From Faecalibacter bovis (GTDB lineage: Bacteria; Bacteroidota; Bacteroidia; Flavobacteriales; Weeksellaceae): a stretch of 64,000 bases of DNA. The translations under genes were made by a program, and so were the position numbers. Below the pieces are notes generated by a model. The model was not told where the DNA came from, searched no databases, and worked only from the letters and a program-made list of their open reading frames with translations. The stretch spans positions 1,404,001 through 1,468,000 of the forward strand of contig NZ_CP072842.1 in NCBI RefSeq assembly GCF_017948305.1. Reading direction: 5' to 3'. Below, in pieces: positions 1 to 64,000 of this stretch (its first letter is position 1; the number at the start of each line of letters is the position of its first letter).

Positions 1-1
1 T

Positions 2-292
2 TTGAGTTTAGATTATGCCAAAGCAGCGTTAGCAAAAGTGAAAGATCCTGAATTGAAAGCACAGATTTTGTTTACTGCTGCAAAAGCTGATCAAGGAAAA
101 TTTTATACTTATGCAAGCAATTATTTAACGGATGATAGTTGGTATGTTCCTTATGACGAACCAAAATTTATCGCTTATAAAGTTAAAAATCATCGAACGT
201 ATTTTAATCAATTAAAGTCTTTGGTAAATACAAAAGTTTACAAAGAAGTAAAATCAAATTGTAAATATTTTGATACTTATGTTAATCTTTAA
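2..292 (+). CDS. C-terminal part of an unrecognised protein (5' end outside window)
   Basis: An open frame runs from the window edge to a TAA at 290-292 and gives about 96 residues. The first visible codon is TTG, so the true start is almost certainly upstream of the window. The fragment is mixed-charge and alpha-helical in its first third (alternating Ala/Lys, TPR-like), then rich in Tyr and Asn (motifs YTYASNYL, WYVPYDEPKF). It has no membrane segment. A strong hairpin follows 14 bases after the stop, as expected for a real gene end. I do not recognise a family, and no function is proposed. Confidence 0.6.
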   Translation: MSLDYAKAALAKVKDPELKAQILFTAAKADQGKFYTYASNYLTDDSWYVPYDEPKFIAYKVKNHRTYFNQLKSLVNTKVYKEVKSNCKYFDTYVNL

Positions 293-305
293 AATATGAT
301 AAAAT

Positions 306-334
306 AAAAAAGTCCTCGAACGAGGACTTTTTTT
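306..334. terminator. Bidirectional intrinsic terminator between convergent genes
   Basis: Perfect stem GTCCTCG (312-318) / CGAGGAC (321-327), extended by A-tract 306-311 pairing with T-tract 328-333. The A/T flanks give a U-run in both directions, so it can end both the gene at 2-292 (+) and the lipoprotein gene at 333-788 (-). Confidence 0.85.
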
Positions 335-788
335 ATTTAGAAGCTTCAATAAATATTCTAGCTGGTAAATCAATATTTTTTGTGGGATATGTTCTCCCCA
401 TATCATATGAAAGTTGTAAAAAACCAGAAATTGTATCTTTTTCTGTTAATTGATTGGTTAAATCAAGTTGTTCATCACGATTGGTAATCATTAAATCAAC
501 CGTATAATAAAATCTTTTATCTATGATTTTTTGATTTTTAGTATCAAAATTTCCAACTATAATAATGCTTTTATCTTTAAAATCACGATTTTTTAATGAA
601 CCAATAAATTCTTGATGATTAAATTGATGTTTATTTTTAATTTCATCTAAATTAACTTCAGTCGAAACAGTTAATTGATATTTGTTTTCTGTTTTCTGCA
701 ACGATTCCATTCGTAGATGATAAGCTTTATTATCCATCGAACAACTAAAAATTAATAGTATAGGAATTAAATAAAAGATGTACTTCAT
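333..788 (-). CDS. Small hypothetical lipoprotein
   Basis: A 151-residue protein with a short lysine-containing N-terminus, a hydrophobic core and a lipobox (LLIFSC, Cys at about residue 16), so signal peptidase II processing and lipid anchoring are expected. The mature part is polar, without further membrane segments or recognisable domain motifs; alternating hydrophobic residues suggest a beta-rich fold. It ends in the bidirectional terminator at 306-334 and is divergent from pruA. A minus-strand TACATTTG at 833-826 is a possible -7 promoter element. No family recognised; the lipoprotein call is firm, the function unknown. Confidence 0.7.
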   Translation of the reverse strand: MKYIFYLIPILLIFSCSMDNKAYHLRMESLQKTENKYQLTVSTEVNLDEIKNKHQFNHQEFIGSLKNRDFKDKSIIIVGNFDTKNQKIIDKRFYYTVDLMITNRDEQLDLTNQLTEKDTISGFLQLSYDMGRTYPTKNIDLPARIFIEASK

Positions 789-849
789 CGCTTAAACGTA
801 TAATTATACATTAACATTAAAGTATCAAATGTAATCCATTTATTTTTAC

Positions 850-857
850 TAATTTTG
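850..857 (+). promoter_or_regulatory. Putative -7 promoter element of pruA
   Basis: TAATTTTG matches the Bacteroidota -7 consensus TAnnTTTG and lies 46 bases before the pruA ATG. No clear TTG/TTTG -33 partner is visible at the usual 18-21 base distance, so only half of the promoter is supported. Confidence 0.4.
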
Positions 858-902
858 ATACATCAAATAATAATACAAACAAACCCATAATTAGTATTAA
901 AA

Positions 903-2531
903 ATGGCTAAATCATTTGCTCAAATTCCTTCTGTTGTTAATGAAGAGGTAAAATCGTATGCACCTGGAACACCAGAAAGAGCACAATTATTAGAAACATA
1001 CAAACAAATGTATAATGAGGTTATTGAAGTGCCTCAATACATCGGTTCTGAAGAGATTTATAGTGGAGTAAAGAAAGAAATTCGTCCACCACATGATCAC
1101 CAAAAAGTTGTAGGTTACTACCACGAAGGAACTCAGGCTGATGTACAAAAAGCTATTGATACAGCTTTAGCAGCTAGATCATCTTGGGCAAAGATGGCTT
1201 GGGAAGATCGTGCAGCAATTTTCTTAAAAGCGGCTGATTTAATTGCTGGTCCTTACCGTGCAAAATTAAATGCAGCAACAATGATTGGTCAATCAAAGAA
1301 TGCGATGCAAGCAGAGATTGATGCAGCATGTGAGTTAATTGACTTTTTACGTTTCAACGTGAAATTCATGACTGAAATTTATGCAGATCAACCAATTTCT
1401 TCTCCTGGAGTTTGGAATAAAGTAGAATACCGTCCATTAGAAGGTTTTACTTTCGCAATTACACCTTTCAATTTTACTGCAATCGCAGGAAATTTACCAT
1501 CTTGTATGGCTTTAATGGGGAATGTTGTGGTTTGGAAACCATCAGATAAACAAGTTTATTCTGCACAAGTAACAATGGAAATCTTCAAAAAAGCTGGTTT
1601 ACCAGACGGTGTAATTAATATGGTTTTAGCAGATCCAGCAGAAACTGCTAATACGTGTATTTCTCATCCAGATTTTGCAGGATTACACTTTACAGGATCA
1701 ACACATGTTTTCAAACATTTATGGAAACAAATCGGAAATAATGTAGATATTCACAAAACATATCCACGCGTAGTAGGTGAAACAGGAGGTAAAGATTTCG
1801 TGGTAGCTCACAAATCTGCTTGTCCAACTGAAGTAGCTGTAGGTTTAGTTCGTGGAGCATTCGAGTACCAAGGACAAAAATGTTCTGCTGCATCTCGTGC
1901 TTACATCCCTTCAAACATTTGGCCTGAAGTTGAGAAACAAATGAAAGAAATGTTAGCTACAATTAAAGTAGGAACTCCAGAAGATCCAACGAATTTTGTA
2001 ACTGCAGTTATCGATGCTTATTCATTCAAAAAAATCACTGGATTTATTGAAAGAGCAAAAGAATCTTCTGAAGCTGAAGTTATAGCTGGTGGTACATACG
2101 ATGATTCAGTTGGTTATTTTATTGATCCAACAGTGATCGTTACTACAAATCCAACTTACGAATCGATGACAGATGAGATTTTTGGACCAGTTTTATCAAT
2201 CTACGTTTACGATGAAAATAAATTCGAAGAAACTTTAAAATTAGTTGACGAAACATCAGCTTATGCATTAACAGGATCTATCTTCGCACAAGAACGTTCA
2301 GCTGTTGAAATTGCTTACAAAGCATTAGAAAATGCGGCTGGTAACTTCTATATTAATGATAAACCAACTGGTGCTGTTGTAGGACAACAACCATTTGGTG
2401 GTGCTCGTGCATCAGGAACTAATGACAAAGCAGGTTCAGCAATGAACTTATTACGTTGGGTTTCTGTTCGTACTGTTAAGGAAACTTTAGTACCTGCAAA
2501 AGATTATCGATACCCATTCTTAGCGAAATAA
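903..2531 (+). CDS. pruA: Delta-1-pyrroline-5-carboxylate dehydrogenase (L-glutamate gamma-semialdehyde dehydrogenase)
   Basis: Second step of proline catabolism: NAD-dependent oxidation of glutamate semialdehyde (from P5C) to glutamate in the cytosol. The 542-residue length equals the single-domain P5CDH type (ALDH4-like), not the fused PutA type. The aldehyde dehydrogenase fold is evident: general-base glutamate in GETGGKD (Glu293), catalytic cysteine in GQKCSA (Cys327), substrate/NAD region TPFNFTAIAGN, and the C-terminal PFGGARASGTND characteristic of P5CDH. The ATG at 903 fits family N-termini and lies after a -7 element. It stands alone, with its own terminator immediately downstream. 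No proline dehydrogenase gene is visible nearby. Confidence 0.95.
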   Translation: MAKSFAQIPSVVNEEVKSYAPGTPERAQLLETYKQMYNEVIEVPQYIGSEEIYSGVKKEIRPPHDHQKVVGYYHEGTQADVQKAIDTALAARSSWAKMAWEDRAAIFLKAADLIAGPYRAKLNAATMIGQSKNAMQAEIDAACELIDFLRFNVKFMTEIYADQPISSPGVWNKVEYRPLEGFTFAITPFNFTAIAGNLPSCMALMGNVVVWKPSDKQVYSAQVTMEIFKKAGLPDGVINMVLADPAETANTCISHPDFAGLHFTGSTHVFKHLWKQIGNNVDIHKTYPRVVGETGGKDFVVAHKSACPTEVAVGLVRGAFEYQGQKCSAASRAYIPSNIWPEVEKQMKEMLATIKVGTPEDPTNFVTAVIDAYSFKKITGFIERAKESSEAEVIAGGTYDDSVGYFIDPTVIVTTNPTYESMTDEIFGPVLSIYVYDENKFEETLKLVDETSAYALTGSIFAQERSAVEIAYKALENAAGNFYINDKPTGAVVGQQPFGGARASGTNDKAGSAMNLLRWVSVRTVKETLVPAKDYRYPFLAK

Positions 2532-2536
2532 TTACG

Positions 2537-2544
2537 TATATTTG
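2537..2544 (+). promoter_or_regulatory. Putative -7 promoter element for the cation exporter gene
   Basis: TATATTTG matches TAnnTTTG and lies 35 bases before the ATG at 2579. It sits between the pruA stop codon and the pruA terminator hairpin, so the new transcript would begin inside the hairpin sequence. No convincing -33 TTG is seen. Confidence 0.45.
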
Positions 2545-2574
2545 TAGCCCTACATTTGTAGGGCTATTTTTTTT
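2545..2574 (+). terminator. Intrinsic terminator of pruA
   Basis: Perfect 10-bp stem TAGCCCTACA (2545-2554) / TGTAGGGCTA (2557-2566), 2-base loop, followed by eight T residues (2567-2574). Confidence 0.9.
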
Positions 2575-2578
2575 GATA

Positions 2579-3487
2579 ATGAGTAAAAATTCTGAAAAAG
2601 CTATAAACGCATCTATATTTAGTATTCTGGGAAATGCTTCTTTAGCTGCTATAAAATTTTTAGGAGGCTATTTCGGTAATTCATACGCATTGATAGCAGA
2701 TGGAATTGAATCTACAACGGATGTATTTTCTTCAATTTTAGTTTTTTTAGGGTTAAAATACTCTTCTCGTCCAGCGGACGATAATCATCCCTACGGACAT
2801 GGAAAAGCGGAGGCTTTAATTACTTTCTTAGTTGTTCTTTCCCTGATTATAGCTGCTTGTGTTATAGCTTATGAGAGTTTTAATAATATTTTTACACCTC
2901 ACGAAAGTCCGAAACATTTTACTTTACTAATCCTTGGTGGAATTATTCTTTTCAAAGAAATTTCATTTCAGTATGTGATGAAAAAAAGTAGAGAAACGAA
3001 TAGTTCAGCTTTAAAAGCAGATGCTTGGCATCATCGTTCGGATGCAATTACCTCTTTGATGGCTTTTGTTGGTATTTCTGTTTCTTTGGTGATGGGCGAA
3101 GGATGGGAAATTGCAGATGATATTACAGCCTTGTTAGCTTCTGGATTGATCATTTATAACGCTTATAAGATTTTGAGACCAGCTTTAGGTGAAATGATGG
3201 ATGAAGATCTTTACGGTCAAGAAAATGAAGATATAAAAGTGATTGCACGAAAAGTTCCTGGCGTTAAAGCGGTTGAGAAATGTGTAATTCGAAAATCAGG
3301 AATGGTTTATTTTGTAGATATGCATGCAGTTGTTGGTGGTAATCTTACGGTAGCAGAAGGTCATGCAATAAGCCATTTAATAAAAGATCGTGTAATGGAA
3401 TCTATTCCTCAAGTACAAGATGTATTGGTACACATCGAACCAGATTTTGTTTCAATCGAAGAATATAATAGAAACTTTAAAAAATAA
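2579..3487 (+). CDS. Cation diffusion facilitator (CDF) family divalent metal exporter
   Basis: Membrane antiporter that exports divalent metal (Zn, Fe, Co, Cd or Mn in the family) using the proton gradient. About 302 residues from ATG 2579; an in-frame TTG lies two codons earlier, but ATG is preferred. CDF hallmarks are present: TM2 motif IADGIESTTD, the cytoplasmic HPYGHGKAE loop (His70-His74), TM5 metal-site motif DAWHHRSDA, and a C-terminal cytoplasmic domain with HAISHLIKDR and a terminal VHIEPD. Six membrane segments are expected. The TM2 site reads D-G-I-E-S where FieF has DxxxD, so the metal cannot be assigned. It begins immediately after the pruA terminator. Confidence 0.9.
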   Translation: MSKNSEKAINASIFSILGNASLAAIKFLGGYFGNSYALIADGIESTTDVFSSILVFLGLKYSSRPADDNHPYGHGKAEALITFLVVLSLIIAACVIAYESFNNIFTPHESPKHFTLLILGGIILFKEISFQYVMKKSRETNSSALKADAWHHRSDAITSLMAFVGISVSLVMGEGWEIADDITALLASGLIIYNAYKILRPALGEMMDEDLYGQENEDIKVIARKVPGVKAVEKCVIRKSGMVYFVDMHAVVGGNLTVAEGHAISHLIKDRVMESIPQVQDVLVHIEPDFVSIEEYNRNFKK

Positions 3488-3524
3488 AAAGAGAACTCCA
3501 GAATTGAAAGTTCTCTTTTTTTGT
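3486..3524. terminator. Bidirectional terminator between CDF exporter and OmpW-like gene
   Basis: Stem GAGAACT (3491-3497) / AGTTCTC (3509-3515) with A-rich and T-rich flanks extending the pairing; the T-run follows on both strands. It separates convergent genes ending at 3487 (+) and 3558 (-). Confidence 0.8.
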
Positions 3525-3557
3525 TATATATATTTAGAAATAAAAATGGAATTCTTT

Positions 3558-4193
3558 TTAGAATAATTTAAATCCAATACCTGTACTAATTAACCATGGA
3601 TTTAAATCTACATCCGCAGGTACTGTTACATCTAAAGCTGTTGCTACTGTAACATCAGTATTTAAGTATAATTTCTTTACATCTACGTTCCAATACATTT
3701 TATCAGTGATTTTGTAATCTAATCCAAATTGAAATCCATATCCAAAGGCGTTATCATAAGCAACATCAGTTACAGCTGCATTACGTCCTTTACCTTGTCC
3801 TTCGTTGTAGAAAACTGTATAATTAGCACTTAAACCAACATAAGGTTTTAATTTTTGAGTAGGGTAGAAGTGGTATTGTAAATTTAAAGTTGGAGGTAAC
3901 AACATAACTCGTCCTAAATCTACGTTTCCTAAAGTTGTATTTGTAGCAACAACTTCATGTTTTGATGTTCCTAAAATTAATTCAGCTGCTACATTTTTAG
4001 TGAAGTAATAAGTAAAATCAACTTCTGGAATTAAATTATTTGTAACAGATACATTTCCACCAATCGCACCTATCGTAGCATCTTCCATCGGAACAACTCC
4101 AGTAGCTCTAACTCTCATATGTAATTCACCAGCATTTTGTGCAAATGTTGCTACTGATCCCAATAATGTCGCTAAGATTAAATATTTTTTCAT
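3558..4193 (-). CDS. OmpW family outer-membrane beta-barrel protein
   Basis: A 211-residue protein with a cleavable signal peptide (MKKYLILATLLGSVATFAQ) and a mature chain of short amphipathic beta strands. OmpW family features are the N-terminal VRATGVVP, the mid-region YFTKNVAAELILGTSKH, PPTLNLQYHFYP, and the C-terminal NPWLISTGIGFKLF ending in Phe, as usual for barrel insertion. OmpW proteins are small 8-strand outer-membrane channels for hydrophobic compounds; the substrate is unknown here. Monocistronic; convergent with the CDF gene and divergent from the acyl-CoA dehydrogenase. Confidence 0.88.
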   Translation of the reverse strand: MKKYLILATLLGSVATFAQNAGELHMRVRATGVVPMEDATIGAIGGNVSVTNNLIPEVDFTYYFTKNVAAELILGTSKHEVVATNTTLGNVDLGRVMLLPPTLNLQYHFYPTQKLKPYVGLSANYTVFYNEGQGKGRNAAVTDVAYDNAFGYGFQFGLDYKITDKMYWNVDVKKLYLNTDVTVATALDVTVPADVDLNPWLISTGIGFKLF

Positions 4194-4396
4194 GTTGTGT
4201 ATTTTTAGTAAAATTATTATGATTCAAATCTCGGATAAAAACATCCGAATTAAAATGTCATAAATCATAAACATAAATGATACTTAACATTGTTTAGATT
4301 TAAAATGATTATTATATTCAATGCGTTGATAGTCAGTTATTTTAACTCATTAAAAATAACTCTAATATATTGTGATGAAAATTTTACATAATCTGT

Positions 4397-4404
4397 TAAT
4401 TTTG
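4397..4404 (+). promoter_or_regulatory. Putative -7 promoter element of the acyl-CoA dehydrogenase gene
   Basis: TAATTTTG fits TAnnTTTG. It places a transcription start near 4410, about 45 bases before ATG 4455 and close to the alternative TTG at 4419, which supports the downstream ATG as the start. A TTG at 4370-4372 is 24 bases upstream, longer than the usual spacing. Confidence 0.5.
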
Positions 4405-4454
4405 CAGTTGATTATATTTTGTTAAATTTGGTACTATTCAAACCAAACAAAAGA

Positions 4455-5597
4455 ATGGATTATTTAGAAAACGAAAATTTAAAATTAATAGCACAATCTG
4501 CAAGAGAATTTGCAGAACAATACATTCGTCCAAATATTATGGAGTGGGACGAAGCTCAAACTTTTCCAGTTGAATGCTTTAAAGAATTAGGTAAAATGGG
4601 ATTCATGGGAATCGTTGTACCTGAGGAATATGGAGGAAGTGGATTATCTTATGATGAATATGTTACTATTGTAGATGAAATTTCTCAAGTAGATCCATCT
4701 ATTGGTCTTTCTGTTGCAGCGCATAATTCATTATGTACAAATCATATTTTGACTTTCGGAAACGAAGAACAAAAACAAAGATGGTTACCAAAATTAGCAA
4801 CTGCTGAATGGATTGGAGCTTGGGGATTAACTGAGCATAATACAGGATCAGATGCAGGAGGTATGTCTACAACTGCTGTAAAAGATGGGGACGAATGGGT
4901 AATTAATGGTGCAAAAAACTTTATTACACACGCAATTTCAGGAGATATTGCTGTTGTTATGACTCGTACAGGAGAGAAAGGTGCAAAAAATAATGCAACT
5001 GCTTTTGTAATTGAGAAAGGTACGCCAGGTTTTACTTCAGGTAAAAAAGAAAATAAATTAGGAATGCGTGCTTCAGAAACAGCAGAGTTAATCTTTGATA
5101 ATGTTCGTGTTTCTGATGCAAATCGTTTAGGTGAAGTAGGAGAAGGGTTTAAACAAGCGCTTAAAATCTTAGACGGAGGACGTATTTCAATTGCGGCATT
5201 ATCATTAGGTATCGCTAAAGGTGCATATAAAGCAGCATTAAAGTATGCGCAAGAGCGTCACCAATTTGGTCAAGCAATTGCGAATTTCCAAGCTGTTAAC
5301 TTCAAATTAGCTGAAATGGCTACAGAAATTGAAGCATCTGAATTATTAATCAGAAAAGCATCTTACCTTAAAAATAATCATTTACCAATGGCAACAGAAG
5401 GTGCTATGGCGAAATATTACGCATCAGAAGTGTGTGTTAAAGTAGCGAATGATGCTGTACAAGTATTTGGAGGATACGGATATACAAAAGATTTCCCAGT
5501 AGAGAAATTCTACCGTGATTCTAAGTTATGTACAATTGGTGAGGGAACTACTGAAATCCAAAAATTAGTAATTGGACGAAATATTTTAAAAGATTAA
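4455..5597 (+). CDS. Acyl-CoA dehydrogenase
   Basis: FAD enzyme that forms the trans-2 double bond in the first step of acyl-CoA beta-oxidation or of branched-chain amino-acid breakdown. From ATG 4455 it has 380 residues, the standard length. Seen: signature 1 GAWGLTEHNTGSDAGG (FAD/substrate), signature 2 region QVFGGYGYTKDFPVEKF, and GEGTTEIQ with the catalytic base Glu363 at the short/medium-chain position. The frame is open 12 codons further up to a TTG at 4419, which would give an unusual extension and is disfavoured. Chain-length specificity cannot be read from the sequence. Confidence 0.93.
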   Translation: MDYLENENLKLIAQSAREFAEQYIRPNIMEWDEAQTFPVECFKELGKMGFMGIVVPEEYGGSGLSYDEYVTIVDEISQVDPSIGLSVAAHNSLCTNHILTFGNEEQKQRWLPKLATAEWIGAWGLTEHNTGSDAGGMSTTAVKDGDEWVINGAKNFITHAISGDIAVVMTRTGEKGAKNNATAFVIEKGTPGFTSGKKENKLGMRASETAELIFDNVRVSDANRLGEVGEGFKQALKILDGGRISIAALSLGIAKGAYKAALKYAQERHQFGQAIANFQAVNFKLAEMATEIEASELLIRKASYLKNNHLPMATEGAMAKYYASEVCVKVANDAVQVFGGYGYTKDFPVEKFYRDSKLCTIGEGTTEIQKLVIGRNILKD

Positions 5598-5607
5598 TTA
5601 AAAAGGA

Positions 5608-5638
5608 TTTGTTTAATTATTAAAGAGTTGTATATTTG
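5608..5638 (+). promoter_or_regulatory. rpsU promoter (Bacteroidota type)
   Basis: TTTG (5608-5611), 19-base spacer, TATATTTG (5631-5638): an exact match to the Bacteroidota primary-sigma consensus TTTG-N19-TAnnTTTG, 27 bases before the rpsU ATG. Confidence 0.8.
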
Positions 5639-5665
5639 CAATCTTAAAAAGAAATAGATAAAATT

Positions 5666-5860
5666 ATGTTGATTATACCAGTAAAAGACGGAGAGTCAAT
5701 TGAAAGAGCTCTTAAAAAATACAAAAGAAAATTTGATAAAACAGGTGTTGTACGTCAATTAAGAGCACGTCAGCAATTTACAAAGCCTTCTGTTACAAAT
5801 AGAATTAAGATGAGTAGAGCTATCTACAAACAATCTTTATTAGCTAACGAAGAAGCTTAA
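5666..5860 (+). CDS. rpsU: 30S ribosomal protein S21
   Basis: A 64-residue basic protein, the usual size for Bacteroidota bS21. The N-terminal IPVKDGESIERALKKYKRKF and following VVRQLRARQQF are typical of the family, which sits at the 3' end of 16S rRNA near the anti-Shine-Dalgarno and takes part in initiation. The gene has a perfect consensus promoter and is followed by a hairpin terminator, so it is probably transcribed alone although it lies just before xerC and hpf. Confidence 0.95.
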   Translation: MLIIPVKDGESIERALKKYKRKFDKTGVVRQLRARQQFTKPSVTNRIKMSRAIYKQSLLANEEA

Positions 5861-5900
5861 TTGTTTTCAAAATAAAATAGGAAATCCTCAGATTTTCTGT

Positions 5901-5944
5901 AAACCTATTTGTTAAAGTTTTATCTTTGATAAATAGGTTTTTTT
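5901..5944 (+). terminator. Terminator of rpsU, with a promoter-like element in its loop
   Basis: Stem AAACCTATTT (5901-5910) / AAATAGGTTT (5931-5940), 20-base loop, T-run up to 5944. The loop contains TATCTTTG (5921-5928), which fits the -7 consensus and is 16 bases before the xerC ATG. Confidence 0.8.
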
Positions 5945-6844
5945 ATGGTTTATACTCAACGATTCTTAGATTACTTAGCGCTCGAAAAGAACTATTCTTC
6001 TCTTACAATAACGAGCTATCAAAAAGATTTACAGGATTTTACTACATTTTATGCGCAAGAAGAGCAAAGTGAACAAATTCATCTTGCGAAAAAAACGCAT
6101 ATACGATCATTTGTAATGTATTTATCTCAGTTGGATAAATCTGAAAAAACAATCAATAGAAAACTTAGCACACTTCGCAGTTTTTATAAATATTTAATTA
6201 AAGAAAAAGTATTAATTATCAATCCGATAGAGCAAGTGCATTCGATGAAGCGTAAAAAGGAAGTTGTTGTTCCTTTTACTGAGCAAGAAATAGGTACTTT
6301 GTTGGATACAGAAGAATATTTTACAAAAGATTTTGATGGAGTTCGTGATCGTTTAATGATAGATTTATTATATCAAACAGGAATTCGACGCGCAGAATTA
6401 ATTAATTTGAAAGAGTCAGATATAGATCCAATTCAATTATCTATCAAAGTCTTAGGTAAGAGGAATAAAGAGCGTTTAGTTCCTATATCTAAATACTTAT
6501 TACAAGAGATTGAAATCTTCAAACAAGAAAAAATAAAGTTTAATTTAACTTCTACACCCTATTTATTTGTTACATTAAAGGATAAACCATTGTACGACAC
6601 TCTTGTTTATTCCAAAGTAAAATACTATCTTAGTTTAATAAGTGTAAAACATAAAAAAAGTCCTCATATGTTGAGGCACTCTTTTGCAACTCATATGTTA
6701 GATTCCGGTGCGGATCTGAATGCTGTAAAAGATTTATTAGGGCATTCAAGTTTGTCGTCGACTCAGGTTTATACACATGGGAGCATAGAGAATCTTAAAA
6801 AAGTGTTTAATCAAGCTCATCCACGTGAGCAAAAAAAAGAGTAA
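5945..6844 (+). CDS. xerC: Tyrosine recombinase XerC/XerD type
   Basis: Site-specific recombinase, expected to resolve chromosome dimers at dif as part of the Xer pair. A 299-residue protein with an N-terminal SAM-like core-binding domain (about 1-100) and a C-terminal catalytic domain. All catalytic residues are visible: Arg148 (TGIRRAEL), Lys172 (GKRNKER), His241 and Arg244 (HMLRH), His267 (LGHSS) and nucleophile Tyr276 (TQVYTH). Length and lack of phage-type arm-binding domain favour a housekeeping Xer over an integrase. It begins on the last T of the rpsU terminator and is 2 bases from hpf. XerC versus XerD cannot be settled from sequence alone. Confidence 0.88.
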   Translation: MVYTQRFLDYLALEKNYSSLTITSYQKDLQDFTTFYAQEEQSEQIHLAKKTHIRSFVMYLSQLDKSEKTINRKLSTLRSFYKYLIKEKVLIINPIEQVHSMKRKKEVVVPFTEQEIGTLLDTEEYFTKDFDGVRDRLMIDLLYQTGIRRAELINLKESDIDPIQLSIKVLGKRNKERLVPISKYLLQEIEIFKQEKIKFNLTSTPYLFVTLKDKPLYDTLVYSKVKYYLSLISVKHKKSPHMLRHSFATHMLDSGADLNAVKDLLGHSSLSSTQVYTHGSIENLKKVFNQAHPREQKKE

Positions 6845-6846
6845 CT

Positions 6847-7146
6847 ATGACAATTAATGTACAAGCAGTAGGCTTCGATTTTAAACCAGGTTTAGAAGAG
6901 TATTTAGGAAAGAAATTATCAAAGTTAGAAACCTTATCAGATAAGATTATTTCTGCACATGTAACCATGAAAGTGGAGAACACATCAGATAAAAATGATA
7001 AATGTGTTGATATTATTTTAGAAGTACCAGGTGATGATATTGTCGTGAAGAAATGTGGTCAATCATTTGAGGAATGTATTGATTTATCGGTAGATACATT
7101 AAAAAAGCTAATTGTTCGTAAAAAAGAAAAGGTTAGCGATAGATAA
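6847..7146 (+). CDS. hpf: Ribosome hibernation-promoting factor / ribosome-associated inhibitor (HPF/RaiA family)
   Basis: A 99-residue protein of the short HPF/YfiA class, which binds the 30S decoding centre during stationary phase and protects or dimerises ribosomes. The beta-alpha-beta-beta-beta-alpha pattern is visible: VQAVGFDFKPGLEEYLGKKL, then VTMKVENTSD, then the basic C-terminal helix DTLKKLIVRKKEK. It has no long-form C-terminal domain. It lies 2 bases after xerC and is probably cotranscribed; the tRNA/tuf block follows with its own promoter. Confidence 0.88.
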   Translation: MTINVQAVGFDFKPGLEEYLGKKLSKLETLSDKIISAHVTMKVENTSDKNDKCVDIILEVPGDDIVVKKCGQSFEECIDLSVDTLKKLIVRKKEKVSDR

Positions 7147-7184
7147 TAAGATTCAAAAAAAAATCTAAATTATTTTACGATAAA

Positions 7185-7215
7185 TTTGGTTTATTCAAAA
7201 ATCAGCGTAAATTTG
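7185..7215 (+). promoter_or_regulatory. Promoter of the tRNA-Thr/tRNA-Tyr transcription unit
   Basis: TTTG (7185-7188), 19-base spacer, TAAATTTG (7208-7215); perfect fit to TTTG-N19-TAnnTTTG, 67 bases before tRNA-Thr. Confidence 0.8.
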
Positions 7216-7282
7216 CAGTCCGTTAAACAAAGAAACACAACGTCTAGTTTAATGGACTGTTCTTTTGAAATAACAGATAATT

Positions 7283-7356
7283 GCCGATATAGCTCAGTTG
7301 GCCAGAGCAGCTGATTTGTAATCAGCAGGTCGTGGGTTCGAATCCCTCTATCGGCT
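7283..7356 (+). tRNA. tRNA-Thr (anticodon TGT)
   Basis: Cloverleaf with acceptor GCCGATA (7283-7289) / TATCGGC (7349-7355), anticodon stem GCTGA/TCAGC with loop TTTGTAA, anticodon TGT, and T-loop GGTTCGAATCC. No encoded CCA. First of a Thr-Tyr-Gly cluster before tuf. Confidence 0.96.
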
Positions 7357-7384
7357 CGGTAATTAAAAATTAAGTAATAAAACT

Positions 7385-7465
7385 GGGGAGATACTCAAGC
7401 GGCCAACGAGGACGGACTGTAAATCCGTTGGGTAACCTTCGCAGGTTCGAATCCTGCTCTCCCCA
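7385..7465 (+). tRNA. tRNA-Tyr (anticodon GTA)
   Basis: Acceptor GGGGAGA (7385-7391) / TCTCCCC (7458-7464), anticodon stem ACGGA/TCCGT with loop CTGTAAA, anticodon GTA. The extra arm makes it a class II tRNA, as expected for bacterial tRNA-Tyr. No encoded CCA. Confidence 0.96.
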
Positions 7466-7493
7466 CATTAACTTAATTTTAATCTAAAAAGGT

Positions 7494-7523
7494 TTTGTAG
7501 ATTTAAATTAATGATTAAATTTG
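7494..7523 (+). promoter_or_regulatory. Promoter before tRNA-Gly and tuf
   Basis: TTTG (7494-7497), 18-base spacer, TAAATTTG (7516-7523), 20 bases before tRNA-Gly. It implies that tRNA-Gly and tuf can be transcribed apart from the Thr/Tyr tRNAs. Confidence 0.75.
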
Positions 7524-7543
7524 CAAAGCTTTAAATGAAGTAT

Positions 7544-7616
7544 GCGGGAATAGCTCAATTGGTAGAGCGTCAGCCTTCCAAGCTGAATGTTGCGGGTTCG
7601 AGTCCCGTTTCCCGCT
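7544..7616 (+). tRNA. tRNA-Gly (anticodon TCC)
   Basis: Acceptor GCGGGAA (7544-7550) / TTCCCGC (7609-7615), anticodon stem TCAGC/GCTGA with loop CTTCCAA, anticodon TCC. No encoded CCA. Its last bases also form the left arm of an inverted repeat reaching into the tuf leader. Confidence 0.96.
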
Positions 7617-7640
7617 CAACTTTTTATACAAAGTTGAGCG
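7613..7640 (+). repeat. Perfect 11-bp inverted repeat overlapping the tRNA-Gly 3' end
   Basis: CGCTCAACTTT (7613-7623), loop TTATAC, AAAGTTGAGCG (7630-7640). The left arm includes the last tRNA bases, so this hairpin and the tRNA acceptor stem exclude each other. No T-run follows, so it is not an ordinary terminator. It may affect tRNA 3' processing or the tuf leader; that role is inference. Confidence 0.6.
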
Positions 7641-7770
7641 CTTGCAGGTAAATGAATTTTATCATGAGCTCTTCAAAGTGAAATACTTTATCTAAAGCCT
7701 GATGTTTAAATATCATTTTAGATATAATATTTATTTTAAGTATAACAATAGAAATTAATAAAAAAGTAAA

Positions 7771-8958
7771 ATGGCAAAGGAAACTTTCAACCGTAATAAG
7801 CCGCACTTAAATATTGGTACTATTGGTCACGTTGACCACGGTAAAACAACTTTGACTGCAGCGATTACTAAAGTATTAGCTGATGCTGGTTATTCAGAAG
7901 CAAAAGCTTTCGATCAAATCGATAATGCTCCAGAGGAGAAAGAGCGTGGTATTACAATTAACACGTCTCACGTAGAATATGAAACTGCTAACCGTCACTA
8001 CGCTCACGTTGACTGTCCAGGTCACGCGGATTACGTAAAGAACATGGTTACAGGAGCTGCTCAAATGGATGGTGGTATCTTAGTAGTTGCTGCTACTGAT
8101 GGTCCAATGCCTCAAACTCGTGAGCACATCTTATTATGTCGCCAGGTAAACGTTCCTCGTATCGTTGTTTTCTTAAACAAAGTTGATATGGTTGACGATG
8201 CTGAGTTATTAGAGTTAGTTGATATGGAAGTAAGAGATTTATTATCTTCTTACGAGTATGACGGAGATAACACTCCAGTTATCCAAGGATCTGCTTTAGG
8301 AGCTTTAAACGGTGAGCCTCAGTGGGTTGAAACTGTATTAAACTTAATGAACTCTGTTGATGAGTGGATTGAAGAGCCAGTTCGTGACTCTGACAAACCA
8401 TTCTTAATGCCAATCGAAGATGTATTCTCAATTACAGGTCGTGGTACTGTTGCTACAGGACGTATCGAAGCTGGGGTTATTAATACAGGTGATGGTGTTG
8501 ATATCGTAGGTATGGGAGAAGAAAAATTAACTTCTACTGTAACTGGGGTTGAGATGTTCCGTAAAATCTTAGATCGTGGTGAAGCTGGTGATAACGTTGG
8601 TATCTTATTAAGAGGTATTGATAAAGAATCTATCCGTCGTGGTATGGTTATCGCTAAAGCTGGATCTGTAACTCCACACAAAAAATTCAAAGCTGAGGTT
8701 TATATCTTAACTAAAGAAGAAGGTGGTCGTCACACTCCATTCCACAACCGTTACCGTCCACAGTTCTACGTACGTACAACTGACGTAACAGGAGAAATCT
8801 CTTTACCAGAAGGTGTTGAGATGGTATTACCAGGAGATAACTTAACTATTACAGTTGAATTATTACAACCAATCGCATTAAACGAAGGTTTACGTTTCGC
8901 AATCCGTGAAGGTGGACGTACAGTTGGTGCTGGTCAGGTAACTGAAATCTTAGACTAA
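7771..8958 (+). CDS. tuf: Translation elongation factor Tu
   Basis: GTPase that brings aminoacyl-tRNA to the ribosomal A site. The 395-residue length is normal for Bacteroidota. G-motifs are intact: G1 GHVDHGKTT near the N-terminus, effector region with [13 protein letters not shown]3 [13 protein letters not shown]4 NKVD and G5 GSALGAL. Domain 2/3 sequences such as [13 protein letters not shown] and the C-terminal [15 protein letters not shown] are standard. It follows tRNA-Gly with a 154-base leader and is closed by a strong terminator before tRNA-Trp. Codon use is strongly biased, as expected for high expression. Confidence 0.98.
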
Positions 8959-8986
8959 TTATAGTTTTAAAATATAATCAGAAGAC

Positions 8987-9021
8987 GTGGTAGTCTTCCA
9001 AAGACTACCACTCTTTTTATT
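8987..9021 (+). terminator. Intrinsic terminator between tuf and tRNA-Trp
   Basis: Perfect 11-bp stem GTGGTAGTCTT (8987-8997) / AAGACTACCAC (9001-9011), 3-base loop, then T-rich TCTTTTTATT. It ends, or partly attenuates, tuf transcription before tRNA-Trp and secE. Confidence 0.85.
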
Positions 9022-9023
9022 CT

Positions 9024-9094
9024 ACGGGCATAGTTCAATGGTAGAATAGCGGTCTCCAAAACCGTTGATCAGGGTTCGAATCCTTGTGCCCGTG
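9024..9094 (+). tRNA. tRNA-Trp (anticodon CCA)
   Basis: Acceptor ACGGGCA (9024-9030) / TGCCCGT (9087-9093), anticodon loop CTCCAAA with anticodon CCA, T-loop GGTTCGAATCC. No encoded 3' CCA. It lies 16 bases before secE, the common Bacteroidota arrangement. Confidence 0.95.
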
Positions 9095-9110
9095 CTAATT
9101 TCACAACGAT

Positions 9111-9299
9111 ATGAAAATCGTAAATTACATTAAAGAATCTTATGTGGAGTTTAAAGACAATGTAACATGGCCAACATTCTCTAAACTACAACAAGATACA
9201 TTAATTGTTGCAATAGCTACAGTTTTGTTAGCTATATTTTTGTATGCGGTAGATACATCTTTTGCTAAGCTATTAGATGTTGTTTATAGCGCATTTTAA
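9111..9299 (+). CDS. secE: Preprotein translocase subunit SecE
   Basis: A 62-residue single-span SecE of the short form. The conserved amphipathic helix YVEFKDNVTWPTFSKLQQDT, with the invariant W-P, precedes one C-terminal membrane segment (about 29-52). SecE clamps SecY in the SecYEG channel of the inner membrane. The position between tRNA-Trp and nusG is the classical one. Confidence 0.95.
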   Translation: MKIVNYIKESYVEFKDNVTWPTFSKLQQDTLIVAIATVLLAIFLYAVDTSFAKLLDVVYSAF

Positions 9300-9337
9300 T
9301 TGTTTAAACAAATTACCCGTTCAGTAATAGAAGAATC

Positions 9338-9886
9338 ATGAGTGATAAAAAATGGTATGTAATCAAAACTGTAGCTGGTCAAGAGCTTAAGGTTAAAGAT
9401 TATATTGAAAGAGAAATTCAATACCAAAATTTGAATGATTATATAGGACAAATTGTAGTTCCTATGGAAAAAGTGATTCAAACTAGAAACGGTAAAAAAT
9501 ATCAAAAGGAGAAAGTACACTTTCCTGGTTATGTAATGATAGAAGCAGCTCTTCAAGGAGAGGTGCCTCACGTGATTAAAAACATAGCAGGTGTTATTAG
9601 TTTCTTAAGTGCAACTAAAGGTGGTGATCCTGTTCCAATGAGACAATCAGAGGTGAACCGTATGTTAGGTATTGCTGATGAATTAGCTGTAAACGTGGAT
9701 AACTCTTACATGGCACAGTATATCATTGGTGAAACCGTTAAGGTAATTGATGGTGCTTTCAATGGATTCAACGGAACTGTTGAGAAAATTATTGAAGATA
9801 AACGCAAATTAGAGGTTATGGTTTTAATCTTCGGACGAAAAACACCTTTAGAGTTAAACTTCAACCAAGTTGAGAAGATTGTTTAA
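9338..9886 (+). CDS. nusG: Transcription termination/antitermination factor NusG
   Basis: A 182-residue NusG with the N-terminal NGN domain (KKWYVIKTVAGQELKVKDYI) that binds RNA polymerase, the FPGYVMIEA motif, and a C-terminal KOW domain (GETVKVIDGAFNGFNGTVEK) that contacts Rho or ribosomal S10. It lies 38 bases after secE and is followed by the L11 gene, the conserved secE-nusG-rplK order. Confidence 0.97.
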   Translation: MSDKKWYVIKTVAGQELKVKDYIEREIQYQNLNDYIGQIVVPMEKVIQTRNGKKYQKEKVHFPGYVMIEAALQGEVPHVIKNIAGVISFLSATKGGDPVPMRQSEVNRMLGIADELAVNVDNSYMAQYIIGETVKVIDGAFNGFNGTVEKIIEDKRKLEVMVLIFGRKTPLELNFNQVEKIV

Positions 9887-9957
9887 TCAATCAACAAATT
9901 TAAAGTAGAATAAATTTAGGCTGCTTCCACATAACGCTTAATTTTAAGATAAAAAAA

Positions 9958-10398
9958 ATGGCAAAAAAAATTGAAAAAGTTGTAAAACTTCAAGTTAAAG
10001 GAGGACAAGCAAATCCTTCACCTCCAGTAGGTCCTGCATTAGGTGCTGCTGGTGTTAACATTATGGAGTTTTGTAAACAATTTAACGGACGTACACAAGA
10101 CAAACAAGGAGCAGTTTTACCTGTTGTTATTACTGTGTATCAAGATAAATCATTTGATTTCGTAATTAAAACTCCTCCAGCTGCAGTGCAGTTAATGGAT
10201 GCTGCGAATTTAAAGAAAGCTTCTGGTGTTCCAAACCGTCAAAAAGTTGGTACTGTTACTTGGGATCAAGTAAAAACTATTGCTGAGGACAAGTTAGCAG
10301 ATATGAACTGTTTTACTGTTGAGTCTGCAATGAAAATGATTGCTGGAACTGCACGTTCTATGGGTATAACTGTAAAAGGTGGTCAAGCTCCAGAATAA
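9958..10398 (+). CDS. rplK: 50S ribosomal protein L11
   Basis: A 146-residue L11 that binds the GTPase-associated centre of 23S rRNA. The family start [20 protein letters not shown] and the C-terminal rRNA-binding segment with [13 protein letters not shown] are intact. A 71-base gap after nusG may hold the leader for autogenous control of rplK-rplA by L1, known in other bacteria; I could not identify the L1-binding fold with certainty. It is followed 16 bases later by rplA. Confidence 0.97.
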
Positions 10399-10414
10399 TT
10401 AAAAACATTTAGAC

Positions 10415-11110
10415 ATGGCAAAGTTGACAAGAAGACAAAAGGAAGCACAAGCTAAAGTAGAAAAAAACAAATTATACTCAATTGAAGATGCATCTTCATT
10501 AGTAAAAGAAGTTAACTACGCAAAGTTTGATGCATCAGTAGATATCGCTGTTCGTTTAGGAGTAGATCCTAAGAAAGCAAACCAAATGGTTCGTGGTGTA
10601 GTTTCATTACCTCACGGAACTGGTAAAGATGTTAAAGTTTTAGCATTAGTTACTCCAGATAAAGAAGCAGAAGCTAAAGCTGCAGGTGCTGATTATGTTG
10701 GATTAGACGAATATTTACAAAAAATTAAAGAAGGTTGGACAGATGTTGACGTTATCGTTACAATGCCAGCTGTTATGGGTAAATTAGGACCATTAGGACG
10801 TGTTTTAGGACCTCGTGGTTTAATGCCAAACCCAAAATCAGGTACCGTTACTTTAGAAGTAGGTAAAGCTGTCGCTGAAGTAAAAGCAGGTAAGATTGAT
10901 TTCAAAGTAGACCGTTACGGAATTATCCACGCAGGTATTGGTAAAGTATCTTTCGATGCTGATAAAATTAAAGAAAATGCGAACGAATTAGTTCAAACTT
11001 TAATTAAATTAAAACCAACTGCTGCAAAAGGTACTTACGTAAAAAGCATTACGCTTTCTACAACTCAATCAGTAGGTGTTCCAGTTGATCCAAAAAGTGT
11101 AAACGCTTAA
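10415..11110 (+). CDS. rplA: 50S ribosomal protein L1
   Basis: A 231-residue L1 of the stalk base. Typical segments are visible: [20 protein letters not shown] at the start, the L1 signature around [20 protein letters not shown] with [14 protein letters not shown], and the C-terminal [13 protein letters not shown]. In other bacteria L1 represses its own operon by binding the mRNA leader. It is followed by rplJ after 12 bases. Confidence 0.97.
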
Positions 11111-11122
11111 AATTAGTAGACT

Positions 11123-11650
11123 ATGGCAATGACAAAACAAGATAAAGCATCAATGATTGAAGAATTACAAGGTGTATTAAATTCTTCTAAAATCATTTAT
11201 TTAGCAGATATCGAAGGTTTAAACGCTGTTAATTCTACTGAATTAAGAAGAGCTTGCTTTAAAAGCAATGTTTCTTTACGCGTTGTAAAAAACACTTTAT
11301 TAAAGAAAGCTATGGAGAACATCGAAGACAAAAACTTCGAAGAACTTTATGGATCTTTAAAAGGTAACACTGCATTAATGACTGCTGAAGTAGGAAACGC
11401 TCCTGCTAAAGTAATCGATACTTTCAGAAAAAAAGCTGAAAAACCATTATTAAAAGGTGCATGGATTGAAGATAATGTATATGTAGGTGATGATAAATTA
11501 CCTCAATTAGTAGCATTGAAATCTCGTGAAGAATTAATCGCAGATATCATCATGTTACTTCAGTCTCCAATCAAGACAGTTGTTTCTCAATTAGAGAACA
11601 AAGAAAATGCATCAACTGCTGAAGCTACTGAAGAAGCTACAGCTGAATAA
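11123..11650 (+). CDS. rplJ: 50S ribosomal protein L10
   Basis: A 175-residue L10, the stalk protein that carries the L7/L12 dimers. Seen: YLADIEGLNAVNSTELRR, RVVKNTLLKKAME, and the C-terminal helical tail that binds L12. The ATG at 11123 is only 12 bases after rplA; a second in-frame ATG follows at 11129. The short gap leaves no space for the classical L10 leader between the genes, so any autogenous site would overlap the rplA coding end. Confidence 0.96.
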   Translation: MAMTKQDKASMIEELQGVLNSSKIIYLADIEGLNAVNSTELRRACFKSNVSLRVVKNTLLKKAMENIEDKNFEELYGSLKGNTALMTAEVGNAPAKVIDTFRKKAEKPLLKGAWIEDNVYVGDDKLPQLVALKSREELIADIIMLLQSPIKTVVSQLENKENASTAEATEEATAE

Positions 11651-11689
11651 GACGCACTCATATATTATAATAAAGTAAAAAAAAACAAA

Positions 11690-12055
11690 ATGGCAGATTT
11701 AAAAAAATTAGCTGAAGAGTTAGTAAACTTAACAGTTTTAGAAGTTAACGAATTATCTACAATCTTAAAAGACGAGTACGGAATCGAACCAGCTGCTGCT
11801 GCAGTTGTTGTTGCTGCTGCTGGAGGTGAAGCTGCAGAGGAGCAATCAGAATTTGACGTAATCTTAAAAGAGGCAGGAGCTTCTAAATTAGGAGTTGTTA
11901 AATTAGTTAAAGAATTAACTGGTAAAGGATTAAAAGAAGCTAAAGATTTAGTTGATTCTACTCCAGCAGTAGTTAAAGAAGCAGTTTCTAAAGATGAAGC
12001 TGAAGCTTTAAAGAAACAGCTTGAAGAAGCTGGTGCAGTAGTTGAATTAAAGTAA
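11690..12055 (+). CDS. rplL: 50S ribosomal protein L7/L12
   Basis: A 121-residue L12 with an N-terminal dimerisation domain, an Ala-rich hinge ([20 protein letters not shown]) and the conserved C-terminal factor-binding domain ([20 protein letters not shown] and [12 protein letters not shown]-type region). It recruits translational GTPases. A hairpin with a T-run follows 20 bases after the stop and separates it from rpoB. Confidence 0.97.
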
Positions 12056-12075
12056 TTTTACTTCAAACAAGATAT

Positions 12076-12117
12076 AGGTTAGGGCCTTCACAGCTAGTGA
12101 AAGGTCTTAACCTTTTT
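12076..12117 (+). terminator. Attenuator-like hairpin between rplL and rpoB
   Basis: Long stem AGGTTAGGGCCTTCAC (12076-12091) / GTGAAAGGTCTTAACCT (12097-12113), two G-T wobbles and one bulge, 5-base loop, followed by TTTTT. The location matches the rplL-rpoB attenuator of Escherichia coli, which lets part of the polymerase read into rpoBC. Strength here is inferred. Confidence 0.75.
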
Positions 12118-12156
12118 ACGCATAAAGTCATTATATAAACCAAAATTCATTCGAAA

Positions 12157-15100
12157 TTGGCCACTAAAGCAACAACAAACAACTCGACTGAGAAAAAGCA
12201 AAGATTGAGTTTTTCATCTGCAAAAGCAGTAGCTCAGTTCCCTGATTTCCTTGACATACAGATTAAATCTTTCGAAGATTTTTTCCAGTTGGAAACAAGA
12301 CCTGACCAACGTGGAAACGAGGGTCTTTATAGAACATTTGCTGAGAATTTCCCAATTACGGATACTCGCAATCAGTTTGTTTTAGAATTTTTGGACTACT
12401 TCGTAGATCCACCTCGTTACACTATTGATGAGTGTATTGAAAGAGGATTAACTTACAGCGTGCCGTTAAAAGCTCGTCTAAAACTTTACTGTACAGATGA
12501 TGAGCACGAAGATTTCGAAACTGTAGTACAAGACGTATACTTAGGAACTATTCCTTACATGTCTCCTTCAGGATCGTTTATCATCAACGGTGCAGAACGT
12601 GTAATCGTTTCGCAATTACACCGTTCTCCAGGTGTTTTCTTCGGTCAATCTTTTCATGCTAATGGTACGAAGTTATATTCTTCTCGTATCATCCCATTCA
12701 AAGGATCATGGATTGAATTTGCTACAGACATCAACAGCGTAATGTATGCATACATCGATCGTAAGAAAAAATTACCTCTTACGACGTTATTACGTGCAAT
12801 CGGTTACGAAAGAGATAAAGACATCTTAGAGATTTTCGACTTAGCTGAAGAAGTTAAAGTTAATAAAGCAAACTTAAAGAAAGCGATTGGACGTAAGTTA
12901 GCTGCTCGTGTATTAAACACATGGCATGAAGATTTCGTAGATGAAGATACTGGTGAAGTAGTATCTATTGAGCGTAATGAGATTATTTTAGATCGTGAAA
13001 CTATCATCGAAAAAGATCACATTGATCAAATCGTTGATTCAGGGGTTAAAACAATCTTATTACACAAAGAGGATATTAATTCTGCTGATTACAGCATTAT
13101 CCACAATACTTTACAAAAAGACCCTACTAATACTGAAAAAGAGGCAGTAGAGTATATCTATAGACAATTACGTAACGCTGAGCCACCAGATGAGGAGACA
13201 GCACGTGGAATCATTGAAAAATTATTCTTCTCTGATCAACGTTACTCATTAGGTGAAGTAGGTCGTTACCGATTAAATAAAAAATTAGGTTTAAATATTT
13301 CGGAAGAAATTCAAGTATTAACGAAAGAGGATATTATCTCTATCATTAAATATTTGATTGAATTAATCAACTCTAAAGCAGAGGTTGATGATATCGACCA
13401 CTTATCAAACCGTCGTGTTCGTACAGTTGGTGAGCAAATGGCTTCTCAATTTGGTGTAGGTTTAGCTCGTATGGCTAGAACTATCCGCGAAAGAATGAAT
13501 GTTCGTGACAATGAAGTGTTTACGCCAATTGACTTGATCAATGCGAAAACATTATCATCTGTTATTAACTCTTTCTTTGGTACGAATCAGTTATCTCAGT
13601 TCATGGACCAAACAAATCCATTATCAGAGATTACTCACAAACGTCGTTTATCGGCATTAGGACCAGGAGGTTTATCTCGTGAGAGAGCTGGATTCGAGGT
13701 ACGTGACGTTCACCATACACACTATGGTCGTTTATGTCCAATCGAAACTCCAGAGGGACCAAACATTGGTTTAATTTCATCTTTATGTGTATTTGCTAAA
13801 GTAAATAACTTAGGTTTCATTGAAACTCCTTACCACAAAGTAGAAAATGGTGTTGTTGATTTAGAATCAGAACCAATCTATTTATCTGCTGAAGAGGAAG
13901 AAGAAAAAGTAATTGCTCAAGCAAACGTTGATATCGCTGATAACGGACAAATCTTAACTGAACGTGTTACTGCTCGTGAAGACAGTGATTACCCAGTTGT
14001 AGAGCCATCAGAAGTAGATTTAATGGACGTTGCTCCAAACCAGATCGCTTCTATTTCTGCATCTTTAATTCCATTCTTAGAGCACGATGATGCCAACCGT
14101 GCGTTAATGGGATCTAACATGATGCGTCAGGCTGTTCCATTATTACAACCTCAAGCGCCTATTGTTGGTACAGGTTTAGAGAAACAAGTAGCTAAAGATT
14201 CTCGTATCTTAAACAATGCTGAACGTGAAGGAATTGTAACTTACGTTGATGCAAACAAAATTGTTGTAAAATACGATCGTTCTGAAGACGAAGAGTTAGT
14301 TAGTTTTGACGTTGCAGAAAAAACTTACCATTTAACTAAATTCCGTAAAACGAATCAAGGTACTACTATCACATTAAAACCAATTGTAAAAGTTGGAGAT
14401 AGAGTAGAAAAAGGTCAAGTATTATCTGAAGGTTATGCTACTGAAAATGGAGAATTAGCAATTGGTCGTAACATGGTTGTTGCCTTCATGCCTTGGCAAG
14501 GGTACAACTTCGAGGATGCCATTGTAATCTCTGAAAAAGCTGTTCGTGAGGACTGGTTTACTTCTATCCACATCGATGAATATTCATTAGATGTACGTGA
14601 TACTAAATTAGGTATGGAAGAATTAACTTCTGATATTCCTAACGTTTCTGAAGAGGCTACTAAAGACTTAGACGAAAACGGTATGATCCGTATCGGTGCT
14701 GAAGTTAAACCTGGTGATATCTTAATTGGTAAGATTACTCCAAAAGGTGAATCAGATCCAACTCCAGAAGAAAAATTATTACGTGCGATCTTTGGTGACA
14801 AAGCAGGTGATGTAAAAGACGCTTCATTAAAAGCATCTCCATCATTACGTGGTGTTGTTATCGATAAGAAATTATTCTCTCGTAGTATTAAAGATAAGCG
14901 TAAACGCTCTCAAGATAAAGCAATTATTGATAGCATCGAAGCTGAATACGATGTTAAATTCAATGAATTAAAAGAGATTTTACTAGAAAAACTTTACGTT
15001 TTATTAAACGGTAAAACATCTCAAGGTGTATACAACGACTTGAATGAAGAAGTTATCAAGAAAGGAGTTAAATACACTCAAAAAATCTTATCTAGTGTTG

Positions 15101-15999
15101 ATGAATTCTTAAACTTATCAGGTGCTGAAACTATGTGGACGACTGATGAAGATAAGAATGAATTAGTAAAAGAGTTATTACACAACTATAAAATTAAATA
15201 CAACGACTTACAAGGTGCATTAAACCGTGAGCGTTTCACAATTTCAGTTGGTGATGAGTTACCAGCAGGAATTGTTAAGTTAGCGAAAATTTACATCGCT
15301 AAGAAACGTAAATTAAAAGTAGGGGATAAAATGGCCGGACGTCACGGTAACAAAGGTATTGTTGCTCGTATCGTTCGTGATGAAGATATGCCTTTCTTAG
15401 AAGACGGAACACCAGTAAACATTGTACTTAACCCATTAGGGGTACCTTCTCGTATGAATATCGGTCAGATTTATGAAACGGTATTAGGATGGGCTGGTAT
15501 GAAATTAGGTCGTAAGTTCGCTACACCTATCTTCGATGGTGCAACTGCAGAACAAATCGATGAATTAACTGAAGAAGCTGGATTACCACGTTTTGGTACA
15601 ACGTACTTATACGACGGTAATACAGGTGAGCGATTCGCTCAGAAAGCAACAGTTGGTGTAATTTATATGCTGAAATTAGGACACATGGTAGATGATAAAA
15701 TGCACGCGCGTTCTATCGGACCATACTCTTTAATTACTCAGCAACCATTAGGAGGTAAAGCACAATTCGGAGGTCAACGTTTCGGAGAGATGGAGGTTTG
15801 GGCATTAGAAGCATTCGGTGCTGCTAATATCTTACGTGAAATCTTAACGGTAAAATCGGATGATGTTATCGGACGTGCTAAAACTTACGAAGCAATCGTA
15901 AAAGGAGAACCAATGCCAGAACCTGGTATTCCAGAATCATTTAACGTATTGTTACATGAGTTACAAGGTCTTGGATTAGACATAAACTTGGAAGAATAA
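12157..15999 (+). CDS. rpoB: DNA-directed RNA polymerase subunit beta
   Basis: A 1280-residue beta subunit. It starts at a TTG: the frame is closed by TAA at 12136-12138, no in-frame ATG or GTG lies between, and the first internal Met is about 135 residues in, after conserved sequence. The rifampicin region is intact and wild-type-like ([20 protein letters not shown], then LSALGPGGL), as are [15 protein letters not shown] and the C-terminal [14 protein letters not shown] and [19 protein letters not shown] 20-residue Lys/Thr-rich N-terminal tail precedes the conserved [12 protein letters not shown]. The stop TAA is followed at once by TAG, and both lie in a hairpin. Confidence 0.97.
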
Positions 16000-16018
16000 T
16001 AGGGTAACCTATTATTCT
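15993..16018 (+). promoter_or_regulatory. Hairpin over the rpoB stop codon (GUAA tetraloop)
   Basis: Perfect 11-bp stem AGAATAATAGG (15993-16003) / CCTATTATTCT (16008-16018) with loop GTAA, a GNRA-type tetraloop. The left arm contains the rpoB TAA (15997-15999) and a following TAG. No T-run follows, so it is not a standard terminator. It may be an RNA-processing or stability element between rpoB and rpoC; function is inference. Confidence 0.55.
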
Positions 16019-16060
16019 CCATTTTCGTTACTATAATATAATTGTTAGATACATTTCTAT

Positions 16061-19000
16061 ATGTCAACAAAAAACAAAACAAGTCAATTCTCAAAAATTC
16101 GTATTGGGTTAGCTTCTCCAGAATCGATTCTTCAAGAATCTAAAGGTGAAGTTTTAAAACCTGAAACGATTAACTATAGAACGCACAAACCAGAGCGTGA
16201 CGGTTTATTCTGTGAGCGTATCTTTGGACCTGTAAAGGATTACGAATGTGCCTGCGGAAAATATAAAAGAATCCGTTATAAAGGTATTGTTTGTGACCGT
16301 TGTGGGGTTGAAGTTACAGAAAAGAAAGTTCGTCGTGAGCGTATTGGACACATTAACTTAGTTGTTCCAATTGCACACATTTGGTATTTCCGTTCACTTC
16401 CTAATAAAATTGGTTACATCCTAGGATTACCATCTAAGAAATTAGATATGGTAATTTACTATGAAAGATATGTAGTTATCCAACCAGGTATCGCAAAAGG
16501 ACCAGAAGGTGAAGAATTAAATAAATTAGATTTCTTATCTGAAGAAGAGTACTTAGACATCTTAGAAACTCTTCCAATCGAGAATCAATATTTAGAAGAT
16601 TCAGATCCTAATAAGTTTGTAGCGAAAATGGGAGCTGAAGCTCTTGAGGATTTATTATCTCGCGTAGATTTAGATTCTTTATCTTACGAATTAAGACACA
16701 AAGCACATCACGAAACTTCTAAACAACGTCGTACTGAAGCGTTAAAACGTTTACAAGTTGTTGAGTCGTTACGTGAATCAAATATGCACCACGTAAATCG
16801 TCCAGAGTGGATGGTAATGCGTGTTATTCCGGTTATTCCACCAGAATTACGCCCATTAGTTCCATTAGATGGTGGTCGTTTTGCAACGTCAGATTTAAAT
16901 GATTTATACCGTCGTGTAATTATCCGTAACAATCGTTTAAAACGATTAATGGAGATCAAAGCGCCAGAAGTAATCTTACGTAATGAAAAACGTATGTTAC
17001 AAGAGGCAGTTGATTCATTATTCGATAACACACGTAAAGCATCTGCTGTTAAAGCTGATGGTAACCGTCCGTTAAAATCATTATCTGATTCATTAAAAGG
17101 TAAACAAGGTCGTTTCCGTCAAAACTTATTAGGGAAACGTGTAGATTATTCTGCTCGTTCTGTAATTGTTGTTGGACCGACTTTAAAATTACACGAGTGT
17201 GGGTTACCTAAAGATATGGCAGCTGAATTATACAAACCATTCGTTGTTCGTAAATTAATCGAGCGTGGAATTGTTAAAACAGTTAAGTCTGCTAAGAAAA
17301 TTATCGATAGAAAAGAGCCAGTTGTTTGGGATATTTTAGAAAATGTAATTAAAGGTCACCCAGTTTTATTAAACCGTGCCCCTACGTTACACCGTTTAGG
17401 TATCCAAGCATTCCAACCGAAATTAATCGAAGGTAAAGCGATTCGTTTACATCCATTAGTGTGTACTGCCTTCAATGCCGATTTCGATGGTGACCAGATG
17501 GCCGTTCACTTACCATTAGGACCTGAGGCTGTTTTAGAAGCGCAATTATTAATGTTAGCTTCTCAAAACATCTTAAATCCTGCTAATGGTTCTCCTATTA
17601 CTGTACCTTCTCAGGATATGGTTCTTGGTCTATATTACATGACTAAAATCCGTTATTCTACAGAGGAAGTAAAAGTTAAAGGTGAAGGATTAACATTCTA
17701 TTCTGATGAGGAAGTTCAAATTGCTTACAACGAAAAAGCAATTGACTTAAATGCACCGATTAAAGTTAAAACAATCGTTCGTGAAGGAGAAGAGTTAGTT
17801 TCTAAAATTATCGAAACTTCTGTTGGACGTGTTTTATTTAACCAAATCGTACCAAAACAGGTAGGATATATTAATGAGGTATTAACGAAAAAATCGTTAC
17901 GTACTATTATTAATAAAATCATCAAGATTACTGATTTCCCTACAACAGCTGCGTTCTTAGACGATATGAAAGGTCTAGGATACCGTAATGCCTTTGAAGG
18001 TGGTTTATCATTCTCTTTAGGTGATATCTTAATTCCAGAACAAAAGAAAGACCTTATCTCTGGTGCAATTTCTCAAGTAGAAAACATCAAGATGAACTAT
18101 AACATGGGTCTTATTACAAATAATGAGCGTTACAATCAAGTTATTGACGTTTGGACAACAACAAACGCAACTTTAACTGAAATTGTAATGAAGCGTATGA
18201 CTGAAGACCAACAAGGATTTAACTCTGTATTCATGATGCTTGATTCTGGAGCACGTGGATCTAAAGAGCAAATTCGTCAGTTATCAGGTATGCGTGGATT
18301 AATGGCGAAACCTCAAAAAGCTGGTTCATCAGGAGGGGACATCATTGAAAATCCAATTATCTCTAACTTCCGTGAAGGTTTATCAATTTTAGAGTACTTT
18401 ATTTCTTCGCACGGGGCGCGTAAAGGTCTTGCCGATACTGCCTTAAAAACTGCCGATGCCGGGTATTTAACTCGTCGTTTAGTTGACGTTGCACAAGACG
18501 TTATCGTAATGTCTGAAGACTGTGGTACTTTAAGAGGATTAGAAGTTACAGCACTTAAGAAAAAAGAAGAAATCGTTGAAAGAATTTCTGATCGTATCTT
18601 AGGTCGTACATCTTTACAAGAAGTATTTAACCCAGAAAATGGTGAATTAATTGCTGATGGTGGACAATTAATTACGGAAGAAATTGCTGATGCGATTGAA
18701 GCAGCAGGAATTGAAGTAGTTGAAGTTCGTTCTCCATTAACTTGTGAGGCTAAAACTGGTATTTGTGCTAAATGTTACGGACGTAACTTAGCTACTGGTA
18801 AATTAGTTCAACGAGGTGAGTCTGTTGGTGTTGTTGCAGCACAGTCTATTGGTGAGCCAGGTACACAGTTAACGTTACGTACTTTCCACGTTGGGGGTAC
18901 TGCCGGAAACGTTTCTGAGCAAAATACTTTAAATGCTAAAGTAGATGGTACAGTAGAATTTGATGATTTACGTACAGTTAAATCTGAAACTGAGGATGGA

Positions 19001-20335
19001 AATATCGTTGATATTGTAGTTTCTCGTTCTACAGAGATGAAGTTAATTGATGCAGCAGGAAATGTTCGTCAAACAACTAATATTGCTTATGGTACAATCT
19101 TATTAGTAGAAAACGGAAGTAAAGTTACTAAAGGTCAAGAAATCGGTAGCTGGGATTCATATAATGGGGTAATCGTTGCTGAATCTACTGGACGTATTGA
19201 ATACGAACAATTAGAGCAAGGTATTACATTCCAAATTGAAATCGATGAGCAAACAGGTTTCCAAGAAAAAGTAATTTCTGAATCACGTAATAAAAAATTA
19301 GTTCCTGCGTTACGTGTTATCACGTCAGATGGAGAGGAAAAAACTTACAACTTACCAGTTGGAGCCCACTTAATGGTTAATGACGGTGACAAAATTAAAG
19401 CTGGTAAAGTATTAGTTAAGATCCCTCGTAAATCTGCTAAAACAGGGGATATTACAGGAGGTTTACCTCGTATTACAGAGTTATTAGAAGCTCGTAATCC
19501 ATCTAACCCATCAGTAGTTTGTGAGATGGATGGTGTGGTAACTTTTGGTAAAATTAAGCGTGGTAACCGTGAGATTATTGTAGAATCTAAAAACGGAGAA
19601 ATTCGTCGTTACTTAGTAAAATTATCTGCTCAAATCTTAGTTCAAGAAAATGACTTTATCCGTGCGGGTGAACCATTATCTGATGGAGCAATTACTCCAG
19701 AGGATATTTTAAGAATTAAAGGGCCTACAGCAGTTCAAGAATACTTAGTAAATGAAATCCAAGATGTTTACCGTTTACAAGGGGTAAAAATCGACGATAA
19801 ACACTTCGAAATCATCGTACGTCAAATGTTACGTAAGGTTAGAATTGTTGACTCAGGAGATTCTCGTTTCTTAGAAGATAGTTTAGAGCATAAAGATGAC
19901 TTCATGATTGAAAATGATCGTTTATTCGGTATGAAGGTTGTTGAAGATGCAGGTGATTCTACAGAATTACATGCAGGTCAAATCATCACAGCACGTGAGT
20001 TACGTGATGAAAACTCTAAATTAAAACGTGAAGATAAAAACTTAGTAACAGCACGTGAAGCTATGCCAGCTACAGCGCAGGCAGTTTTACAAGGTATTAC
20101 AAGAGCATCGTTACAAACAAAATCATTCATGTCAGCGGCATCGTTCCAGGAAACAACTAAAGTTTTAAATGAAGCTGCAGTTGCTGGTAAAGTTGATAGC
20201 TTAAATGGATTGAAAGAAAATGTAATTGTTGGTCACTTAATTCCTGCTGGAACTGGTCTTAAAGAATATCAAGACATCATCGTAGGATCCAACCGAGAAT
20301 ACGAAGAATTAATAAACGCAAAACAAGAATTATAA
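16061..20335 (+). CDS. rpoC: DNA-directed RNA polymerase subunit beta'
   Basis: A 1424-residue beta' subunit. The catalytic Mg motif NADFDGDQM is at residues 472-480. The N-terminal zinc ribbon (Cys63, Cys65, Cys78, Cys81) and the second zinc site ([11 protein letters not shown], about residue 894) are complete. The bridge-helix/trigger-loop regions ([35 protein letters not shown]) are standard. The start ATG at 16061 gives the usual [21 protein letters not shown]-terminus. It lies 61 bases after rpoB; its stop overlaps the next gene's ATG (TAATG). Confidence 0.98.
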
Positions 20336-20625
20336 TGTCAGAAAATCAACAAAACGAAGGATTAAACATTGAGTTAAACGAATTAGTAGCTCAAGGAGTT
20401 TATGCAACAGGAGCAATCATCAACCACTCAGCATCTGAGTTCGTTGTAGATTTCGTACAATTTATGCCAGGTGCTAGACCAAGCGTAAAATCTCGTATCA
20501 TTTTATCTCCTTTACAAGCTAAACAATTAGCTTCTTCATTAGCTGAAAATGTAGCTACTTTCGAAAAAAACTTTGGTGAGATTAAACAACCTCAACAAAA
20601 CGGAACAGCAAACTACGAAGCTTAA
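20335..20625 (+). CDS. DUF3467 family small protein coupled to rpoC
   Basis: A 96-residue acidic soluble protein of the uncharacterised DUF3467 family. The visible core is an alternating beta pattern, GVYATGAIINHSASEFVVDF, then FMPGARPSVKSRIILSP and helix LQAKQLASSLAENVATFEKN, which suggests a small sandwich fold. Its ATG shares one base with the rpoC TAA, so translation is coupled to beta' synthesis; a terminator follows it, making it the last gene of the polymerase operon. Known families give no activity. A role linked to RNA polymerase is an inference from position. Confidence 0.85.
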   Translation: MSENQQNEGLNIELNELVAQGVYATGAIINHSASEFVVDFVQFMPGARPSVKSRIILSPLQAKQLASSLAENVATFEKNFGEIKQPQQNGTANYEA

Positions 20626-20649
20626 TTAATTTAAAGCTTTAATAAGATA

Positions 20650-20681
20650 AGCCGTTGGATTTATATCCAACGGCTTTTTTA
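20650..20681 (+). terminator. Terminator of the rpoBC-DUF3467 operon
   Basis: Perfect 11-bp stem AGCCGTTGGAT (20650-20660) / ATCCAACGGCT (20665-20675), loop TTAT, then a T-run to 20680. Confidence 0.92.
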
Positions 20682-20797
20682 TTGCGATATTCTTAATAAG
20701 TTAGAATCATGTACTGTCTTATTTATTAAAAAGATAAAATATCACTATTAAATTTATCAAATTAGTAAAATTTTTATTAACATTAATTTTATGCTTT

Positions 20798-20829
20798 TTT
20801 GAATTGGTTTAAAAAATTCATTAGATTTG
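20798..20829 (+). promoter_or_regulatory. Promoter of the 2-oxoacid dehydrogenase E2 gene
   Basis: TTTG (20798-20801), 20-base spacer, TAGATTTG (20822-20829), 25 bases before the ATG. Good fit to the Bacteroidota consensus. The rest of the 229-base gap (20626-20854) shows only the upstream terminator. Confidence 0.7.
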
Positions 20830-20854
20830 TATAACAAGCTAAATACATTATATA

Positions 20855-22174
20855 ATGTCTGACTATAAATTAATTTTACCTTCTATGGGTGAAGGTGTAA
20901 TGGAAGCTACTGTTACAAATTGGATTAAGAATATTGGTGATTCAATCTCTGAAGACGAATCTGTTGTAGAAATTGCAACGGATAAAGTAGATTCTGATGT
21001 TCCATCTCCGGTAGCAGGAATTTTAAAAGAAATTTTAGTTCCAGTTGACGGAATTGCTAAAGTTGGTGAACCAATTGCTATTTTAACAGTTGAAGGAATA
21101 GGATCTGAAGAAGTAGAACCAAAAGCTACAGATGTAGTTGCTGAAGCTCCGAAAGAGGTTGTAGAAGCAGCACAAACAATCCAACAGGAAATTAAATCTG
21201 CATTACCACAAATAAATGATGATTTTAAATCAGAAAAATTCTATTCTCCATTAGTTCGTTCTATAGCAAAAGAAGAAGGTATTTCTGACTCAGAGTTAGA
21301 TACAATTTCTGGAACAGGAGCCTCAGGTCGAGTTACAAAAGAAGATATTAAAAAGTATTTATCTAATCGTGCTAATCCTACTACAAAGCAAGTTGTTGAA
21401 ACAGTTAAACAACCAACGCCAATTGCTGCTGCACCAATACAGCAACCAGTTGCTTTTGTTGATGGAGAGGACGAAATTATAGAAATGGATAGAATGCGTA
21501 AAATTATTGCGCAAAATATGGTTTCTGCAAAACAAACAGCTCCTCACGTAACATCTTTTGTTGAAGTTGATATGACAAATGTTGTATTATGGAGAGAGAA
21601 GAATAAAAAAGAATTTGAAAAGAAGCATGGTGAAAAAATTACTTTTATGCCAATTTTCATCGATGCAGTTACACGTGCTATTCAAGATTTCCCGATGATT
21701 AATGTTTCTGTTGATGGAGATAAAATCATTAAGAAAAAGAATATCAATATAGGTATGGCTGCTGCATTACCTTCAGGAAATTTAATTGTTCCTGTTATCA
21801 AAAATGCAGATCAATACAATTTAGCTGGTTTAGCTAAACAAGTGAATGATTTAGCAGTTAGATCTAGAGGAAATAAATTAAAACCTACAGATATACAAGG
21901 TGGAACTTACACCATAACAAATATTGGTACTTTTGGAAATGTGTTAGGAACGCCAATTATTCCACAACCTCAAGTTGCGATTTTAGCAGTAGGTGCTATT
22001 GTAAAAAAACCAGCTGTTATTGAAACACCAATAGGAGATGTAATTGGAATTCGTCATAAAATGTATTTATCTCACGCATACGATCATCGTGTAGTTGATG
22101 GTGCATTAGGAGGTATGTTTGTGAAGAGAGTAGCAGAATATTTAGAAGCTTTCGATATCAACACACCAGTTTAA
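20855..22174 (+). CDS. Dihydrolipoamide acyltransferase (E2) of a 2-oxoacid dehydrogenase complex
   Basis: A 439-residue E2 with the standard order: one N-terminal lipoyl domain (lysine in EIATDKVDSDVPSP), an acidic/Ala linker, a peripheral E1/E3-binding domain (YSPLVRSIAKEEGISDSEL, SGTGASGRVTKEDI), a second linker, and the catalytic domain ending in YDHRVVDGALGG, whose His and Asp are the acyltransfer residues. The single lipoyl domain and sequence style favour a branched-chain 2-oxoacid or orphan E2 over the pyruvate E2, but the substrate is not decided. No E1 or E3 gene is adjacent; it has its own promoter and terminator. Confidence 0.9.
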   Translation: MSDYKLILPSMGEGVMEATVTNWIKNIGDSISEDESVVEIATDKVDSDVPSPVAGILKEILVPVDGIAKVGEPIAILTVEGIGSEEVEPKATDVVAEAPKEVVEAAQTIQQEIKSALPQINDDFKSEKFYSPLVRSIAKEEGISDSELDTISGTGASGRVTKEDIKKYLSNRANPTTKQVVETVKQPTPIAAAPIQQPVAFVDGEDEIIEMDRMRKIIAQNMVSAKQTAPHVTSFVEVDMTNVVLWREKNKKEFEKKHGEKITFMPIFIDAVTRAIQDFPMINVSVDGDKIIKKKNINIGMAAALPSGNLIVPVIKNADQYNLAGLAKQVNDLAVRSRGNKLKPTDIQGGTYTITNIGTFGNVLGTPIIPQPQVAILAVGAIVKKPAVIETPIGDVIGIRHKMYLSHAYDHRVVDGALGGMFVKRVAEYLEAFDINTPV

Positions 22175-22195
22175 AAATTTTTCAATATAATATAT

Positions 22196-22227
22196 AAAAC
22201 CTTTGATTTCGGTCAAAGGTTTTTTTA
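22196..22227 (+). terminator. Terminator of the E2 gene
   Basis: Stem AACCTTTGA (22198-22206) / TCAAAGGTT (22213-22221), 6-base loop TTTCGG, followed by a T-run. Confidence 0.85.
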
Positions 22228-22260
22228 TACCTTTAGAAAACAAAAGCTATAATTCAAACT

Positions 22261-22767
22261 ATGGGATCATTTATTTCATTACTTATAATTATTTTAGGAT
22301 TTATTATTTTTTGCGCAATTTTCTTTTTCGTTTCAGTTTCTGATGCAAAAGTGAGAGAGAAAAGTACGTTAGAAATTTTAAAATCTTTACCTAAAAATAT
22401 AACTGATAAATGGGTAGTTAGATACAATATTGGTAGACCACAAGGAAGATTCTTGAAAATGAAAACTTTTCAAGGAAGTGGTGTATTATATATTGATCAG
22501 AATGAAATACATTTTGAAGATGTATTAGGAAATGAATCTCATGTATTTCAATTAAACGAATGCAAAATTTCTTGGGTTGAAAATAAAATTAACGGAATTA
22601 CGAATTCTTTTAAAATTGTTGACCAAGATCGTGCAATGTATTTCTATGTAGAAAAGGGTATTTCAGTTGTTAATTCGATTGAAGAAAATGCTTCTACTTC
22701 AGAATTATATTCTTATCTAAAAATGCTTCGTAAAGCGAATAAAAAGCAAACTAAAACAATTGAGTAG
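22261..22767 (+). CDS. Hypothetical single-span membrane protein
   Basis: A 168-residue protein with one N-terminal membrane segment (residues 4-27, Ile/Phe-rich) and a cytoplasmic or periplasmic domain of about 140 residues with alternating beta pattern (GSGVLYIDQNEIHFEDVLG, HVFQLNECKISWVE), reminiscent of small PH/GRAM-like beta barrels; that resemblance is weak. It ends in a lysine-rich tail. Its last 17 bases overlap the 3' end of the convergent gene at 22751-23233. Not recognised; no function proposed. Confidence 0.7.
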   Translation: MGSFISLLIIILGFIIFCAIFFFVSVSDAKVREKSTLEILKSLPKNITDKWVVRYNIGRPQGRFLKMKTFQGSGVLYIDQNEIHFEDVLGNESHVFQLNECKISWVENKINGITNSFKIVDQDRAMYFYVEKGISVVNSIEENASTSELYSYLKMLRKANKKQTKTIE

Positions 22768-23233
22768 GTAGGTGAATTGTTAATCCAGCTCTAAACCCAT
22801 TCATGTTTTTAAAATCTTCGTATTCTCTAAATTCAAAAGCATAACCTGCATTAAATTCTAATAAACTCAATACTGCAAAACCAACTTTTGGTGTAATTGT
22901 CCACGGGGAAAAGTCAACTCTAGCTGAGTAAAATGCAGAATTAATATTACTTGAATATGGATCGCCTGGATTATTCTTGAAATTAAAAAGATATCCAAAC
23001 CCTACTTCAGGAATTGCACGAAACTGATCTTGCATATACCCTAAATTAACATTTGCATTAATTGTAAATATATTGTCGTTTTCTTGGACCAAATATAAGT
23101 CTGTTCCCAATCGACCATAGTTTCCATTCCAATATTCGTATCCAGCATTTAATACAAAATACGATGTTGTTTTCTTTTGTGCGTTCACAACAAAAGAAGT
23201 TAGAAGAAATAATAATGCAAATAATCTTTTCAT
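22751..23233 (-). CDS. Hypothetical outer-membrane beta-barrel protein
   Basis: A 160-residue secreted protein: signal peptide MKRLFALLFLLTSFVVNAQ, then repeated amphipathic strands rich in Tyr/Asn/Gly (YFVLNAGYEYWNGNYGRLGT; ANVNLGYMQDQFRAIPEVGF), ending in LPTQLF with C-terminal Phe. This is the composition of a small outer-membrane barrel. It lies downstream of the HtrA/Deg gene on the same strand but behind a strong terminator, so it probably has its own promoter. It overlaps the convergent gene by 17 bases. Family not named. Confidence 0.72.
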   Translation of the reverse strand: MKRLFALLFLLTSFVVNAQKKTTSYFVLNAGYEYWNGNYGRLGTDLYLVQENDNIFTINANVNLGYMQDQFRAIPEVGFGYLFNFKNNPGDPYSSNINSAFYSARVDFSPWTITPKVGFAVLSLLEFNAGYAFEFREYEDFKNMNGFRAGLTIHLPTQLF

Positions 23234-23295
23234 TTTGTAAAATTACAATTTATCAGTTAAAGAATATAAAGTTGAATAATCGAAATTTGAGAAAT

Positions 23296-23336
23296 AAAAA
23301 ATCGGGCAATTGCTTTTAGTCAATTGCCCGATTTTT
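23296..23336. terminator. Bidirectional terminator downstream of the HtrA/Deg protease gene
   Basis: Perfect 16-bp stem AAAAATCGGGCAATTG (23296-23311) / CAATTGCCCGATTTTT (23321-23336), 9-base loop. T-runs on both strands; it ends the minus-strand protease transcript. Confidence 0.93.
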
Positions 23337-23369
23337 CCTGTATAAATATCTAAATGAAATTCGAAATTA

Positions 23370-24875
23370 TTAATCCATTTGGAAACCTTTAGTATAAATT
23401 CTACCGTAGAAATCAGCGAATTTAATACTTACACGACCTTTATGGTTTTTCAAGATTTTCTCAATGTCTTGTTGAGAAGAAACTTCTTTATCATTTACTG
23501 ATAAGATAATGAATTCTTTCTGAACTCCAGCACCAGCTAATTTTCCGTTTGGTTCAATATCTTTAACCATAACACCATAATTAATACCAAAGTTATCTTT
23601 TTGTCTTTCAGTCAACGGCTCAAAAGTAGCTCCTAAAACCTCAGCAGGTGTTAAATCTGCTTTGCTTCTAGTCGAAGCATTTCCTTTTGCATCTTTTAAA
23701 GTTAACGTAAACTCACGCTCTTTACCATCTCTTAAAACAGTAACAGTTACTTTATCACCAGGACGTTTGCTACCAATTTGGAATGATAAGTTAGAGAATG
23801 AATTAATATTTTTACCATCAATTTGTGTAATAATATCTCCATTCTTGATACCTGCATCAATCGCAGAACCGTTGTTAGTTACATTTGTAACCATTACACC
23901 TTTACCAGTTTTGATATTTTTCTTTTCTTGTGCGTTATATGCTTTTACGGCTTGGTCATCAGATAAATCAAAACCTTGAATACCTAAATATCCTCTTTGT
24001 ACTAAACCGTATTTTTTAATATCCTCTACAACTTTCTTAACTAAATTAGCTGGAACAGCAAAACCGTAACCCGCATAAGAACCTGTTGGCGAAGAAATCG
24101 CAGTATTGATACCGATTAAATCTCCGTTCGCGTTTACTAAAGCTCCACCAGAGTTACCTGGATTAATTGCAGCATCTGTTTGAATAAATGATTCGATTGG
24201 AGAATCAGAGTTTTGTCTTAATAAATTAATACTTCTACCTTTTGCAGAAATAATACCCGCTGTTACAGTAGAATTTAAACCAAATGGATTACCAACAGCT
24301 AACACCCAATCACCAACATTAATCACATCCGAATCTACAAATTTGATAAATGGTAAACCTTTGTCTTCAATTTTTAACAGAGCAATATCAGTACTTGGAT
24401 CCGAACCGATTAAATCTGCTGTATATGTTTTTTGATTATTTAATTTAACTTCAATTTTATTCGCACCCTTAATCACGTGGTTATTTGTCACAATATAACC
24501 ATCAGCCGAGATAATTACACCAGATCCAGAACCTGCAGGTTGATTTTCATCCGCTTGGCTACGTCCTTGTTGTCTTTGTTCAGGAAATCCAAAGAAGAAA
24601 TCAAATGGATCCATTCCTCTTTGTTGTCTTTGCGATTGTGGCTGGTAATTATTAATGGCAACAACTGTGTTTACGGTTTTATTTGCAGCATCTACAAAAC
24701 TTGGAGCATTATAATTATAGTTACCTTTGTAATCAACAAATTCAAAATCTCCATTTTGTAGATTTGAATTTGTTACTAAAGGATTTTCGATTTTATCTTG
24801 TAATAAATAGAATCCTCCTAAAGTAGTCATAGAACTCATAAGTCCTACTAACATGTAGTTTGTATATTTTTTCAT
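23370..24875 (-). CDS. degP: Periplasmic HtrA/Deg serine protease (Do family)
   Basis: A 501-residue protease that degrades or refolds damaged envelope proteins. N-terminal hydrophobic segment (about residues 7-26) for export or anchoring; a linker rich in Gln, Arg and Phe; trypsin-like domain with His133 (TNNHVIKG), Asp163 (STDIALLKI) and Ser242 (NPGNSGGAL); then two PDZ domains (from about residue 290 with RGYLGIQGFDLS, and from about 405). The triad is complete. A minus-strand promoter TTG-N21-TAAATTTG lies 50 bases upstream, and a strong terminator follows. DegP versus DegQ naming is not resolvable by sequence alone. Confidence 0.95.
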   Translation of the reverse strand: MKKYTNYMLVGLMSSMTTLGGFYLLQDKIENPLVTNSNLQNGDFEFVDYKGNYNYNAPSFVDAANKTVNTVVAINNYQPQSQRQQRGMDPFDFFFGFPEQRQQGRSQADENQPAGSGSGVIISADGYIVTNNHVIKGANKIEVKLNNQKTYTADLIGSDPSTDIALLKIEDKGLPFIKFVDSDVINVGDWVLAVGNPFGLNSTVTAGIISAKGRSINLLRQNSDSPIESFIQTDAAINPGNSGGALVNANGDLIGINTAISSPTGSYAGYGFAVPANLVKKVVEDIKKYGLVQRGYLGIQGFDLSDDQAVKAYNAQEKKNIKTGKGVMVTNVTNNGSAIDAGIKNGDIITQIDGKNINSFSNLSFQIGSKRPGDKVTVTVLRDGKEREFTLTLKDAKGNASTRSKADLTPAEVLGATFEPLTERQKDNFGINYGVMVKDIEPNGKLAGAGVQKEFIILSVNDKEVSSQQDIEKILKNHKGRVSIKFADFYGRIYTKGFQMD

Positions 24876-24925
24876 TTTGATAAAAATTAAATTAATTGAG
24901 TTTAGTTTTATTGTTTTGCTTATTT

Positions 24926-24957
24926 CAAATTTAAGACCAAAACTTTAACATTTGCAA
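24926..24957 (-). promoter_or_regulatory. Putative promoter of the HtrA/Deg protease gene
   Basis: On the minus strand TTG (24957-24955), 21-base spacer, TAAATTTG (24933-24926), 50 bases before the start at 24875. It fits the Bacteroidota pattern at the long end of the spacing range. Confidence 0.55.
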
Positions 24958-25052
24958 TCTGTTTAACTCATATTTAACAAATTTGTCAATTTTATTAAAT
25001 AATACTTAAGAGTGAAGAAAATTTATTTATTTTGTAAAAATTATTAAAAGAA

Positions 25053-25829
25053 GTGAAAATTAAATTCTATAAATATCAAGGTGCTGGGAATGATTTTGTG
25101 ATGATCGATAATAGAGAGGGCAATTTTCCTGTTAATAAAGATATAATTGAACACATTTGTGATCGCAATTTTGGAATTGGTGGTGATGGATTGATTTTGT
25201 TAGAAAATGACGCAGAAACTGATTTCAGAATGGTATATTTTAATTCTGATGGTAACGAAAGTACAATGTGTGGGAACGGAGGACGTTGTATTGTTCGTTT
25301 TGCGCATGATTTAGAAGTTACAGACGAGAATATGACTTTTAATGCAATCGATGGTTTACATCACGCAGTTGTTGATGGCGAAACGATAAGATTACAAATG
25401 ATCGATATTAAAGAAGTAGAAGATCATGACAAATATTTATTCATGAATACAGGTTCTCCACATCATGTTGAATTTGTTGATAGTGTAAAAAATGTTGATG
25501 TTTACAATAGAGGAAAACAAATCCGAAACGGAGCTCCATATTATGAATCAGGTTCTAATGTAAATTTTGTTGAAGTTTTACCCAATCAAACTTTAAAAAT
25601 TAGAACGTATGAACGTGGAGTTGAAGATGAAACTTTGGCATGTGGTACCGGAATTACAGCAGCTGCAATCGCTTCTTACATAAGAGGATTTGTAAAAGAA
25701 AACGACATTCATGTGGAAGCATTGGGCGGAAAATTATCTGTAAATTTTGACGAAAAAAATAATACCTTTGAGAACGTATGGTTAAATGGACCTGCAAAAA
25801 GAGTTTTCGAAGGAGAAATTGAAATTTAA
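25053..25829 (+). CDS. dapF: Diaminopimelate epimerase
   Basis: Converts LL- to meso-diaminopimelate for peptidoglycan and lysine synthesis in the cytosol. 258 residues, starting at a GTG (25053); no in-frame ATG precedes the conserved YQGAGNDFVMID. Both active-site cysteines are present: Cys73 in MCGNGGRC and Cys197 in ACGTGITAAA. The two halves form the usual pseudo-symmetric fold. The stop is two bases before mltG, so the pair forms a peptidoglycan-related operon ending in the terminator at 26861. Confidence 0.96.
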   Translation: MKIKFYKYQGAGNDFVMIDNREGNFPVNKDIIEHICDRNFGIGGDGLILLENDAETDFRMVYFNSDGNESTMCGNGGRCIVRFAHDLEVTDENMTFNAIDGLHHAVVDGETIRLQMIDIKEVEDHDKYLFMNTGSPHHVEFVDSVKNVDVYNRGKQIRNGAPYYESGSNVNFVEVLPNQTLKIRTYERGVEDETLACGTGITAAAIASYIRGFVKENDIHVEALGGKLSVNFDEKNNTFENVWLNGPAKRVFEGEIEI

Positions 25830-25831
25830 CA

Positions 25832-26851
25832 ATGACAAAAAAGTTAATTTTATTAGCAATTATGTCAGTTTTTACATTGACGAGTTGTGATTTTATAAAT
25901 GGTTTTAAAGGAAATACGACGAAAGAAGGAGCAATTTATATTCCTCGTGGTGCAGATTTTAATCAAGTTTTAGACTCGATAAAACCATATTTAAAAAACG
26001 TTGAGGAATTTAAAAAATTTGCAGAATCTGCCGATTATCCAGCGACTATTAAACCTGGGAAATATAAAATCTTAGCAGATGATAGCAGTAGTTCTATTAT
26101 CGATCGTTTACAAGGTGGTGAGCAAGAAGAAGTAAAGCTTCGTATTAAAAATGAACCTACTTTGTATCACATGATAGGTTCTGTGTCTCGTCAAGTAGAT
26201 ATTGATTCGACAGAATTGGCAAATTATATTGCTGAATGGTCTATAGAAAAAGATACAGCGTTAAATGCTGAAACTGTAAAACAGTTTTTTATTCCTGAAA
26301 CGTATTTTGTGTATTGGTCGATAACGCCTGAAAAGTTTGTTGAACGTATGGAAAAGCAATATAATATTGTTTGGAATGAAGAACGTTTAGCAAAAGCAAA
26401 AGCGATGAATATGACGCCACTTGAAGTTACTACATTAGCTTCTATTGTACAGTTAGAGTCATCGGATCATGAAGAAGATCAAAAAGCAGTTGCAAAAGCG
26501 TACTTAAATCGATTAGCTATTGATATGCGCTTAGAGGCTGATCCAACATCGATTTATGCACATAAATTAGAAAATGGATTTGATCAAAAAGTTCAACGCG
26601 TTTACAAGAAATTAACGTGGTCTCATAATGCATACAACACGTATCGAAATAAAGGTTTACCGCCAGCGCCAATTTGTTTGCCAAATGTTCCAATGATTGA
26701 TGCAGTTTTAAATCCTGCAGATCACGATTACATTTATTTCGCAGCAGATCCGGATCGACCAGGCTACCACAGTTTTGCAAAAACTTTTGAAGAGCATAAA
26801 GTAAATGCGGATAAGTATCGCAAATGGGTGAAAGAAAATAATATTAAATAG
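25832..26851 (+). CDS. mltG: Endolytic murein transglycosylase MltG (YceG-like)
   Basis: Cleaves nascent glycan strands and so sets their length, acting at the periplasmic face of the inner membrane. 339 residues. The YceG domain is recognised by IKPGKYKI, FFIPETYFVYW, LASIVQLESSDHE with the conserved glutamate Glu209, and AYLNRLAIDMRLEADPTSIY. The N-terminus looks like a lipoprotein signal (MTKKLILLAIMSVFTLTSC, Cys19) instead of the usual uncleaved membrane helix. It follows dapF by 2 bases and ends at a bidirectional terminator. Confidence 0.92.
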   Translation: MTKKLILLAIMSVFTLTSCDFINGFKGNTTKEGAIYIPRGADFNQVLDSIKPYLKNVEEFKKFAESADYPATIKPGKYKILADDSSSSIIDRLQGGEQEEVKLRIKNEPTLYHMIGSVSRQVDIDSTELANYIAEWSIEKDTALNAETVKQFFIPETYFVYWSITPEKFVERMEKQYNIVWNEERLAKAKAMNMTPLEVTTLASIVQLESSDHEEDQKAVAKAYLNRLAIDMRLEADPTSIYAHKLENGFDQKVQRVYKKLTWSHNAYNTYRNKGLPPAPICLPNVPMIDAVLNPADHDYIYFAADPDRPGYHSFAKTFEEHKVNADKYRKWVKENNIK

Positions 26852-26860
26852 CATAAAAAT

Positions 26861-26888
26861 AAAAACCACTCTTTCGAGTGGTTTTTTT
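26861..26888. terminator. Bidirectional terminator between mltG and a convergent gene
   Basis: Perfect 11-bp stem AAAAACCACTC (26861-26871) / GAGTGGTTTTT (26876-26886), loop TTTC, T-runs on both strands. Confidence 0.92.
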
Positions 26889-26899
26889 ATGTTTAAAAG

Positions 26900-27307
26900 T
26901 TATAAAATCTCTTTTCTTTGAAAGATGTTGTATCTAGTTATTTTTATTGAATCGGTACAAAATTCTAAATCTCCAATACAAACAGAAGGATCTAATTGAT
27001 TTATTAAGATTTCTTCATTATCACTCAATTCAATTCTTTTAATCGTATTGTTTTCGGTTGGCAATTTTTGATAGATGAATAAGGAACAAATCGCTAGAGT
27101 AAATAGTGCTGTAATTTTTTTAACTATTGTATTTTTACTTCCAAGTTTTATCCAATAATAAAAAGAAAATCCTAAACTAAGAACCATTAGTAACAATTCT
27201 GTCGAATTAAAATCAACTTTTTTAAATTCCCATTCAGGAAATAATATGCGTTTAAATAATATGACTGTAAATAAGATTATGGCGAATTTAAAAGAAGTGA
27301 TTTTCAT
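26900..27307 (-). CDS. Hypothetical small membrane protein
   Basis: A 135-residue protein with three hydrophobic segments (about residues 6-22, 36-54 and 63-81) and a polar C-terminal tail of about 50 residues containing two cysteines (SVCIGDLEFCTD). No recognised family. It is flanked by terminators at 26861 and 27341 and so seems to be its own transcription unit. Its composition is ordinary for the neighbourhood. Confidence 0.6.
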   Translation of the reverse strand: MKITSFKFAIILFTVILFKRILFPEWEFKKVDFNSTELLLMVLSLGFSFYYWIKLGSKNTIVKKITALFTLAICSLFIYQKLPTENNTIKRIELSDNEEILINQLDPSVCIGDLEFCTDSIKITRYNIFQRKEIL

Positions 27308-27340
27308 GGATAGAACTATTTTTCATAAAGATAGGAATAA

Positions 27341-27366
27341 AAAAAGAGGCTATAAAGCCTCTTTTT
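27341..27366. terminator. Terminator of the beta-barrel/GLPGLI operon
   Basis: Perfect stem AAAAAGAGGC (27341-27350) / GCCTCTTTTT (27357-27366), 6-base loop. It ends the minus-strand unit 30897-27384. Confidence 0.88.
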
Positions 27367-27383
27367 GATTATTATGTATGGTA

Positions 27384-30104
27384 TTAGAATTTATATCTCA
27401 AATTTACTAAGAAATAACGTCCTAAAACATCTGTTGTAGTTGTTTGAATAAAGTTATCGTTAAATGAGTTATTAACAATAACATTATTTCCTAATATGTT
27501 TCCAGCTACAAATGTGATGTAAGTCTTTTTAAAGGCATTGTAACGTAATGAAGCGTTTAATTCTTTTGCTTCGTTAATGCGAACTCCGTCACGGTTCTGA
27601 ATTCTGTAAGAGAAATCAGATTGTAATAAAAGTTTATCCGTTACATTCCAAGCAATATCTCCGAAAGGTCTCCAGTTTGCAAACTCTTGTTCAATTCTCG
27701 ATTCGAATTTAGAGAAAGAAGCATTTAATCCAGCTTTTAATTCTAATTTCTTTTTAATTGTAAATGTATTAGTCAATGTATAGTTTTGGTTAAAACTTTT
27801 ATTGTTTACATCTACATAATCAGCATCATTTATACCTTTTGTATATGTGTACGAATTAGACCAAGATAAATTTCCGTTTAAACGTGCTTGGTACCATTTT
27901 TTGAAACGTTTACCAAGATTGAAATTTGCACCATAGCTTTCTTCTTCGTAATCTGAATTGATCAATGTATTTTCTTGAATAATAGAAAATGCATCAGGAT
28001 TATTTTCATCTAAAAACACTTTGTCCATGCGAGAAGCAGTTTGTATACTTCTGTCACGTTTTGTGTAAGTAAGACCAGCAAAAACGTTAAAGAAATTAAA
28101 CGAATTAAAGTGATGGAAATTTAAAGATGAATTATGCGTTAAAGCTTGTCTTAAATTTTGATTTCCGATAAATACAGAACGATAGTTTTGTAAAGAATAA
28201 GATTCAGTTAGATCTTTTGCATGTGGAAAACTATAATTTTGGCTGTAATTAGCAAATAAACTTGTAGCGTTATTAAAGCTATATTTTAAGTTTGCGTGAG
28301 GTAAAATTTTCGTTTCGTTAAACTTGATACTTTTACCATCTACAAAATTTGCCTTTTCATTAAAGTTAGAAACTCCAGCTCCTAAATCAGCTTGAAATTT
28401 CCCGATTTTCTTCGTAATTGTAGCATCAGCAAACGTTTCATTGTAATCAAATTCAGTATCAGAAATCATTGAACGTCCATTGATACTTTGTGTTACTAAA
28501 TTTCCTAAATCATAGATTTTATTGTCTAAATCTTGCATAGAAAAGTTTGTACCAATTTTCAACTTTAAGTTAGTTGAGTTATTGATTAGATGGTTGTAAA
28601 CTGAATATATTTGAAATGTATTTGTTACATATTTCTGGTTTTGGTTAATTAAATAACGACCAGAATTAGATGCTGTAGATTCAAAAATATTGAATATTTT
28701 TTCTTCAGAATCCATAAATAAATCAGGCGTTTCCTTTTGGTATTGGTGACGTAAATAGAAACCAATATTATGATCACGACCAACTTTACGGATATAAGAT
28801 AACGTTTGACTAAAACTATAATTTTTGCGATCTGTAAGATTTTTGTTGAAACCTGTAAATTCACCGTTTCTGTAACGATCTACACCTTGTTCGTCATCAT
28901 TACCCGTATAATTTAAGTTTAATCGGTATTTAACTTCACCTTTATCATTTGGGTTCCAATCAATACGTAAACGTCCCATTGCAGATAATAAATTATTTTT
29001 ATTTTCTGAACGATCTTCTTCAGTAAATCCATCATTATATTTACGTTCTACGATAGAATTGTATCTGATATTATTTGTATTAACCAATCCAAATCCAGAG
29101 ATTTTTAAACTTTTCTTAGGTTCGTATCCAAAGTGAGCTGCACCATTGTATGTGTTCATTTCGGCAGCATTCGTATTAGATCCAAAATTTAATGCAGAAT
29201 TTCCTCCACGTAAAGAATAGATACTACCTTCAGCGCTAAATTCTGAGAATCCACCGAAGAAACTAAAATAATCTTCACGATCAAAAACTTCTTTACCATA
29301 GGTATTGAAATCGTTGATTACCGTAGCATCCATTTTTTCAGAAAAATAAAACATTTTTAACTGTGCATCGGCATGTTTGTCAGCATCACCACCCAAGGTA
29401 GCATTACCAAAAACTAAACTTTTCATGTCTTCTTTCAACTCGATATTTAACGAAGCTTGTTCGTCTTCTTGTAATGAAGAAGCAAATGGATTAGATTTGA
29501 ATTTAGTATTTAACTGAATTTTAGAAACAGCATCAGAAGGTAAATTTTTATTTAAAAGTTTTGTGTTACCACCAAGAACTTCGCGTCCACCAACAGTAAT
29601 GGTATTAATTTCTTTTCCTTTGTGATACACTTTTCCATTTTCAACTTCGATACCTGGAAGTTTTTTTAAGATATCTTCTAAAACTTCTTCGTTACCAACT
29701 TTGAAAGAATCTGCGTCATATTCAATCGTATCACCTTTAATTTTAATTGCTTGTTGAGCTTTTACAATTGTTTCTTGTAAAGAAATTGTTTCACCACCTT
29801 TGATTAATTTAATCTTTTCGGTTTTATTTCCATTTAGTTCAATTTTCTTCACTAAAGTTTCAAAACCTGGTTGTTCAATTTCAATTTCGTACGCTTGATT
29901 ACAAGGAAGTGTAAATTCAAATTCACCATCATTATTAGTGAATACAAATCCTTTTCCTTCGTTATTAGAATCAAAAGCAGAAACAGATGCATCAGTTACA
30001 GGAATTCCATTTTCGTCTAAAATTGTTCCTTTCAATTTACAATCTTGAGCGAAAGATGTAACCATCGCAAATTGTAAAAAGAAAAAGTAGAGTAAATTTT
30101 TCAT
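27384..30104 (-). CDS. Outer-membrane beta-barrel protein, TonB-receptor-like with carboxypeptidase-regulatory-like domain
   Basis: A 906-residue protein with signal peptide (cleavage near SFAQ), then an N-terminal carboxypeptidase-regulatory-like domain (about 23-105: KLKGTILDENGIPVTDASVS, then DGEFEF), a plug-like region (ILKKLPGIEVENGKVYHKGK, NTITVGGREV) and a large strand-rich barrel ending in YFLVNLRYKF. This is the outer-membrane beta-barrel type often found next to GLPGLI proteins in Flavobacteriia; the GLPGLI gene lies 19 bases upstream in the same operon. A distinct TonB box is not evident, and the substrate is unknown. No SusD-type partner is present. Confidence 0.85.
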   Translation of the reverse strand: MKNLLYFFFLQFAMVTSFAQDCKLKGTILDENGIPVTDASVSAFDSNNEGKGFVFTNNDGEFEFTLPCNQAYEIEIEQPGFETLVKKIELNGNKTEKIKLIKGGETISLQETIVKAQQAIKIKGDTIEYDADSFKVGNEEVLEDILKKLPGIEVENGKVYHKGKEINTITVGGREVLGGNTKLLNKNLPSDAVSKIQLNTKFKSNPFASSLQEDEQASLNIELKEDMKSLVFGNATLGGDADKHADAQLKMFYFSEKMDATVINDFNTYGKEVFDREDYFSFFGGFSEFSAEGSIYSLRGGNSALNFGSNTNAAEMNTYNGAAHFGYEPKKSLKISGFGLVNTNNIRYNSIVERKYNDGFTEEDRSENKNNLLSAMGRLRIDWNPNDKGEVKYRLNLNYTGNDDEQGVDRYRNGEFTGFNKNLTDRKNYSFSQTLSYIRKVGRDHNIGFYLRHQYQKETPDLFMDSEEKIFNIFESTASNSGRYLINQNQKYVTNTFQIYSVYNHLINNSTNLKLKIGTNFSMQDLDNKIYDLGNLVTQSINGRSMISDTEFDYNETFADATITKKIGKFQADLGAGVSNFNEKANFVDGKSIKFNETKILPHANLKYSFNNATSLFANYSQNYSFPHAKDLTESYSLQNYRSVFIGNQNLRQALTHNSSLNFHHFNSFNFFNVFAGLTYTKRDRSIQTASRMDKVFLDENNPDAFSIIQENTLINSDYEEESYGANFNLGKRFKKWYQARLNGNLSWSNSYTYTKGINDADYVDVNNKSFNQNYTLTNTFTIKKKLELKAGLNASFSKFESRIEQEFANWRPFGDIAWNVTDKLLLQSDFSYRIQNRDGVRINEAKELNASLRYNAFKKTYITFVAGNILGNNVIVNNSFNDNFIQTTTTDVLGRYFLVNLRYKF

Positions 30105-30123
30105 TTATTTTGGTTGTATAATT

Positions 30124-30897
30124 TTATTGGGTGTCGACTCCGCTACCCATCATTTCTTTGTATTGTTCTTGTAATTTTTTCATTTCTTCCATGAATTCTT
30201 TTTCAGTAACAACTTTTCCTTTTGTCGGAAGTGAAACTTTTAATTCTTTGTCAGAAATTTTTAATTCTTTTAAAGTAAAAATCATTTTAGCATTGTTAAC
30301 TTCATATTCAGCTTTGATGATTAAACCTGGTAAACCACTAATACTTTGTGGACCATCTTTAATTGCAATTTCTGGTGCATACCATGCGTTAACTTTTACA
30401 GAATCCATCATTACACCTTCTGCTTTAGTTACTTTATAACCTGCAATTTCAGCTTTTTCACGAGTAATTTTCCAGTTATAATTTGGTGAATCCTTCATTA
30501 AATACTGCTTTACACCCATGTCTATTTCTTTGTAATAAGTAGCTGGAGTAGTAGTTAAATCTTTATAGTAAGGAAACTTATCCATTGCAGTAATTTGTTG
30601 AACTATCATTCCACCTGCAGATTGCGAATTTGAAATTTTTTCTTCCAGTTTAAATGAAGATTGTTTACCATTCGAGTTTAAAAAGTAGTTCATGAAAATC
30701 CCAGCGTTAATCTCAGCTTTTAACATTTCTTCTACTTGTGAACGATATGCTTGTGGAACTTGTTTTAGAGTTGCGTCTAAATCTAATTTCATCTCGCAAA
30801 CATAAGTTGCTTCAATATTTTGAGTTTTATTTTCTTGTGCAAAAGAAAAGCTGGTTGTAAGAAAACCTAAAGCGAATGAAAATAATAATTTTTTCAT
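30124..30897 (-). CDS. GLPGLI family protein
   Basis: A 257-residue secreted protein of the GLPGLI family, known mainly from Bacteroidota and functionally uncharacterised. Signal peptide MKKLLFSFALGFLTTSFSFAQ; the family motif appears as ISGLPGLIIKAEYE at about residue 195, after NAWYAPEIAIKDGP. The mature chain is beta-rich, with a charged C-terminal helix (EEMKKLQEQYKEMMG). It is the first gene of an operon with the beta-barrel receptor, which points to a joint role at the outer membrane; the role itself is inference. A paralogue lies at 31642-32424. Confidence 0.88.
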   Translation of the reverse strand: MKKLLFSFALGFLTTSFSFAQENKTQNIEATYVCEMKLDLDATLKQVPQAYRSQVEEMLKAEINAGIFMNYFLNSNGKQSSFKLEEKISNSQSAGGMIVQQITAMDKFPYYKDLTTTPATYYKEIDMGVKQYLMKDSPNYNWKITREKAEIAGYKVTKAEGVMMDSVKVNAWYAPEIAIKDGPQSISGLPGLIIKAEYEVNNAKMIFTLKELKISDKELKVSLPTKGKVVTEKEFMEEMKKLQEQYKEMMGSGVDTQ

Positions 30898-30942
30898 AAT
30901 AAAAGTTGTTTTAAATGGTTAGTAGTGGTTGGTATTAAAACG

Positions 30943-31545
30943 TTACAAAATGTAAGAAGATATTTTTCCGCCTTTGGCTCTGAAGTTATCTTTAAGATCT
31001 ATAAAATGGATGGGATCAATGGCTTTTGTAGATTCATCTAAAATAGTAGATTCGTAACCCAAAGTAAGCGCATCCATAGCAGTGTAGTACACACAAAAAT
31101 CTGCTGCTAACCCACAAACGAAAACTGAAGTTACTTTACGTTCTTGTAAATAGCCGTGTAATCCGGTAGCTTTTTTATGTCCATTATCAAAAAAACCACT
31201 GTACGAATCTATTTCTGGATTTGTACCTTTTCTGAAAATAGCTTCAATTTTATTTGTGTTTAAATCTTTATGAAGTTCAGCTCCTTTAGTTGATTGTATG
31301 CAGTGATCTGGCCAAAGTGTTTGTTGTAATCCATTTAAATCAATCACATCAAATGGATTTTTATCTTCATGTTGTGAAGCAAAACTTTTATGATTCGCTG
31401 GATGCCAATCTTGAGTTGCAACTACGATCTCAAATTTTTTTTGAATTTCGTTGATGCGAGATATAATTTTATCACCGTCCGGAACGGCTAAAGATCCTCC
31501 AGGAATAAAGTCATTCTGGATATCTACAATAATTAATGCTTTCAT
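30943..31545 (-). CDS. pncA: Nicotinamidase/pyrazinamidase
   Basis: Hydrolyses nicotinamide to nicotinate for NAD salvage. A 200-residue cysteine hydrolase (isochorismatase-like fold). The triad is visible: Asp8 (VDIQNDF), Lys106 (FRKGTNP) and Cys151 (AADFCVYYTA). Metal ligands are in TQDWHPANH (Asp46, His48, His52). The GLAADFCV region and LWPDHC are standard for bacterial PncA. It lies between two GLPGLI genes on the same strand but with 45- and 96-base gaps, so operon membership is uncertain. Confidence 0.93.
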   Translation of the reverse strand: MKALIIVDIQNDFIPGGSLAVPDGDKIISRINEIQKKFEIVVATQDWHPANHKSFASQHEDKNPFDVIDLNGLQQTLWPDHCIQSTKGAELHKDLNTNKIEAIFRKGTNPEIDSYSGFFDNGHKKATGLHGYLQERKVTSVFVCGLAADFCVYYTAMDALTLGYESTILDESTKAIDPIHFIDLKDNFRAKGGKISSYIL

Positions 31546-31582
31546 TGGTTTATTTAAATTAATAAATTGATACTATCAAAAT

Positions 31583-31617
31583 AAAGTCCAATTTACTACT
31601 TAGAGTAATTGAACTTT
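31583..31617 (-). terminator. Possible terminator of the second GLPGLI gene
   Basis: Near-perfect inverted repeat AAAGTCCAATTTACT (31583-31597) / AGTAATTGAACTTT (31604-31617), with one mismatch and one bulge, followed on the minus strand by a T-rich tract. Confidence 0.5.
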
Positions 31618-31641
31618 AATATATAAACTATGAAACTGAAA

Positions 31642-32424
31642 TTAATCTCTACGATTTACCCCTTGATCGCGCATTTGCTCGAATCGTTGACGTTGTTCGT
31701 CTTGTAATTTTTTTAAATCTGCTTCTGTAATTGTAGATTTTGCTTTTGGAGCTTCTAAATTTTTTGTGTCGTTCACAGTTTTAATATCTGTGATAGTAAT
31801 TACTTTTCTTCCTTTGATTGGACCTTGTTCAATTTCAGTTGAAACTTCAAGAATTAATCCAGGTAAACCCCAATAATTTTCAGGACCAGTTTTAGCCGGA
31901 ATTTTTGTTGTATACCAAGCTACAATAGTTTGTCCGTCTTTTTCGGCAGTAGCTTTACGAGCTTCATTACCTAAAATTGTTCTTGTTTCACGCGTCATTT
32001 TCCAATCGTAGTTTGGCAATTCATCTTTAACTGTATATGATTTAGAGAACATATTTACTTCTTTCATATAAGTTTTAATCGAAATATCTTTATAAATATT
32101 ATCACCACCACCAAAACGCATCATTCTCATTCCACCACGACCACCAGGACCGCTTTGTTGATCGTTACTAATTTTTTCAATAGCCTTGTAAGTTGATTGA
32201 TCTCCAAAAATTGTAAGAGTACTCTCCTGAGGTTCTTGAATTCTCTTCATCATTTGTTCTTGCATTTCTTTAGGCATTTGTCTGCCGCTTCCACCACCTG
32301 GAGGTTGAAATGTAAAATCTTCTGGAAGGATTAATTTTGAAGAATAAGTAACTTCGAACTTTTCAGTTTGAGCGTAAGAAAATGCTGAAAGAGCAACAGT
32401 AGTTATAATAAGTAATTTTTTCAT
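31642..32424 (-). CDS. GLPGLI family protein (second copy)
   Basis: A 260-residue secreted protein when started at ATG 32424, which gives a clean signal peptide (MKKLLIITTVALSAFSYAQ); the frame is open 11 codons further, but that adds a non-signal extension. The family motif appears as YWGLPGLILEVSTE. It differs from the copy at 30124 by Gly/Met/Arg-rich segments (PPGGGSGRQMPKEMQEQMMK and SGPGGRGGMRMMRFGGGDN), possibly metal-interacting or flexible. No beta-barrel gene is directly beside it. The function of the family is unknown. Confidence 0.87.
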   Translation of the reverse strand: MKKLLIITTVALSAFSYAQTEKFEVTYSSKLILPEDFTFQPPGGGSGRQMPKEMQEQMMKRIQEPQESTLTIFGDQSTYKAIEKISNDQQSGPGGRGGMRMMRFGGGDNIYKDISIKTYMKEVNMFSKSYTVKDELPNYDWKMTRETRTILGNEARKATAEKDGQTIVAWYTTKIPAKTGPENYWGLPGLILEVSTEIEQGPIKGRKVITITDIKTVNDTKNLEAPKAKSTITEADLKKLQDEQRQRFEQMRDQGVNRRD

Positions 32425-32454
32425 TTTAATAATTATGATTTTATAACTATAAGA

Positions 32455-32488
32455 CAAAAAAAACTCCGATTAGTTTAATCGAAGTTTT
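32455..32488 (-). terminator. Terminator of the minus-strand rluA-like/acyltransferase/glycosyltransferase unit
   Basis: Stem AAAACTCCGATTA (32460-32472) / TAATCGAAGTTTT (32476-32488), one G-U wobble, followed on the minus strand by a long T-run (plus-strand A-run from 32456). Confidence 0.82.
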
Positions 32489-32492
32489 AGAA

Positions 32493-33485
32493 TTATTTTA
32501 AGTCTTTAAAATATTGTCTCTTTTTTATAAAATACTGAAATGGGATTAATTCCTTTGTTCCATAATTTCTAATTTGATGAGGTCCACGTTTTTTATACAT
32601 TTTAGAGAAATCTCTGTAAAAATGCATGTGCGACATAAAAATCGCCCATAAATGGCCAAAACCTTCATAAAACATAAATACAATCGCTGAGATTCCGTCT
32701 AATGTTAATCTCGAAAAGATAATTGGAAATAATTGATCTTTCGGAAGATTTTTTAGATACATATTCAAACTATTTCTGAAATTTAAATATGTTTTTCTTG
32801 GGTTGTTTTTTTGTAAAGTTCCACCACCTAAATGATAAACGGTTGAAGAACCACAGTAATAAATTTTACGATTTTCATTCTTCAATCGCCAACACAAATC
32901 AATTTCTTCCATGTGTGCAAAGAAATCTTCATCGAACCCTTTTTGACGGAAAAAATCTTCTTTTCGAATAAATAAACTTGCACCAGTAGCCCAAAAACAT
33001 TCAATCGTGTCATTGTATTGCCCTTTATCTTCTTCTAAAGTCCAAAATACACGCCCACGACAAAATGGATATCCAAATTTATCCATAAAACCACCACCAG
33101 CACCAGCGTATTCGAAGTGAGTTTTATTTTTGTAATCTAAAATTTTTGGTTGCACAGCTGCGATCGAATTATCTTTTTGGAATAATTCCATAATAGGTTC
33201 AGTCCAATTTGCTGTAACTTCAACATCTGAATTTAATAAACAAAAAATATCAGCATCAATGTGTTTCAAACCTTCGTTATAACCTTTGGCGAAACCAAAA
33301 TTGCCTTGGTTTTTAATTATTTTTACTGAAGGATAATCAGCTTCTAAATAGGCTATTGAATCATCTGTAGATGCATTATCAATAACATATATATCGGCGT
33401 TTTTAGTGTGCTGAATAACGGATGGTAAAAATTCTTTTAATAAGTTTTTTCCATTCCAATTTAATATCGCTATTGCAAGTTTCAT
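32493..33485 (-). CDS. Family 2 glycosyltransferase
   Basis: A 330-residue GT-A enzyme of the rhamnosyltransferase-like type. N-terminal nucleotide-binding VAILNWNGKNLLKEF-like start, YVIDNASTDDSI, LLNSDVEV (DxD-type metal site) and a downstream FWATGASLFIRKEDF, then GFDEDFFAHMEEIDLCWRLK. The C-terminal part has hydrophobic stretches and a basic tail, as in membrane-associated enzymes. Its ATG overlaps the acyltransferase stop by 4 bases, so both are cotranslated and probably modify the same lipid or glycolipid. Confidence 0.9.
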   Translation of the reverse strand: MKLAIAILNWNGKNLLKEFLPSVIQHTKNADIYVIDNASTDDSIAYLEADYPSVKIIKNQGNFGFAKGYNEGLKHIDADIFCLLNSDVEVTANWTEPIMELFQKDNSIAAVQPKILDYKNKTHFEYAGAGGGFMDKFGYPFCRGRVFWTLEEDKGQYNDTIECFWATGASLFIRKEDFFRQKGFDEDFFAHMEEIDLCWRLKNENRKIYYCGSSTVYHLGGGTLQKNNPRKTYLNFRNSLNMYLKNLPKDQLFPIIFSRLTLDGISAIVFMFYEGFGHLWAIFMSHMHFYRDFSKMYKKRGPHQIRNYGTKELIPFQYFIKKRQYFKDLK

Positions 33486-34354
33486 TGAAAATTTTCTTTT
33501 TTATATTTCCAACGTTTATGGCTCCAAAGCCAATTATCAGGTTGTGCAATAATTGCATCCTCTAACTTTTGGAAAAATGTATGTACAATTTCGTTTTCTT
33601 CGAATTTTATACCATTTTTAGGTACTATTCTTTCATAAGAAATGTGATAATATCCACGACGTATTCGCTGCATGTTGCAAAAAATCACACCCATATCTTT
33701 TCGTGTCGCGATTTTATCAAAAGCATTGAAAACTGGAGTTTCCTGATTCAAGAAAGTTAACCAATAATGTATGGCTTGTTTTTTTGGACTTTGGTCGGCA
33801 ATAAATAAATAAGCGTTTGTACCATCACTTGGTGTACGCATCATGTAGCGCATGATGTCCTTCATATCTACAGCTTTTGTACCTAATCTTTCTCGAGTTA
33901 GATTAATTTTATCATTCCAAAAAGGGTTTTTGATTTTATGATAAACAGCAACATCATGTTCATAGTCCATATGTTTTGCAGTTCCAGATAAAAATTCCCA
34001 ATTAAACATATGACCGGTCATCAATAGACAATCTTTATTTTCAGCTTTTACTTCTTGGAAAACTTCTACGTTTGTATATGAAATACGTTTGTCATATTCT
34101 TCCTGAGTAATAGACATAGATTTTAAAGTTTCAACTAGAAAGTCTGAAAAATTTCGATAAAAATCTTTATAAATTTTTTTGATTTCTGAGTCTGATTTAT
34201 CTGGAAAAGAATTTTTAAGATTGGTTATAATCACTTTGCGTCTATAACCAATTACGGTATGTAATAAAAAGAATAAAATATCAGAAAACACGTAAAGTAC
34301 ACTGAGTGGTAAACGTGAAAATTGATAAATTATAAAATAGAGTATATTGTTCAT
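33482..34354 (-). CDS. Lipid A biosynthesis-type acyltransferase (LpxL/HtrB family)
   Basis: A 290-residue inner-membrane acyltransferase. N-terminal membrane segment (about 17-36), the family motif NLKNSFPDKSDSEIKK, and the catalytic HX4E motif in TGHMFNWE (His115, Glu120); then FIADQSPKK and the C-terminal IIAQPDNWLWSHKRWK typical of LpxL homologues. In Bacteroidota such proteins add the secondary acyl chain to lipid A or act in amino-lipid synthesis; the sequence does not separate these. It overlaps the following glycosyltransferase by 4 bases. Confidence 0.88.
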   Translation of the reverse strand: MNNILYFIIYQFSRLPLSVLYVFSDILFFLLHTVIGYRRKVIITNLKNSFPDKSDSEIKKIYKDFYRNFSDFLVETLKSMSITQEEYDKRISYTNVEVFQEVKAENKDCLLMTGHMFNWEFLSGTAKHMDYEHDVAVYHKIKNPFWNDKINLTRERLGTKAVDMKDIMRYMMRTPSDGTNAYLFIADQSPKKQAIHYWLTFLNQETPVFNAFDKIATRKDMGVIFCNMQRIRRGYYHISYERIVPKNGIKFEENEIVHTFFQKLEDAIIAQPDNWLWSHKRWKYKKENFQ

Positions 34355-34378
34355 CTGTTAAGAGATAATATTGTGAAA

Positions 34379-35065
34379 TTACGCATTAAATTTATTTGTT
34401 GCTTGCCAAATTTTATCTTTAGGAACCGGAGCAATAATCGTCATTTCCTCTTTTTTAACAGGATGTTCAAAAGTTATACGATGCGCATGTAACGAAATAC
34501 TTCCGTCAGGATTAGAACGTTTTGCACCATATTTTAAATCGCCTTTAATTGGACAACCAACTGCCGACAATTGGGCACGAATTTGATGCGAACGTCCTGT
34601 AAATAATTTTACTTCAACACAATGGAAACTATCTAAAGCGCCTAAATAAGTATATTCTAAAATGGCTTTTTTAGCATCTCCAGTTGGTTTGTTATAAACA
34701 GTTGTTTTATTATTTTTTGGATTTTTACGTAAATAATGTTCTAATCGCTCAAAATTTTGAGGTGGTTTATTTTGAACAATTGTACGATAAATTTTGTCAA
34801 TGTTTCTTTTCTGAAACATCTCATTCATTCGAGTTAAAGCTTTCGAAGTTTTTGCGAAAATTAATACTCCAGAAGTTGGACGATCTAACCGATGAACCAA
34901 ACCTAAAAATACATTTCCAGGTTTATTGTCGCGTTTTTTTATATAGTCCTTCAAACTGTCGATTAAAGGAATGTCACCTGTTTCGTCGCCTTGGGCAAGT
35001 TCACCGGCTCTTTTATTTATGATAAGAAGATGATTATCTTCGAATAAGATTTCTGGATTATTCAT
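34379..35065 (-). CDS. RluA family pseudouridine synthase
   Basis: A 228-residue rRNA/tRNA uridine isomerase. The catalytic aspartate lies in GLVHRLDRPTSGVLIFAK (Asp61); TGRSHQIRAQLSAVGCPIKG and SLHAHRITFEHP are also standard. It lacks the N-terminal S4 domain of RluC/RluD, so it belongs to the single-domain RluA type, and its target base is unknown. It is the first gene of a minus-strand unit with the acyltransferase and glycosyltransferase (24-base gap). Confidence 0.92.
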   Translation of the reverse strand: MNNPEILFEDNHLLIINKRAGELAQGDETGDIPLIDSLKDYIKKRDNKPGNVFLGLVHRLDRPTSGVLIFAKTSKALTRMNEMFQKRNIDKIYRTIVQNKPPQNFERLEHYLRKNPKNNKTTVYNKPTGDAKKAILEYTYLGALDSFHCVEVKLFTGRSHQIRAQLSAVGCPIKGDLKYGAKRSNPDGSISLHAHRITFEHPVKKEEMTIIAPVPKDKIWQATNKFNA

Positions 35066-35086
35066 TAAATAAGTTCTGTGAAATAA

Positions 35087-35112
35087 AAATGAGTTTTAGA
35101 AATTACTCATTT
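35087..35112 (-). terminator. Weak terminator-like hairpin downstream of panB
   Basis: Inverted repeat AAATGAGT (35087-35094) / ACTCATTT (35105-35112), 10-base loop; on the minus strand it is followed by TTTATTT. It lies in the 117-base gap between panB and the pseudouridine synthase gene. Confidence 0.45.
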
Positions 35113-35182
35113 AAAAACTTCTACAAAAATAAGAAGTTTATTAGGAATAATCTCTAAAACTCAAATTTCAAAAACTTATCTT

Positions 35183-35998
35183 TTAGTATTGTTCGTTTGA
35201 ATTTGGGAAATCTGTTGATTTTACATCTGCTACATACTTTCCAATTGCTTCAACAACTTGATCTTCTAAGTTTAAATATTTTCGAACAAATTTTGGTTTG
35301 AATTCATTGTTTAATCCTAGCATATCGTGTACAACTAGAACTTGTCCATCACATCCATTTCCTGCACCAATACCAATTGTTGGAATTGAAATTGATTCAG
35401 TTACTTTAGAGGCTAAATTAGCAGGAATCTTTTCCATTACTAAAGAGAAGCAACCTAATTCTTCTAATAATTTAGCATCGTTTAATAGTTGTTCAGCTTC
35501 AGCATCATCTTTTGCACGAACTTTATAAGAACCAAATTGGTAAATTGATTGCGGTGTTAATCCTAAGTGTCCCATGACAGGAATACCAGCATTAACAATA
35601 CGACGGATAGATTCAGTAACCTCTTCACCACCTTCTAACTTGATCGCGTGTGCACCAGATTCTTTCATAATTCTAATTGCAGAATCTAAGGCACGTTGTG
35701 GGTCTGATTGGTATGTACCGAATGGTAAATCAACTACAACTAAAGCACGTTTTGCACCACGAACCACACATTGTGCATGATAAATCATTTGGTCTAATGT
35801 GATGGGTAAAGTAGTTTCGTGTCCAGCCATTACATTTGCAGCCGAATCACCAACTAAAATTACCTCTGTACCCGCTTTATCAACTAATGTAGCAATCGTA
35901 AAATCGTAAGCAGTTAACATTGATATTTTTTCACCCTCAAACTTCATTTTACGTAAAGTTTCAGTAGTGATTCTCTTTATTTCTTTAGTTACAGACAT
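35183..35998 (-). CDS. panB: 3-methyl-2-oxobutanoate hydroxymethyltransferase (ketopantoate hydroxymethyltransferase)
   Basis: First committed step of pantothenate (CoA) synthesis: transfers a hydroxymethyl from methylene-tetrahydrofolate to 2-oxoisovalerate. 271 residues of TIM-barrel type. Visible motifs: MLTAYDFTIATLVDKAGTE, VGDSAANVMAGHETTLPITL (metal-binding GDS), DLPFGTYQ, KLEGGEE, GIPVMGHLGLTPQS and IGIGAGNGCDGQVLVVHDML. No panC or panD gene is adjacent. Divergent from the polysaccharide locus. Confidence 0.96.
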   Translation of the reverse strand: MSVTKEIKRITTETLRKMKFEGEKISMLTAYDFTIATLVDKAGTEVILVGDSAANVMAGHETTLPITLDQMIYHAQCVVRGAKRALVVVDLPFGTYQSDPQRALDSAIRIMKESGAHAIKLEGGEEVTESIRRIVNAGIPVMGHLGLTPQSIYQFGSYKVRAKDDAEAEQLLNDAKLLEELGCFSLVMEKIPANLASKVTESISIPTIGIGAGNGCDGQVLVVHDMLGLNNEFKPKFVRKYLNLEDQVVEAIGKYVADVKSTDFPNSNEQY

Positions 35999-36416
35999 TG
36001 TATTGTTTGATTGTTTCTGCTAAATTAATTTAAAAATAATTTATTACTAATATTTTACCTGATTTATTAAGTTTAGATTGTTGTTTTCTTATTAAATTAA
36101 TGATTAAATTTATTTATCTTAACTTAAAATACAATAAACTTAAAGTTTCATTAATTAAGATTCGATAGAAAAGTGATAAATTTGTATATTATTTCAGTGA
36201 CTTATTAAGTTAATTGTAAGAAATAAATATGTTAAAATAAAAACGGCTAAAATTATTTGATTTTTAGTTCGTTAGGTATGATTGAAATAAAAAGTAGCTA
36301 AGAATGTTTGGATTTAATTTCTTTTAATTATTTAAAAATTATAATCTCAAAGATTAGATTTATCTTTGAGCTGAGAATTTTTAATTTATTAAACTTTCTT
36401 AGCCTAAACTTAAACT
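35999..36416. other. 418-base intergenic region between panB and the polysaccharide locus
   Basis: Very AT-rich, with no credible ORF. It holds two -7-like elements on the plus strand, TAAATTTG (36177-36184) and TATCTTTG (36361-36368), without clear -33 partners, and an inverted repeat at 36346-36370. No UpxY-type antiterminator gene or riboswitch was recognised. If transcription starts at the upstream element, the rmlB mRNA has a leader of more than 220 bases. Confidence 0.5.
36346..36370 (+). promoter_or_regulatory. Inverted repeat overlapping a -7-like element upstream of rmlB
   Basis: Perfect 9-bp arms CTCAAAGAT (36346-36354) and ATCTTTGAG (36362-36370) with spacer TAGATTT. The right arm overlaps TATCTTTG (36361-36368), a TAnnTTTG match 48 bases before the rmlB ATG. 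The layout suits an operator or a leader hairpin; this is inference. Confidence 0.45.
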
Positions 36417-37463
36417 ATGAAAACTATATTAATAACAGGTGGAGCCGGATTTATTGGTTCACACGTGGTAAGAGAATTCGTTTTAAAATATCCAGAGGTT
36501 AAAATTGTTAATCTTGATGCATTAACTTATGCAGGGAATTTAGAAAACTTAAAAGATATTGAAGATAAAGAGAATTATGAATTTGTTAAAGCAGATATCG
36601 TTGATGCGAAACATATTCTTGAAGTTTTTGAACAATATCAACCAGAAGGTGTAATTCATTTAGCTGCAGAGTCTCATGTAGACCGTTCTATTACAAATCC
36701 GTTGGATTTTGTGATGACAAATGTTATCGGAACTGTTAATTTGCTTAATGCTGCAAAACACATTTGGAAAGATAATTTTGAAGGTAAACGCTTTCATCAT
36801 GTATCAACAGATGAGGTTTTCGGAGCTTTAGGAGATACAGGTTTCTTTACAGAGGAAACTTCTTACGATCCTCATTCACCATATTCTGCGTCAAAAGCCT
36901 CTTCAGATCACTTTGTAAGAGCATATCATGATACGTACGGATTACCAATTGTTATGACTAACTGTTCAAACAATTATGGACCAAATCATTTTCCAGAAAA
37001 ATTGATTCCATTATGTATTCATAATATCATCAATAATAAACCACTTCCAATTTATGGAGATGGAAAATATACTCGTGATTGGTTATTTGTAATTGATCAT
37101 GCAAAAGCAATCGATTTAGTTTTCCACGAAGGTGAAAATGGAGGTTCTTACAATGTAGGAGGTTTCAATGAATGGAAAAATATTGATTTAGTTAAAGAAT
37201 TATGTAAACAAATGGATGAGAAATTGGGACGTGAAGTTGGAACTTCTGAACAATTAATCACTTTCGTAAAAGATCGTCCAGGACATGATTTACGCTATGC
37301 TATTGATGCTTCAAAAATTAATAAAGAGTTAGGATGGAAACCATCTGTTACTTTTGAACAAGGATTATCAAAAACAATTGATTGGTTCTTAGAAAATCAA
37401 GAATGGTTAGATAATGTTACATCTGGGGATTACCAGAAATACTACCAAAAACAATATAATTAA
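36417..37463 (+). CDS. rfbB: dTDP-glucose 4,6-dehydratase
   Basis: Second enzyme of dTDP-deoxysugar synthesis (also called RmlB); makes dTDP-4-keto-6-deoxyglucose. 348 residues, extended SDR fold. NAD motif TGGAGFIGSH (Gly8, Gly11, Gly14), catalytic STDEVFG with the Asp-Glu pair, Tyr156/Lys160 in PYSASKASSDH, MTNCSNNYGP, and the C-terminal RPGHDLRYAIDASKI substrate region. First gene of the polysaccharide locus, 63 bases before rfbA. No rmlC or rmlD gene follows, so the final sugar is not fixed as rhamnose. Confidence 0.96.
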   Translation: MKTILITGGAGFIGSHVVREFVLKYPEVKIVNLDALTYAGNLENLKDIEDKENYEFVKADIVDAKHILEVFEQYQPEGVIHLAAESHVDRSITNPLDFVMTNVIGTVNLLNAAKHIWKDNFEGKRFHHVSTDEVFGALGDTGFFTEETSYDPHSPYSASKASSDHFVRAYHDTYGLPIVMTNCSNNYGPNHFPEKLIPLCIHNIINNKPLPIYGDGKYTRDWLFVIDHAKAIDLVFHEGENGGSYNVGGFNEWKNIDLVKELCKQMDEKLGREVGTSEQLITFVKDRPGHDLRYAIDASKINKELGWKPSVTFEQGLSKTIDWFLENQEWLDNVTSGDYQKYYQKQYN

Positions 37464-37469
37464 TAAATT

Positions 37470-37503
37470 AATAATGCTTTAAGACATGTCTTGAAGCATT
37501 ATT
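37470..37503 (+). repeat. 16-bp hairpin between rmlB and rmlA
   Basis: AATAATGCTTTAAGAC (37470-37485) / GTCTTGAAGCATTATT (37488-37503), one wobble pair, 2-base loop. A strong stem without a T-run, filling most of the 63-base gap. It may stabilise or process the mRNA or act as a weak attenuator. Confidence 0.6.
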
Positions 37504-37526
37504 CTATATAATCAACTTATAATTTT

Positions 37527-38387
37527 ATGAAAGGAATTATTCTTGCCGGAGGGTCAGGGACACGTCTTTATCCATTGACTATTGCTGTAAGTAAACAGTT
37601 AATGCCAGTTTATGATAAACCGATGATTTATTATCCTTTATCAACTTTATTATTAGCAGGTATCAAAGATATTTTAATTATAACAACACCTCACGATTCT
37701 GAACCATTTCAACGATTATTAGGAGATGGATCTCAGATTGGATGTAATATTCAATATGCAGTTCAACCTAGTCCAGACGGATTAGCTCAGGCATTTATCA
37801 TTGGTGAAGAATTTATCGGTGATGATTCTGTTGCTCTAGTTTTAGGTGATAATATTTTTTACGGAACTGGATTAGAACAGTTATTAGAAAGTAAAACTTC
37901 TGTAAAAGGAGGTTGTGTATTTGCATATCAAGTGTCAGATCCAGAAAGATATGGTGTTGTAGATTTTGATGAAAATCAAAAAGCTTTATCAATTGAAGAG
38001 AAACCATTAGAACCAAAATCAAATTTTGCGGTTCCAGGATTATATTTTTATGATAATCAAGTTGTAGAAATAGCTAAAAATCTTGAGCCATCTCCTCGTG
38101 GTGAATTAGAAATTACAGATATAAACAAAGTTTATCTAGAGAAAGGTCAATTAGAAGTTGGTATCATGGATCGTGGTACTGCATGGCTTGATACAGGAAC
38201 TTTTGAATCTTTACACGAAGCATCAGAATTTGTTCGTGTGATAGAAAAACGTCAAGGTGTTAGTGTTTCTTGTATCGAAGAAATTGCTTATCAAAAAGGA
38301 TTTATTAACAAAGAGCAATTATTAGCTGCTGCCGAAAAATACGGTAAGAGTGGATATGGTGCTTATTTGAAAAAAATTGTTGAATAA
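37527..38387 (+). CDS. rfbA: Glucose-1-phosphate thymidylyltransferase
   Basis: Makes dTDP-glucose from dTTP and glucose-1-phosphate (RmlA). 286 residues. Nucleotide-binding signature [16 protein letters not shown], then [27 protein letters not shown] with metal aspartate, [15 protein letters not shown] and [14 protein letters not shown]. The full-length C-terminal dimer region is present. It precedes wzm by 2 bases, so sugar-nucleotide supply and export genes are cotranscribed. Confidence 0.96.
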
Positions 38388-38389
38388 AT

Positions 38390-39244
38390 ATGAGTGTATC
38401 TTCTAATGATAAATGGTCGAATGAGATTGGATCAAAACATAACCTTTTATCCCTGAACTTAAAAGAAGTTTGGGACTACAAAGATTTAGTTTATTTGTTA
38501 GTTAAAAGGGATTTTGTTACTTCTTTTAAACAAACAATATTAGGTCCATTATGGTTTTTTATCAATCCCATTTTTACAACTGTAATGTATGTGATTGTTT
38601 TTGGAAATATAGCCAACTTATCAACTGATGGAGCCCCGCAAATGGCATTTTATTTAGCAGGTGTTACAATGTGGAACTATTTTTCAGCTAGTTTGAATGG
38701 AACATCAAATGTGTTTAGAGGTAATGCTTCTATTTTTGGAAAAGTTTATTTCCCTAGATTAGTGATGCCTTTAGCTATTGTTTCATCTAATTTTATGCAA
38801 TTTGCTGTACAATTTGTGTTGTTTATTTGTGTCGTGTTATATTATCTAATTTTTGAAGGTAACGTACATCCAAATTTATGGATTTTAGCAACTCCAATTT
38901 TAATTGTATTAATGGCAGCATTTGCAATGGGAATGGGAATGATATTTTCGTCTATGACTACAAAATATAAAGATTTATCAATGTTATTATCTTTTGGTGT
39001 TTCGTTATATATGTATGTTACTCCTGTCGTATATCCTGTATCGTCTATTCCTGAAAAATTTAGATGGATTGCTGATTTAAATCCACTAACAGGAATTTTC
39101 GAATGTTTCAAATACGCCTATTTAGGTGTAGGTGATTTTAATATAGGGATGCTTATTTATTCTACTGTTTTTATTTTTATTATTCTATCGATTGGTACAA
39201 TCATATTTAATAAAGTAGAAAAATCATTTATGGACACGGTATAA
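38390..39244 (+). CDS. wzm: Polysaccharide ABC transporter permease (Wzm-like)
   Basis: A 284-residue ABC-2 type permease that, with Wzt, carries lipid-linked polysaccharide across the inner membrane. About six membrane segments (starting near LGPLWFFINPIFTTVMYVIV). The conserved region YKDLSMLLSFGVSLYMYVTPVVYP and WIADLNPLTGIFECFKYAYLG is typical of O-antigen/teichoic-acid exporters. The cytoplasmic N-terminus contains WDYKDLVYLLVKRDFVTSFK, an amphipathic interface helix. It lies between rfbA and wzt. Confidence 0.93.
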   Translation: MSVSSNDKWSNEIGSKHNLLSLNLKEVWDYKDLVYLLVKRDFVTSFKQTILGPLWFFINPIFTTVMYVIVFGNIANLSTDGAPQMAFYLAGVTMWNYFSASLNGTSNVFRGNASIFGKVYFPRLVMPLAIVSSNFMQFAVQFVLFICVVLYYLIFEGNVHPNLWILATPILIVLMAAFAMGMGMIFSSMTTKYKDLSMLLSFGVSLYMYVTPVVYPVSSIPEKFRWIADLNPLTGIFECFKYAYLGVGDFNIGMLIYSTVFIFIILSIGTIIFNKVEKSFMDTV

Positions 39245-39259
39245 TTAAAGATTGAAAAA

Positions 39260-40486
39260 ATGTCAAAAAATATAGTTTTAGATGTAGAAAATGTTTCAAA
39301 ACAATACCGTTTAGGTGAGGTTGGAACAGGATCTTTACAACATGATATCAAGCGTTGGTGGTATAACGTTAGAGGATTAGAGGATCCATATCTTAAGATT
39401 GGAGAATCAAATGACCGTACCCAGAAAGGTGAATCTGATTATGTTTGGGCTTTAAATGATATTAACTTTCAAGTTGAGCAAGGACAAGCTGTAGGAATTA
39501 TTGGTCGTAATGGAGCTGGGAAATCGACTCTATTAAAACTTTTATCTCGTGTAACCAAACCAACTACTGGTTCTATAAAATATAAAGGTCGAATAGCTTC
39601 TTTATTAGAAGTTGGTACAGGTTTCCATCCAGAAATGACTGGACGAGAAAACATCTATTTGAATGGGGCGATTCTTGGAATGACGCGTAAAGAAATTTCT
39701 AGAAAATTTGATGAAATCGTTGATTTTGCAGGTGTTGAACGTTATATAGATACACCAGTTAAACGTTACTCATCTGGAATGTATGTACGTTTAGCTTTTG
39801 CCGTTGCAGCACATTTAGAATCTGAAATATTAATTGTAGATGAAGTATTAGCCGTTGGTGATGCTGAGTTTCAAAAGAAATGTTTAGGGAAAATGGGTGA
39901 TGTGACAAAAGGTGAAGGTAGAACAATTCTTTTTGTGAGTCATAATATGGATTCAATACAAAATTTATGTGACTATGGAATTTTAATGGGACAAGGTACT
40001 ATTATAGAAACAGGTAATATAGATAATGTTATAAAAAAATATAATAATTCGTTTTATAATCTTAAAGATAAAATTTCAAAATCAGAAGGATTTATAAGAG
40101 AATTATCAATTAATCAAGTTGGTGATCAGTTGGTGATTGATTGTTCATATATAATTGAAAATTTATCATTTATTCCAACACTTGGTTTCACAGTATCTGA
40201 TTTAAACGGAAATACAATATTTGGGAGTAATATGAAAATACATAAGCCTACTCAAATATTAACAAAAAAAACGGGGACAGGAACAATTAGTTGTAATATT
40301 TCACAACCTAAGTTATTAAATGGTGAATATATATTATCAGTATGGTTTGGAGATGGGATTGTAGATTATGAGATTATTGAAGAGGCTATACAGTTTAAAG
40401 TTTATAATATGGTAAAACTTGATTATCATAGTTCATCCAAAAGTAACGGAAGTGTTATTCCTAATATTAAATGGGGTTTGGAATAA
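39260..40486 (+). CDS. wzt: Polysaccharide ABC transporter ATPase with C-terminal Wzt domain
   Basis: A 408-residue ATPase partner of Wzm. Nucleotide-binding domain (about 1-260): Walker A GRNGAGKST (82-90), Q-loop region EVGTGFHPEMTGREN, signature YSSGMYVRLAF, Walker B ILIVDEV and H-loop FVSHN. The C-terminal 145 residues (about 262-408) are a beta-sandwich of Wzt-C type (SDLNGNTIFGS, LLNGEYILSVWFGDG, IPNIKWG), which in characterised Wzt proteins recognises the modified end of the glycan. A terminal-residue requirement is therefore likely. The next 850 bases hold only decayed sequence. Confidence 0.94.
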   Translation: MSKNIVLDVENVSKQYRLGEVGTGSLQHDIKRWWYNVRGLEDPYLKIGESNDRTQKGESDYVWALNDINFQVEQGQAVGIIGRNGAGKSTLLKLLSRVTKPTTGSIKYKGRIASLLEVGTGFHPEMTGRENIYLNGAILGMTRKEISRKFDEIVDFAGVERYIDTPVKRYSSGMYVRLAFAVAAHLESEILIVDEVLAVGDAEFQKKCLGKMGDVTKGEGRTILFVSHNMDSIQNLCDYGILMGQGTIIETGNIDNVIKKYNNSFYNLKDKISKSEGFIRELSINQVGDQLVIDCSYIIENLSFIPTLGFTVSDLNGNTIFGSNMKIHKPTQILTKKTGTGTISCNISQPKLLNGEYILSVWFGDGIVDYEIIEEAIQFKVYNMVKLDYHSSSKSNGSVIPNIKWGLE

Positions 40487-41338
40487 AATGATTAATAACA
40501 TTAATTCCAATAAGATCAATCACAATATTTAGTATAATATTTAAATTCATATTAGTTTAAAATATGATTATATAAACTATATTTTATTGAATACTAGTTT
40601 AAAAGATAAATATTAATTAAGTTGCTTTATATTAAATAGTTAAACATGATGGTTTTCAACATTTAAAAATTAAGTGTTTTCTTCAGTTTGTAATGATGGA
40701 ATTAAATGAAAACTGTTTGATTATAAATGATTAGTCAGTTACTCAATTAAATCTTAATGAACTTAAATGGGATCTGACAATTATTTTAATTATTAACAGT
40801 AGTTAATATGAATCAAATTTAAAGATTCATTAATAGTAAATTACATTTCTGTAAGAAAAGATGATATTGCGGATTATAATGTTTTTAAGTAAAGTTGCTC
40901 ATTTAGTTTTAGAGAGGAACTTATTAAAGGAAATTGTATTATGCCTTTGAAATTATTAATAAAATGTGAAAAAATTACTCAAAATTTATTTTTTAAAATT
41001 TTCACAGATTCTTATAAATAAATTAAAAGTATAAATACTTAATTAGTTAGCCTATTATTGACACTTTGTTAATAAAATATCAAGTTTAAAATTTGTTGGT
41101 TTTAATGAAGAAGATTTGAAATTAAAACTTATGTTTGATAAACATGGCATTGCTAAGGATATTATTAATAATAATATTTTTTCGATGTATATGAATAAAT
41201 ATAAATTAGAAAAAGATGTTATTGATCTGTATAGTAAATACCCTTTTAAAATTATTAGATTGAATATCGCTATCAAATATTACTTACCTGTCTTTTTATA
41301 TAAATTAATATCAAAATATTACTAATTCTCAATTAATT
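40487..41338. other. 852-base AT-rich stretch without an intact gene
   Basis: No complete gene. Short open stretches broken by stops occur in two plus-strand frames (40699-40808, about 40837-41020, 41062-41325), consistent with a decayed coding sequence. No transposase motif, terminal inverted repeats or target duplications could be identified. It lies exactly between wzt and the glycosyltransferase cluster. Confidence 0.55.
41062..41325 (+). pseudogene. Remnant of a decayed gene (C-terminal part)
   Basis: After a TGA at 41059-41061 the frame is open for about 87 residues to a TAA at 41323-41325 (HFVNKISSLKFVGFNEEDLK, KDIINNNIFSMYMNKYKLEK, then a hydrophobic and basic tail FLYKLISKYY). The first ATG is at 41116, deep in the open stretch, and upstream the same frame is broken by many stops. 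A Lys/Tyr-rich basic tail is common at the ends of glycosyltransferases of this locus, so a lost glycosyltransferase or glycan-modifying enzyme is plausible; the family is not established. Confidence 0.45.
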
Positions 41339-42166
41339 ATGGAGTCAGTTAGAATTTCAATAGTTGTACCTTGCTTTAATCAAGCTCAATATTTAGATGA
41401 ATGTTTGCAATCTGTTTTAGAACAAACATATATTAATTGGGAATGTATTATTGTAAATGATGGTTCACCTGACAATACTGAGGATATAGCTTTAGATTGG
41501 ATAAAAAAGGATTCACGATTCAAATACATAAAAAAAGAAAATGGAGGATTATCATCTGCACGTAATGCTGGTATTAAAAAGGCAAACGGAGAATGGATTT
41601 TACCATTGGATTGTGATGATAAAATAGGGAATAGGTATTTGGAATTAGCTTCAAAAGAGTTTGATAAACATTATACAATTATTTATTGTGAAGCGGAAAA
41701 GTTTGGATATATTAATGGAAAATGGATTTTACCTCAATTTACATTACAAAACCTAGCAACAACTAATATAATATTTTGTTCTTTTTTTTATAAAAAAGAA
41801 ATGTTCGATTTGATAGGAGGTTATGATGAAAATATGAAAGAAGGGTTAGAGGATTGGGAATTCGTAATTAAATTGATAAAAAAGGGGAAAAATATTTTAA
41901 AACTAGACTATACAGGTTTTTATTATAGAACTAAGGAGTCTTCTATGATCACTGATATAACTATAGGCAATAAAATACCAATTTTTAAATATATAGAAAA
42001 TAAACATTTAGATTTCTTTCACGAACATTTAGGACCAATCCATCTATTAAACGGCAAAGCTTTAATTATTGAAAAATATGAGCAAGAAATAGCAAAAATG
42101 AAAATAATTCTTAATAGTAAAAGGTATAAAATTGTAGATAAATTACTTTCTCTAATTGGAAAATAA
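41339..42166 (+). CDS. Family 2 glycosyltransferase
   Basis: A 275-residue GT-A enzyme. Start ISIVVPCFNQAQYLDECLQS, nucleotide-binding IIVNDGSPDNTEDIA, ENGGLSSARNAGIKKANGEW, metal motif LDCDDKIG, and the acceptor-site ED motif in EGLEDWEFVIKL. It begins the glycosyltransferase run after the decayed stretch, and its stop is one base before the next ATG. Donor and acceptor sugars cannot be read from sequence. Confidence 0.9.
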   Translation: MESVRISIVVPCFNQAQYLDECLQSVLEQTYINWECIIVNDGSPDNTEDIALDWIKKDSRFKYIKKENGGLSSARNAGIKKANGEWILPLDCDDKIGNRYLELASKEFDKHYTIIYCEAEKFGYINGKWILPQFTLQNLATTNIIFCSFFYKKEMFDLIGGYDENMKEGLEDWEFVIKLIKKGKNILKLDYTGFYYRTKESSMITDITIGNKIPIFKYIENKHLDFFHEHLGPIHLLNGKALIIEKYEQEIAKMKIILNSKRYKIVDKLLSLIGK

Positions 42167-42167
42167 T

Positions 42168-43085
42168 ATGAATAAACTCGCTATAGTAATACCATATTAT
42201 AAAATTGATTTTTTTGAAGAAACATTAAAATCTGTAGCAGACCAAATTGATATAAGGTTTACCTTATATATAGGGAATGACGCAAGCCCAAATAATCCGC
42301 TCCCTTTAATACAAAAATACTTTCCTGATGGAAATTATCATTATTTTAATTATCAAGAGAATCTAGGTGGAAATAACCTTGCAAGCCAATGGGAACGAAT
42401 TTTGGAGAATGTTACTGAAGATTGGTTTCAGATTTTAGGTGATGATGATATGGTTTTAGATAATTTTGTGGAAGAGTTTTATGAAAAAATAACATTAATA
42501 GAATCAAAAAATATTTATGTTATTAAAGTTTCTCAAGCTTTTATAAATAAAAAATCTGAAAAAACAACTACATATTCAAAATATGATGAAGTTATAACAA
42601 CTAATGATTTTTGGAATTTTAAATTTAACTTAGGACATCGATCAAGTTTATCTGAACATATTTTTAATAAAGAAATTTATGAAAAATATAAATTTGAAAA
42701 GTATCCTTTAGCATGGCATTCTGATGATATGGCTGTTATTAAATTCTCTATACCAAATGGTATTTATTATCTAGATAAAACTAAAGTATATGTGAGATTC
42801 TCTGAAAAAAGTATTTCAGGACAAGTAAATGATAAAAATAATAATGATTTAAAGAATATTGCAACCTATCAATTTTATGCAGATATGTTAAATCATTATA
42901 TTAAATATTTGGGGAAGAAAGAAGCACGAGTTACTTTGGAAAAACATTTTTATCGAATGTGGAACTTAAAATTTAGAAATAATCTAAACCTAATATCTAT
43001 ATATATGTATTTAAATGAATATAGAAAAATAATTACAATTCCATATAAAAATTATCAGTTTAATAATAATGCTAAAAAGAATTAA
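42168..43085 (+). CDS. Family 2 glycosyltransferase
   Basis: A 305-residue protein from ATG 42168; a TTG four codons earlier would overlap the previous gene and is disfavoured. GT-A start LAIVIPYYKIDFFEETLKSV, IGNDASPNNP, ENLGGNNLASQWERIL, metal motif LGDDDMVL, and WHSDDMAVIKFS near the acceptor site. Basic Asn/Tyr-rich C-terminus. It overlaps the next gene by 17 bases. Member of the tightly packed cluster 41339-44727. Confidence 0.88.
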   Translation: MNKLAIVIPYYKIDFFEETLKSVADQIDIRFTLYIGNDASPNNPLPLIQKYFPDGNYHYFNYQENLGGNNLASQWERILENVTEDWFQILGDDDMVLDNFVEEFYEKITLIESKNIYVIKVSQAFINKKSEKTTTYSKYDEVITTNDFWNFKFNLGHRSSLSEHIFNKEIYEKYKFEKYPLAWHSDDMAVIKFSIPNGIYYLDKTKVYVRFSEKSISGQVNDKNNNDLKNIATYQFYADMLNHYIKYLGKKEARVTLEKHFYRMWNLKFRNNLNLISIYMYLNEYRKIITIPYKNYQFNNNAKKN

Positions 43086-43872
43086 AAATCATATTAATTA
43101 TTTGTACTATAAATTTTTAATAAATACAAATTCTTTGATTAAAGATCAAAGAAAAAATCCACTATTAATACCAATTATAATAATAAATTTTAACCAACTT
43201 TATTATTTAAAACAACTAGTTGATTTTTTATTGACAAGAGGTTTTCAGAATATTATTATAATTGATAATAAATCATCTTACGCACCATTACTAAATTATT
43301 ATAAAGATATAGAAAGTAAAGTTATTGTAGAATACATGGAAGAAAATGCTGGTCATTTAGTGTTTTTTGAAAATAAAATATTACATAATAAATATGGTAA
43401 GGGATATTTTGTGGTAACAGATGCAGACATTGTCCCTAATAATAATTTACCATTAAATTTTATGAGTATAATGATTAATCATCTTGATAAATATTTTAAA
43501 CGCATAAATAAGATAGGATTTGCTTTAAGAATTGACGATTTACCAAAAGAATATATTTTAAAAGATAAAGTTATAAAATGGGAAAAAAGATTTTGGGAAA
43601 ATCATATAGAAGATAATTTATATTTAAATTGGATTGATACAACTTTTGCTTTATACAAACCTAATTATCCGTCTCTTTTTAAAAATATTAGTTATTTAAA
43701 TGGTATTAGAATTGGTGGTGATTTTACCTCTAAACATGGTGGTTGGTACATAGATAACATGAATTTAACAGAAGAACAGCAATATTATTACGATACAGTA
43801 AATAGTTCTTCTTCTTGGAGACTAAATAAACAAGGTCAACACGATTCTGATGAATATGATAAATTTATATAG
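43069..43872 (+). CDS. Glycosyltransferase, GT-A type
   Basis: A 267-residue protein. After a basic N-terminal segment of about 30 residues, the GT-A pattern begins at IPIIIINFNQLYYLKQLVDF, with IIIDNKSSYAPLL, EENAGHLVFF and VVTDADIVPN as the DxD-type metal motif. The C-terminal half (IRIGGDFTSKHGGWYIDN, SSSSWRLNKQGQHDSDEYD) is less usual. It overlaps the previous gene by 17 bases and is 3 bases from the next. Activity class is well supported, substrate unknown. Confidence 0.8.
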   Translation: MLKRIKNHINYLYYKFLINTNSLIKDQRKNPLLIPIIIINFNQLYYLKQLVDFLLTRGFQNIIIIDNKSSYAPLLNYYKDIESKVIVEYMEENAGHLVFFENKILHNKYGKGYFVVTDADIVPNNNLPLNFMSIMINHLDKYFKRINKIGFALRIDDLPKEYILKDKVIKWEKRFWENHIEDNLYLNWIDTTFALYKPNYPSLFKNISYLNGIRIGGDFTSKHGGWYIDNMNLTEEQQYYYDTVNSSSSWRLNKQGQHDSDEYDKFI

Positions 43873-43875
43873 AAA

Positions 43876-44727
43876 ATGCTTTCAATTATAGTATCATCCT
43901 ATCAAAAACAATATTTTGATCAGTTTTCACAAAATGTAGAATCAACAATTGGTGAAAATTTTGAATTTGAGATAATCAAAGTATGGAATCCTGGACTCAT
44001 GGGGATTTGCGAAGCCTACAATAAAGGGGCAGAAAAATCAAAATATGATAATTTATTGTTTATACATGAAGATGTTTTATTCGAAACTGAAAATTGGGGT
44101 GAAATATTAGTCGATTATTTAAAAATTGAAAATGTAGGTTGTATTGGACTAGCTGGTGCAAATTATATACCCAATGTTCCATCGTCATGGTGGGTTTTGG
44201 AAGGTTATAAAAATTCGCATATATCTCATTATAATTCTGAATCTAAAAAAAGGTATAACTATACATTTAAAAGTGATAATACAGGATTGCTACCAACTAA
44301 AATTTTGGATGGCGTTTTTTTAGCATGTAAGAAGGAAGTTTGGAGAAGAACAACATTTAATGAAAAATTAAAAGGCTTTCATGGATACGATATTGGATTT
44401 AGTTTAGATATCAATAATAAGTTTGATAATTATTTAACTAACAAAATAGATTTAGTTCATTTTTCAAGTGGTAAATTAACTATTGATTGGATTAAAGATA
44501 TTATTAAAATATATCAAATATCTAATTGGTATCAAAATACAATTGATAAGGATTTGGAACTGAAATGTTTTAAATATTTTGGTGATCAATTAAGAAATTT
44601 TAGATTTTCATCAACTGAAAAAGAATATTATTTAAATTTATTTATATCTATTAGACATTTAGGTTTGTTGAATTGGGTAAAAGCTAGACGTAAAATAAAG
44701 GCTTTAAAAAAATACAATGGATTATAA
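43876..44727 (+). CDS. Glycosyltransferase-like protein (GT2-like, PF13712 type)
   Basis: A 283-residue protein. LSIIVSSYQKQYFDQFSQNV starts a GT-A fold; LMGICEAYNKGAEKSKYDN, LLFIHEDVLF (metal region HED in place of DxD), VGCIGLAGANYIPN, LDGVFLACKKEVW and FHGYDIGFSLDI follow, the pattern of the glycosyltransferase-like family PF13712. The basic C-terminal tail (KARRKIKALKKYNGL) suggests membrane association. Last gene of the first glycosyltransferase block; a 282-base gap follows. Confidence 0.8.
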   Translation: MLSIIVSSYQKQYFDQFSQNVESTIGENFEFEIIKVWNPGLMGICEAYNKGAEKSKYDNLLFIHEDVLFETENWGEILVDYLKIENVGCIGLAGANYIPNVPSSWWVLEGYKNSHISHYNSESKKRYNYTFKSDNTGLLPTKILDGVFLACKKEVWRRTTFNEKLKGFHGYDIGFSLDINNKFDNYLTNKIDLVHFSSGKLTIDWIKDIIKIYQISNWYQNTIDKDLELKCFKYFGDQLRNFRFSSTEKEYYLNLFISIRHLGLLNWVKARRKIKALKKYNGL

Positions 44728-44834
44728 AATTAACCATATATCAATTGTTTGATCTTAATGAATAATTATAATATAAATAATTGAAATTGTGATTTCTCTA
44801 TATTTAGTTTTCTAATTTAAACTTAATCTCTACA

Positions 44835-44880
44835 AATAGTTTGTTAGATATTATTTAAGATTAATACCAAACAAACTATT
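44835..44880 (+). repeat. 11-bp inverted repeat in the gap between glycosyltransferase genes
   Basis: AATAGTTTGTT (44835-44845) / AACAAACTATT (44870-44880), 24-base spacer. No T-run follows. The rest of the 282-base gap (44728-45009) is AT-rich and holds no ORF or clear promoter. Confidence 0.45.
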
Positions 44881-45009
44881 ATATTAATTTATAAACACAA
44901 TAAACTTTCTCAATTAGGACTATATTAAATAAGAATTGGTAAAAATGATCGATTTTTTCTTTTAATAATCTTTAAATAATTGGTTATATAGAATTCTAGA
45001 ATTAAAATA

Positions 45010-45996
45010 ATGCCATCGATACTTTTTATCTATAAAAATAAAAATTTAGCAGATCAATTCGTAAAACACTTCAAATTGAATGGCTATTCAATTCATCAAT
45101 TTTATGATGAAGAACTCCCTTATTATAAATTCTCTAAGCTTCAACAACTAGAGAATATTTTTTATCGAATTTTTAAAAGAGATACACAGCACATTCATAA
45201 AATTGAGCAAAGAAATTTTATTAGTGTAACGAATAAAAAATTAAAAAAATTAGAACAGAAGAACTTAAAGTTTGATTTTTGTTTCGTTATTCGAGGGGAT
45301 TTAATTCCAGAAAATGTTATACGATATGCACGTTCAATTTCTGACAAAATGGTTGATTACCAATTAGATGGCTTATCTGTGTCAAAGAAAATTTTAGATT
45401 ACGATTATTTATTCGATCAAATTTATGTTTTTGATGATAAAGATGTGTTAGATTATCCAGGTTACAATTTAAAATCTATAACAAATTGTTTTTTCGAAGA
45501 AAATACAAATGTTAATAAATCAATAGACTTTTCCTATATAGGTGTTAATACTGAAAATAGATTTAATATATTAAACAATCTATATGATATTTTAAAGGAT
45601 TTAGATAAAAATTATGTGATAAATTTTTACTTAAAACAGGATGAATTTCATTCTAAGTTTTCTGAAAAATTAATTATGATAAACGATTCACTAAATTACA
45701 AAAATTGTTTAGAAATTAGTAATAGAACAAAAGTATTAATAGATTTAAAACGTCAGGAGCATAATGGTTTATCATTACGTTTTTTTGAAGCTTTGAATTA
45801 CAAAAACAAAATAATAACCAATAATAATTCAGTATTAAATTACGACTTCTATCATCCAGATAACATTTATATCACTGATTATAAGAATTATGAAGGGTTA
45901 GAAGAATTTTTGTCTAAACCCTATTTCATGATTGATGAAAATATTATTATTAAATATAGATTCGATAATTGGATAAAAAATATCCTTTATACTTAA
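45010..45996 (+). CDS. LPS-core-type glycosyltransferase (RfaS/CgeB-like)
   Basis: A 328-residue protein that does not show the GT-A pattern. It starts PSILFIYKNKNLADQFVKHF, contains FDFCFVIRGDLIPENVIRYA, DYDYLFDQIYVFDD, IDFSYIGVNTENRFNILNNL, and ends with KVLIDLKRQEHNGLSLRFFE followed by ALNYKNKIITNN. The last segment matches the glutamate-containing acceptor/donor site of GT-B-like lipopolysaccharide proteins of the RfaS/CgeB type. Probably a GT-B enzyme of the locus; donor unknown. It starts after the largest gap of the second half. Confidence 0.72.
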   Translation: MPSILFIYKNKNLADQFVKHFKLNGYSIHQFYDEELPYYKFSKLQQLENIFYRIFKRDTQHIHKIEQRNFISVTNKKLKKLEQKNLKFDFCFVIRGDLIPENVIRYARSISDKMVDYQLDGLSVSKKILDYDYLFDQIYVFDDKDVLDYPGYNLKSITNCFFEENTNVNKSIDFSYIGVNTENRFNILNNLYDILKDLDKNYVINFYLKQDEFHSKFSEKLIMINDSLNYKNCLEISNRTKVLIDLKRQEHNGLSLRFFEALNYKNKIITNNNSVLNYDFYHPDNIYITDYKNYEGLEEFLSKPYFMIDENIIIKYRFDNWIKNILYT

Positions 45997-46009
45997 GTAT
46001 TTTAAAAAT

Positions 46010-46798
46010 ATGATACCTAAAAAAATCCATTATTTTTGGTTTGGAAATAATCAAAAACCAGAAATTGTCAAACATTGTATTAATAGTTGGAAGAGATATC
46101 TACCTGACTATGAAATTATAGAATGGAATGAAGATAATTTCGATGTTATGCAAAATGATTTTACAAAAACTGCATATCTAAATAAAAAATGGGCATTTGT
46201 TTCTGATTTTGCAAGAGCTAAAATTTTATATGAAAATGGAGGTTTTTATTTGGATACAGATATGGAGGTGAAGAATACTTTAAATGATTTTTTACACCAT
46301 AGAGCAGTTTGTGGATTTGAGATTAAAGGTATTCCTTACTCAGCTTTTTGGGGAGTTGAGAAAGGACATATTCTAGCAAAAAAAATTTTAGATTTTTACA
46401 CAAATGCCGAATACAATGAAGAACCTAATACAGCAATTTTTTCAAGATTATTAGTGAAAGAATTCGGAGCTGATGCTGATAATGATACATTCCAAGAGTT
46501 AAAAGAAGGTGTTTGTTTGTATCCTTCAACTTATTTTTCTTTGGATTTACCTATAAATTATGTTACTCACCACTTCAGTGGTTCTTGGCACAATAGCTGG
46601 ACGACTGAACGTAATACATATAAAGAAATGGTAAATATGTATGGAAGTCTTAATACAATTATTAACGAAAAACATTCAAAAGAAAGAATTAAAAATGTAG
46701 TATATAATCATAAAATTTTAGATATAGCTAATGTTCTAGATCAGATTCCTACTCGTTATATTTTTAGTTATTTAGTACGTAAATTGTTCAGAAAATAA
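46010..46798 (+). CDS. Family 32-type glycosyltransferase with DXD motif
   Basis: A 262-residue enzyme of the capsular/mannosyl GT32 type. IPKKIHYFWFGNNQKPEIVK, SWKRYLPDYEIIEWNEDNFD, WAFVSDFARAKILYENGGFY followed by LDTDMEV (the DXD site), and HHFSGSWHNSW near the C-terminus are all family features. Its TAA overlaps the next ATG by one base, so translation of the next gene is coupled to it. Confidence 0.92.
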   Translation: MIPKKIHYFWFGNNQKPEIVKHCINSWKRYLPDYEIIEWNEDNFDVMQNDFTKTAYLNKKWAFVSDFARAKILYENGGFYLDTDMEVKNTLNDFLHHRAVCGFEIKGIPYSAFWGVEKGHILAKKILDFYTNAEYNEEPNTAIFSRLLVKEFGADADNDTFQELKEGVCLYPSTYFSLDLPINYVTHHFSGSWHNSWTTERNTYKEMVNMYGSLNTIINEKHSKERIKNVVYNHKILDIANVLDQIPTRYIFSYLVRKLFRK

Positions 46799-47646
46799 TG
46801 ATAAATAGAATAAAAGATACAATTGCTGTATTGTTAGGAAAAGCAAAAGCTGTCGTTATAAAAAAACCTGATTTTAAATTTAGAAATATAGATTTTTCAT
46901 TTGATGAAAATAAAATGATTAATTCAATTTCTATAGAATTTTTATTTGCTGAATTTGGTGAAAGTAGAACGAATGGGGGTGGTAGTCTGTTTAATGAAAA
47001 CGTGAGGTTAGAACCAACTCTTTCGACTTTAAAAAAATATTTTCCAGAAGCTAAATATACTGTTTATACTGATTTTGATTTGAAAATTGATGGTGTTGAA
47101 ACAATTAAAGTTTCATCTCCTGTAAAATTTCCAGATCATGAAAGGTTTGGTTATAGAACTGCGGATTATTTTAAATTTTATTCATTAATACATTCATCTG
47201 CAGATTTCAAATGTGTATTAGATTCTGATATGAAAATTGTCTCGTCTGATATAATTAGCTTAATATATTTAACTCAAAAATTCGGTTTTTGTGTTCCATA
47301 TAATGATCGTCAATTATTACGACGAGATATGGAATCATCTAAAGATACACAAAATATTAAAGATGAATCAAAAGGCCTAGGTCATTCATATAATCAAAGT
47401 CCTATGACATTATGGAAAAATGATAAGAGAGGAGTTGATTTTTTTTCTAATTGTATGGAAATTATGAAAAATGATCCTTCTAGAGCGTCTTTAGTTATGT
47501 GGAAATCAGCATGGAAAACAGGCGTATATCCGTATATTCTTCCGAAACAATGGTGTGTTTGTAATGGAAATGAAGGAATTGGAGATGAAATTATATTACA
47601 CGTTGGGCATAAATCTGTAAATGACTACTACAATGATAATAGGTAG
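46798..47646 (+). CDS. Unrecognised GT-A-like protein of the polysaccharide locus
   Basis: A 282-residue soluble protein without a clear named family. Seen: a basic N-terminal 25 residues, SISIEFLFAEFGESRTNGGG, a Rossmann-like alternation through AKYTVYTDFDLKIDG, RTADYFKFYSLIHSSADFKC followed by VLDSDMKI, whose DSD looks like a GT-A metal site, and a Trp-rich C-terminal part (MTLWKNDKRG, SLVMWKSAWK, PKQWCVCNGN). It is coupled to the GT32 gene upstream (1-base overlap) and overlaps the SDR gene downstream by 26 bases. A nucleotide-sugar transferase role is inference from these features. Confidence 0.6.
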   Translation: MINRIKDTIAVLLGKAKAVVIKKPDFKFRNIDFSFDENKMINSISIEFLFAEFGESRTNGGGSLFNENVRLEPTLSTLKKYFPEAKYTVYTDFDLKIDGVETIKVSSPVKFPDHERFGYRTADYFKFYSLIHSSADFKCVLDSDMKIVSSDIISLIYLTQKFGFCVPYNDRQLLRRDMESSKDTQNIKDESKGLGHSYNQSPMTLWKNDKRGVDFFSNCMEIMKNDPSRASLVMWKSAWKTGVYPYILPKQWCVCNGNEGIGDEIILHVGHKSVNDYYNDNR

Positions 47647-48304
47647 AGGATTAATTGCTAAACAATTTTTAGATGTAGATCGAGAGGATGTAATTTTTTT
47701 CGCATCCGGAGTTTCGAACTCTTCTGAAACTAAAAAGGAAGAATTTTTACGTGAACAGAATTTAATTGAAGAAACGATTAGAAAGAATAAGAATAAATTA
47801 ATAATCTACTTTAGTACTTGTTCTATATACGATTCATCAAAATATAATAGTCCATACGTTTTACATAAATTACATATGGAAGAAATTATAAAGGAATCTT
47901 CCTCTAAATTTTTAATTCTACGAATAAGTAATGCAGTAGGTAAAGGAGGAAATCCAAATTTGTTGATGAATTATATTTATCGTCAAATAGTAAACAATTC
48001 AGAATTAGTAATTCATAAAAATGCAACGAGAAATCTAATTGACGTTGTAGATGTTAAAAATATTACTTTAAAATATTTAGAAAACAACGAATTCAATAAA
48101 ATTGTGAATGTAGCATATACTGAAAATTATTACATACAAGAAATTATTGAAGCTTTTGAAGATAAGCTAAATATTAAAAGTTTTAATAAAATAGAGGATA
48201 GAGGAGAGCATTATTCTATTGATGTGAGTGAGTTGGATTATCAATTTAGCTATATTGATAAAATTAAATATTTGAATAATTTAATTAAAAAATATTACAA
48301 ATAA
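47621..48304 (+). CDS. Atypical short-chain dehydrogenase/epimerase-like protein
   Basis: A 227-residue NAD-dependent epimerase/dehydratase-like protein, short for the extended SDR class. N-terminal TMIIGRGLIAKQFL (GxGxxA-type dinucleotide site), FSTCSIYDSS, catalytic-type Tyr-Lys in SPYVLHKLHMEE, and LRISNAVGKGGNPN. The C-terminal substrate domain is reduced. Starts at 47621 or 47633 are possible, both overlapping the upstream gene. It may make or modify a nucleotide sugar of this locus. Its stop is one base from the stop of the inverted gene that follows. Confidence 0.78.
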   Translation: MTTTMIIGRGLIAKQFLDVDREDVIFFASGVSNSSETKKEEFLREQNLIEETIRKNKNKLIIYFSTCSIYDSSKYNSPYVLHKLHMEEIIKESSSKFLILRISNAVGKGGNPNLLMNYIYRQIVNNSELVIHKNATRNLIDVVDVKNITLKYLENNEFNKIVNVAYTENYYIQEIIEAFEDKLNIKSFNKIEDRGEHYSIDVSELDYQFSYIDKIKYLNNLIKKYYK

Positions 48305-48305
48305 A

Positions 48306-49319
48306 TCATCCCTCATAACGTTTTTTAAAAACTTTAAAGCCTAAGTTAGTTGGAAGATTTAATAAGAAGTTTTCTTTTTTTTGATGTAAAGTAAAATATG
48401 GAGATAAATAATCTAACAAAGTTAAAGAAGGAGCTTTTTTCATACGATTGTAATTGATTTTAAAATAATTTTCATCTTTCAATATTTTCCATTGCATTTG
48501 AATAATTAATGTTTTAAAATTAATAATCCAACCTCTAATTAGCTTACGTCTTTCAATATTATTAGTGTGATTATAAGATTTAGTAACCAATTCTAGAATT
48601 GTCTGATGATTTTCGGAATTCTTTTTTGTACGATTGAAAATAACAGAATTAGAATGTAAATAGTAATTATAAGTAATAGCTCTATCAATTGAAACAGAAT
48701 TAATTTTCTCCATTAAATGAAAAAACCATAATTCATCTTGAGCATATAAACCAGGAACAAAATATATTTTATTACTTTTAATAAAATCTAAACGTATTAA
48801 TTTATTCCATGAAGATACCGGAAATTCACCTTTACAATAAGCTTTAAAAATGACATCATTACCAATTAAATGATCATTTTTAGACATTGTAGGAAAACCA
48901 AAATCTTTAACAGAATTATCAAAGGTATTTATCCATCTATTTTGCCCTATTATCAAATCTGCATTTGAATTTATAGCATTATTAATTAAGTGTTCAATAC
49001 AATCTTCTGTTATATTATCATCACTATCCAAAAAATAAATATACTCACCTTTTGAATGATCAATCCCTGTATTTCGTACTACTGATAATCCACTATTTAT
49101 TTTATGGTGAATTAAGCGTATAGATATGTCAGTATTAGAGTTTATAAATTCTTCTATTAATGCTATACTTCCATCTGGAGTACAATCATTCACTAATATT
49201 ATTTCATAATTTTTATAAGTTTGATTTTTTACCGATTCTAAACATCTAATAATAAAATCTTCGCATTTAAAAACGGGAATATTGATACTAACTAATGGAT
49301 ATTGATTTAATTCTGACAT
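48306..49319 (-). CDS. Family 2 glycosyltransferase (inverted relative to the locus)
   Basis: A 337-residue GT-A enzyme: VSINIPVFKCEDFIIRCLES, IILVNDCTPDGSIALIEEF, SGLSVVRNTGIDHSKGEYIY, metal motif FLDSDDNIT, and AQDELWFFHLME near the acceptor site; basic C-terminal region. It is the only minus-strand gene between 36.4 and 51.8 kb, with no space to the convergent SDR gene and an 87-base divergent gap to the acetyltransferase. Antisense transcription across the neighbour is likely, and it must have its own promoter. Confidence 0.9.
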   Translation of the reverse strand: MSELNQYPLVSINIPVFKCEDFIIRCLESVKNQTYKNYEIILVNDCTPDGSIALIEEFINSNTDISIRLIHHKINSGLSVVRNTGIDHSKGEYIYFLDSDDNITEDCIEHLINNAINSNADLIIGQNRWINTFDNSVKDFGFPTMSKNDHLIGNDVIFKAYCKGEFPVSSWNKLIRLDFIKSNKIYFVPGLYAQDELWFFHLMEKINSVSIDRAITYNYYLHSNSVIFNRTKKNSENHQTILELVTKSYNHTNNIERRKLIRGWIINFKTLIIQMQWKILKDENYFKINYNRMKKAPSLTLLDYLSPYFTLHQKKENFLLNLPTNLGFKVFKKRYEG

Positions 49320-49406
49320 TTTGAGAATGAATGATTTTCTATCATCAAATTTAAATAATTTATATTTACATTACCACTTATATTTGTGTATTAATATTTC
49401 CATAGT

Positions 49407-49964
49407 ATGTTAAATAAATTATTAATAATAATTTTTAAATTATTCGAGAAAGCCAAAAGAGAGCAAGCGTATAAATTATTTAAGCAAAATCCTCAATCTC
49501 GAATAGCATCTAATTTTAAATTAGGGTTTAATAATTATTTCGATATTTCATCCACTGCCACTATTACAATCGAGAATAATGTAACCATTAACGAATCCAA
49601 TTATATTACTATAAAAAAAGGTGCAGAATTTTCGATTGGCGAGGGTACTTATATTACACGAGCTACCATTTCCTGTTTAGGTAAAATAGAAATCGGAAGA
49701 AATTGTATTTTGGGTGAAGGGATGAAATTATTTGATCATAACCATCAATATTCTGTTGAGCCTTTTTCGGTGGCTAAAACCGATTTTAATATAGGGTTTA
49801 TTAAAATGGGAGATAATGTGTGGACAGGTGCAAATGTAGTTATTCTAAAAGATGTAACAATTGGCGATAATGTTATTATTGGTGCAGGATGTGTTATACA
49901 TAAGGATGTGCCATCTAATTCTATTATTATTAATAAGCAAGAGCATCTAATAAAATCGCTTTAA
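49407..49964 (+). CDS. Hexapeptide-repeat acyltransferase (WbbJ/LbH type)
   Basis: A 185-residue left-handed beta-helix acetyltransferase. Repeats of the hexapeptide pattern are visible (ATITIENNVTINESNYITIK, AEFSIGEGTYI, KIEIGRNCILGEG), the catalytic histidine lies in FDHNHQY, and KMGDNVWTGANVVILKDVTI with GDNVIIGAGCVIHKDVP closes the fold. It probably O-acetylates a sugar of the surface glycan with acetyl-CoA. The N-terminal 35 residues are helical and basic. One base separates it from the next glycosyltransferase. Confidence 0.9.
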   Translation: MLNKLLIIIFKLFEKAKREQAYKLFKQNPQSRIASNFKLGFNNYFDISSTATITIENNVTINESNYITIKKGAEFSIGEGTYITRATISCLGKIEIGRNCILGEGMKLFDHNHQYSVEPFSVAKTDFNIGFIKMGDNVWTGANVVILKDVTIGDNVIIGAGCVIHKDVPSNSIIINKQEHLIKSL

Positions 49965-49965
49965 C

Positions 49966-50775
49966 ATGAAATTCTCTATTTTAATAGCACATTATAACAA
50001 TTGGAATTATTTTCAAGAATGTTATCAATCCCTAAAAAATCAAACTTTTCAAGATTTTGAGATTATTATAGTTGATGATTATTCTACCGATGATTCCTAT
50101 CAGAAGTTAAAAGAATTAGCATTATCTGATTCTAAAATCAAACTTTTTCAAAATTCCGAAAACAAAAAGGTGGGATATACCAAGCATCGATGTGTGGAAG
50201 AAGCCAATGGCGAAATATGCTTATTTGTAGATCCCGATGATGCAATTGTAAATAACGCTTTAGAAGAAATACAAGATGTATATAGTGTTAATCCTTCAAT
50301 TATTGCTACTTATTCGAAAATTAAATTAATTGATGATAAATCAAATCAGAATGGCATCTTCAAATTTTCAAAGAAAATAAAAAATAAGAATCCGTATTTT
50401 TTTAATGTTAATCTAGAAGTGGCTCATTTATTTTCCTTTAAAAGAGAAGCGTATTTCAAAACTTCAGGAATTAATGAAAACTTGACATCTGCTGTGGATC
50501 AAGATTTATATATGAAATTATATGAAATAGGTGATTTTTATTTTATAGATCAGTTTCAATATTTGTATCGACTTCATGATAAAGGTGTGTCTCAAGATAA
50601 ATCAAAAAAAGATAAATTAAATTCCAATTGGAACCAAGTCCTTTTAGATACGTGTAATAGGAGAGGATTAAATAGAATATATGGTCAGAATCCCAATAAT
50701 ATTTCTAATTTATCTAAGTTCCTTTTTGAAAAAGAAAATACGTTCATAAAAAAAATATGGAGAAAATTGATATGA
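49966..50775 (+). CDS. Family 2 glycosyltransferase
   Basis: A 269-residue GT-A enzyme: FSILIAHYNNWNYFQECYQS, IIVDDYSTDDSYQKLK, VGYTKHRCVEEANGEICLFV with metal motif DPDDAI, and TSAVDQDLYMKLYEIGDFYF near the acceptor site. The TGA stop overlaps the ATG of the next gene in an ATGA arrangement, so the two are translationally coupled. Confidence 0.9.
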   Translation: MKFSILIAHYNNWNYFQECYQSLKNQTFQDFEIIIVDDYSTDDSYQKLKELALSDSKIKLFQNSENKKVGYTKHRCVEEANGEICLFVDPDDAIVNNALEEIQDVYSVNPSIIATYSKIKLIDDKSNQNGIFKFSKKIKNKNPYFFNVNLEVAHLFSFKREAYFKTSGINENLTSAVDQDLYMKLYEIGDFYFIDQFQYLYRLHDKGVSQDKSKKDKLNSNWNQVLLDTCNRRGLNRIYGQNPNNISNLSKFLFEKENTFIKKIWRKLI

Positions 50776-51800
50776 CAACAATTATTATCAAATCATTTAA
50801 TCGTCCTTTTTATTTAGATCGTTGTCTTAAAAGTTTATCTCTGTATATTAAGGGTGAATATGAAATAATAATATTAGATGATGGAACACCAAAAAAATAT
50901 TTAGAGAAAATAATCCAATTGTATCCCAATATAATTCTAAAAAAATCTAATCAGTTTGAAGAAAAGAATCAATCAATTGATGATAATATTAAAACAGGAA
51001 AACCAATTGATGGATTCTCTATACCTACAGATTTGTGGTACAATGCAATTCGAAATTCTTCAGATTATGTATTGGTTATAGAGGATGATGTATGGCTGAC
51101 AGATTACACGAATTTAGATGAAATTGTTGAAATGATGAAAACAAGAAATATCGTTTTAACAAAATTAGGTTGGTTAGGAAATTTTCGTGATGATCAATTT
51201 TGCGATATAAAGCCTTTATCGGAAACCTTACATCAATTAAGCCCCAAAAATATGTTTACATCTAATAAGTTCATCATGGATTTATTTATGTATAATAAAC
51301 TTAATTTTTTTTCGATTCTTTATAAATTAGGTATTGTAAATAATCTAACGAAAAGAAAATACTGGGCAATTAATTCGATTCTAATGGGACTTTATCAAAA
51401 AGAATATTGGTTGGCTATTTGGGAAGATGCGCATGGTAAGGTAGACGAGAAGCAACAATTACGAAATGCAGCAGCTTATTATCATAAGAATCGTGAAATA
51501 AAATTTGCAAGAACTTCTAAAGAACTTTTGAAGACGACATTTAAATCTTCTGCAACAGGATCTTATCATAAAGAAGTGAATCAATTTGATGTAAATCGAA
51601 TGAATTATATCTTAAATGAAGCATGGCTTATTGGAGAATTTGACTCAATGGAAAATTATCCTAAAGACTTCTCTGATGATTATATAAAATCATTTTTAGA
51701 GATATCTAATCATCCATACGCTCAATATAATGAATGGTTTAAATGGGCGAATAAATTTAGGGACCAATACCTTAAAAATGGAGCAGAAGTCGATAACTAA
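50772..51800 (+). CDS. Glycosyltransferase-like protein (GT-A type)
   Basis: About 342 residues from ATG 50772, chosen because it forms an ATGA overlap with the upstream stop; an ATG at 50757 is the alternative. Start MTTIIIKSFNRPFYLDRCLK, IIILDDGTPKKYLEKI, and VLVIEDDVWLTDYTN as the metal-site region (EDD). The C-terminal half (REIKFARTSKELLKTTFKSS, MNYILNEAWLIGEFDSMENY) is unusual and unassigned. Last gene of the polysaccharide locus; a strong bidirectional terminator follows. Confidence 0.78.
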   Translation: MTTIIIKSFNRPFYLDRCLKSLSLYIKGEYEIIILDDGTPKKYLEKIIQLYPNIILKKSNQFEEKNQSIDDNIKTGKPIDGFSIPTDLWYNAIRNSSDYVLVIEDDVWLTDYTNLDEIVEMMKTRNIVLTKLGWLGNFRDDQFCDIKPLSETLHQLSPKNMFTSNKFIMDLFMYNKLNFFSILYKLGIVNNLTKRKYWAINSILMGLYQKEYWLAIWEDAHGKVDEKQQLRNAAAYYHKNREIKFARTSKELLKTTFKSSATGSYHKEVNQFDVNRMNYILNEAWLIGEFDSMENYPKDFSDDYIKSFLEISNHPYAQYNEWFKWANKFRDQYLKNGAEVDN

Positions 51801-51811
51801 AAAGTACATAA

Positions 51812-51844
51812 AAAAACCTCAACATACAATGTTGAGGTTTTTCT
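51812..51844. terminator. Bidirectional terminator at the end of the polysaccharide locus
   Basis: Perfect 14-bp stem AAAAACCTCAACAT (51812-51825) / ATGTTGAGGTTTTT (51829-51842), loop ACA, T-runs on both strands; between convergent genes ending at 51800 and 51864. Confidence 0.93.
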
Positions 51845-51863
51845 TTGGTATAAATAATTAAAT

Positions 51864-52559
51864 TTATTCTTGTACTAATAATCTAAATCCTTCTCCATGG
51901 ATATTTACAATCTCTACTGCAGGATCTTTCTTTAAATACTTACGTAATTTTGCAATATAAACGTCCATCGAACGAGATGTAAAATAATTATCATCATGCC
52001 AAATACGAGTTAATGCAATCTCTCGTGGCATTAAATCATTTTTATAAACCGCAAGTAAACGTAATAATTCATTTTCTTTCGGAGATAATTTCTGAGATTT
52101 GCCATCGTAAATTAATTGTCTCAATTTAGCATTAAAATTGAATCTACCGATTTTAAAATCTTCTTGCTCAAATTTCTCTTCTTCACCAGAATTACGTTGT
52201 AATACCGCTTTAATTTTGTATAATAAAACTTCAGAGTCAAATGGTTTTAAAACATAATCATCTGCACCAATCTTATAACCTGTCAAAACATCTTCACGCA
52301 TGTTTTTCGCAGTTAAAAATATAATTGGTTGTTCATTTTTTAACTCTTTGATTTCTTTTCCTAATGTAAATCCGTCCTTTTTAGGCATCATTACATCTAA
52401 GATACATAAATCATAATCACTTTCCTTGAATTTCGCTAGACCATCCTCTCCGTCAATCGCGTGAGTTACGTCGAAATCATTTATTACTAAATAATCTTTT
52501 AATACACTTCCAAAGCTAGGATCATCTTCTACTAAAAGTAATTTTTGTTTATCACTCAT
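51864..52559 (-). CDS. OmpR-type response regulator (RprY-like)
   Basis: A 231-residue DNA-binding response regulator. Receiver domain with acidic pocket LLVEDDPSFGS, phosphoacceptor Asp55 (LCILDVMMPKKDG), LTAKN and the conserved Lys in DDYVLKPFDS; C-terminal winged-helix domain (LSPKENELLRLLAVYKNDLM, SRSMDVYIAKLRKYLKKDP, HGEGFRLL). The gene is 4 bases downstream of the kinase gene. The pair resembles Bacteroides RprX/RprY, reported to control envelope or sodium-pump genes; that assignment is by general similarity. Confidence 0.93.
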   Translation of the reverse strand: MSDKQKLLLVEDDPSFGSVLKDYLVINDFDVTHAIDGEDGLAKFKESDYDLCILDVMMPKKDGFTLGKEIKELKNEQPIIFLTAKNMREDVLTGYKIGADDYVLKPFDSEVLLYKIKAVLQRNSGEEEKFEQEDFKIGRFNFNAKLRQLIYDGKSQKLSPKENELLRLLAVYKNDLMPREIALTRIWHDDNYFTSRSMDVYIAKLRKYLKKDPAVEIVNIHGEGFRLLVQE

Positions 52560-52563
52560 TGAT

Positions 52564-54114
52564 CTATGATTTTAAAGGAATTTTAATGTAAAATGTACTG
52601 CCTTTATCTGGCTGACTTTCTGCCCAAACTTCACCTTCGTGAAGTTGTACAATTTTTTTAACATAAGCCAAACCTAGTCCATGTCCTTTTACATTATGTA
52701 TATTTCCTGTTTCTTCTCTATAAAATTGTTCAAATATTTTTTTCAATACAGTTGGCGACATACCAATTCCTTTGTCTTTTACTTCTACAACAAAGTGTTT
52801 ATCTGTATTATAAGTTTTAACATAAACCTCAGGCTTTCCAGTTGAATATTTACGTGCATTGTCTAACACATTAATAATTATATTTTCTAAATGAAAAGGA
52901 TCTCCGTTTACAAAAACTTTATCTGCATTGTATTGTTCAAATATTGTACCATTTCTTTCTTCAACAATAAAACGTATAGGTTCTATACTTTTTTGAACTA
53001 TACCATTCATGTTTACTTCTTCAATATTTAAATCCATTTGATTTCTTTCAAGCTTAGCCATTCTTAAAACCATCTCTACATGAGCGTTCATACGTTTGTT
53101 TTCTTGCTTGATCAAATCGGCATAATATTTCACCTTTTCAGGTTCAGAAATGATCTTAGAATTCTTTAAAGCATCCGATGCAATGTTGATAGTTGCAATA
53201 GGGGTTTTGAATTCATGTGTCATGTTATTGATGAAATCAGTCTTAATTTCAGATATACGACGTTGCATTTGCATGTAATAAATGGCTAAAGCAAATACTG
53301 TCACAATAATCATTGTAAGGATAAATGTTAACGACACAATTGGAATTACATCGCCTAAAATTACATAATTCTGATCTGGAAAATATGCTGTTAAATTATA
53401 TTCAGCATGGTCATTTCTATCATAAAATAGTGGAACTGTAAATTTGATGTTCTTTTCTTTAAAATTCTCAGATTTGATATTTGTTAATAAAGAATCTTTT
53501 GTAATAATACCAATTCGAGGAGTAGCTTTTATTCCGTATTTTATTAATTCTTTCTTGAAAATAGAATCTAACATTTTGTAAGAAATACGTTTGTCGAGTG
53601 GAGTAGTACCAGCATCCCAACGAGCCATATTTTCTATTGTATATGTACCATCTCGTAAAGATTCTTCCAAATTAAGGTTTAAATTTCCTACTCCTCTCGA
53701 AGCGGAATCTTTATCAATTTTATATACTTTTTCTTGCGTATAAATGTTAGCTTTTGTTAAACTGTCATTATAAGTTCCAGAAATCGGAACCATAGATTTT
53801 TCAACAACATATTTAGTAACATAAGCATAAGTTACGCCTAAAGAATCTTTAATAATTTGTGATGAGAAAGCTTGTGGTTTATCCACACTTGCCTTTAAAT
53901 CACTATTGATGTTATTTAATTTATAATAATATTTCTCAATTTCGTATTTATTAACCTTTGTAGTAGTTGCATTCATTGCTTGGTATACGCTGGTATTGAA
54001 ATTCTCTAACCCCGAACGGAAAGTTAAATTCAGCCAATAAAATTGGATAATCATTAATCCAATTAAAGCAATACTCATGATAGCAATCAAGACTTTATAA
54101 AAACCTTTTCTCAT
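52564..54114 (-). CDS. Membrane sensor histidine kinase (RprX-like)
   Basis: About 516 residues from ATG 54114. The frame stays open to a TTG at 54162, but that start would overlap coaE by 26 bases and add a charged extension before the first membrane helix. Topology: TM1 about 7-28, a long periplasmic sensor region, TM2 about 257-280. HisKA with phospho-His in NMTHEFKTPIAT (about His300), then N box ENIIINVLDNARKYS, G1 VKDKGIGM and G2 GHGLGLAYVKKIV. Partner of the response regulator downstream. The signal sensed is unknown. Confidence 0.92.
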   Translation of the reverse strand: MRKGFYKVLIAIMSIALIGLMIIQFYWLNLTFRSGLENFNTSVYQAMNATTTKVNKYEIEKYYYKLNNINSDLKASVDKPQAFSSQIIKDSLGVTYAYVTKYVVEKSMVPISGTYNDSLTKANIYTQEKVYKIDKDSASRGVGNLNLNLEESLRDGTYTIENMARWDAGTTPLDKRISYKMLDSIFKKELIKYGIKATPRIGIITKDSLLTNIKSENFKEKNIKFTVPLFYDRNDHAEYNLTAYFPDQNYVILGDVIPIVSLTFILTMIIVTVFALAIYYMQMQRRISEIKTDFINNMTHEFKTPIATINIASDALKNSKIISEPEKVKYYADLIKQENKRMNAHVEMVLRMAKLERNQMDLNIEEVNMNGIVQKSIEPIRFIVEERNGTIFEQYNADKVFVNGDPFHLENIIINVLDNARKYSTGKPEVYVKTYNTDKHFVVEVKDKGIGMSPTVLKKIFEQFYREETGNIHNVKGHGLGLAYVKKIVQLHEGEVWAESQPDKGSTFYIKIPLKS

Positions 54115-54136
54115 TTGATTGTAATATGGTTCAAAA

Positions 54137-54736
54137 TTACGTTTTTTTGATGTTGTCAACAATATTTTTCACTTGTTGATACAAGTAAGTCAAATCTTGA
54201 CTATTATCAATTACATAATCTGAAAATTCTTTTCTTTCATCATCACTTAATTGATTTGCCATACGTGTTAAAATCTGTTCTCGCGTTAATCCATCTCTTT
54301 CAATGGTGCGTGCAATTCTAATTTCTTTATCAGCAATTACAGAAATAATTATGTCACAATCTTTATAACTTCCACTTTCTATCAAAATAGCAGCTTCTTT
54401 GATGACATAAGCAGAATTTTGTTCATCAACCCAATTTTTGAAATCATTGAAAACAGCGGGATGAACAATTGCGTTTAATTGTTGTAGTTTATCCTTATCG
54501 TTGAAAGTTTGTGCAGCGATAAAATGCCTATTCATTCCATCTTCATTATAAGCCTCTTCGCCAAATAAATTTTTTATTTTTTGAATAACTTCAGGATTTT
54601 CATTTTGAATTTTTCTGGCTCTTAAATCAGAATTGTATAAAGGAAAACCTAATTCTTCAAAATATTTAGCTGCTGTTGTTTTTCCTGATCCAATTCCTCC
54701 AGTTAGTCCAATTATTTTTGTGGTTGTTTTTTTCAT
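54137..54736 (-). CDS. coaE: Dephospho-CoA kinase
   Basis: Last step of coenzyme A synthesis: phosphorylates the 3' hydroxyl of dephospho-CoA. 199 residues with P-loop GLTGGIGSGKTT (10-21), the CoaE segment FPLYNSDLRARKIQNENPEV with the conserved Asp, VHPAVFNDF, and the lid region RDGLTREQILTRMANQ. It lies between the yajC terminator and the kinase gene on the minus strand. Confidence 0.95.
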   Translation of the reverse strand: MKKTTTKIIGLTGGIGSGKTTAAKYFEELGFPLYNSDLRARKIQNENPEVIQKIKNLFGEEAYNEDGMNRHFIAAQTFNDKDKLQQLNAIVHPAVFNDFKNWVDEQNSAYVIKEAAILIESGSYKDCDIIISVIADKEIRIARTIERDGLTREQILTRMANQLSDDERKEFSDYVIDNSQDLTYLYQQVKNIVDNIKKT

Positions 54737-54752
54737 GGATTCAATTTAAAAT

Positions 54753-54780
54753 AAAATGCCGAGGATTTCCTCGGCATTTT
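54753..54780. terminator. Terminator between yajC and coaE
   Basis: Perfect 13-bp stem AAAATGCCGAGGA (54753-54765) / TCCTCGGCATTTT (54768-54780), very short loop. It ends the minus-strand DUF1573-yajC transcript. Confidence 0.85.
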
Positions 54781-54808
54781 AATATTTTAAGAAAGTTTTA
54801 TCTTTTAC

Positions 54809-55144
54809 TTAATCCTCAGTTTTTTCAACTTCTTTCGTTACATTTTTGCTGTAACGAGCTAAAGTTAATTCTCTTGAAATCGCAGCTTTCTCAAATTTAA
54901 TTTTTCCAGCTCCAGTTTCAATGATTACAGCATCATCATAGATTTCATTAATCTTACCATGAATTCCTGATGTTGTAACAACTTGAGAACCTCTTTTAAT
55001 TTCAGCTTGGAATGTTTTTTCTTCTTTTGCTTTTTTCTGTTGTGGTCGAATCATGAAGAAATACATAATTGCGAACATCCCACCAAGCATAAGGATAGAC
55101 ATCATTCCACCACTTTCTGCTTGTAAAAATATTGTTTGAATCAT
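54809..55144 (-). CDS. yajC: Preprotein translocase accessory subunit YajC
   Basis: A 111-residue single-span inner-membrane protein of the SecDF-YajC complex. N-terminal membrane segment (about 14-32) followed by the signature FFMIRPQQKKAKEEKTFQ and the cytoplasmic beta region RGSQVVTTSGIHGKINEIYD. It is 17 bases after the DUF1573 gene and followed by a terminator, so these two form the unit. Confidence 0.95.
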   Translation of the reverse strand: MIQTIFLQAESGGMMSILMLGGMFAIMYFFMIRPQQKKAKEEKTFQAEIKRGSQVVTTSGIHGKINEIYDDAVIIETGAGKIKFEKAAISRELTLARYSKNVTKEVEKTED

Positions 55145-55161
55145 TTTTAAATTTTAAATAA

Positions 55162-55653
55162 TTATTGTCCAAATGCTTGTTGAGCATTAGGAGCAGCTTC
55201 TGTAGCTCCAACAACATTTGCAGAAATGTTGAATTGCTCAGTTCCGTTAGCTGTATTTGTTACTAATGTAACAGTTTTTTGTTGTTTACCGTTCATGTTT
55301 CCTGCTGTATATTCTACTTTAATAGAATCTGTTGCACCAACCGCAATTGGTGTTTTAGGGAATTCAGGAACTGTACATCCGCAAGTAGCAGAAGCATCTT
55401 GGATAATTAATGGAGATTTTCCACTATTTGTAAATTTGATGTAAGCTTGTACTTTTTCGTTTGCTTTAACATCTCCAAAATCGTGTGTAGCTTCAGCTAA
55501 AGTCATTACAGGCGCTGTTGCAGGATCTACAACTTTACTTGCTTGTTCAGCAATTTCTTCTTCAGAATATAAATCTGTTGCTTTTTCTTCTTTACAAGCT
55601 GTAGTTGTCATAACTAATGCAGCAACACCTAATATAAATAATTTTGTTTTCAT
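55162..55653 (-). CDS. DUF1573 domain lipoprotein
   Basis: A 163-residue protein with lipoprotein signal (lipobox MTTTAC, Cys20) followed by acidic residues. The DUF1573 domain (about 50-145) is an immunoglobulin-like beta-sandwich: ATHDFGDVKANEKVQAYIKF, NSGKSPLIIQDASATCGCTV, and VEYTAGNMNGKQQKTVTLVT. The CGC motif and ASH/MSP-like fold are common in Bacteroidota, but the function is not known. A minus-strand TAAATTTG (55683-55676) is a likely -7 element 22 bases upstream. Confidence 0.9.
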   Translation of the reverse strand: MKTKLFILGVAALVMTTTACKEEKATDLYSEEEIAEQASKVVDPATAPVMTLAEATHDFGDVKANEKVQAYIKFTNSGKSPLIIQDASATCGCTVPEFPKTPIAVGATDSIKVEYTAGNMNGKQQKTVTLVTNTANGTEQFNISANVVGATEAAPNAQQAFGQ

Positions 55654-55675
55654 TTTTTTAAGAAATAAGTTTTAC

Positions 55676-55683
55676 CAAATTTA
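55676..55683 (-). promoter_or_regulatory. Putative -7 element of the DUF1573-yajC unit
   Basis: Minus-strand TAAATTTG (plus-strand CAAATTTA), 22 bases before the ATG at 55653. No -33 TTG found at the usual spacing. Confidence 0.4.
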
Positions 55684-55700
55684 AAAAAAATAAAATGGAA

Positions 55701-56648
55701 TTATAATAATCCTCTACCGTATTTTGGTAAGTTATTGTTGTCTTTTAACTCTTTTAAGGTTTTATCTAAGATTCCGTTAACAAAAATCTTTGATTTTTCT
55801 GTCGAATAATTTTTAGCTAATTCGATATATTCATTAATTGTAACCTTTGCTGGAATATTAGGGAAGTGTAAAAACTCAGTCAACGCCATTTCTAAAATAA
55901 TTAAATCGATTGTAGCAATACGATCAATTTCCCAGTTACTAGCTTTATCTTCTACAATTTGACGAGTTTCTTTTTGATGACGAACAGTTTTACGGAATAA
56001 TTCTTCTGTAAATTTCTTATCATCAGCATCTTTGTAAACTTTAAATAAGCTAATTAATGGTGATGAAGAGCTACGGAATGATTTTAAAGTCATATGAACC
56101 ATTGAATTAGCAATGTATAAATCATCTGCCCAATTTAATTGGATTCCTTCAAACCAATCGTGTAAATCTTCGTATTCTGCGATAAATTCTACAAAGAAAT
56201 TGATAATAAATTCTTGATCTTCATCAAAAGAATTTACATCGTTTTTCATGTAATCTTTATATAAATCGCTTTCTACTAATTTATTAAAAATGTTATTCGG
56301 GTAAGTGTCATAGATGTCCCAATCGTACATTTTGTTGTTTTGCGTGTAACGAGATAATTCTAAATTTTGGCTTAAAATTTTGAACATCTTGTTATTTACA
56401 AACTTCATGTTTGGGTTTAAATCCTCTTGTGTTGGAAAGTTCTTGTTTTTAACAAGTTCTATTTTATTTGAAGCAATTTCTTGTTGAACTTTAACTAAGT
56501 TTAGTAAGTAAATGTATAAATCGTAGATTTGATCAATACCTTTCATCAAATTTTTCTCTACAATTCTCTCGTCACCTTCAGTTCCTAAACTGTTGTATGC
56601 ATATACACTTTGCATAACTTTTTCGCGGAGTTGTCTTCTTCCCAACAT
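55701..56648 (-). CDS. nusB: Transcription antitermination factor NusB (long Bacteroidota form)
   Basis: NusB binds boxA RNA with S10 and prevents early termination in rRNA operons. The canonical NusB fold is in the C-terminal part (SNWEIDRIATIDLIILEMAL, FPNIPAKVTINEYIELAKNY, STEKSKIFVNGILDKTL) and in the N-terminal LGRRQLREKVMQSVYAYN. The protein is 315 residues, over twice the E. coli length, because of a long helical insertion in between (about 40-210). This long form is common in Bacteroidota. Divergent from the ABC exporter; a minus-strand TACCTTTG (56687-56680) is a likely -7 element. Confidence 0.9.
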   Translation of the reverse strand: MLGRRQLREKVMQSVYAYNSLGTEGDERIVEKNLMKGIDQIYDLYIYLLNLVKVQQEIASNKIELVKNKNFPTQEDLNPNMKFVNNKMFKILSQNLELSRYTQNNKMYDWDIYDTYPNNIFNKLVESDLYKDYMKNDVNSFDEDQEFIINFFVEFIAEYEDLHDWFEGIQLNWADDLYIANSMVHMTLKSFRSSSSPLISLFKVYKDADDKKFTEELFRKTVRHQKETRQIVEDKASNWEIDRIATIDLIILEMALTEFLHFPNIPAKVTINEYIELAKNYSTEKSKIFVNGILDKTLKELKDNNNLPKYGRGLL

Positions 56649-56679
56649 AATTTCAATGATATAACGTCTATTAAGAATG

Positions 56680-56707
56680 CAAAGGTAAGTAAAAAGATGT
56701 AATTTTG
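56680..56707. promoter_or_regulatory. Divergent -7 elements between nusB and the ABC exporter gene
   Basis: Minus-strand TACCTTTG (56687-56680) points to nusB. Plus-strand TAATTTTG (56700-56707) points to the exporter, only 5 bases before its GTG. No -33 partners are obvious for either. Confidence 0.45.
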
Positions 56708-56711
56708 TTTT

Positions 56712-58469
56712 GTGAAATCGTTACAGAAATTAAATAATTTTTTATGGAAGTATAAATGGAGACTATTATTAGGCTTCGTTTTTACGATATCTGCCAATTT
56801 TGTGCAGGTATATTCAGTTACTTTTATTCGTGAGGCAATCAATACGGTAGAAGGATTATTAACCAATTTTGGCGAAAATTCTGAACAAAGTTTAGATCTT
56901 CTAAAACAAGGGTTGATGTATGCCAGTTTAGCTTTCCTAGGATTTAAAATTCTTGGAGGTGCATTAACTGTGGGTACGCGACAAATGATTATTGTGACTT
57001 CTCGTTTGATAGAATTTGATCTAAAAAATAAGATCTACCAACATTATCAACATTTATCTCTTTCGTTTTATAAAAAGAATAAGACTGGGGATTTAATGAA
57101 TCGTATTACAGAAGATGTTGCATTGGTGCGTATGTATTTAGGTCCTGGTATTATGTATCCAGTAGATTTAGTTTCACGTGTGTTGATTATTGGTTATTTT
57201 ATGTCTCGTGTCGATACAGATCTTACCTTATATACACTTTTGCCTTTGCCAATTCTTTCTATATTAATTTATAATGTTGCGAATAAAATTAATCAAAGGA
57301 GTAAAAAAGTTCAACAACAGCAATCTACAATTTCGTCATCTGTACAAGATACATTTGCAGGAATTCGCGTGATAAAATCTTTTAATACCGAAGAATATAT
57401 AAAATCTAAATATGCTGTAGAAGCTGAAGAGTACCAGAAAAAAGCCTTGCATTTATCTCAAATTCAGGCTGCGTTTGGACCTTTAATGGTAATTATTGTT
57501 GGTGTATCAAATTTAATTATTCTTTATTTAGGTGGATTAAAATACATTAATGGTGATTTAGATATTGGAGCAATTGCAGAATTTTTCTTGTATTTGAATA
57601 TGTTGATTTGGCCATTTACTTCTTTAGGTTGGATTACAACGGTTGTGCAACGCGCTGAAGCTTCGATGGCTCGAATTAATGAATTCCTAAATCAGAAATC
57701 TGAGATTATCGACCATCCAAATAATAAAATCCAAATTCAAGGTGATATAGAATTCCAGAACGTAACTTATGTTTATGAAAATACAGGGATTATAGCTTTA
57801 AATGATGTTTCTTTTAAAATTAATAAAGGCGAAACGCTTGCTGTTTTAGGTAAAACAGGTTCAGGAAAATCAACAATAGCATTGTTAGTTGCACGATTAT
57901 TGGAGCCTACTTCGGGTAAAATATTATTTGATAATAAAAATATGCATGAAATTAGTGTAGAATCAATCCGAAAGGAAATTGGTTACGTTCCACAAGAAGC
58001 GTTTTTATTTTCAGATTCTTTAACTAACAATATTTTATTTGGATCTGATGAAACAGATGTAGACGTAGCTAAAAAGTTTGCCGAAAAAGCTGTTGTTGCT
58101 AGTAATATTGATCGATTCAAAGAAAAATATGATACCGTTGTAGGGGAAAGAGGTGTAACACTTTCTGGTGGTCAAAAACAACGTGTATCTATAGCAAGAG
58201 CATTAGTTAATGATCCTAATATTTTAATATTTGATGATAGTTTATCTGCTGTTGATACAGAAACTGAAGAACAAATCCTGAATAATTTAGCATCTGATTT
58301 TGAGGCTAAAACATCAATTATAATTACACATCGTGTTTCGTCAGCCAAAAATGCAGATCAAATTATATTTTTAGACGAAGGAAAAATTGTTGAAAGTGGA
58401 TCGCATGAAGAGTTGTTAGCTAAAAAAGGGTTTTATTACGAACTTTTCAATAAACAAATAGCAGATTAA
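56712..58469 (+). CDS. ABC exporter, fused permease and ATPase (MsbA-like)
   Basis: A 585-residue half-transporter that works as a homodimer or heterodimer. N-terminal membrane domain with about six segments, then the ATPase: Walker A GKTGSGKST (from about residue 380), Q-loop YVPQEAFLFSDS, signature LSGGQKQRVSIARAL (from residue 484), Walker B ILIFDDSLSAVD and H-loop IITHR. MsbA-like exporters flip lipid A or export drugs or lipids; the substrate is not given by sequence. The start is a GTG with no in-frame ATG for a long stretch. A -7-like element lies 5 bases upstream, so the mRNA may be leaderless. Confidence 0.93.
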   Translation: MKSLQKLNNFLWKYKWRLLLGFVFTISANFVQVYSVTFIREAINTVEGLLTNFGENSEQSLDLLKQGLMYASLAFLGFKILGGALTVGTRQMIIVTSRLIEFDLKNKIYQHYQHLSLSFYKKNKTGDLMNRITEDVALVRMYLGPGIMYPVDLVSRVLIIGYFMSRVDTDLTLYTLLPLPILSILIYNVANKINQRSKKVQQQQSTISSSVQDTFAGIRVIKSFNTEEYIKSKYAVEAEEYQKKALHLSQIQAAFGPLMVIIVGVSNLIILYLGGLKYINGDLDIGAIAEFFLYLNMLIWPFTSLGWITTVVQRAEASMARINEFLNQKSEIIDHPNNKIQIQGDIEFQNVTYVYENTGIIALNDVSFKINKGETLAVLGKTGSGKSTIALLVARLLEPTSGKILFDNKNMHEISVESIRKEIGYVPQEAFLFSDSLTNNILFGSDETDVDVAKKFAEKAVVASNIDRFKEKYDTVVGERGVTLSGGQKQRVSIARALVNDPNILIFDDSLSAVDTETEEQILNNLASDFEAKTSIIITHRVSSAKNADQIIFLDEGKIVESGSHEELLAKKGFYYELFNKQIAD

Positions 58470-58508
58470 AATTTTTAATCAATTTTGGTTAAAAATTTGT
58501 TTTTATTT
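58469..58508 (+). terminator. Probable weak terminator of the ABC exporter gene
   Basis: A/T-only stem AAATTTTTAA (58469-58478) / TTAAAAATTT (58489-58498), 10-base loop, then GTTTTTATTT. Stem strength is low. Confidence 0.5.
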
Positions 58509-58518
58509 AACACTTCGT

Positions 58519-58548
58519 TTTGTTATTTGATATTTTTTTTTAGTTTTG
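58519..58548 (+). promoter_or_regulatory. Promoter of the DUF3276 gene
   Basis: TTTG (58519-58522), 18-base spacer, TAGTTTTG (58541-58548), 37 bases before the ATG. Good Bacteroidota consensus. Confidence 0.7.
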
Positions 58549-58585
58549 TTAGGAAACTTTTAACAAACAACTATTATTAAGCCAT

Positions 58586-58975
58586 ATGAGTGATTTTGAA
58601 AATCTAGAAAAAATGGAGGCAGATGGAATATTTTCCAAAGTATTGAGAGCGGGAAGACGTACCTATTTTTTCGATGTAAGAGAAACGAGAGCTGGTGATT
58701 ATTATTTAACAATTACAGAAAGTAAAAAGAATACAGGAGACGATGGTTCTTTCTTCTATAAAAAACACAAAATCTATTTATATAAGGAAGATTTTGAAAG
58801 TTTTAAAGATATGTTAGACGAAACTACTCAATATGTATTTCAAAATAAAGGTGAAGAAGTAATTTCTGAACGCCATCAAAAAGATTTTGATACGAAGAAG
58901 TACAAATCTGATGAGAAGGATGAAGGAGAAACTAATTTAGAATCTTTTACTGATATCAATTTTGATGATATTTAA
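58586..58975 (+). CDS. DUF3276 family PUR-like nucleic-acid-binding protein
   Basis: A 129-residue protein of the Bacteroidota DUF3276 family, which has a PUR-alpha-like fold. The PUR-type core is visible: IFSKVLRAGRRTYFFDVRET, GDYYLTITESKKN, and FYKKHKIYLYKEDFESFKDM. The last 40 residues are strongly charged and probably disordered. PUR-like proteins bind single-stranded DNA or RNA; the target here is unknown. Own promoter and terminator. Confidence 0.9.
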   Translation: MSDFENLEKMEADGIFSKVLRAGRRTYFFDVRETRAGDYYLTITESKKNTGDDGSFFYKKHKIYLYKEDFESFKDMLDETTQYVFQNKGEEVISERHQKDFDTKKYKSDEKDEGETNLESFTDINFDDI

Positions 58976-58994
58976 TCCAAAAATATAACAAACA

Positions 58995-59033
58995 AAATAC
59001 CCCAATTGATTCGTGTCGATTGGGGTATTTTTT
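58995..59033. terminator. Terminator of the DUF3276 gene
   Basis: Stem AAATACCCCAAT (58995-59006) / ATTGGGGTATTT (59019-59030), 12-base loop, T-run on the plus strand. Confidence 0.88.
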
Positions 59034-59052
59034 CACATTATAAAAAGAATAA

Positions 59053-59084
59053 AAAAAAGTCATTCGATTCCGAATGACTTTTTT
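59053..59084. terminator. Terminator of sucC
   Basis: Perfect 14-bp stem AAAAAAGTCATTCG (59053-59066) / CGAATGACTTTTTT (59071-59084), loop ATTC; minus-strand T-run after sucC. It stands back to back with the DUF3276 terminator. Confidence 0.9.
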
Positions 59085-59097
59085 ATGAATGTATTTA

Positions 59098-60291
59098 TTA
59101 AGCTACTAATTCTTTTACTTTATCAGCTGCATTTTGTAATGTAATTGCTGAGTGAACTTCTAATCCAGACTCATCAATCATTTGCTTAGCTAATTCTGCA
59201 TTTGTTCCTTGTAAACGAACAATGATTGGAACATTGATAGCGTCTCCCATGTTTTTGTAAGCATCTAAGATACCTTGAGCAACACGGTCACAACGTACAA
59301 TTCCTCCGAAAATGTTAACTAAAATAGCTTTTACGTTTTCATCTTTTAAAATGATACGGAAAGCTTTTTCTACACGTTCAGCATCAGCAGTACCACCAAC
59401 ATCTAAGAAGTTAGCTGGATTACCACCAGATAATTTAATGATATCCATAGTTGCCATTGCTAAACCAGCTCCGTTAACCATACAACCAACGTTACCGTCT
59501 AATTTTACGAAGTTTAATCCAGCCTCACCAGCTTCAACTTCAGTTTCATCTTCTTCGCGTGTATCACGTAAAGCAGCGATGTCTGGGTGACGGAATAATG
59601 CGTTATCGTCAATAGTAACCTTAGCGTCAACTGCGATGATTTTATCATCAGAAGTTTTTAATACTGGGTTAATTTCGAACATAGATGCATCAATAGCAAC
59701 GTAAGCATTGTATAATGATGTGATAAATTTAACACCTTCTTTAAATGCATTTCCTGATAAACCTAAGTTGAAAGCAATCTTACGAGCTTGGAAACCTTGG
59801 ATTCCAACTGTAGGATCAATTTCTTCAGTAAAGATTTTATCTGGAGTAGATTCAGCAACTTCTTCGATATCCATTCCACCTTCAGTAGAATACATAATCA
59901 TATTTTTACCAGTCGCACGATCTAATAATACAGAAACATAGTACTCTTCAGTTTCAGATTCACCTGGATAGTAAACATCCTCAGCGATTAAAACTTGGTG
60001 AACTTTTTTACCTTCAGCAGAAGTTTGAGGAGTTACTAATTGCATTCCGATAATATCGTTTGCTCTTTCCTTAACTTCGTCTAAATTTTTGGCTAGTTTA
60101 ACACCTCCACCTTTACCACGACCACCTGCATGAATTTGAGCTTTCACAACATGCCATCCTGTTCCGGTTTCTTCTGTTAATTTTTTAGCGGCTTCAACAG
60201 CTTCCTCTGGTGTAGTTGCAACAATTCCACGTTGAACTCTCACACCATATTTACTAAGAATTTCTTTTCCTTGATATTCGTGAAGATTCAT
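59098..60291 (-). CDS. sucC: Succinyl-CoA synthetase subunit beta (ADP-forming)
   Basis: TCA-cycle ligase subunit making ATP from succinyl-CoA. From ATG 60291 it has 397 residues and the family start [17 protein letters not shown]; the frame is open 21 codons more, but a -7 element (minus-strand TATTTTTG, 60319-60312) sits there and supports the shorter start. ATP-grasp domain with [27 protein letters not shown], and the C-terminal CoA-ligase domain with [26 protein letters not shown] and [10 protein letters not shown]. No sucD gene is adjacent. Confidence 0.96.
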
Positions 60292-60311
60292 TTTTTTTGA
60301 TTTTTCAATTA

Positions 60312-60319
60312 CAAAAATA
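60312..60319 (-). promoter_or_regulatory. Putative -7 element of sucC
   Basis: Minus-strand TATTTTTG fits TAnnTTTG, 20 bases before the preferred ATG at 60291. No clear -33 element. Confidence 0.45.
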
Positions 60320-60466
60320 GAATAATTGTTGAGGTATTCTAAATTTTGAATCATTAATTTTATCAGGTTAATCTAAATTTAATAAATAAATTAAGGTTTT
60401 TAGGTTAATTATCCCTTAAAATTGACAAAATATATTTTAAGTTTGTGATGTTATACCTATTGTAAA

Positions 60467-62116
60467 ATGAATCTTCGTATATTATTAATAATAGTATTTA
60501 TCCTAAATTTAGTTCAGGGTATTTTTACACCAATAATTGATGATGAAGCTTATTATTGGCTTTGGAGTACAAAATTAGACTTCGGATATTTTGACCATCC
60601 ACCAATGATTGCTCTTTGGATTGCGTTGTCAGATTTTATATTTAATGGAGAAATTGGCGCACGTTTTTTCACTGTTTTATTTAATACGATTACGGTTTAT
60701 CTATTTTGGAAAATTGTTGAACCGAAAACCAAAAAAGAAATTAAATTATTTACTATAATTTATTTTAGTTTATTGCTTGTTCAAGTTTTTTCCTTTGTAT
60801 CTACTCCAGACGCATCATTATTGTTTTTTACTGTTTCTTATTTATATGTATTAAAAAATTATATAAAAAATCAAGCATTTCGATGGACAGCTTTACTGGG
60901 AATATGTTTCGCAGGTTTGATGTATAGTAAATATCATGGAGTTTTAGTTTTAGCTTTTACCTTATTACCAATACTAACATTTTTAATAAAGAAACAAACA
61001 TTCTATATCGCGGTTTTATTTTCATTATTACTTTATTCACCACATTTATTTTGGTTGTATCAAAATGATTTTCCGCCAATTTCGTATCATTTTATTGATC
61101 GCAGTGCGGAACAAAAATTTAGTTTCACACAACCATTAATTTACATTTTAACTGCTATACTAAGTGCCGCTGGATTATTGTTTATTTATATAGGTAAAGC
61201 TTTAGTAGATGTTAATAAGTCTGATTTATTTCAAAAATCAGTATTTTGGTTAGTAGTTGGACCTTTCTTATTTTTTCTAATTTCAACCATAAAAGATACC
61301 ACACAAGCACAATGGTTATTGATTAGTTATATCGGGTTAGGATTGCTATTATACTGGTATATCAGGAAACAAGAAAATACAAAACAGTTCGAAATTTTAG
61401 GTTTTTCTACAATAGGTTTAATGATAGTGGGACGAATTATAATTACGATTCCTTACTTTTCACCATTCTACGAAACAAAGACTTTTGGAGAACTTTCAGG
61501 CGAATTATCACATACCAAGATTGTAGCTTTTGAAAAATATCAAGAAGCATCAATTTTTCAATTTTATAATCAAGATAGGCAAGGAGTTGTTTATCGCACA
61601 TTAGGAAATAGACATAGTCAATTCTCGTTGTGGGATACTGAGAATTTATTAAATAAACCTTTTACATATATCACTCCTTGGAAGGAATCTATGCTTAGTT
61701 TTGAAGGACTAAAAAAGAAACAATTTTATATTAACATTATTGATAATTATAAACCAATTCATCATACAGAAGCTTTATTTTTAGAAATAGAGGATAATGA
61801 ATTAGAATTGAAGTATAATGTACCTTCGCGAATTAAAATTCAATTAAATAACATAGATATTGATTTGTTAAAAAAGGAAAAAGTAAAATTAAGCTTGTTT
61901 ATAACGGAAGATCAACAGTATTATATTGTAGAAGAAATTAATGTTCCGATGAATAATTGGACAAATCCGTATGAACAAAAAGATGGTTTTGTTTTTGAAT
62001 TTAATTATCAGCCTAGATTAACTCCTGGTGAGTATAAGGCTTTCATAGGTTTAACACCTGACGGATTAATTCCGAAGTATCAATCCAAATCTTTAAAAAT
62101 TATAGTTACTGAATAG
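60467..62116 (+). CDS. Membrane glycosyltransferase, GT39/ArnT-like
   Basis: A 549-residue polytopic inner-membrane protein. First hydrophobic segment, then the GT39-type acidic motif in the first outer loop ([13 protein letters not shown], Asp25-Asp26-Glu27), followed by [12 protein letters not shown] and about ten membrane helices, with [12 protein letters not shown] typical of the family. The last 200 residues form a soluble, strand-rich periplasmic domain. These enzymes use polyprenyl-phosphate sugars to glycosylate lipid A or proteins. It is 20 bases before the LolD-like gene, but a common operon is uncertain. Confidence 0.87.
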
Positions 62117-62136
62117 TTTCTTATATTTACAGCATC

Positions 62137-62811
62137 ATGATTAAGGCAACAAATATTGTAAAAAAATATGGCGAACTTGAAGTATTGAAAAATGTTTCAT
62201 TAGAGATCGCCGAGCGTGAAGTTGTATCTATAGTAGGTGCATCTGGTGCGGGAAAAACAACATTGCTACAAATTTTAGGAACATTAGAAAAAAGTTCTGA
62301 ACCGAAAGAATATAACACAGAAATTTTAATAAATGGTCAGGATATAACTAAGTTATCTGACCGTGATTTATCTAAATTTAGAAATGAAAATATTGGTTTT
62401 ATCTTTCAGTTTCATCAATTGTTACCTGAATTTACAGCGTTAGAAAATATTTGTATTCCGGCTTTTATTCGAAAAACAAATAAATCGGAGGCAGAAAAAC
62501 GTGCCAAAGATTTGATGGATTATTTAGGTGTTTCGCATCGTATGAATCACAAACCGAATCAACTTTCTGGAGGTGAACAACAACGTATTGCAGTAGCACG
62601 AGCTTTAATAAATCAGCCAAAAGTTGTTTTTGCAGATGAACCTTCGGGTAACTTAGATTCAAAGAATGCTGAAGAGCTACATGATTTGTTTTTTAATCTA
62701 AGAAAAGAATTTGGTCAGACTTTTGTTATCGTAACACATAATGAGGAATTGGCGTCTTTAACTGATCGAAAATTAGTTATGCACGACGGGAAATTCCAAA
62801 CTGAATTTTAA
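62137..62811 (+). CDS. lolD: ABC transporter ATPase, LolD-like
   Basis: A 224-residue stand-alone ATPase of the MacB/LolD class. Walker [10 protein letters not shown] (34-42), Q-loop [19 protein letters not shown], signature [16 protein letters not shown], Walker [14 protein letters not shown]-loop FVIVTHN. The [15 protein letters not shown] segment is characteristic of LolD, which powers lipoprotein release with LolC/E. No permease gene is adjacent, so the partner must lie elsewhere. A short serine-rich insertion ([10 protein letters not shown]) follows the first strands. Confidence 0.85.
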
Positions 62812-62817
62812 TGTATA

Positions 62818-63582
62818 ATGAAATTTGACGAGCTTAAAGATTTTTTAGATGAAAAGGTTAATCAATACAATACGTTAGATTTTATTGAAACAGATCCTGT
62901 ACAAATTCCACATCGATATCAACAAAAAGAAGATATTGAAATTGCAGGTTTTTTAGCGGCTACTATCGCTTGGGGAAATCGTAAAATGATCATCAATAAT
63001 GCAAATAAAATGATGAACATTATGGGAAATTCACCTTATGATTTTGTGATGAGTTTTTCTGAAGATGATTTAAATAAGGCGGATGGATTTGTACACAGAA
63101 CTTTTAACGCTGATGATTTTAAATATTTCATACGCAGTTTAAAGCATATCTATACTACCTATCATGATTTAGAAAATGTTTTTTCGCAGCATCAGAGCGA
63201 TGATTCTATGCAAGAAGCTATTTCAAAGTTTAAAACTATTTTTTTTGAAATTGAACCTTTAGAAAGGGCAAAAAAACATATATCTGATCCGTTAAATAAT
63301 TCTGCTGCAAAGCGTATAAATATGTGGTTACGTTGGATGGTTAGGAAGGATGCAAACGGTGTTGATTTAGGAATTTGGAAATCGATACCAACATCTAAAT
63401 TATCGTGTCCGTTAGATGTTCATTCGGGTAACGTAGCAAGAAAATTAGGGATTTTGACAAGGAAACAAAATGATGCAAAAGCATTGAAAGAATTAGATTT
63501 CAAATTGAGAGAAATGGATCAAAACGATCCGGTAAAATACGATTTTGCTCTTTTCGGTTTGGGAGTTTTCGAAGGATTTTAG
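62818..63582 (+). CDS. TIGR02757 (DUF2400) family protein
   Basis: A 254-residue soluble helical protein of the uncharacterised TIGR02757 family, widespread in Bacteroidota. Recognised by DPVQIPHRYQQKEDIEIAGF, LAATIAWGNRKMIINNANKM, MWLRWMVRKDANGVDLGIWK and SKLSCPLDVHSGNVARKLG. The helix pattern and conserved Asp/His resemble the helix-hairpin-helix DNA-glycosylase fold, but I do not claim enzyme activity. It starts 6 bases after the LolD-like gene, so the two are probably cotranscribed. Confidence 0.88.
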   Translation: MKFDELKDFLDEKVNQYNTLDFIETDPVQIPHRYQQKEDIEIAGFLAATIAWGNRKMIINNANKMMNIMGNSPYDFVMSFSEDDLNKADGFVHRTFNADDFKYFIRSLKHIYTTYHDLENVFSQHQSDDSMQEAISKFKTIFFEIEPLERAKKHISDPLNNSAAKRINMWLRWMVRKDANGVDLGIWKSIPTSKLSCPLDVHSGNVARKLGILTRKQNDAKALKELDFKLREMDQNDPVKYDFALFGLGVFEGF

Positions 63583-63619
63583 TCAAAATTTAGAGTTTAA
63601 TAAAAAGAATTGAATATTT

Positions 63620-64000
63620 ATGTTTAAAGTATTAATTGGAGAAAATTTTAAGGATTTAAAATTAGAAGAAGGACTGAAATATACTTACGCAATATCTAAT
63701 TATGGAAGATTGATTAGATATACTAATGTTATTGAGGATGGTGCTGAATTAAAAGGTTCTTTGATTAATGGTTATAAGGTTTTTCGATATAAAATAACAA
63801 AGGATGGGAAAGTAAAAAACTATTCGAAAATGTTTTCGCGCATGGTTGCTGAAAATTTTTTAGAAAAACCAACTGAAGATCAAATATACTTATTGCATAA
63901 AGATTATATAAAAGACAATTGCCAGGCGACCAATTTATTTTGGGCAACAAAAGAAGAGTTTAGAGATCATTTTATGGGAAGTCCGTTGTATAAAGAAGGT
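63620..64000 (+). CDS. NUMOD4/HNH-like protein (3' end outside window)
   Basis: An ATG at 63620 opens a frame that stays open for 127 codons to the window edge. The N-terminal part contains a NUMOD4-like motif (YAISNYGRLIRYTN), followed by GYKVFRYKITKDGKVKNYSK and an HNH-like segment (YLLHKDYIKDNCQATNLFWA). Such modules occur in homing-endonuclease-type proteins and in small DNA-binding proteins of Flavobacteriia. The classical HNH His/Asn positions are only partly met (HKD, DNCQATN), so nuclease activity is doubtful. It starts 37 bases after the TIGR02757 gene. Confidence 0.7.
   Translation, partial: MFKVLIGENFKDLKLEEGLKYTYAISNYGRLIRYTNVIEDGAELKGSLINGYKVFRYKITKDGKVKNYSKMFSRMVAENFLEKPTEDQIYLLHKDYIKDNCQATNLFWATKEEFRDHFMGSPLYKEG

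Follow-up and report, generated by a model that had tools for sequence, protein, structure and literature searches.

Do a GLPGLI gene and an outer-membrane barrel gene that stand next to each other in a Faecalibacter bovis genome belong to one system, and if so, what would that system carry across the envelope? The question arises in the window, by which we mean the whole 64,000-nucleotide stretch of DNA that was analysed, where the following features were assigned:

27341..27366 (about), minus strand: hairpin with T-run 3' of the barrel gene, intrinsic-terminator-like (sequence and RNA fold)
27384..30104, minus strand: TonB-dependent-receptor-like outer-membrane barrel, 906 aa (PF14905, PF13620, PF00593; Foldseek)
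27387..29408, minus strand: beta-barrel part, residues 233-906 (PF14905/PF00593; model strands, low confidence)
29409..29756, minus strand: diverged plug domain, residues 117-232 (hhalign probability 95.7, E 9e-9)
29757..29780, minus strand: TonB-box-like motif LQETIVKA, residues 109-116 (hhalign, on the L-x-EV-x-V box region of canonical receptors)
29808..30044, minus strand: N-terminal CarboxypepD_reg domain, residues 21-99 (PF13620 in 26/26 family members)
30048..30104, minus strand: barrel signal peptide, residues 1-19 (sequence MKNLLYFFFLQFAMVTSFA; alignment)
30124..30897, minus strand: GLPGLI family protein, 257 aa, predicted periplasmic, with predicted LolA-like fold (TIGR01200 129 bits; model; fold searches)
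30319..30336, minus strand: GLPGLI motif, residues 188-193 (conservation in 55 sequences)
30838..30897, minus strand: GLPGLI signal peptide, residues 1-20, no lipobox cysteine (sequence MKKLLFSFALGFLTTSFSFA; A20 and Q21 invariant in 26 relatives)
30919..30947, minus strand: promoter-like element, conserved, TGTAACGTT-N15-ACTAA, located some 20 bp 5' of the GLPGLI start
30943..31545, minus strand: nicotinamidase (pncA) gene, syntenic neighbour (NF008623 235 bits)
31642..32421, minus strand: second GLPGLI gene, tandem relative lacking its own barrel (TIGR01200 141 bits; tree)

The gene pair and its transcription signals

The original prediction, made from the sequence of the window, had placed a GLPGLI gene 19 bases upstream of a 906-residue barrel and had noted that no SusD-like lipoprotein was present, and both statements hold. 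The two ORFs are separated by 19 bp with GLPGLI upstream, the GLPGLI protein scores 129 bits against TIGR01200 (curated cut-off 50), and the neighbours of the pair are pncA and a 135-aa ORF. We found no SusD-like gene adjoining the window pair or beside the pair in 10 syntenic relatives, and no surface lipoprotein gene in the window module. Although pncA has an identical position in 10/10 relatives (L023-L032), we did not count it as a part of the module because it is kept within the genus and is absent from the surroundings of pairs in other families. A pncA-like gene was also seen beside a CarboxypepD barrel module in a distant genome (L118:4206-4796), where it is convergent and the barrel is unpaired. 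Just upstream of the pair, beyond pncA, is the second GLPGLI gene, which in the GLPGLI tree falls in a group with the GLPGLI of the window pair and further solo copies from the Weeksellaceae.

A terminator shared by the two genes had also been proposed, and here the outcome is divided. The window barrel does have a hairpin with a T-run at its 3' side (the RNA fold of the 55-base stretch holding it has an energy of -14.7 kcal/mol), but a single common transcript is not conserved, as the gap between GLPGLI and barrel in relatives from Empedobacter, Algoriella and Chishuiella is 87-103 bp and usually contains a hairpin-like inverted repeat. The repeats in these gaps (L025-L031) are perhaps attenuators or partial terminators.

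Upstream of the window GLPGLI gene, the promoter-like element keeps its boxes TGTAAC and ACTAA unchanged across 11 species, and the remainder drifts. A pattern search of nine genus genomes gave no genome-wide enrichment of the element (47 sites versus 33 for a reversed control), and the promoter argument therefore rests on its conservation at orthologous places. The element also stands 15-45 bp ahead of other start codons, at places that recur between orthologous loci: before the gene of a 166-aa ECF sigma factor (G000, position 2730.9 kb) and before genes for a DrrA-like ABC ATPase, an M16 peptidase, a BPSS1780-family membrane protein, and an 87-aa product followed by a TraB-family gene (element-bearing loci: window 30919-30947, L246, L211, L202, L215 and L228). 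To judge from these sequences, the element resembles a promoter read by an ECF sigma factor that would govern an envelope-type regulon. Control of GLPGLI genes by a regulator has been described in Riemerella, in which several are under PhoP control (PMC9603813).

The barrel resembles a TonB-dependent receptor in anatomy

The barrel matches PF14905 (OMP_b-brl_3, 62.9 bits), PF13620 (CarboxypepD_reg, 56 bits) and PF00593 (TonB_dep_Rec, 30.3 bits against a cut-off of 27), the second of these bearing out the carboxypeptidase-like domain of the original prediction. Among the 26 aligned family members, CarboxypepD was found in 26, OMP_b-brl_3 in 18 and TonB_dep_Rec in nine, and the plug model PF07715 matched only two. 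Is there nonetheless a plug? We compared a family profile of residues 100-235 with 24 canonical Bacteroidota plugs from three genomes by hhalign, and the match (probability 95.7, E 9e-9, score 53.9) was well above those of 20 shuffled-column controls, none of which exceeded 18; other parts of the barrel scored far below the plug region. The plug-like region that had been suspected is thus confirmed, and the check for a TonB box returned the motif LQETIVKA upstream of the plug, an alignment that is evidence at the level of a motif. The structure model of the barrel is weak (pLDDT 54, with 11 sequences in the alignment), so that the strands are not countable in it against the 22 of a TonB-dependent receptor, but the best 50 Foldseek matches to this model are all TonB-dependent transporters. 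Given the CarboxypepD domain, the plug profile match, the motif in the TonB-box region and the Foldseek matches, the barrel is like a TonB-dependent receptor in anatomy and is putatively energised by TonB. Proteins resembling TonB_C are encoded in the window's genome.

GLPGLI and barrel genes are adjacent phylum-wide

If the two proteins work together, then their genes should keep company beyond this locus. The window's genome is complete (2.84 Mb) and encodes 13 GLPGLI proteins above the curated cut-off, and for four of them the next gene downstream is a barrel of the same type, with gaps ranging from 19 bp to small overlaps. As the barrel profile was built from paired barrels, counting from the barrel side would be circular, and the case for co-occurrence therefore rests on the GLPGLI side. 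From a class-wide draw we took another 22 genomes and, disregarding neighbours, the best GLPGLI match in each; a barrel adjoins it in 19 (as the next gene, or the next past a tandem GLPGLI copy), which has a binomial probability of about 5e-28 if 2.5 percent of random genes are assumed to have such a neighbour by chance. Likewise, among 60 phylum-wide genomes, almost all of those outside the Weeksellaceae with a good GLPGLI match show the pairing, which thereby extends to almost all the families in that sample. Gene order varies, with either GLPGLI or the barrel first, and paired copies are scattered over the whole tree of 67 GLPGLI proteins. The pairing is consequently more general than was first claimed.

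Many GLPGLI genes, however, stand alone. In the window's genome nine out of 13 have no adjacent barrel, and in another Weeksellaceae genome (G012) this is true of all 11 good GLPGLI genes. Since Weeksellaceae genomes in our sample mostly have 4-28 copies, the solo genes are largely an expansion within that family, and their number implies that at least part of the GLPGLI family works without a barrel or with one in trans. One locus (L126, genome G084) has a tandem array of several GLPGLI genes with no barrel in the fetched stretch. We found no protein in which GLPGLI and barrel are fused, as a Rosetta stone for the pair, among the matches listed; the longest frames, of about 560 aa, are PNGase-type in the case checked.

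The two proteins also share a history. In a mirror-tree test of 18 pairs from 12 genomes, the GLPGLI and barrel trees gave distances that correlate with a Mantel r of 0.85 (p<5e-5), the highest of 20000 permutations reaching 0.56, and when partners were swapped within genomes, the true assignment ranked 1 of 288. These results indicate that the partners stayed together across several ancient duplications. The window pair itself groups with pairs of genomes from the same order (L080, L084, L085). Taken with the 19/22 unselected genomes and the 4/13 genes in the window's own genome, the mirrored trees uphold the expectation that GLPGLI and barrel co-occur beyond chance.

GLPGLI is predicted to be a soluble periplasmic protein of LolA-like fold

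The GLPGLI signal peptide is of type I, ends in SFAQ and has no lipobox, from which we predict a soluble periplasmic protein. A solo GLPGLI elsewhere in the sample (L034:4536-5363) has a signal peptide that ends in cysteine and is apparently a lipoprotein version. In the motif that names the family, G191 is invariant in 55 sequences, and L189, P190 and I193 are conserved in at least 90 percent.

The structure model of GLPGLI has a mean pLDDT of 82.8 (26 sequences), and its best matches among solved folds are the N-terminal domains of PNGaseL (Z 15.7) and PNGase F-II (Z 14.3), domains to which a sequence comparison also led (E 6e-14). The PNGase N-domain model PF22252 gave 27.5 bits on the window protein against a cut-off of 27.6, and we found neither of the PNGase catalytic domains, PF09112 and PF09113, in it, and therefore rejected the possibility that it is a PNGase-type enzyme. 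The window's genome does encode a full type II PNGase homologue with all three domains (L035:9964-11634), which accounts for a weak 562-aa GLPGLI match there.

The next fold matches, at Z 7-10 over 130-150 residues, are to LolA of many species, RseB/MucB, VioE, LolB and ependymins, with many LolA entries at Z 8-9.5 and an rmsd of about 4-5 over 130-150 residues. We found no match of GLPGLI to the LolA or LolB sequence families in Pfam or NCBIfam. On the strength of the model, GLPGLI is predicted to have the LolA/LolB/RseB/VioE fold. Half-barrels of the LolA type often bind lipids, acyl chains or peptides; a Z of 8-10 to such proteins denotes a common fold and is not proof of cargo binding.

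A small peptide gene accompanies the pair in a sister clade

Could the cargo be encoded nearby? Upstream of several GLPGLI genes of a sister clade we found an ORF of 70-110 aa that encodes a signal peptide and two or more cysteines. Such ORFs precede 11 of 137 GLPGLI genes versus two of 619 other genes at the same loci (p 3e-7). When one peptide was used as a query against eight genus genomes, all 13 matches were directly upstream of a GLPGLI gene, and at least 10 of them then have a barrel within the fetched DNA (peptide gene loci: L033:3968-4192, L037:5482-5712, L131, L136, L172, L182, L183, L184 and L250-L262). The signal peptides are very similar and the mature parts are hypervariable. We found no credible family for the peptides in Pfam or NCBIfam, and we dismissed weak toxin-subunit and other matches as chance, because they lay mostly over the signal peptide and far below cut-offs. 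The gene is absent from the window pair, the window clade and the barrel-first clades. A separate case is a bacteriocin-like peptide with a Chryseobacterium-type leader (NF047798), whose gene precedes a solo GLPGLI gene by about 65 bp (L075:4454-4672).

What does the pair do?

The original prediction had named uptake, export and processing as candidate functions, and it is partly supported. The reading that we favour, by a modest inclination, is that the window pair constitutes one transport pathway, in which a barrel energised by TonB is served by a dedicated periplasmic partner that binds cargo. We are led to it by the phylum-wide adjacency, the mirrored trees, the plug and TonB-box motif, the receptor-type barrel, the LolA-like fold of GLPGLI and the lack of SusD. 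In such a pathway, the barrel would act as the outer-membrane transporter, and GLPGLI, a soluble protein dedicated to it, would hold a hydrophobic or peptide cargo in its half-barrel and pass it on at the periplasmic side of the barrel. Contact between the proteins, cargo binding, dependence on TonB and direction are all what we infer from the above. We consider it somewhat more likely that a small ligand enters through the barrel and is received by GLPGLI than that cargo is exported, because import is the common task of such receptors. Counted against a transport pathway are the numerous GLPGLI genes without a barrel, the lack of a fusion, the low pLDDT of the barrel model, and the fact that we found no paper or experiment tying GLPGLI to transport in the literature searched.

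Might the cargo instead move outward? Export or surface display, in which a LolA-like GLPGLI would bring a secreted peptide, lipoprotein or lipid to the barrel for TonB-driven release, as in the case of Oar and PopC of Myxococcus, has to be taken seriously although we think it unlikely. Oar is composed alike, of a PF13620 extension, a plug that carries a TonB box and a barrel, and PopC secretion requires it (PMC6434023). F. johnsoniae delivers lipoproteins to its surface without any LolA or LolB (PMC11885536), and both the LolA/LolB fold predicted for GLPGLI and the small secreted peptides encoded directly upstream of it in sister-clade modules would suit such a role. However, nearly all known TonB-dependent receptors import, the window pair is without a small-peptide gene, and GLPGLI was found in only 48 of the 148 Bacteroidia genomes sampled; with about a third of genomes having it, GLPGLI cannot be the general route for surface lipoproteins. 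A more pointed proposal, which we put forward tentatively and regard as rather doubtful, is that GLPGLI-receptor pairs of Bacteroidota are dedicated peptide transport modules, in which a LolA-fold carrier would give a small secreted cysteine peptide to the TonB-driven barrel, or take one from it, the cargo gene being just upstream in many modules and elsewhere for the window pair.

Alternatively, GLPGLI could be an assembly chaperone or a sensor for its barrel in the manner of RseB/MucB, rather than a carrier of cargo. RseB and MucB are among its best fold matches, the partners co-evolve, and the window pair is behind a conserved element that it has in common with an ECF sigma-factor gene. Yet there is no anti-sigma partner adjoining the pair, solo GLPGLI genes are numerous, and other barrels of the same wider family do without GLPGLI, which together make this role improbable. 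We give still less credence to a self-peptide system, in which the small peptide would serve as toxin, signal or metal scavenger and the barrel would be the receptor for it, GLPGLI conferring immunity or taking the peptide in, with the window pair as a remnant or fixed variant. The cysteine peptide genes directly upstream of GLPGLI in 13/13 genome-wide matches, and their strongly varying mature parts behind similar signal peptides, are as such a system would have them, but the peptide's activity is hypothetical and the window clade and barrel-first clades have no peptide. Lastly, although synteny inside the genus would hold any neighbours together and solo copies are many, chance or passive neighbourhood with no functional link can be rejected on the 19/22 unselected genomes and the mirror trees, given that the pairing spans many families, differing surroundings and both gene orders.

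Comparison with known systems

The pairing appears to be undescribed: we found no mention of a barrel partner for GLPGLI in the literature searched, and on that scope our claim to novelty is provisional. Why should the pairing matter? GLPGLI is a large family without a function, and its link to a class of TonB-dependent receptors, together with a LolA fold, gives it a testable role as the periplasmic partner of an outer-membrane gate, for which the sister-clade peptide is a candidate cargo that can be tested directly.

The window protein, at 129 bits, is a member of the GLPGLI family (TIGR01200, PF09697), which carries no function. By both sequence (E 6e-14) and fold (Z 14-16) it is nearest to the N-terminal bowl-like domain of PNGase F-II and PNGaseL, the role of which has been called unknown (PMC12381499), but it stands alone, without the glycosidase domains PF09112/PF09113. 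With LolA and LolB it shares its predicted fold (Z 7-10) and a periplasmic location, whereas its identity to them is mostly 4-15 percent, it has no Pfam LolA/LolB match and no lipobox, and its gene is paired with a receptor barrel. The barrel, for its part, resembles the Oar/CarboxypepD class of TonB-dependent receptors in having a type I signal peptide, CarboxypepD_reg, TonB-box-like motif, plug and barrel in the same order; it differs in that the plug is too diverged for PF07715 in 24/26 members and in that its constant partner is a GLPGLI gene. As in SusC/SusD (RagA/RagB), a CarboxypepD-bearing TonB-dependent Bacteroidota barrel is accompanied by a partner gene, but no SusC/RagA NCBIfam model matches any of 26 barrel-family members, and since SusD is also lacking, we rejected a SusCD variant, in line with the original view that the pair is different from SusCD. 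If the transport reading is true, the pair would join SusCD as the second type of bipartite receptor system in Bacteroidota, one in which the place of the surface lipoprotein SusD is taken by a partner predicted to be soluble, periplasmic and on the inner side of the barrel.
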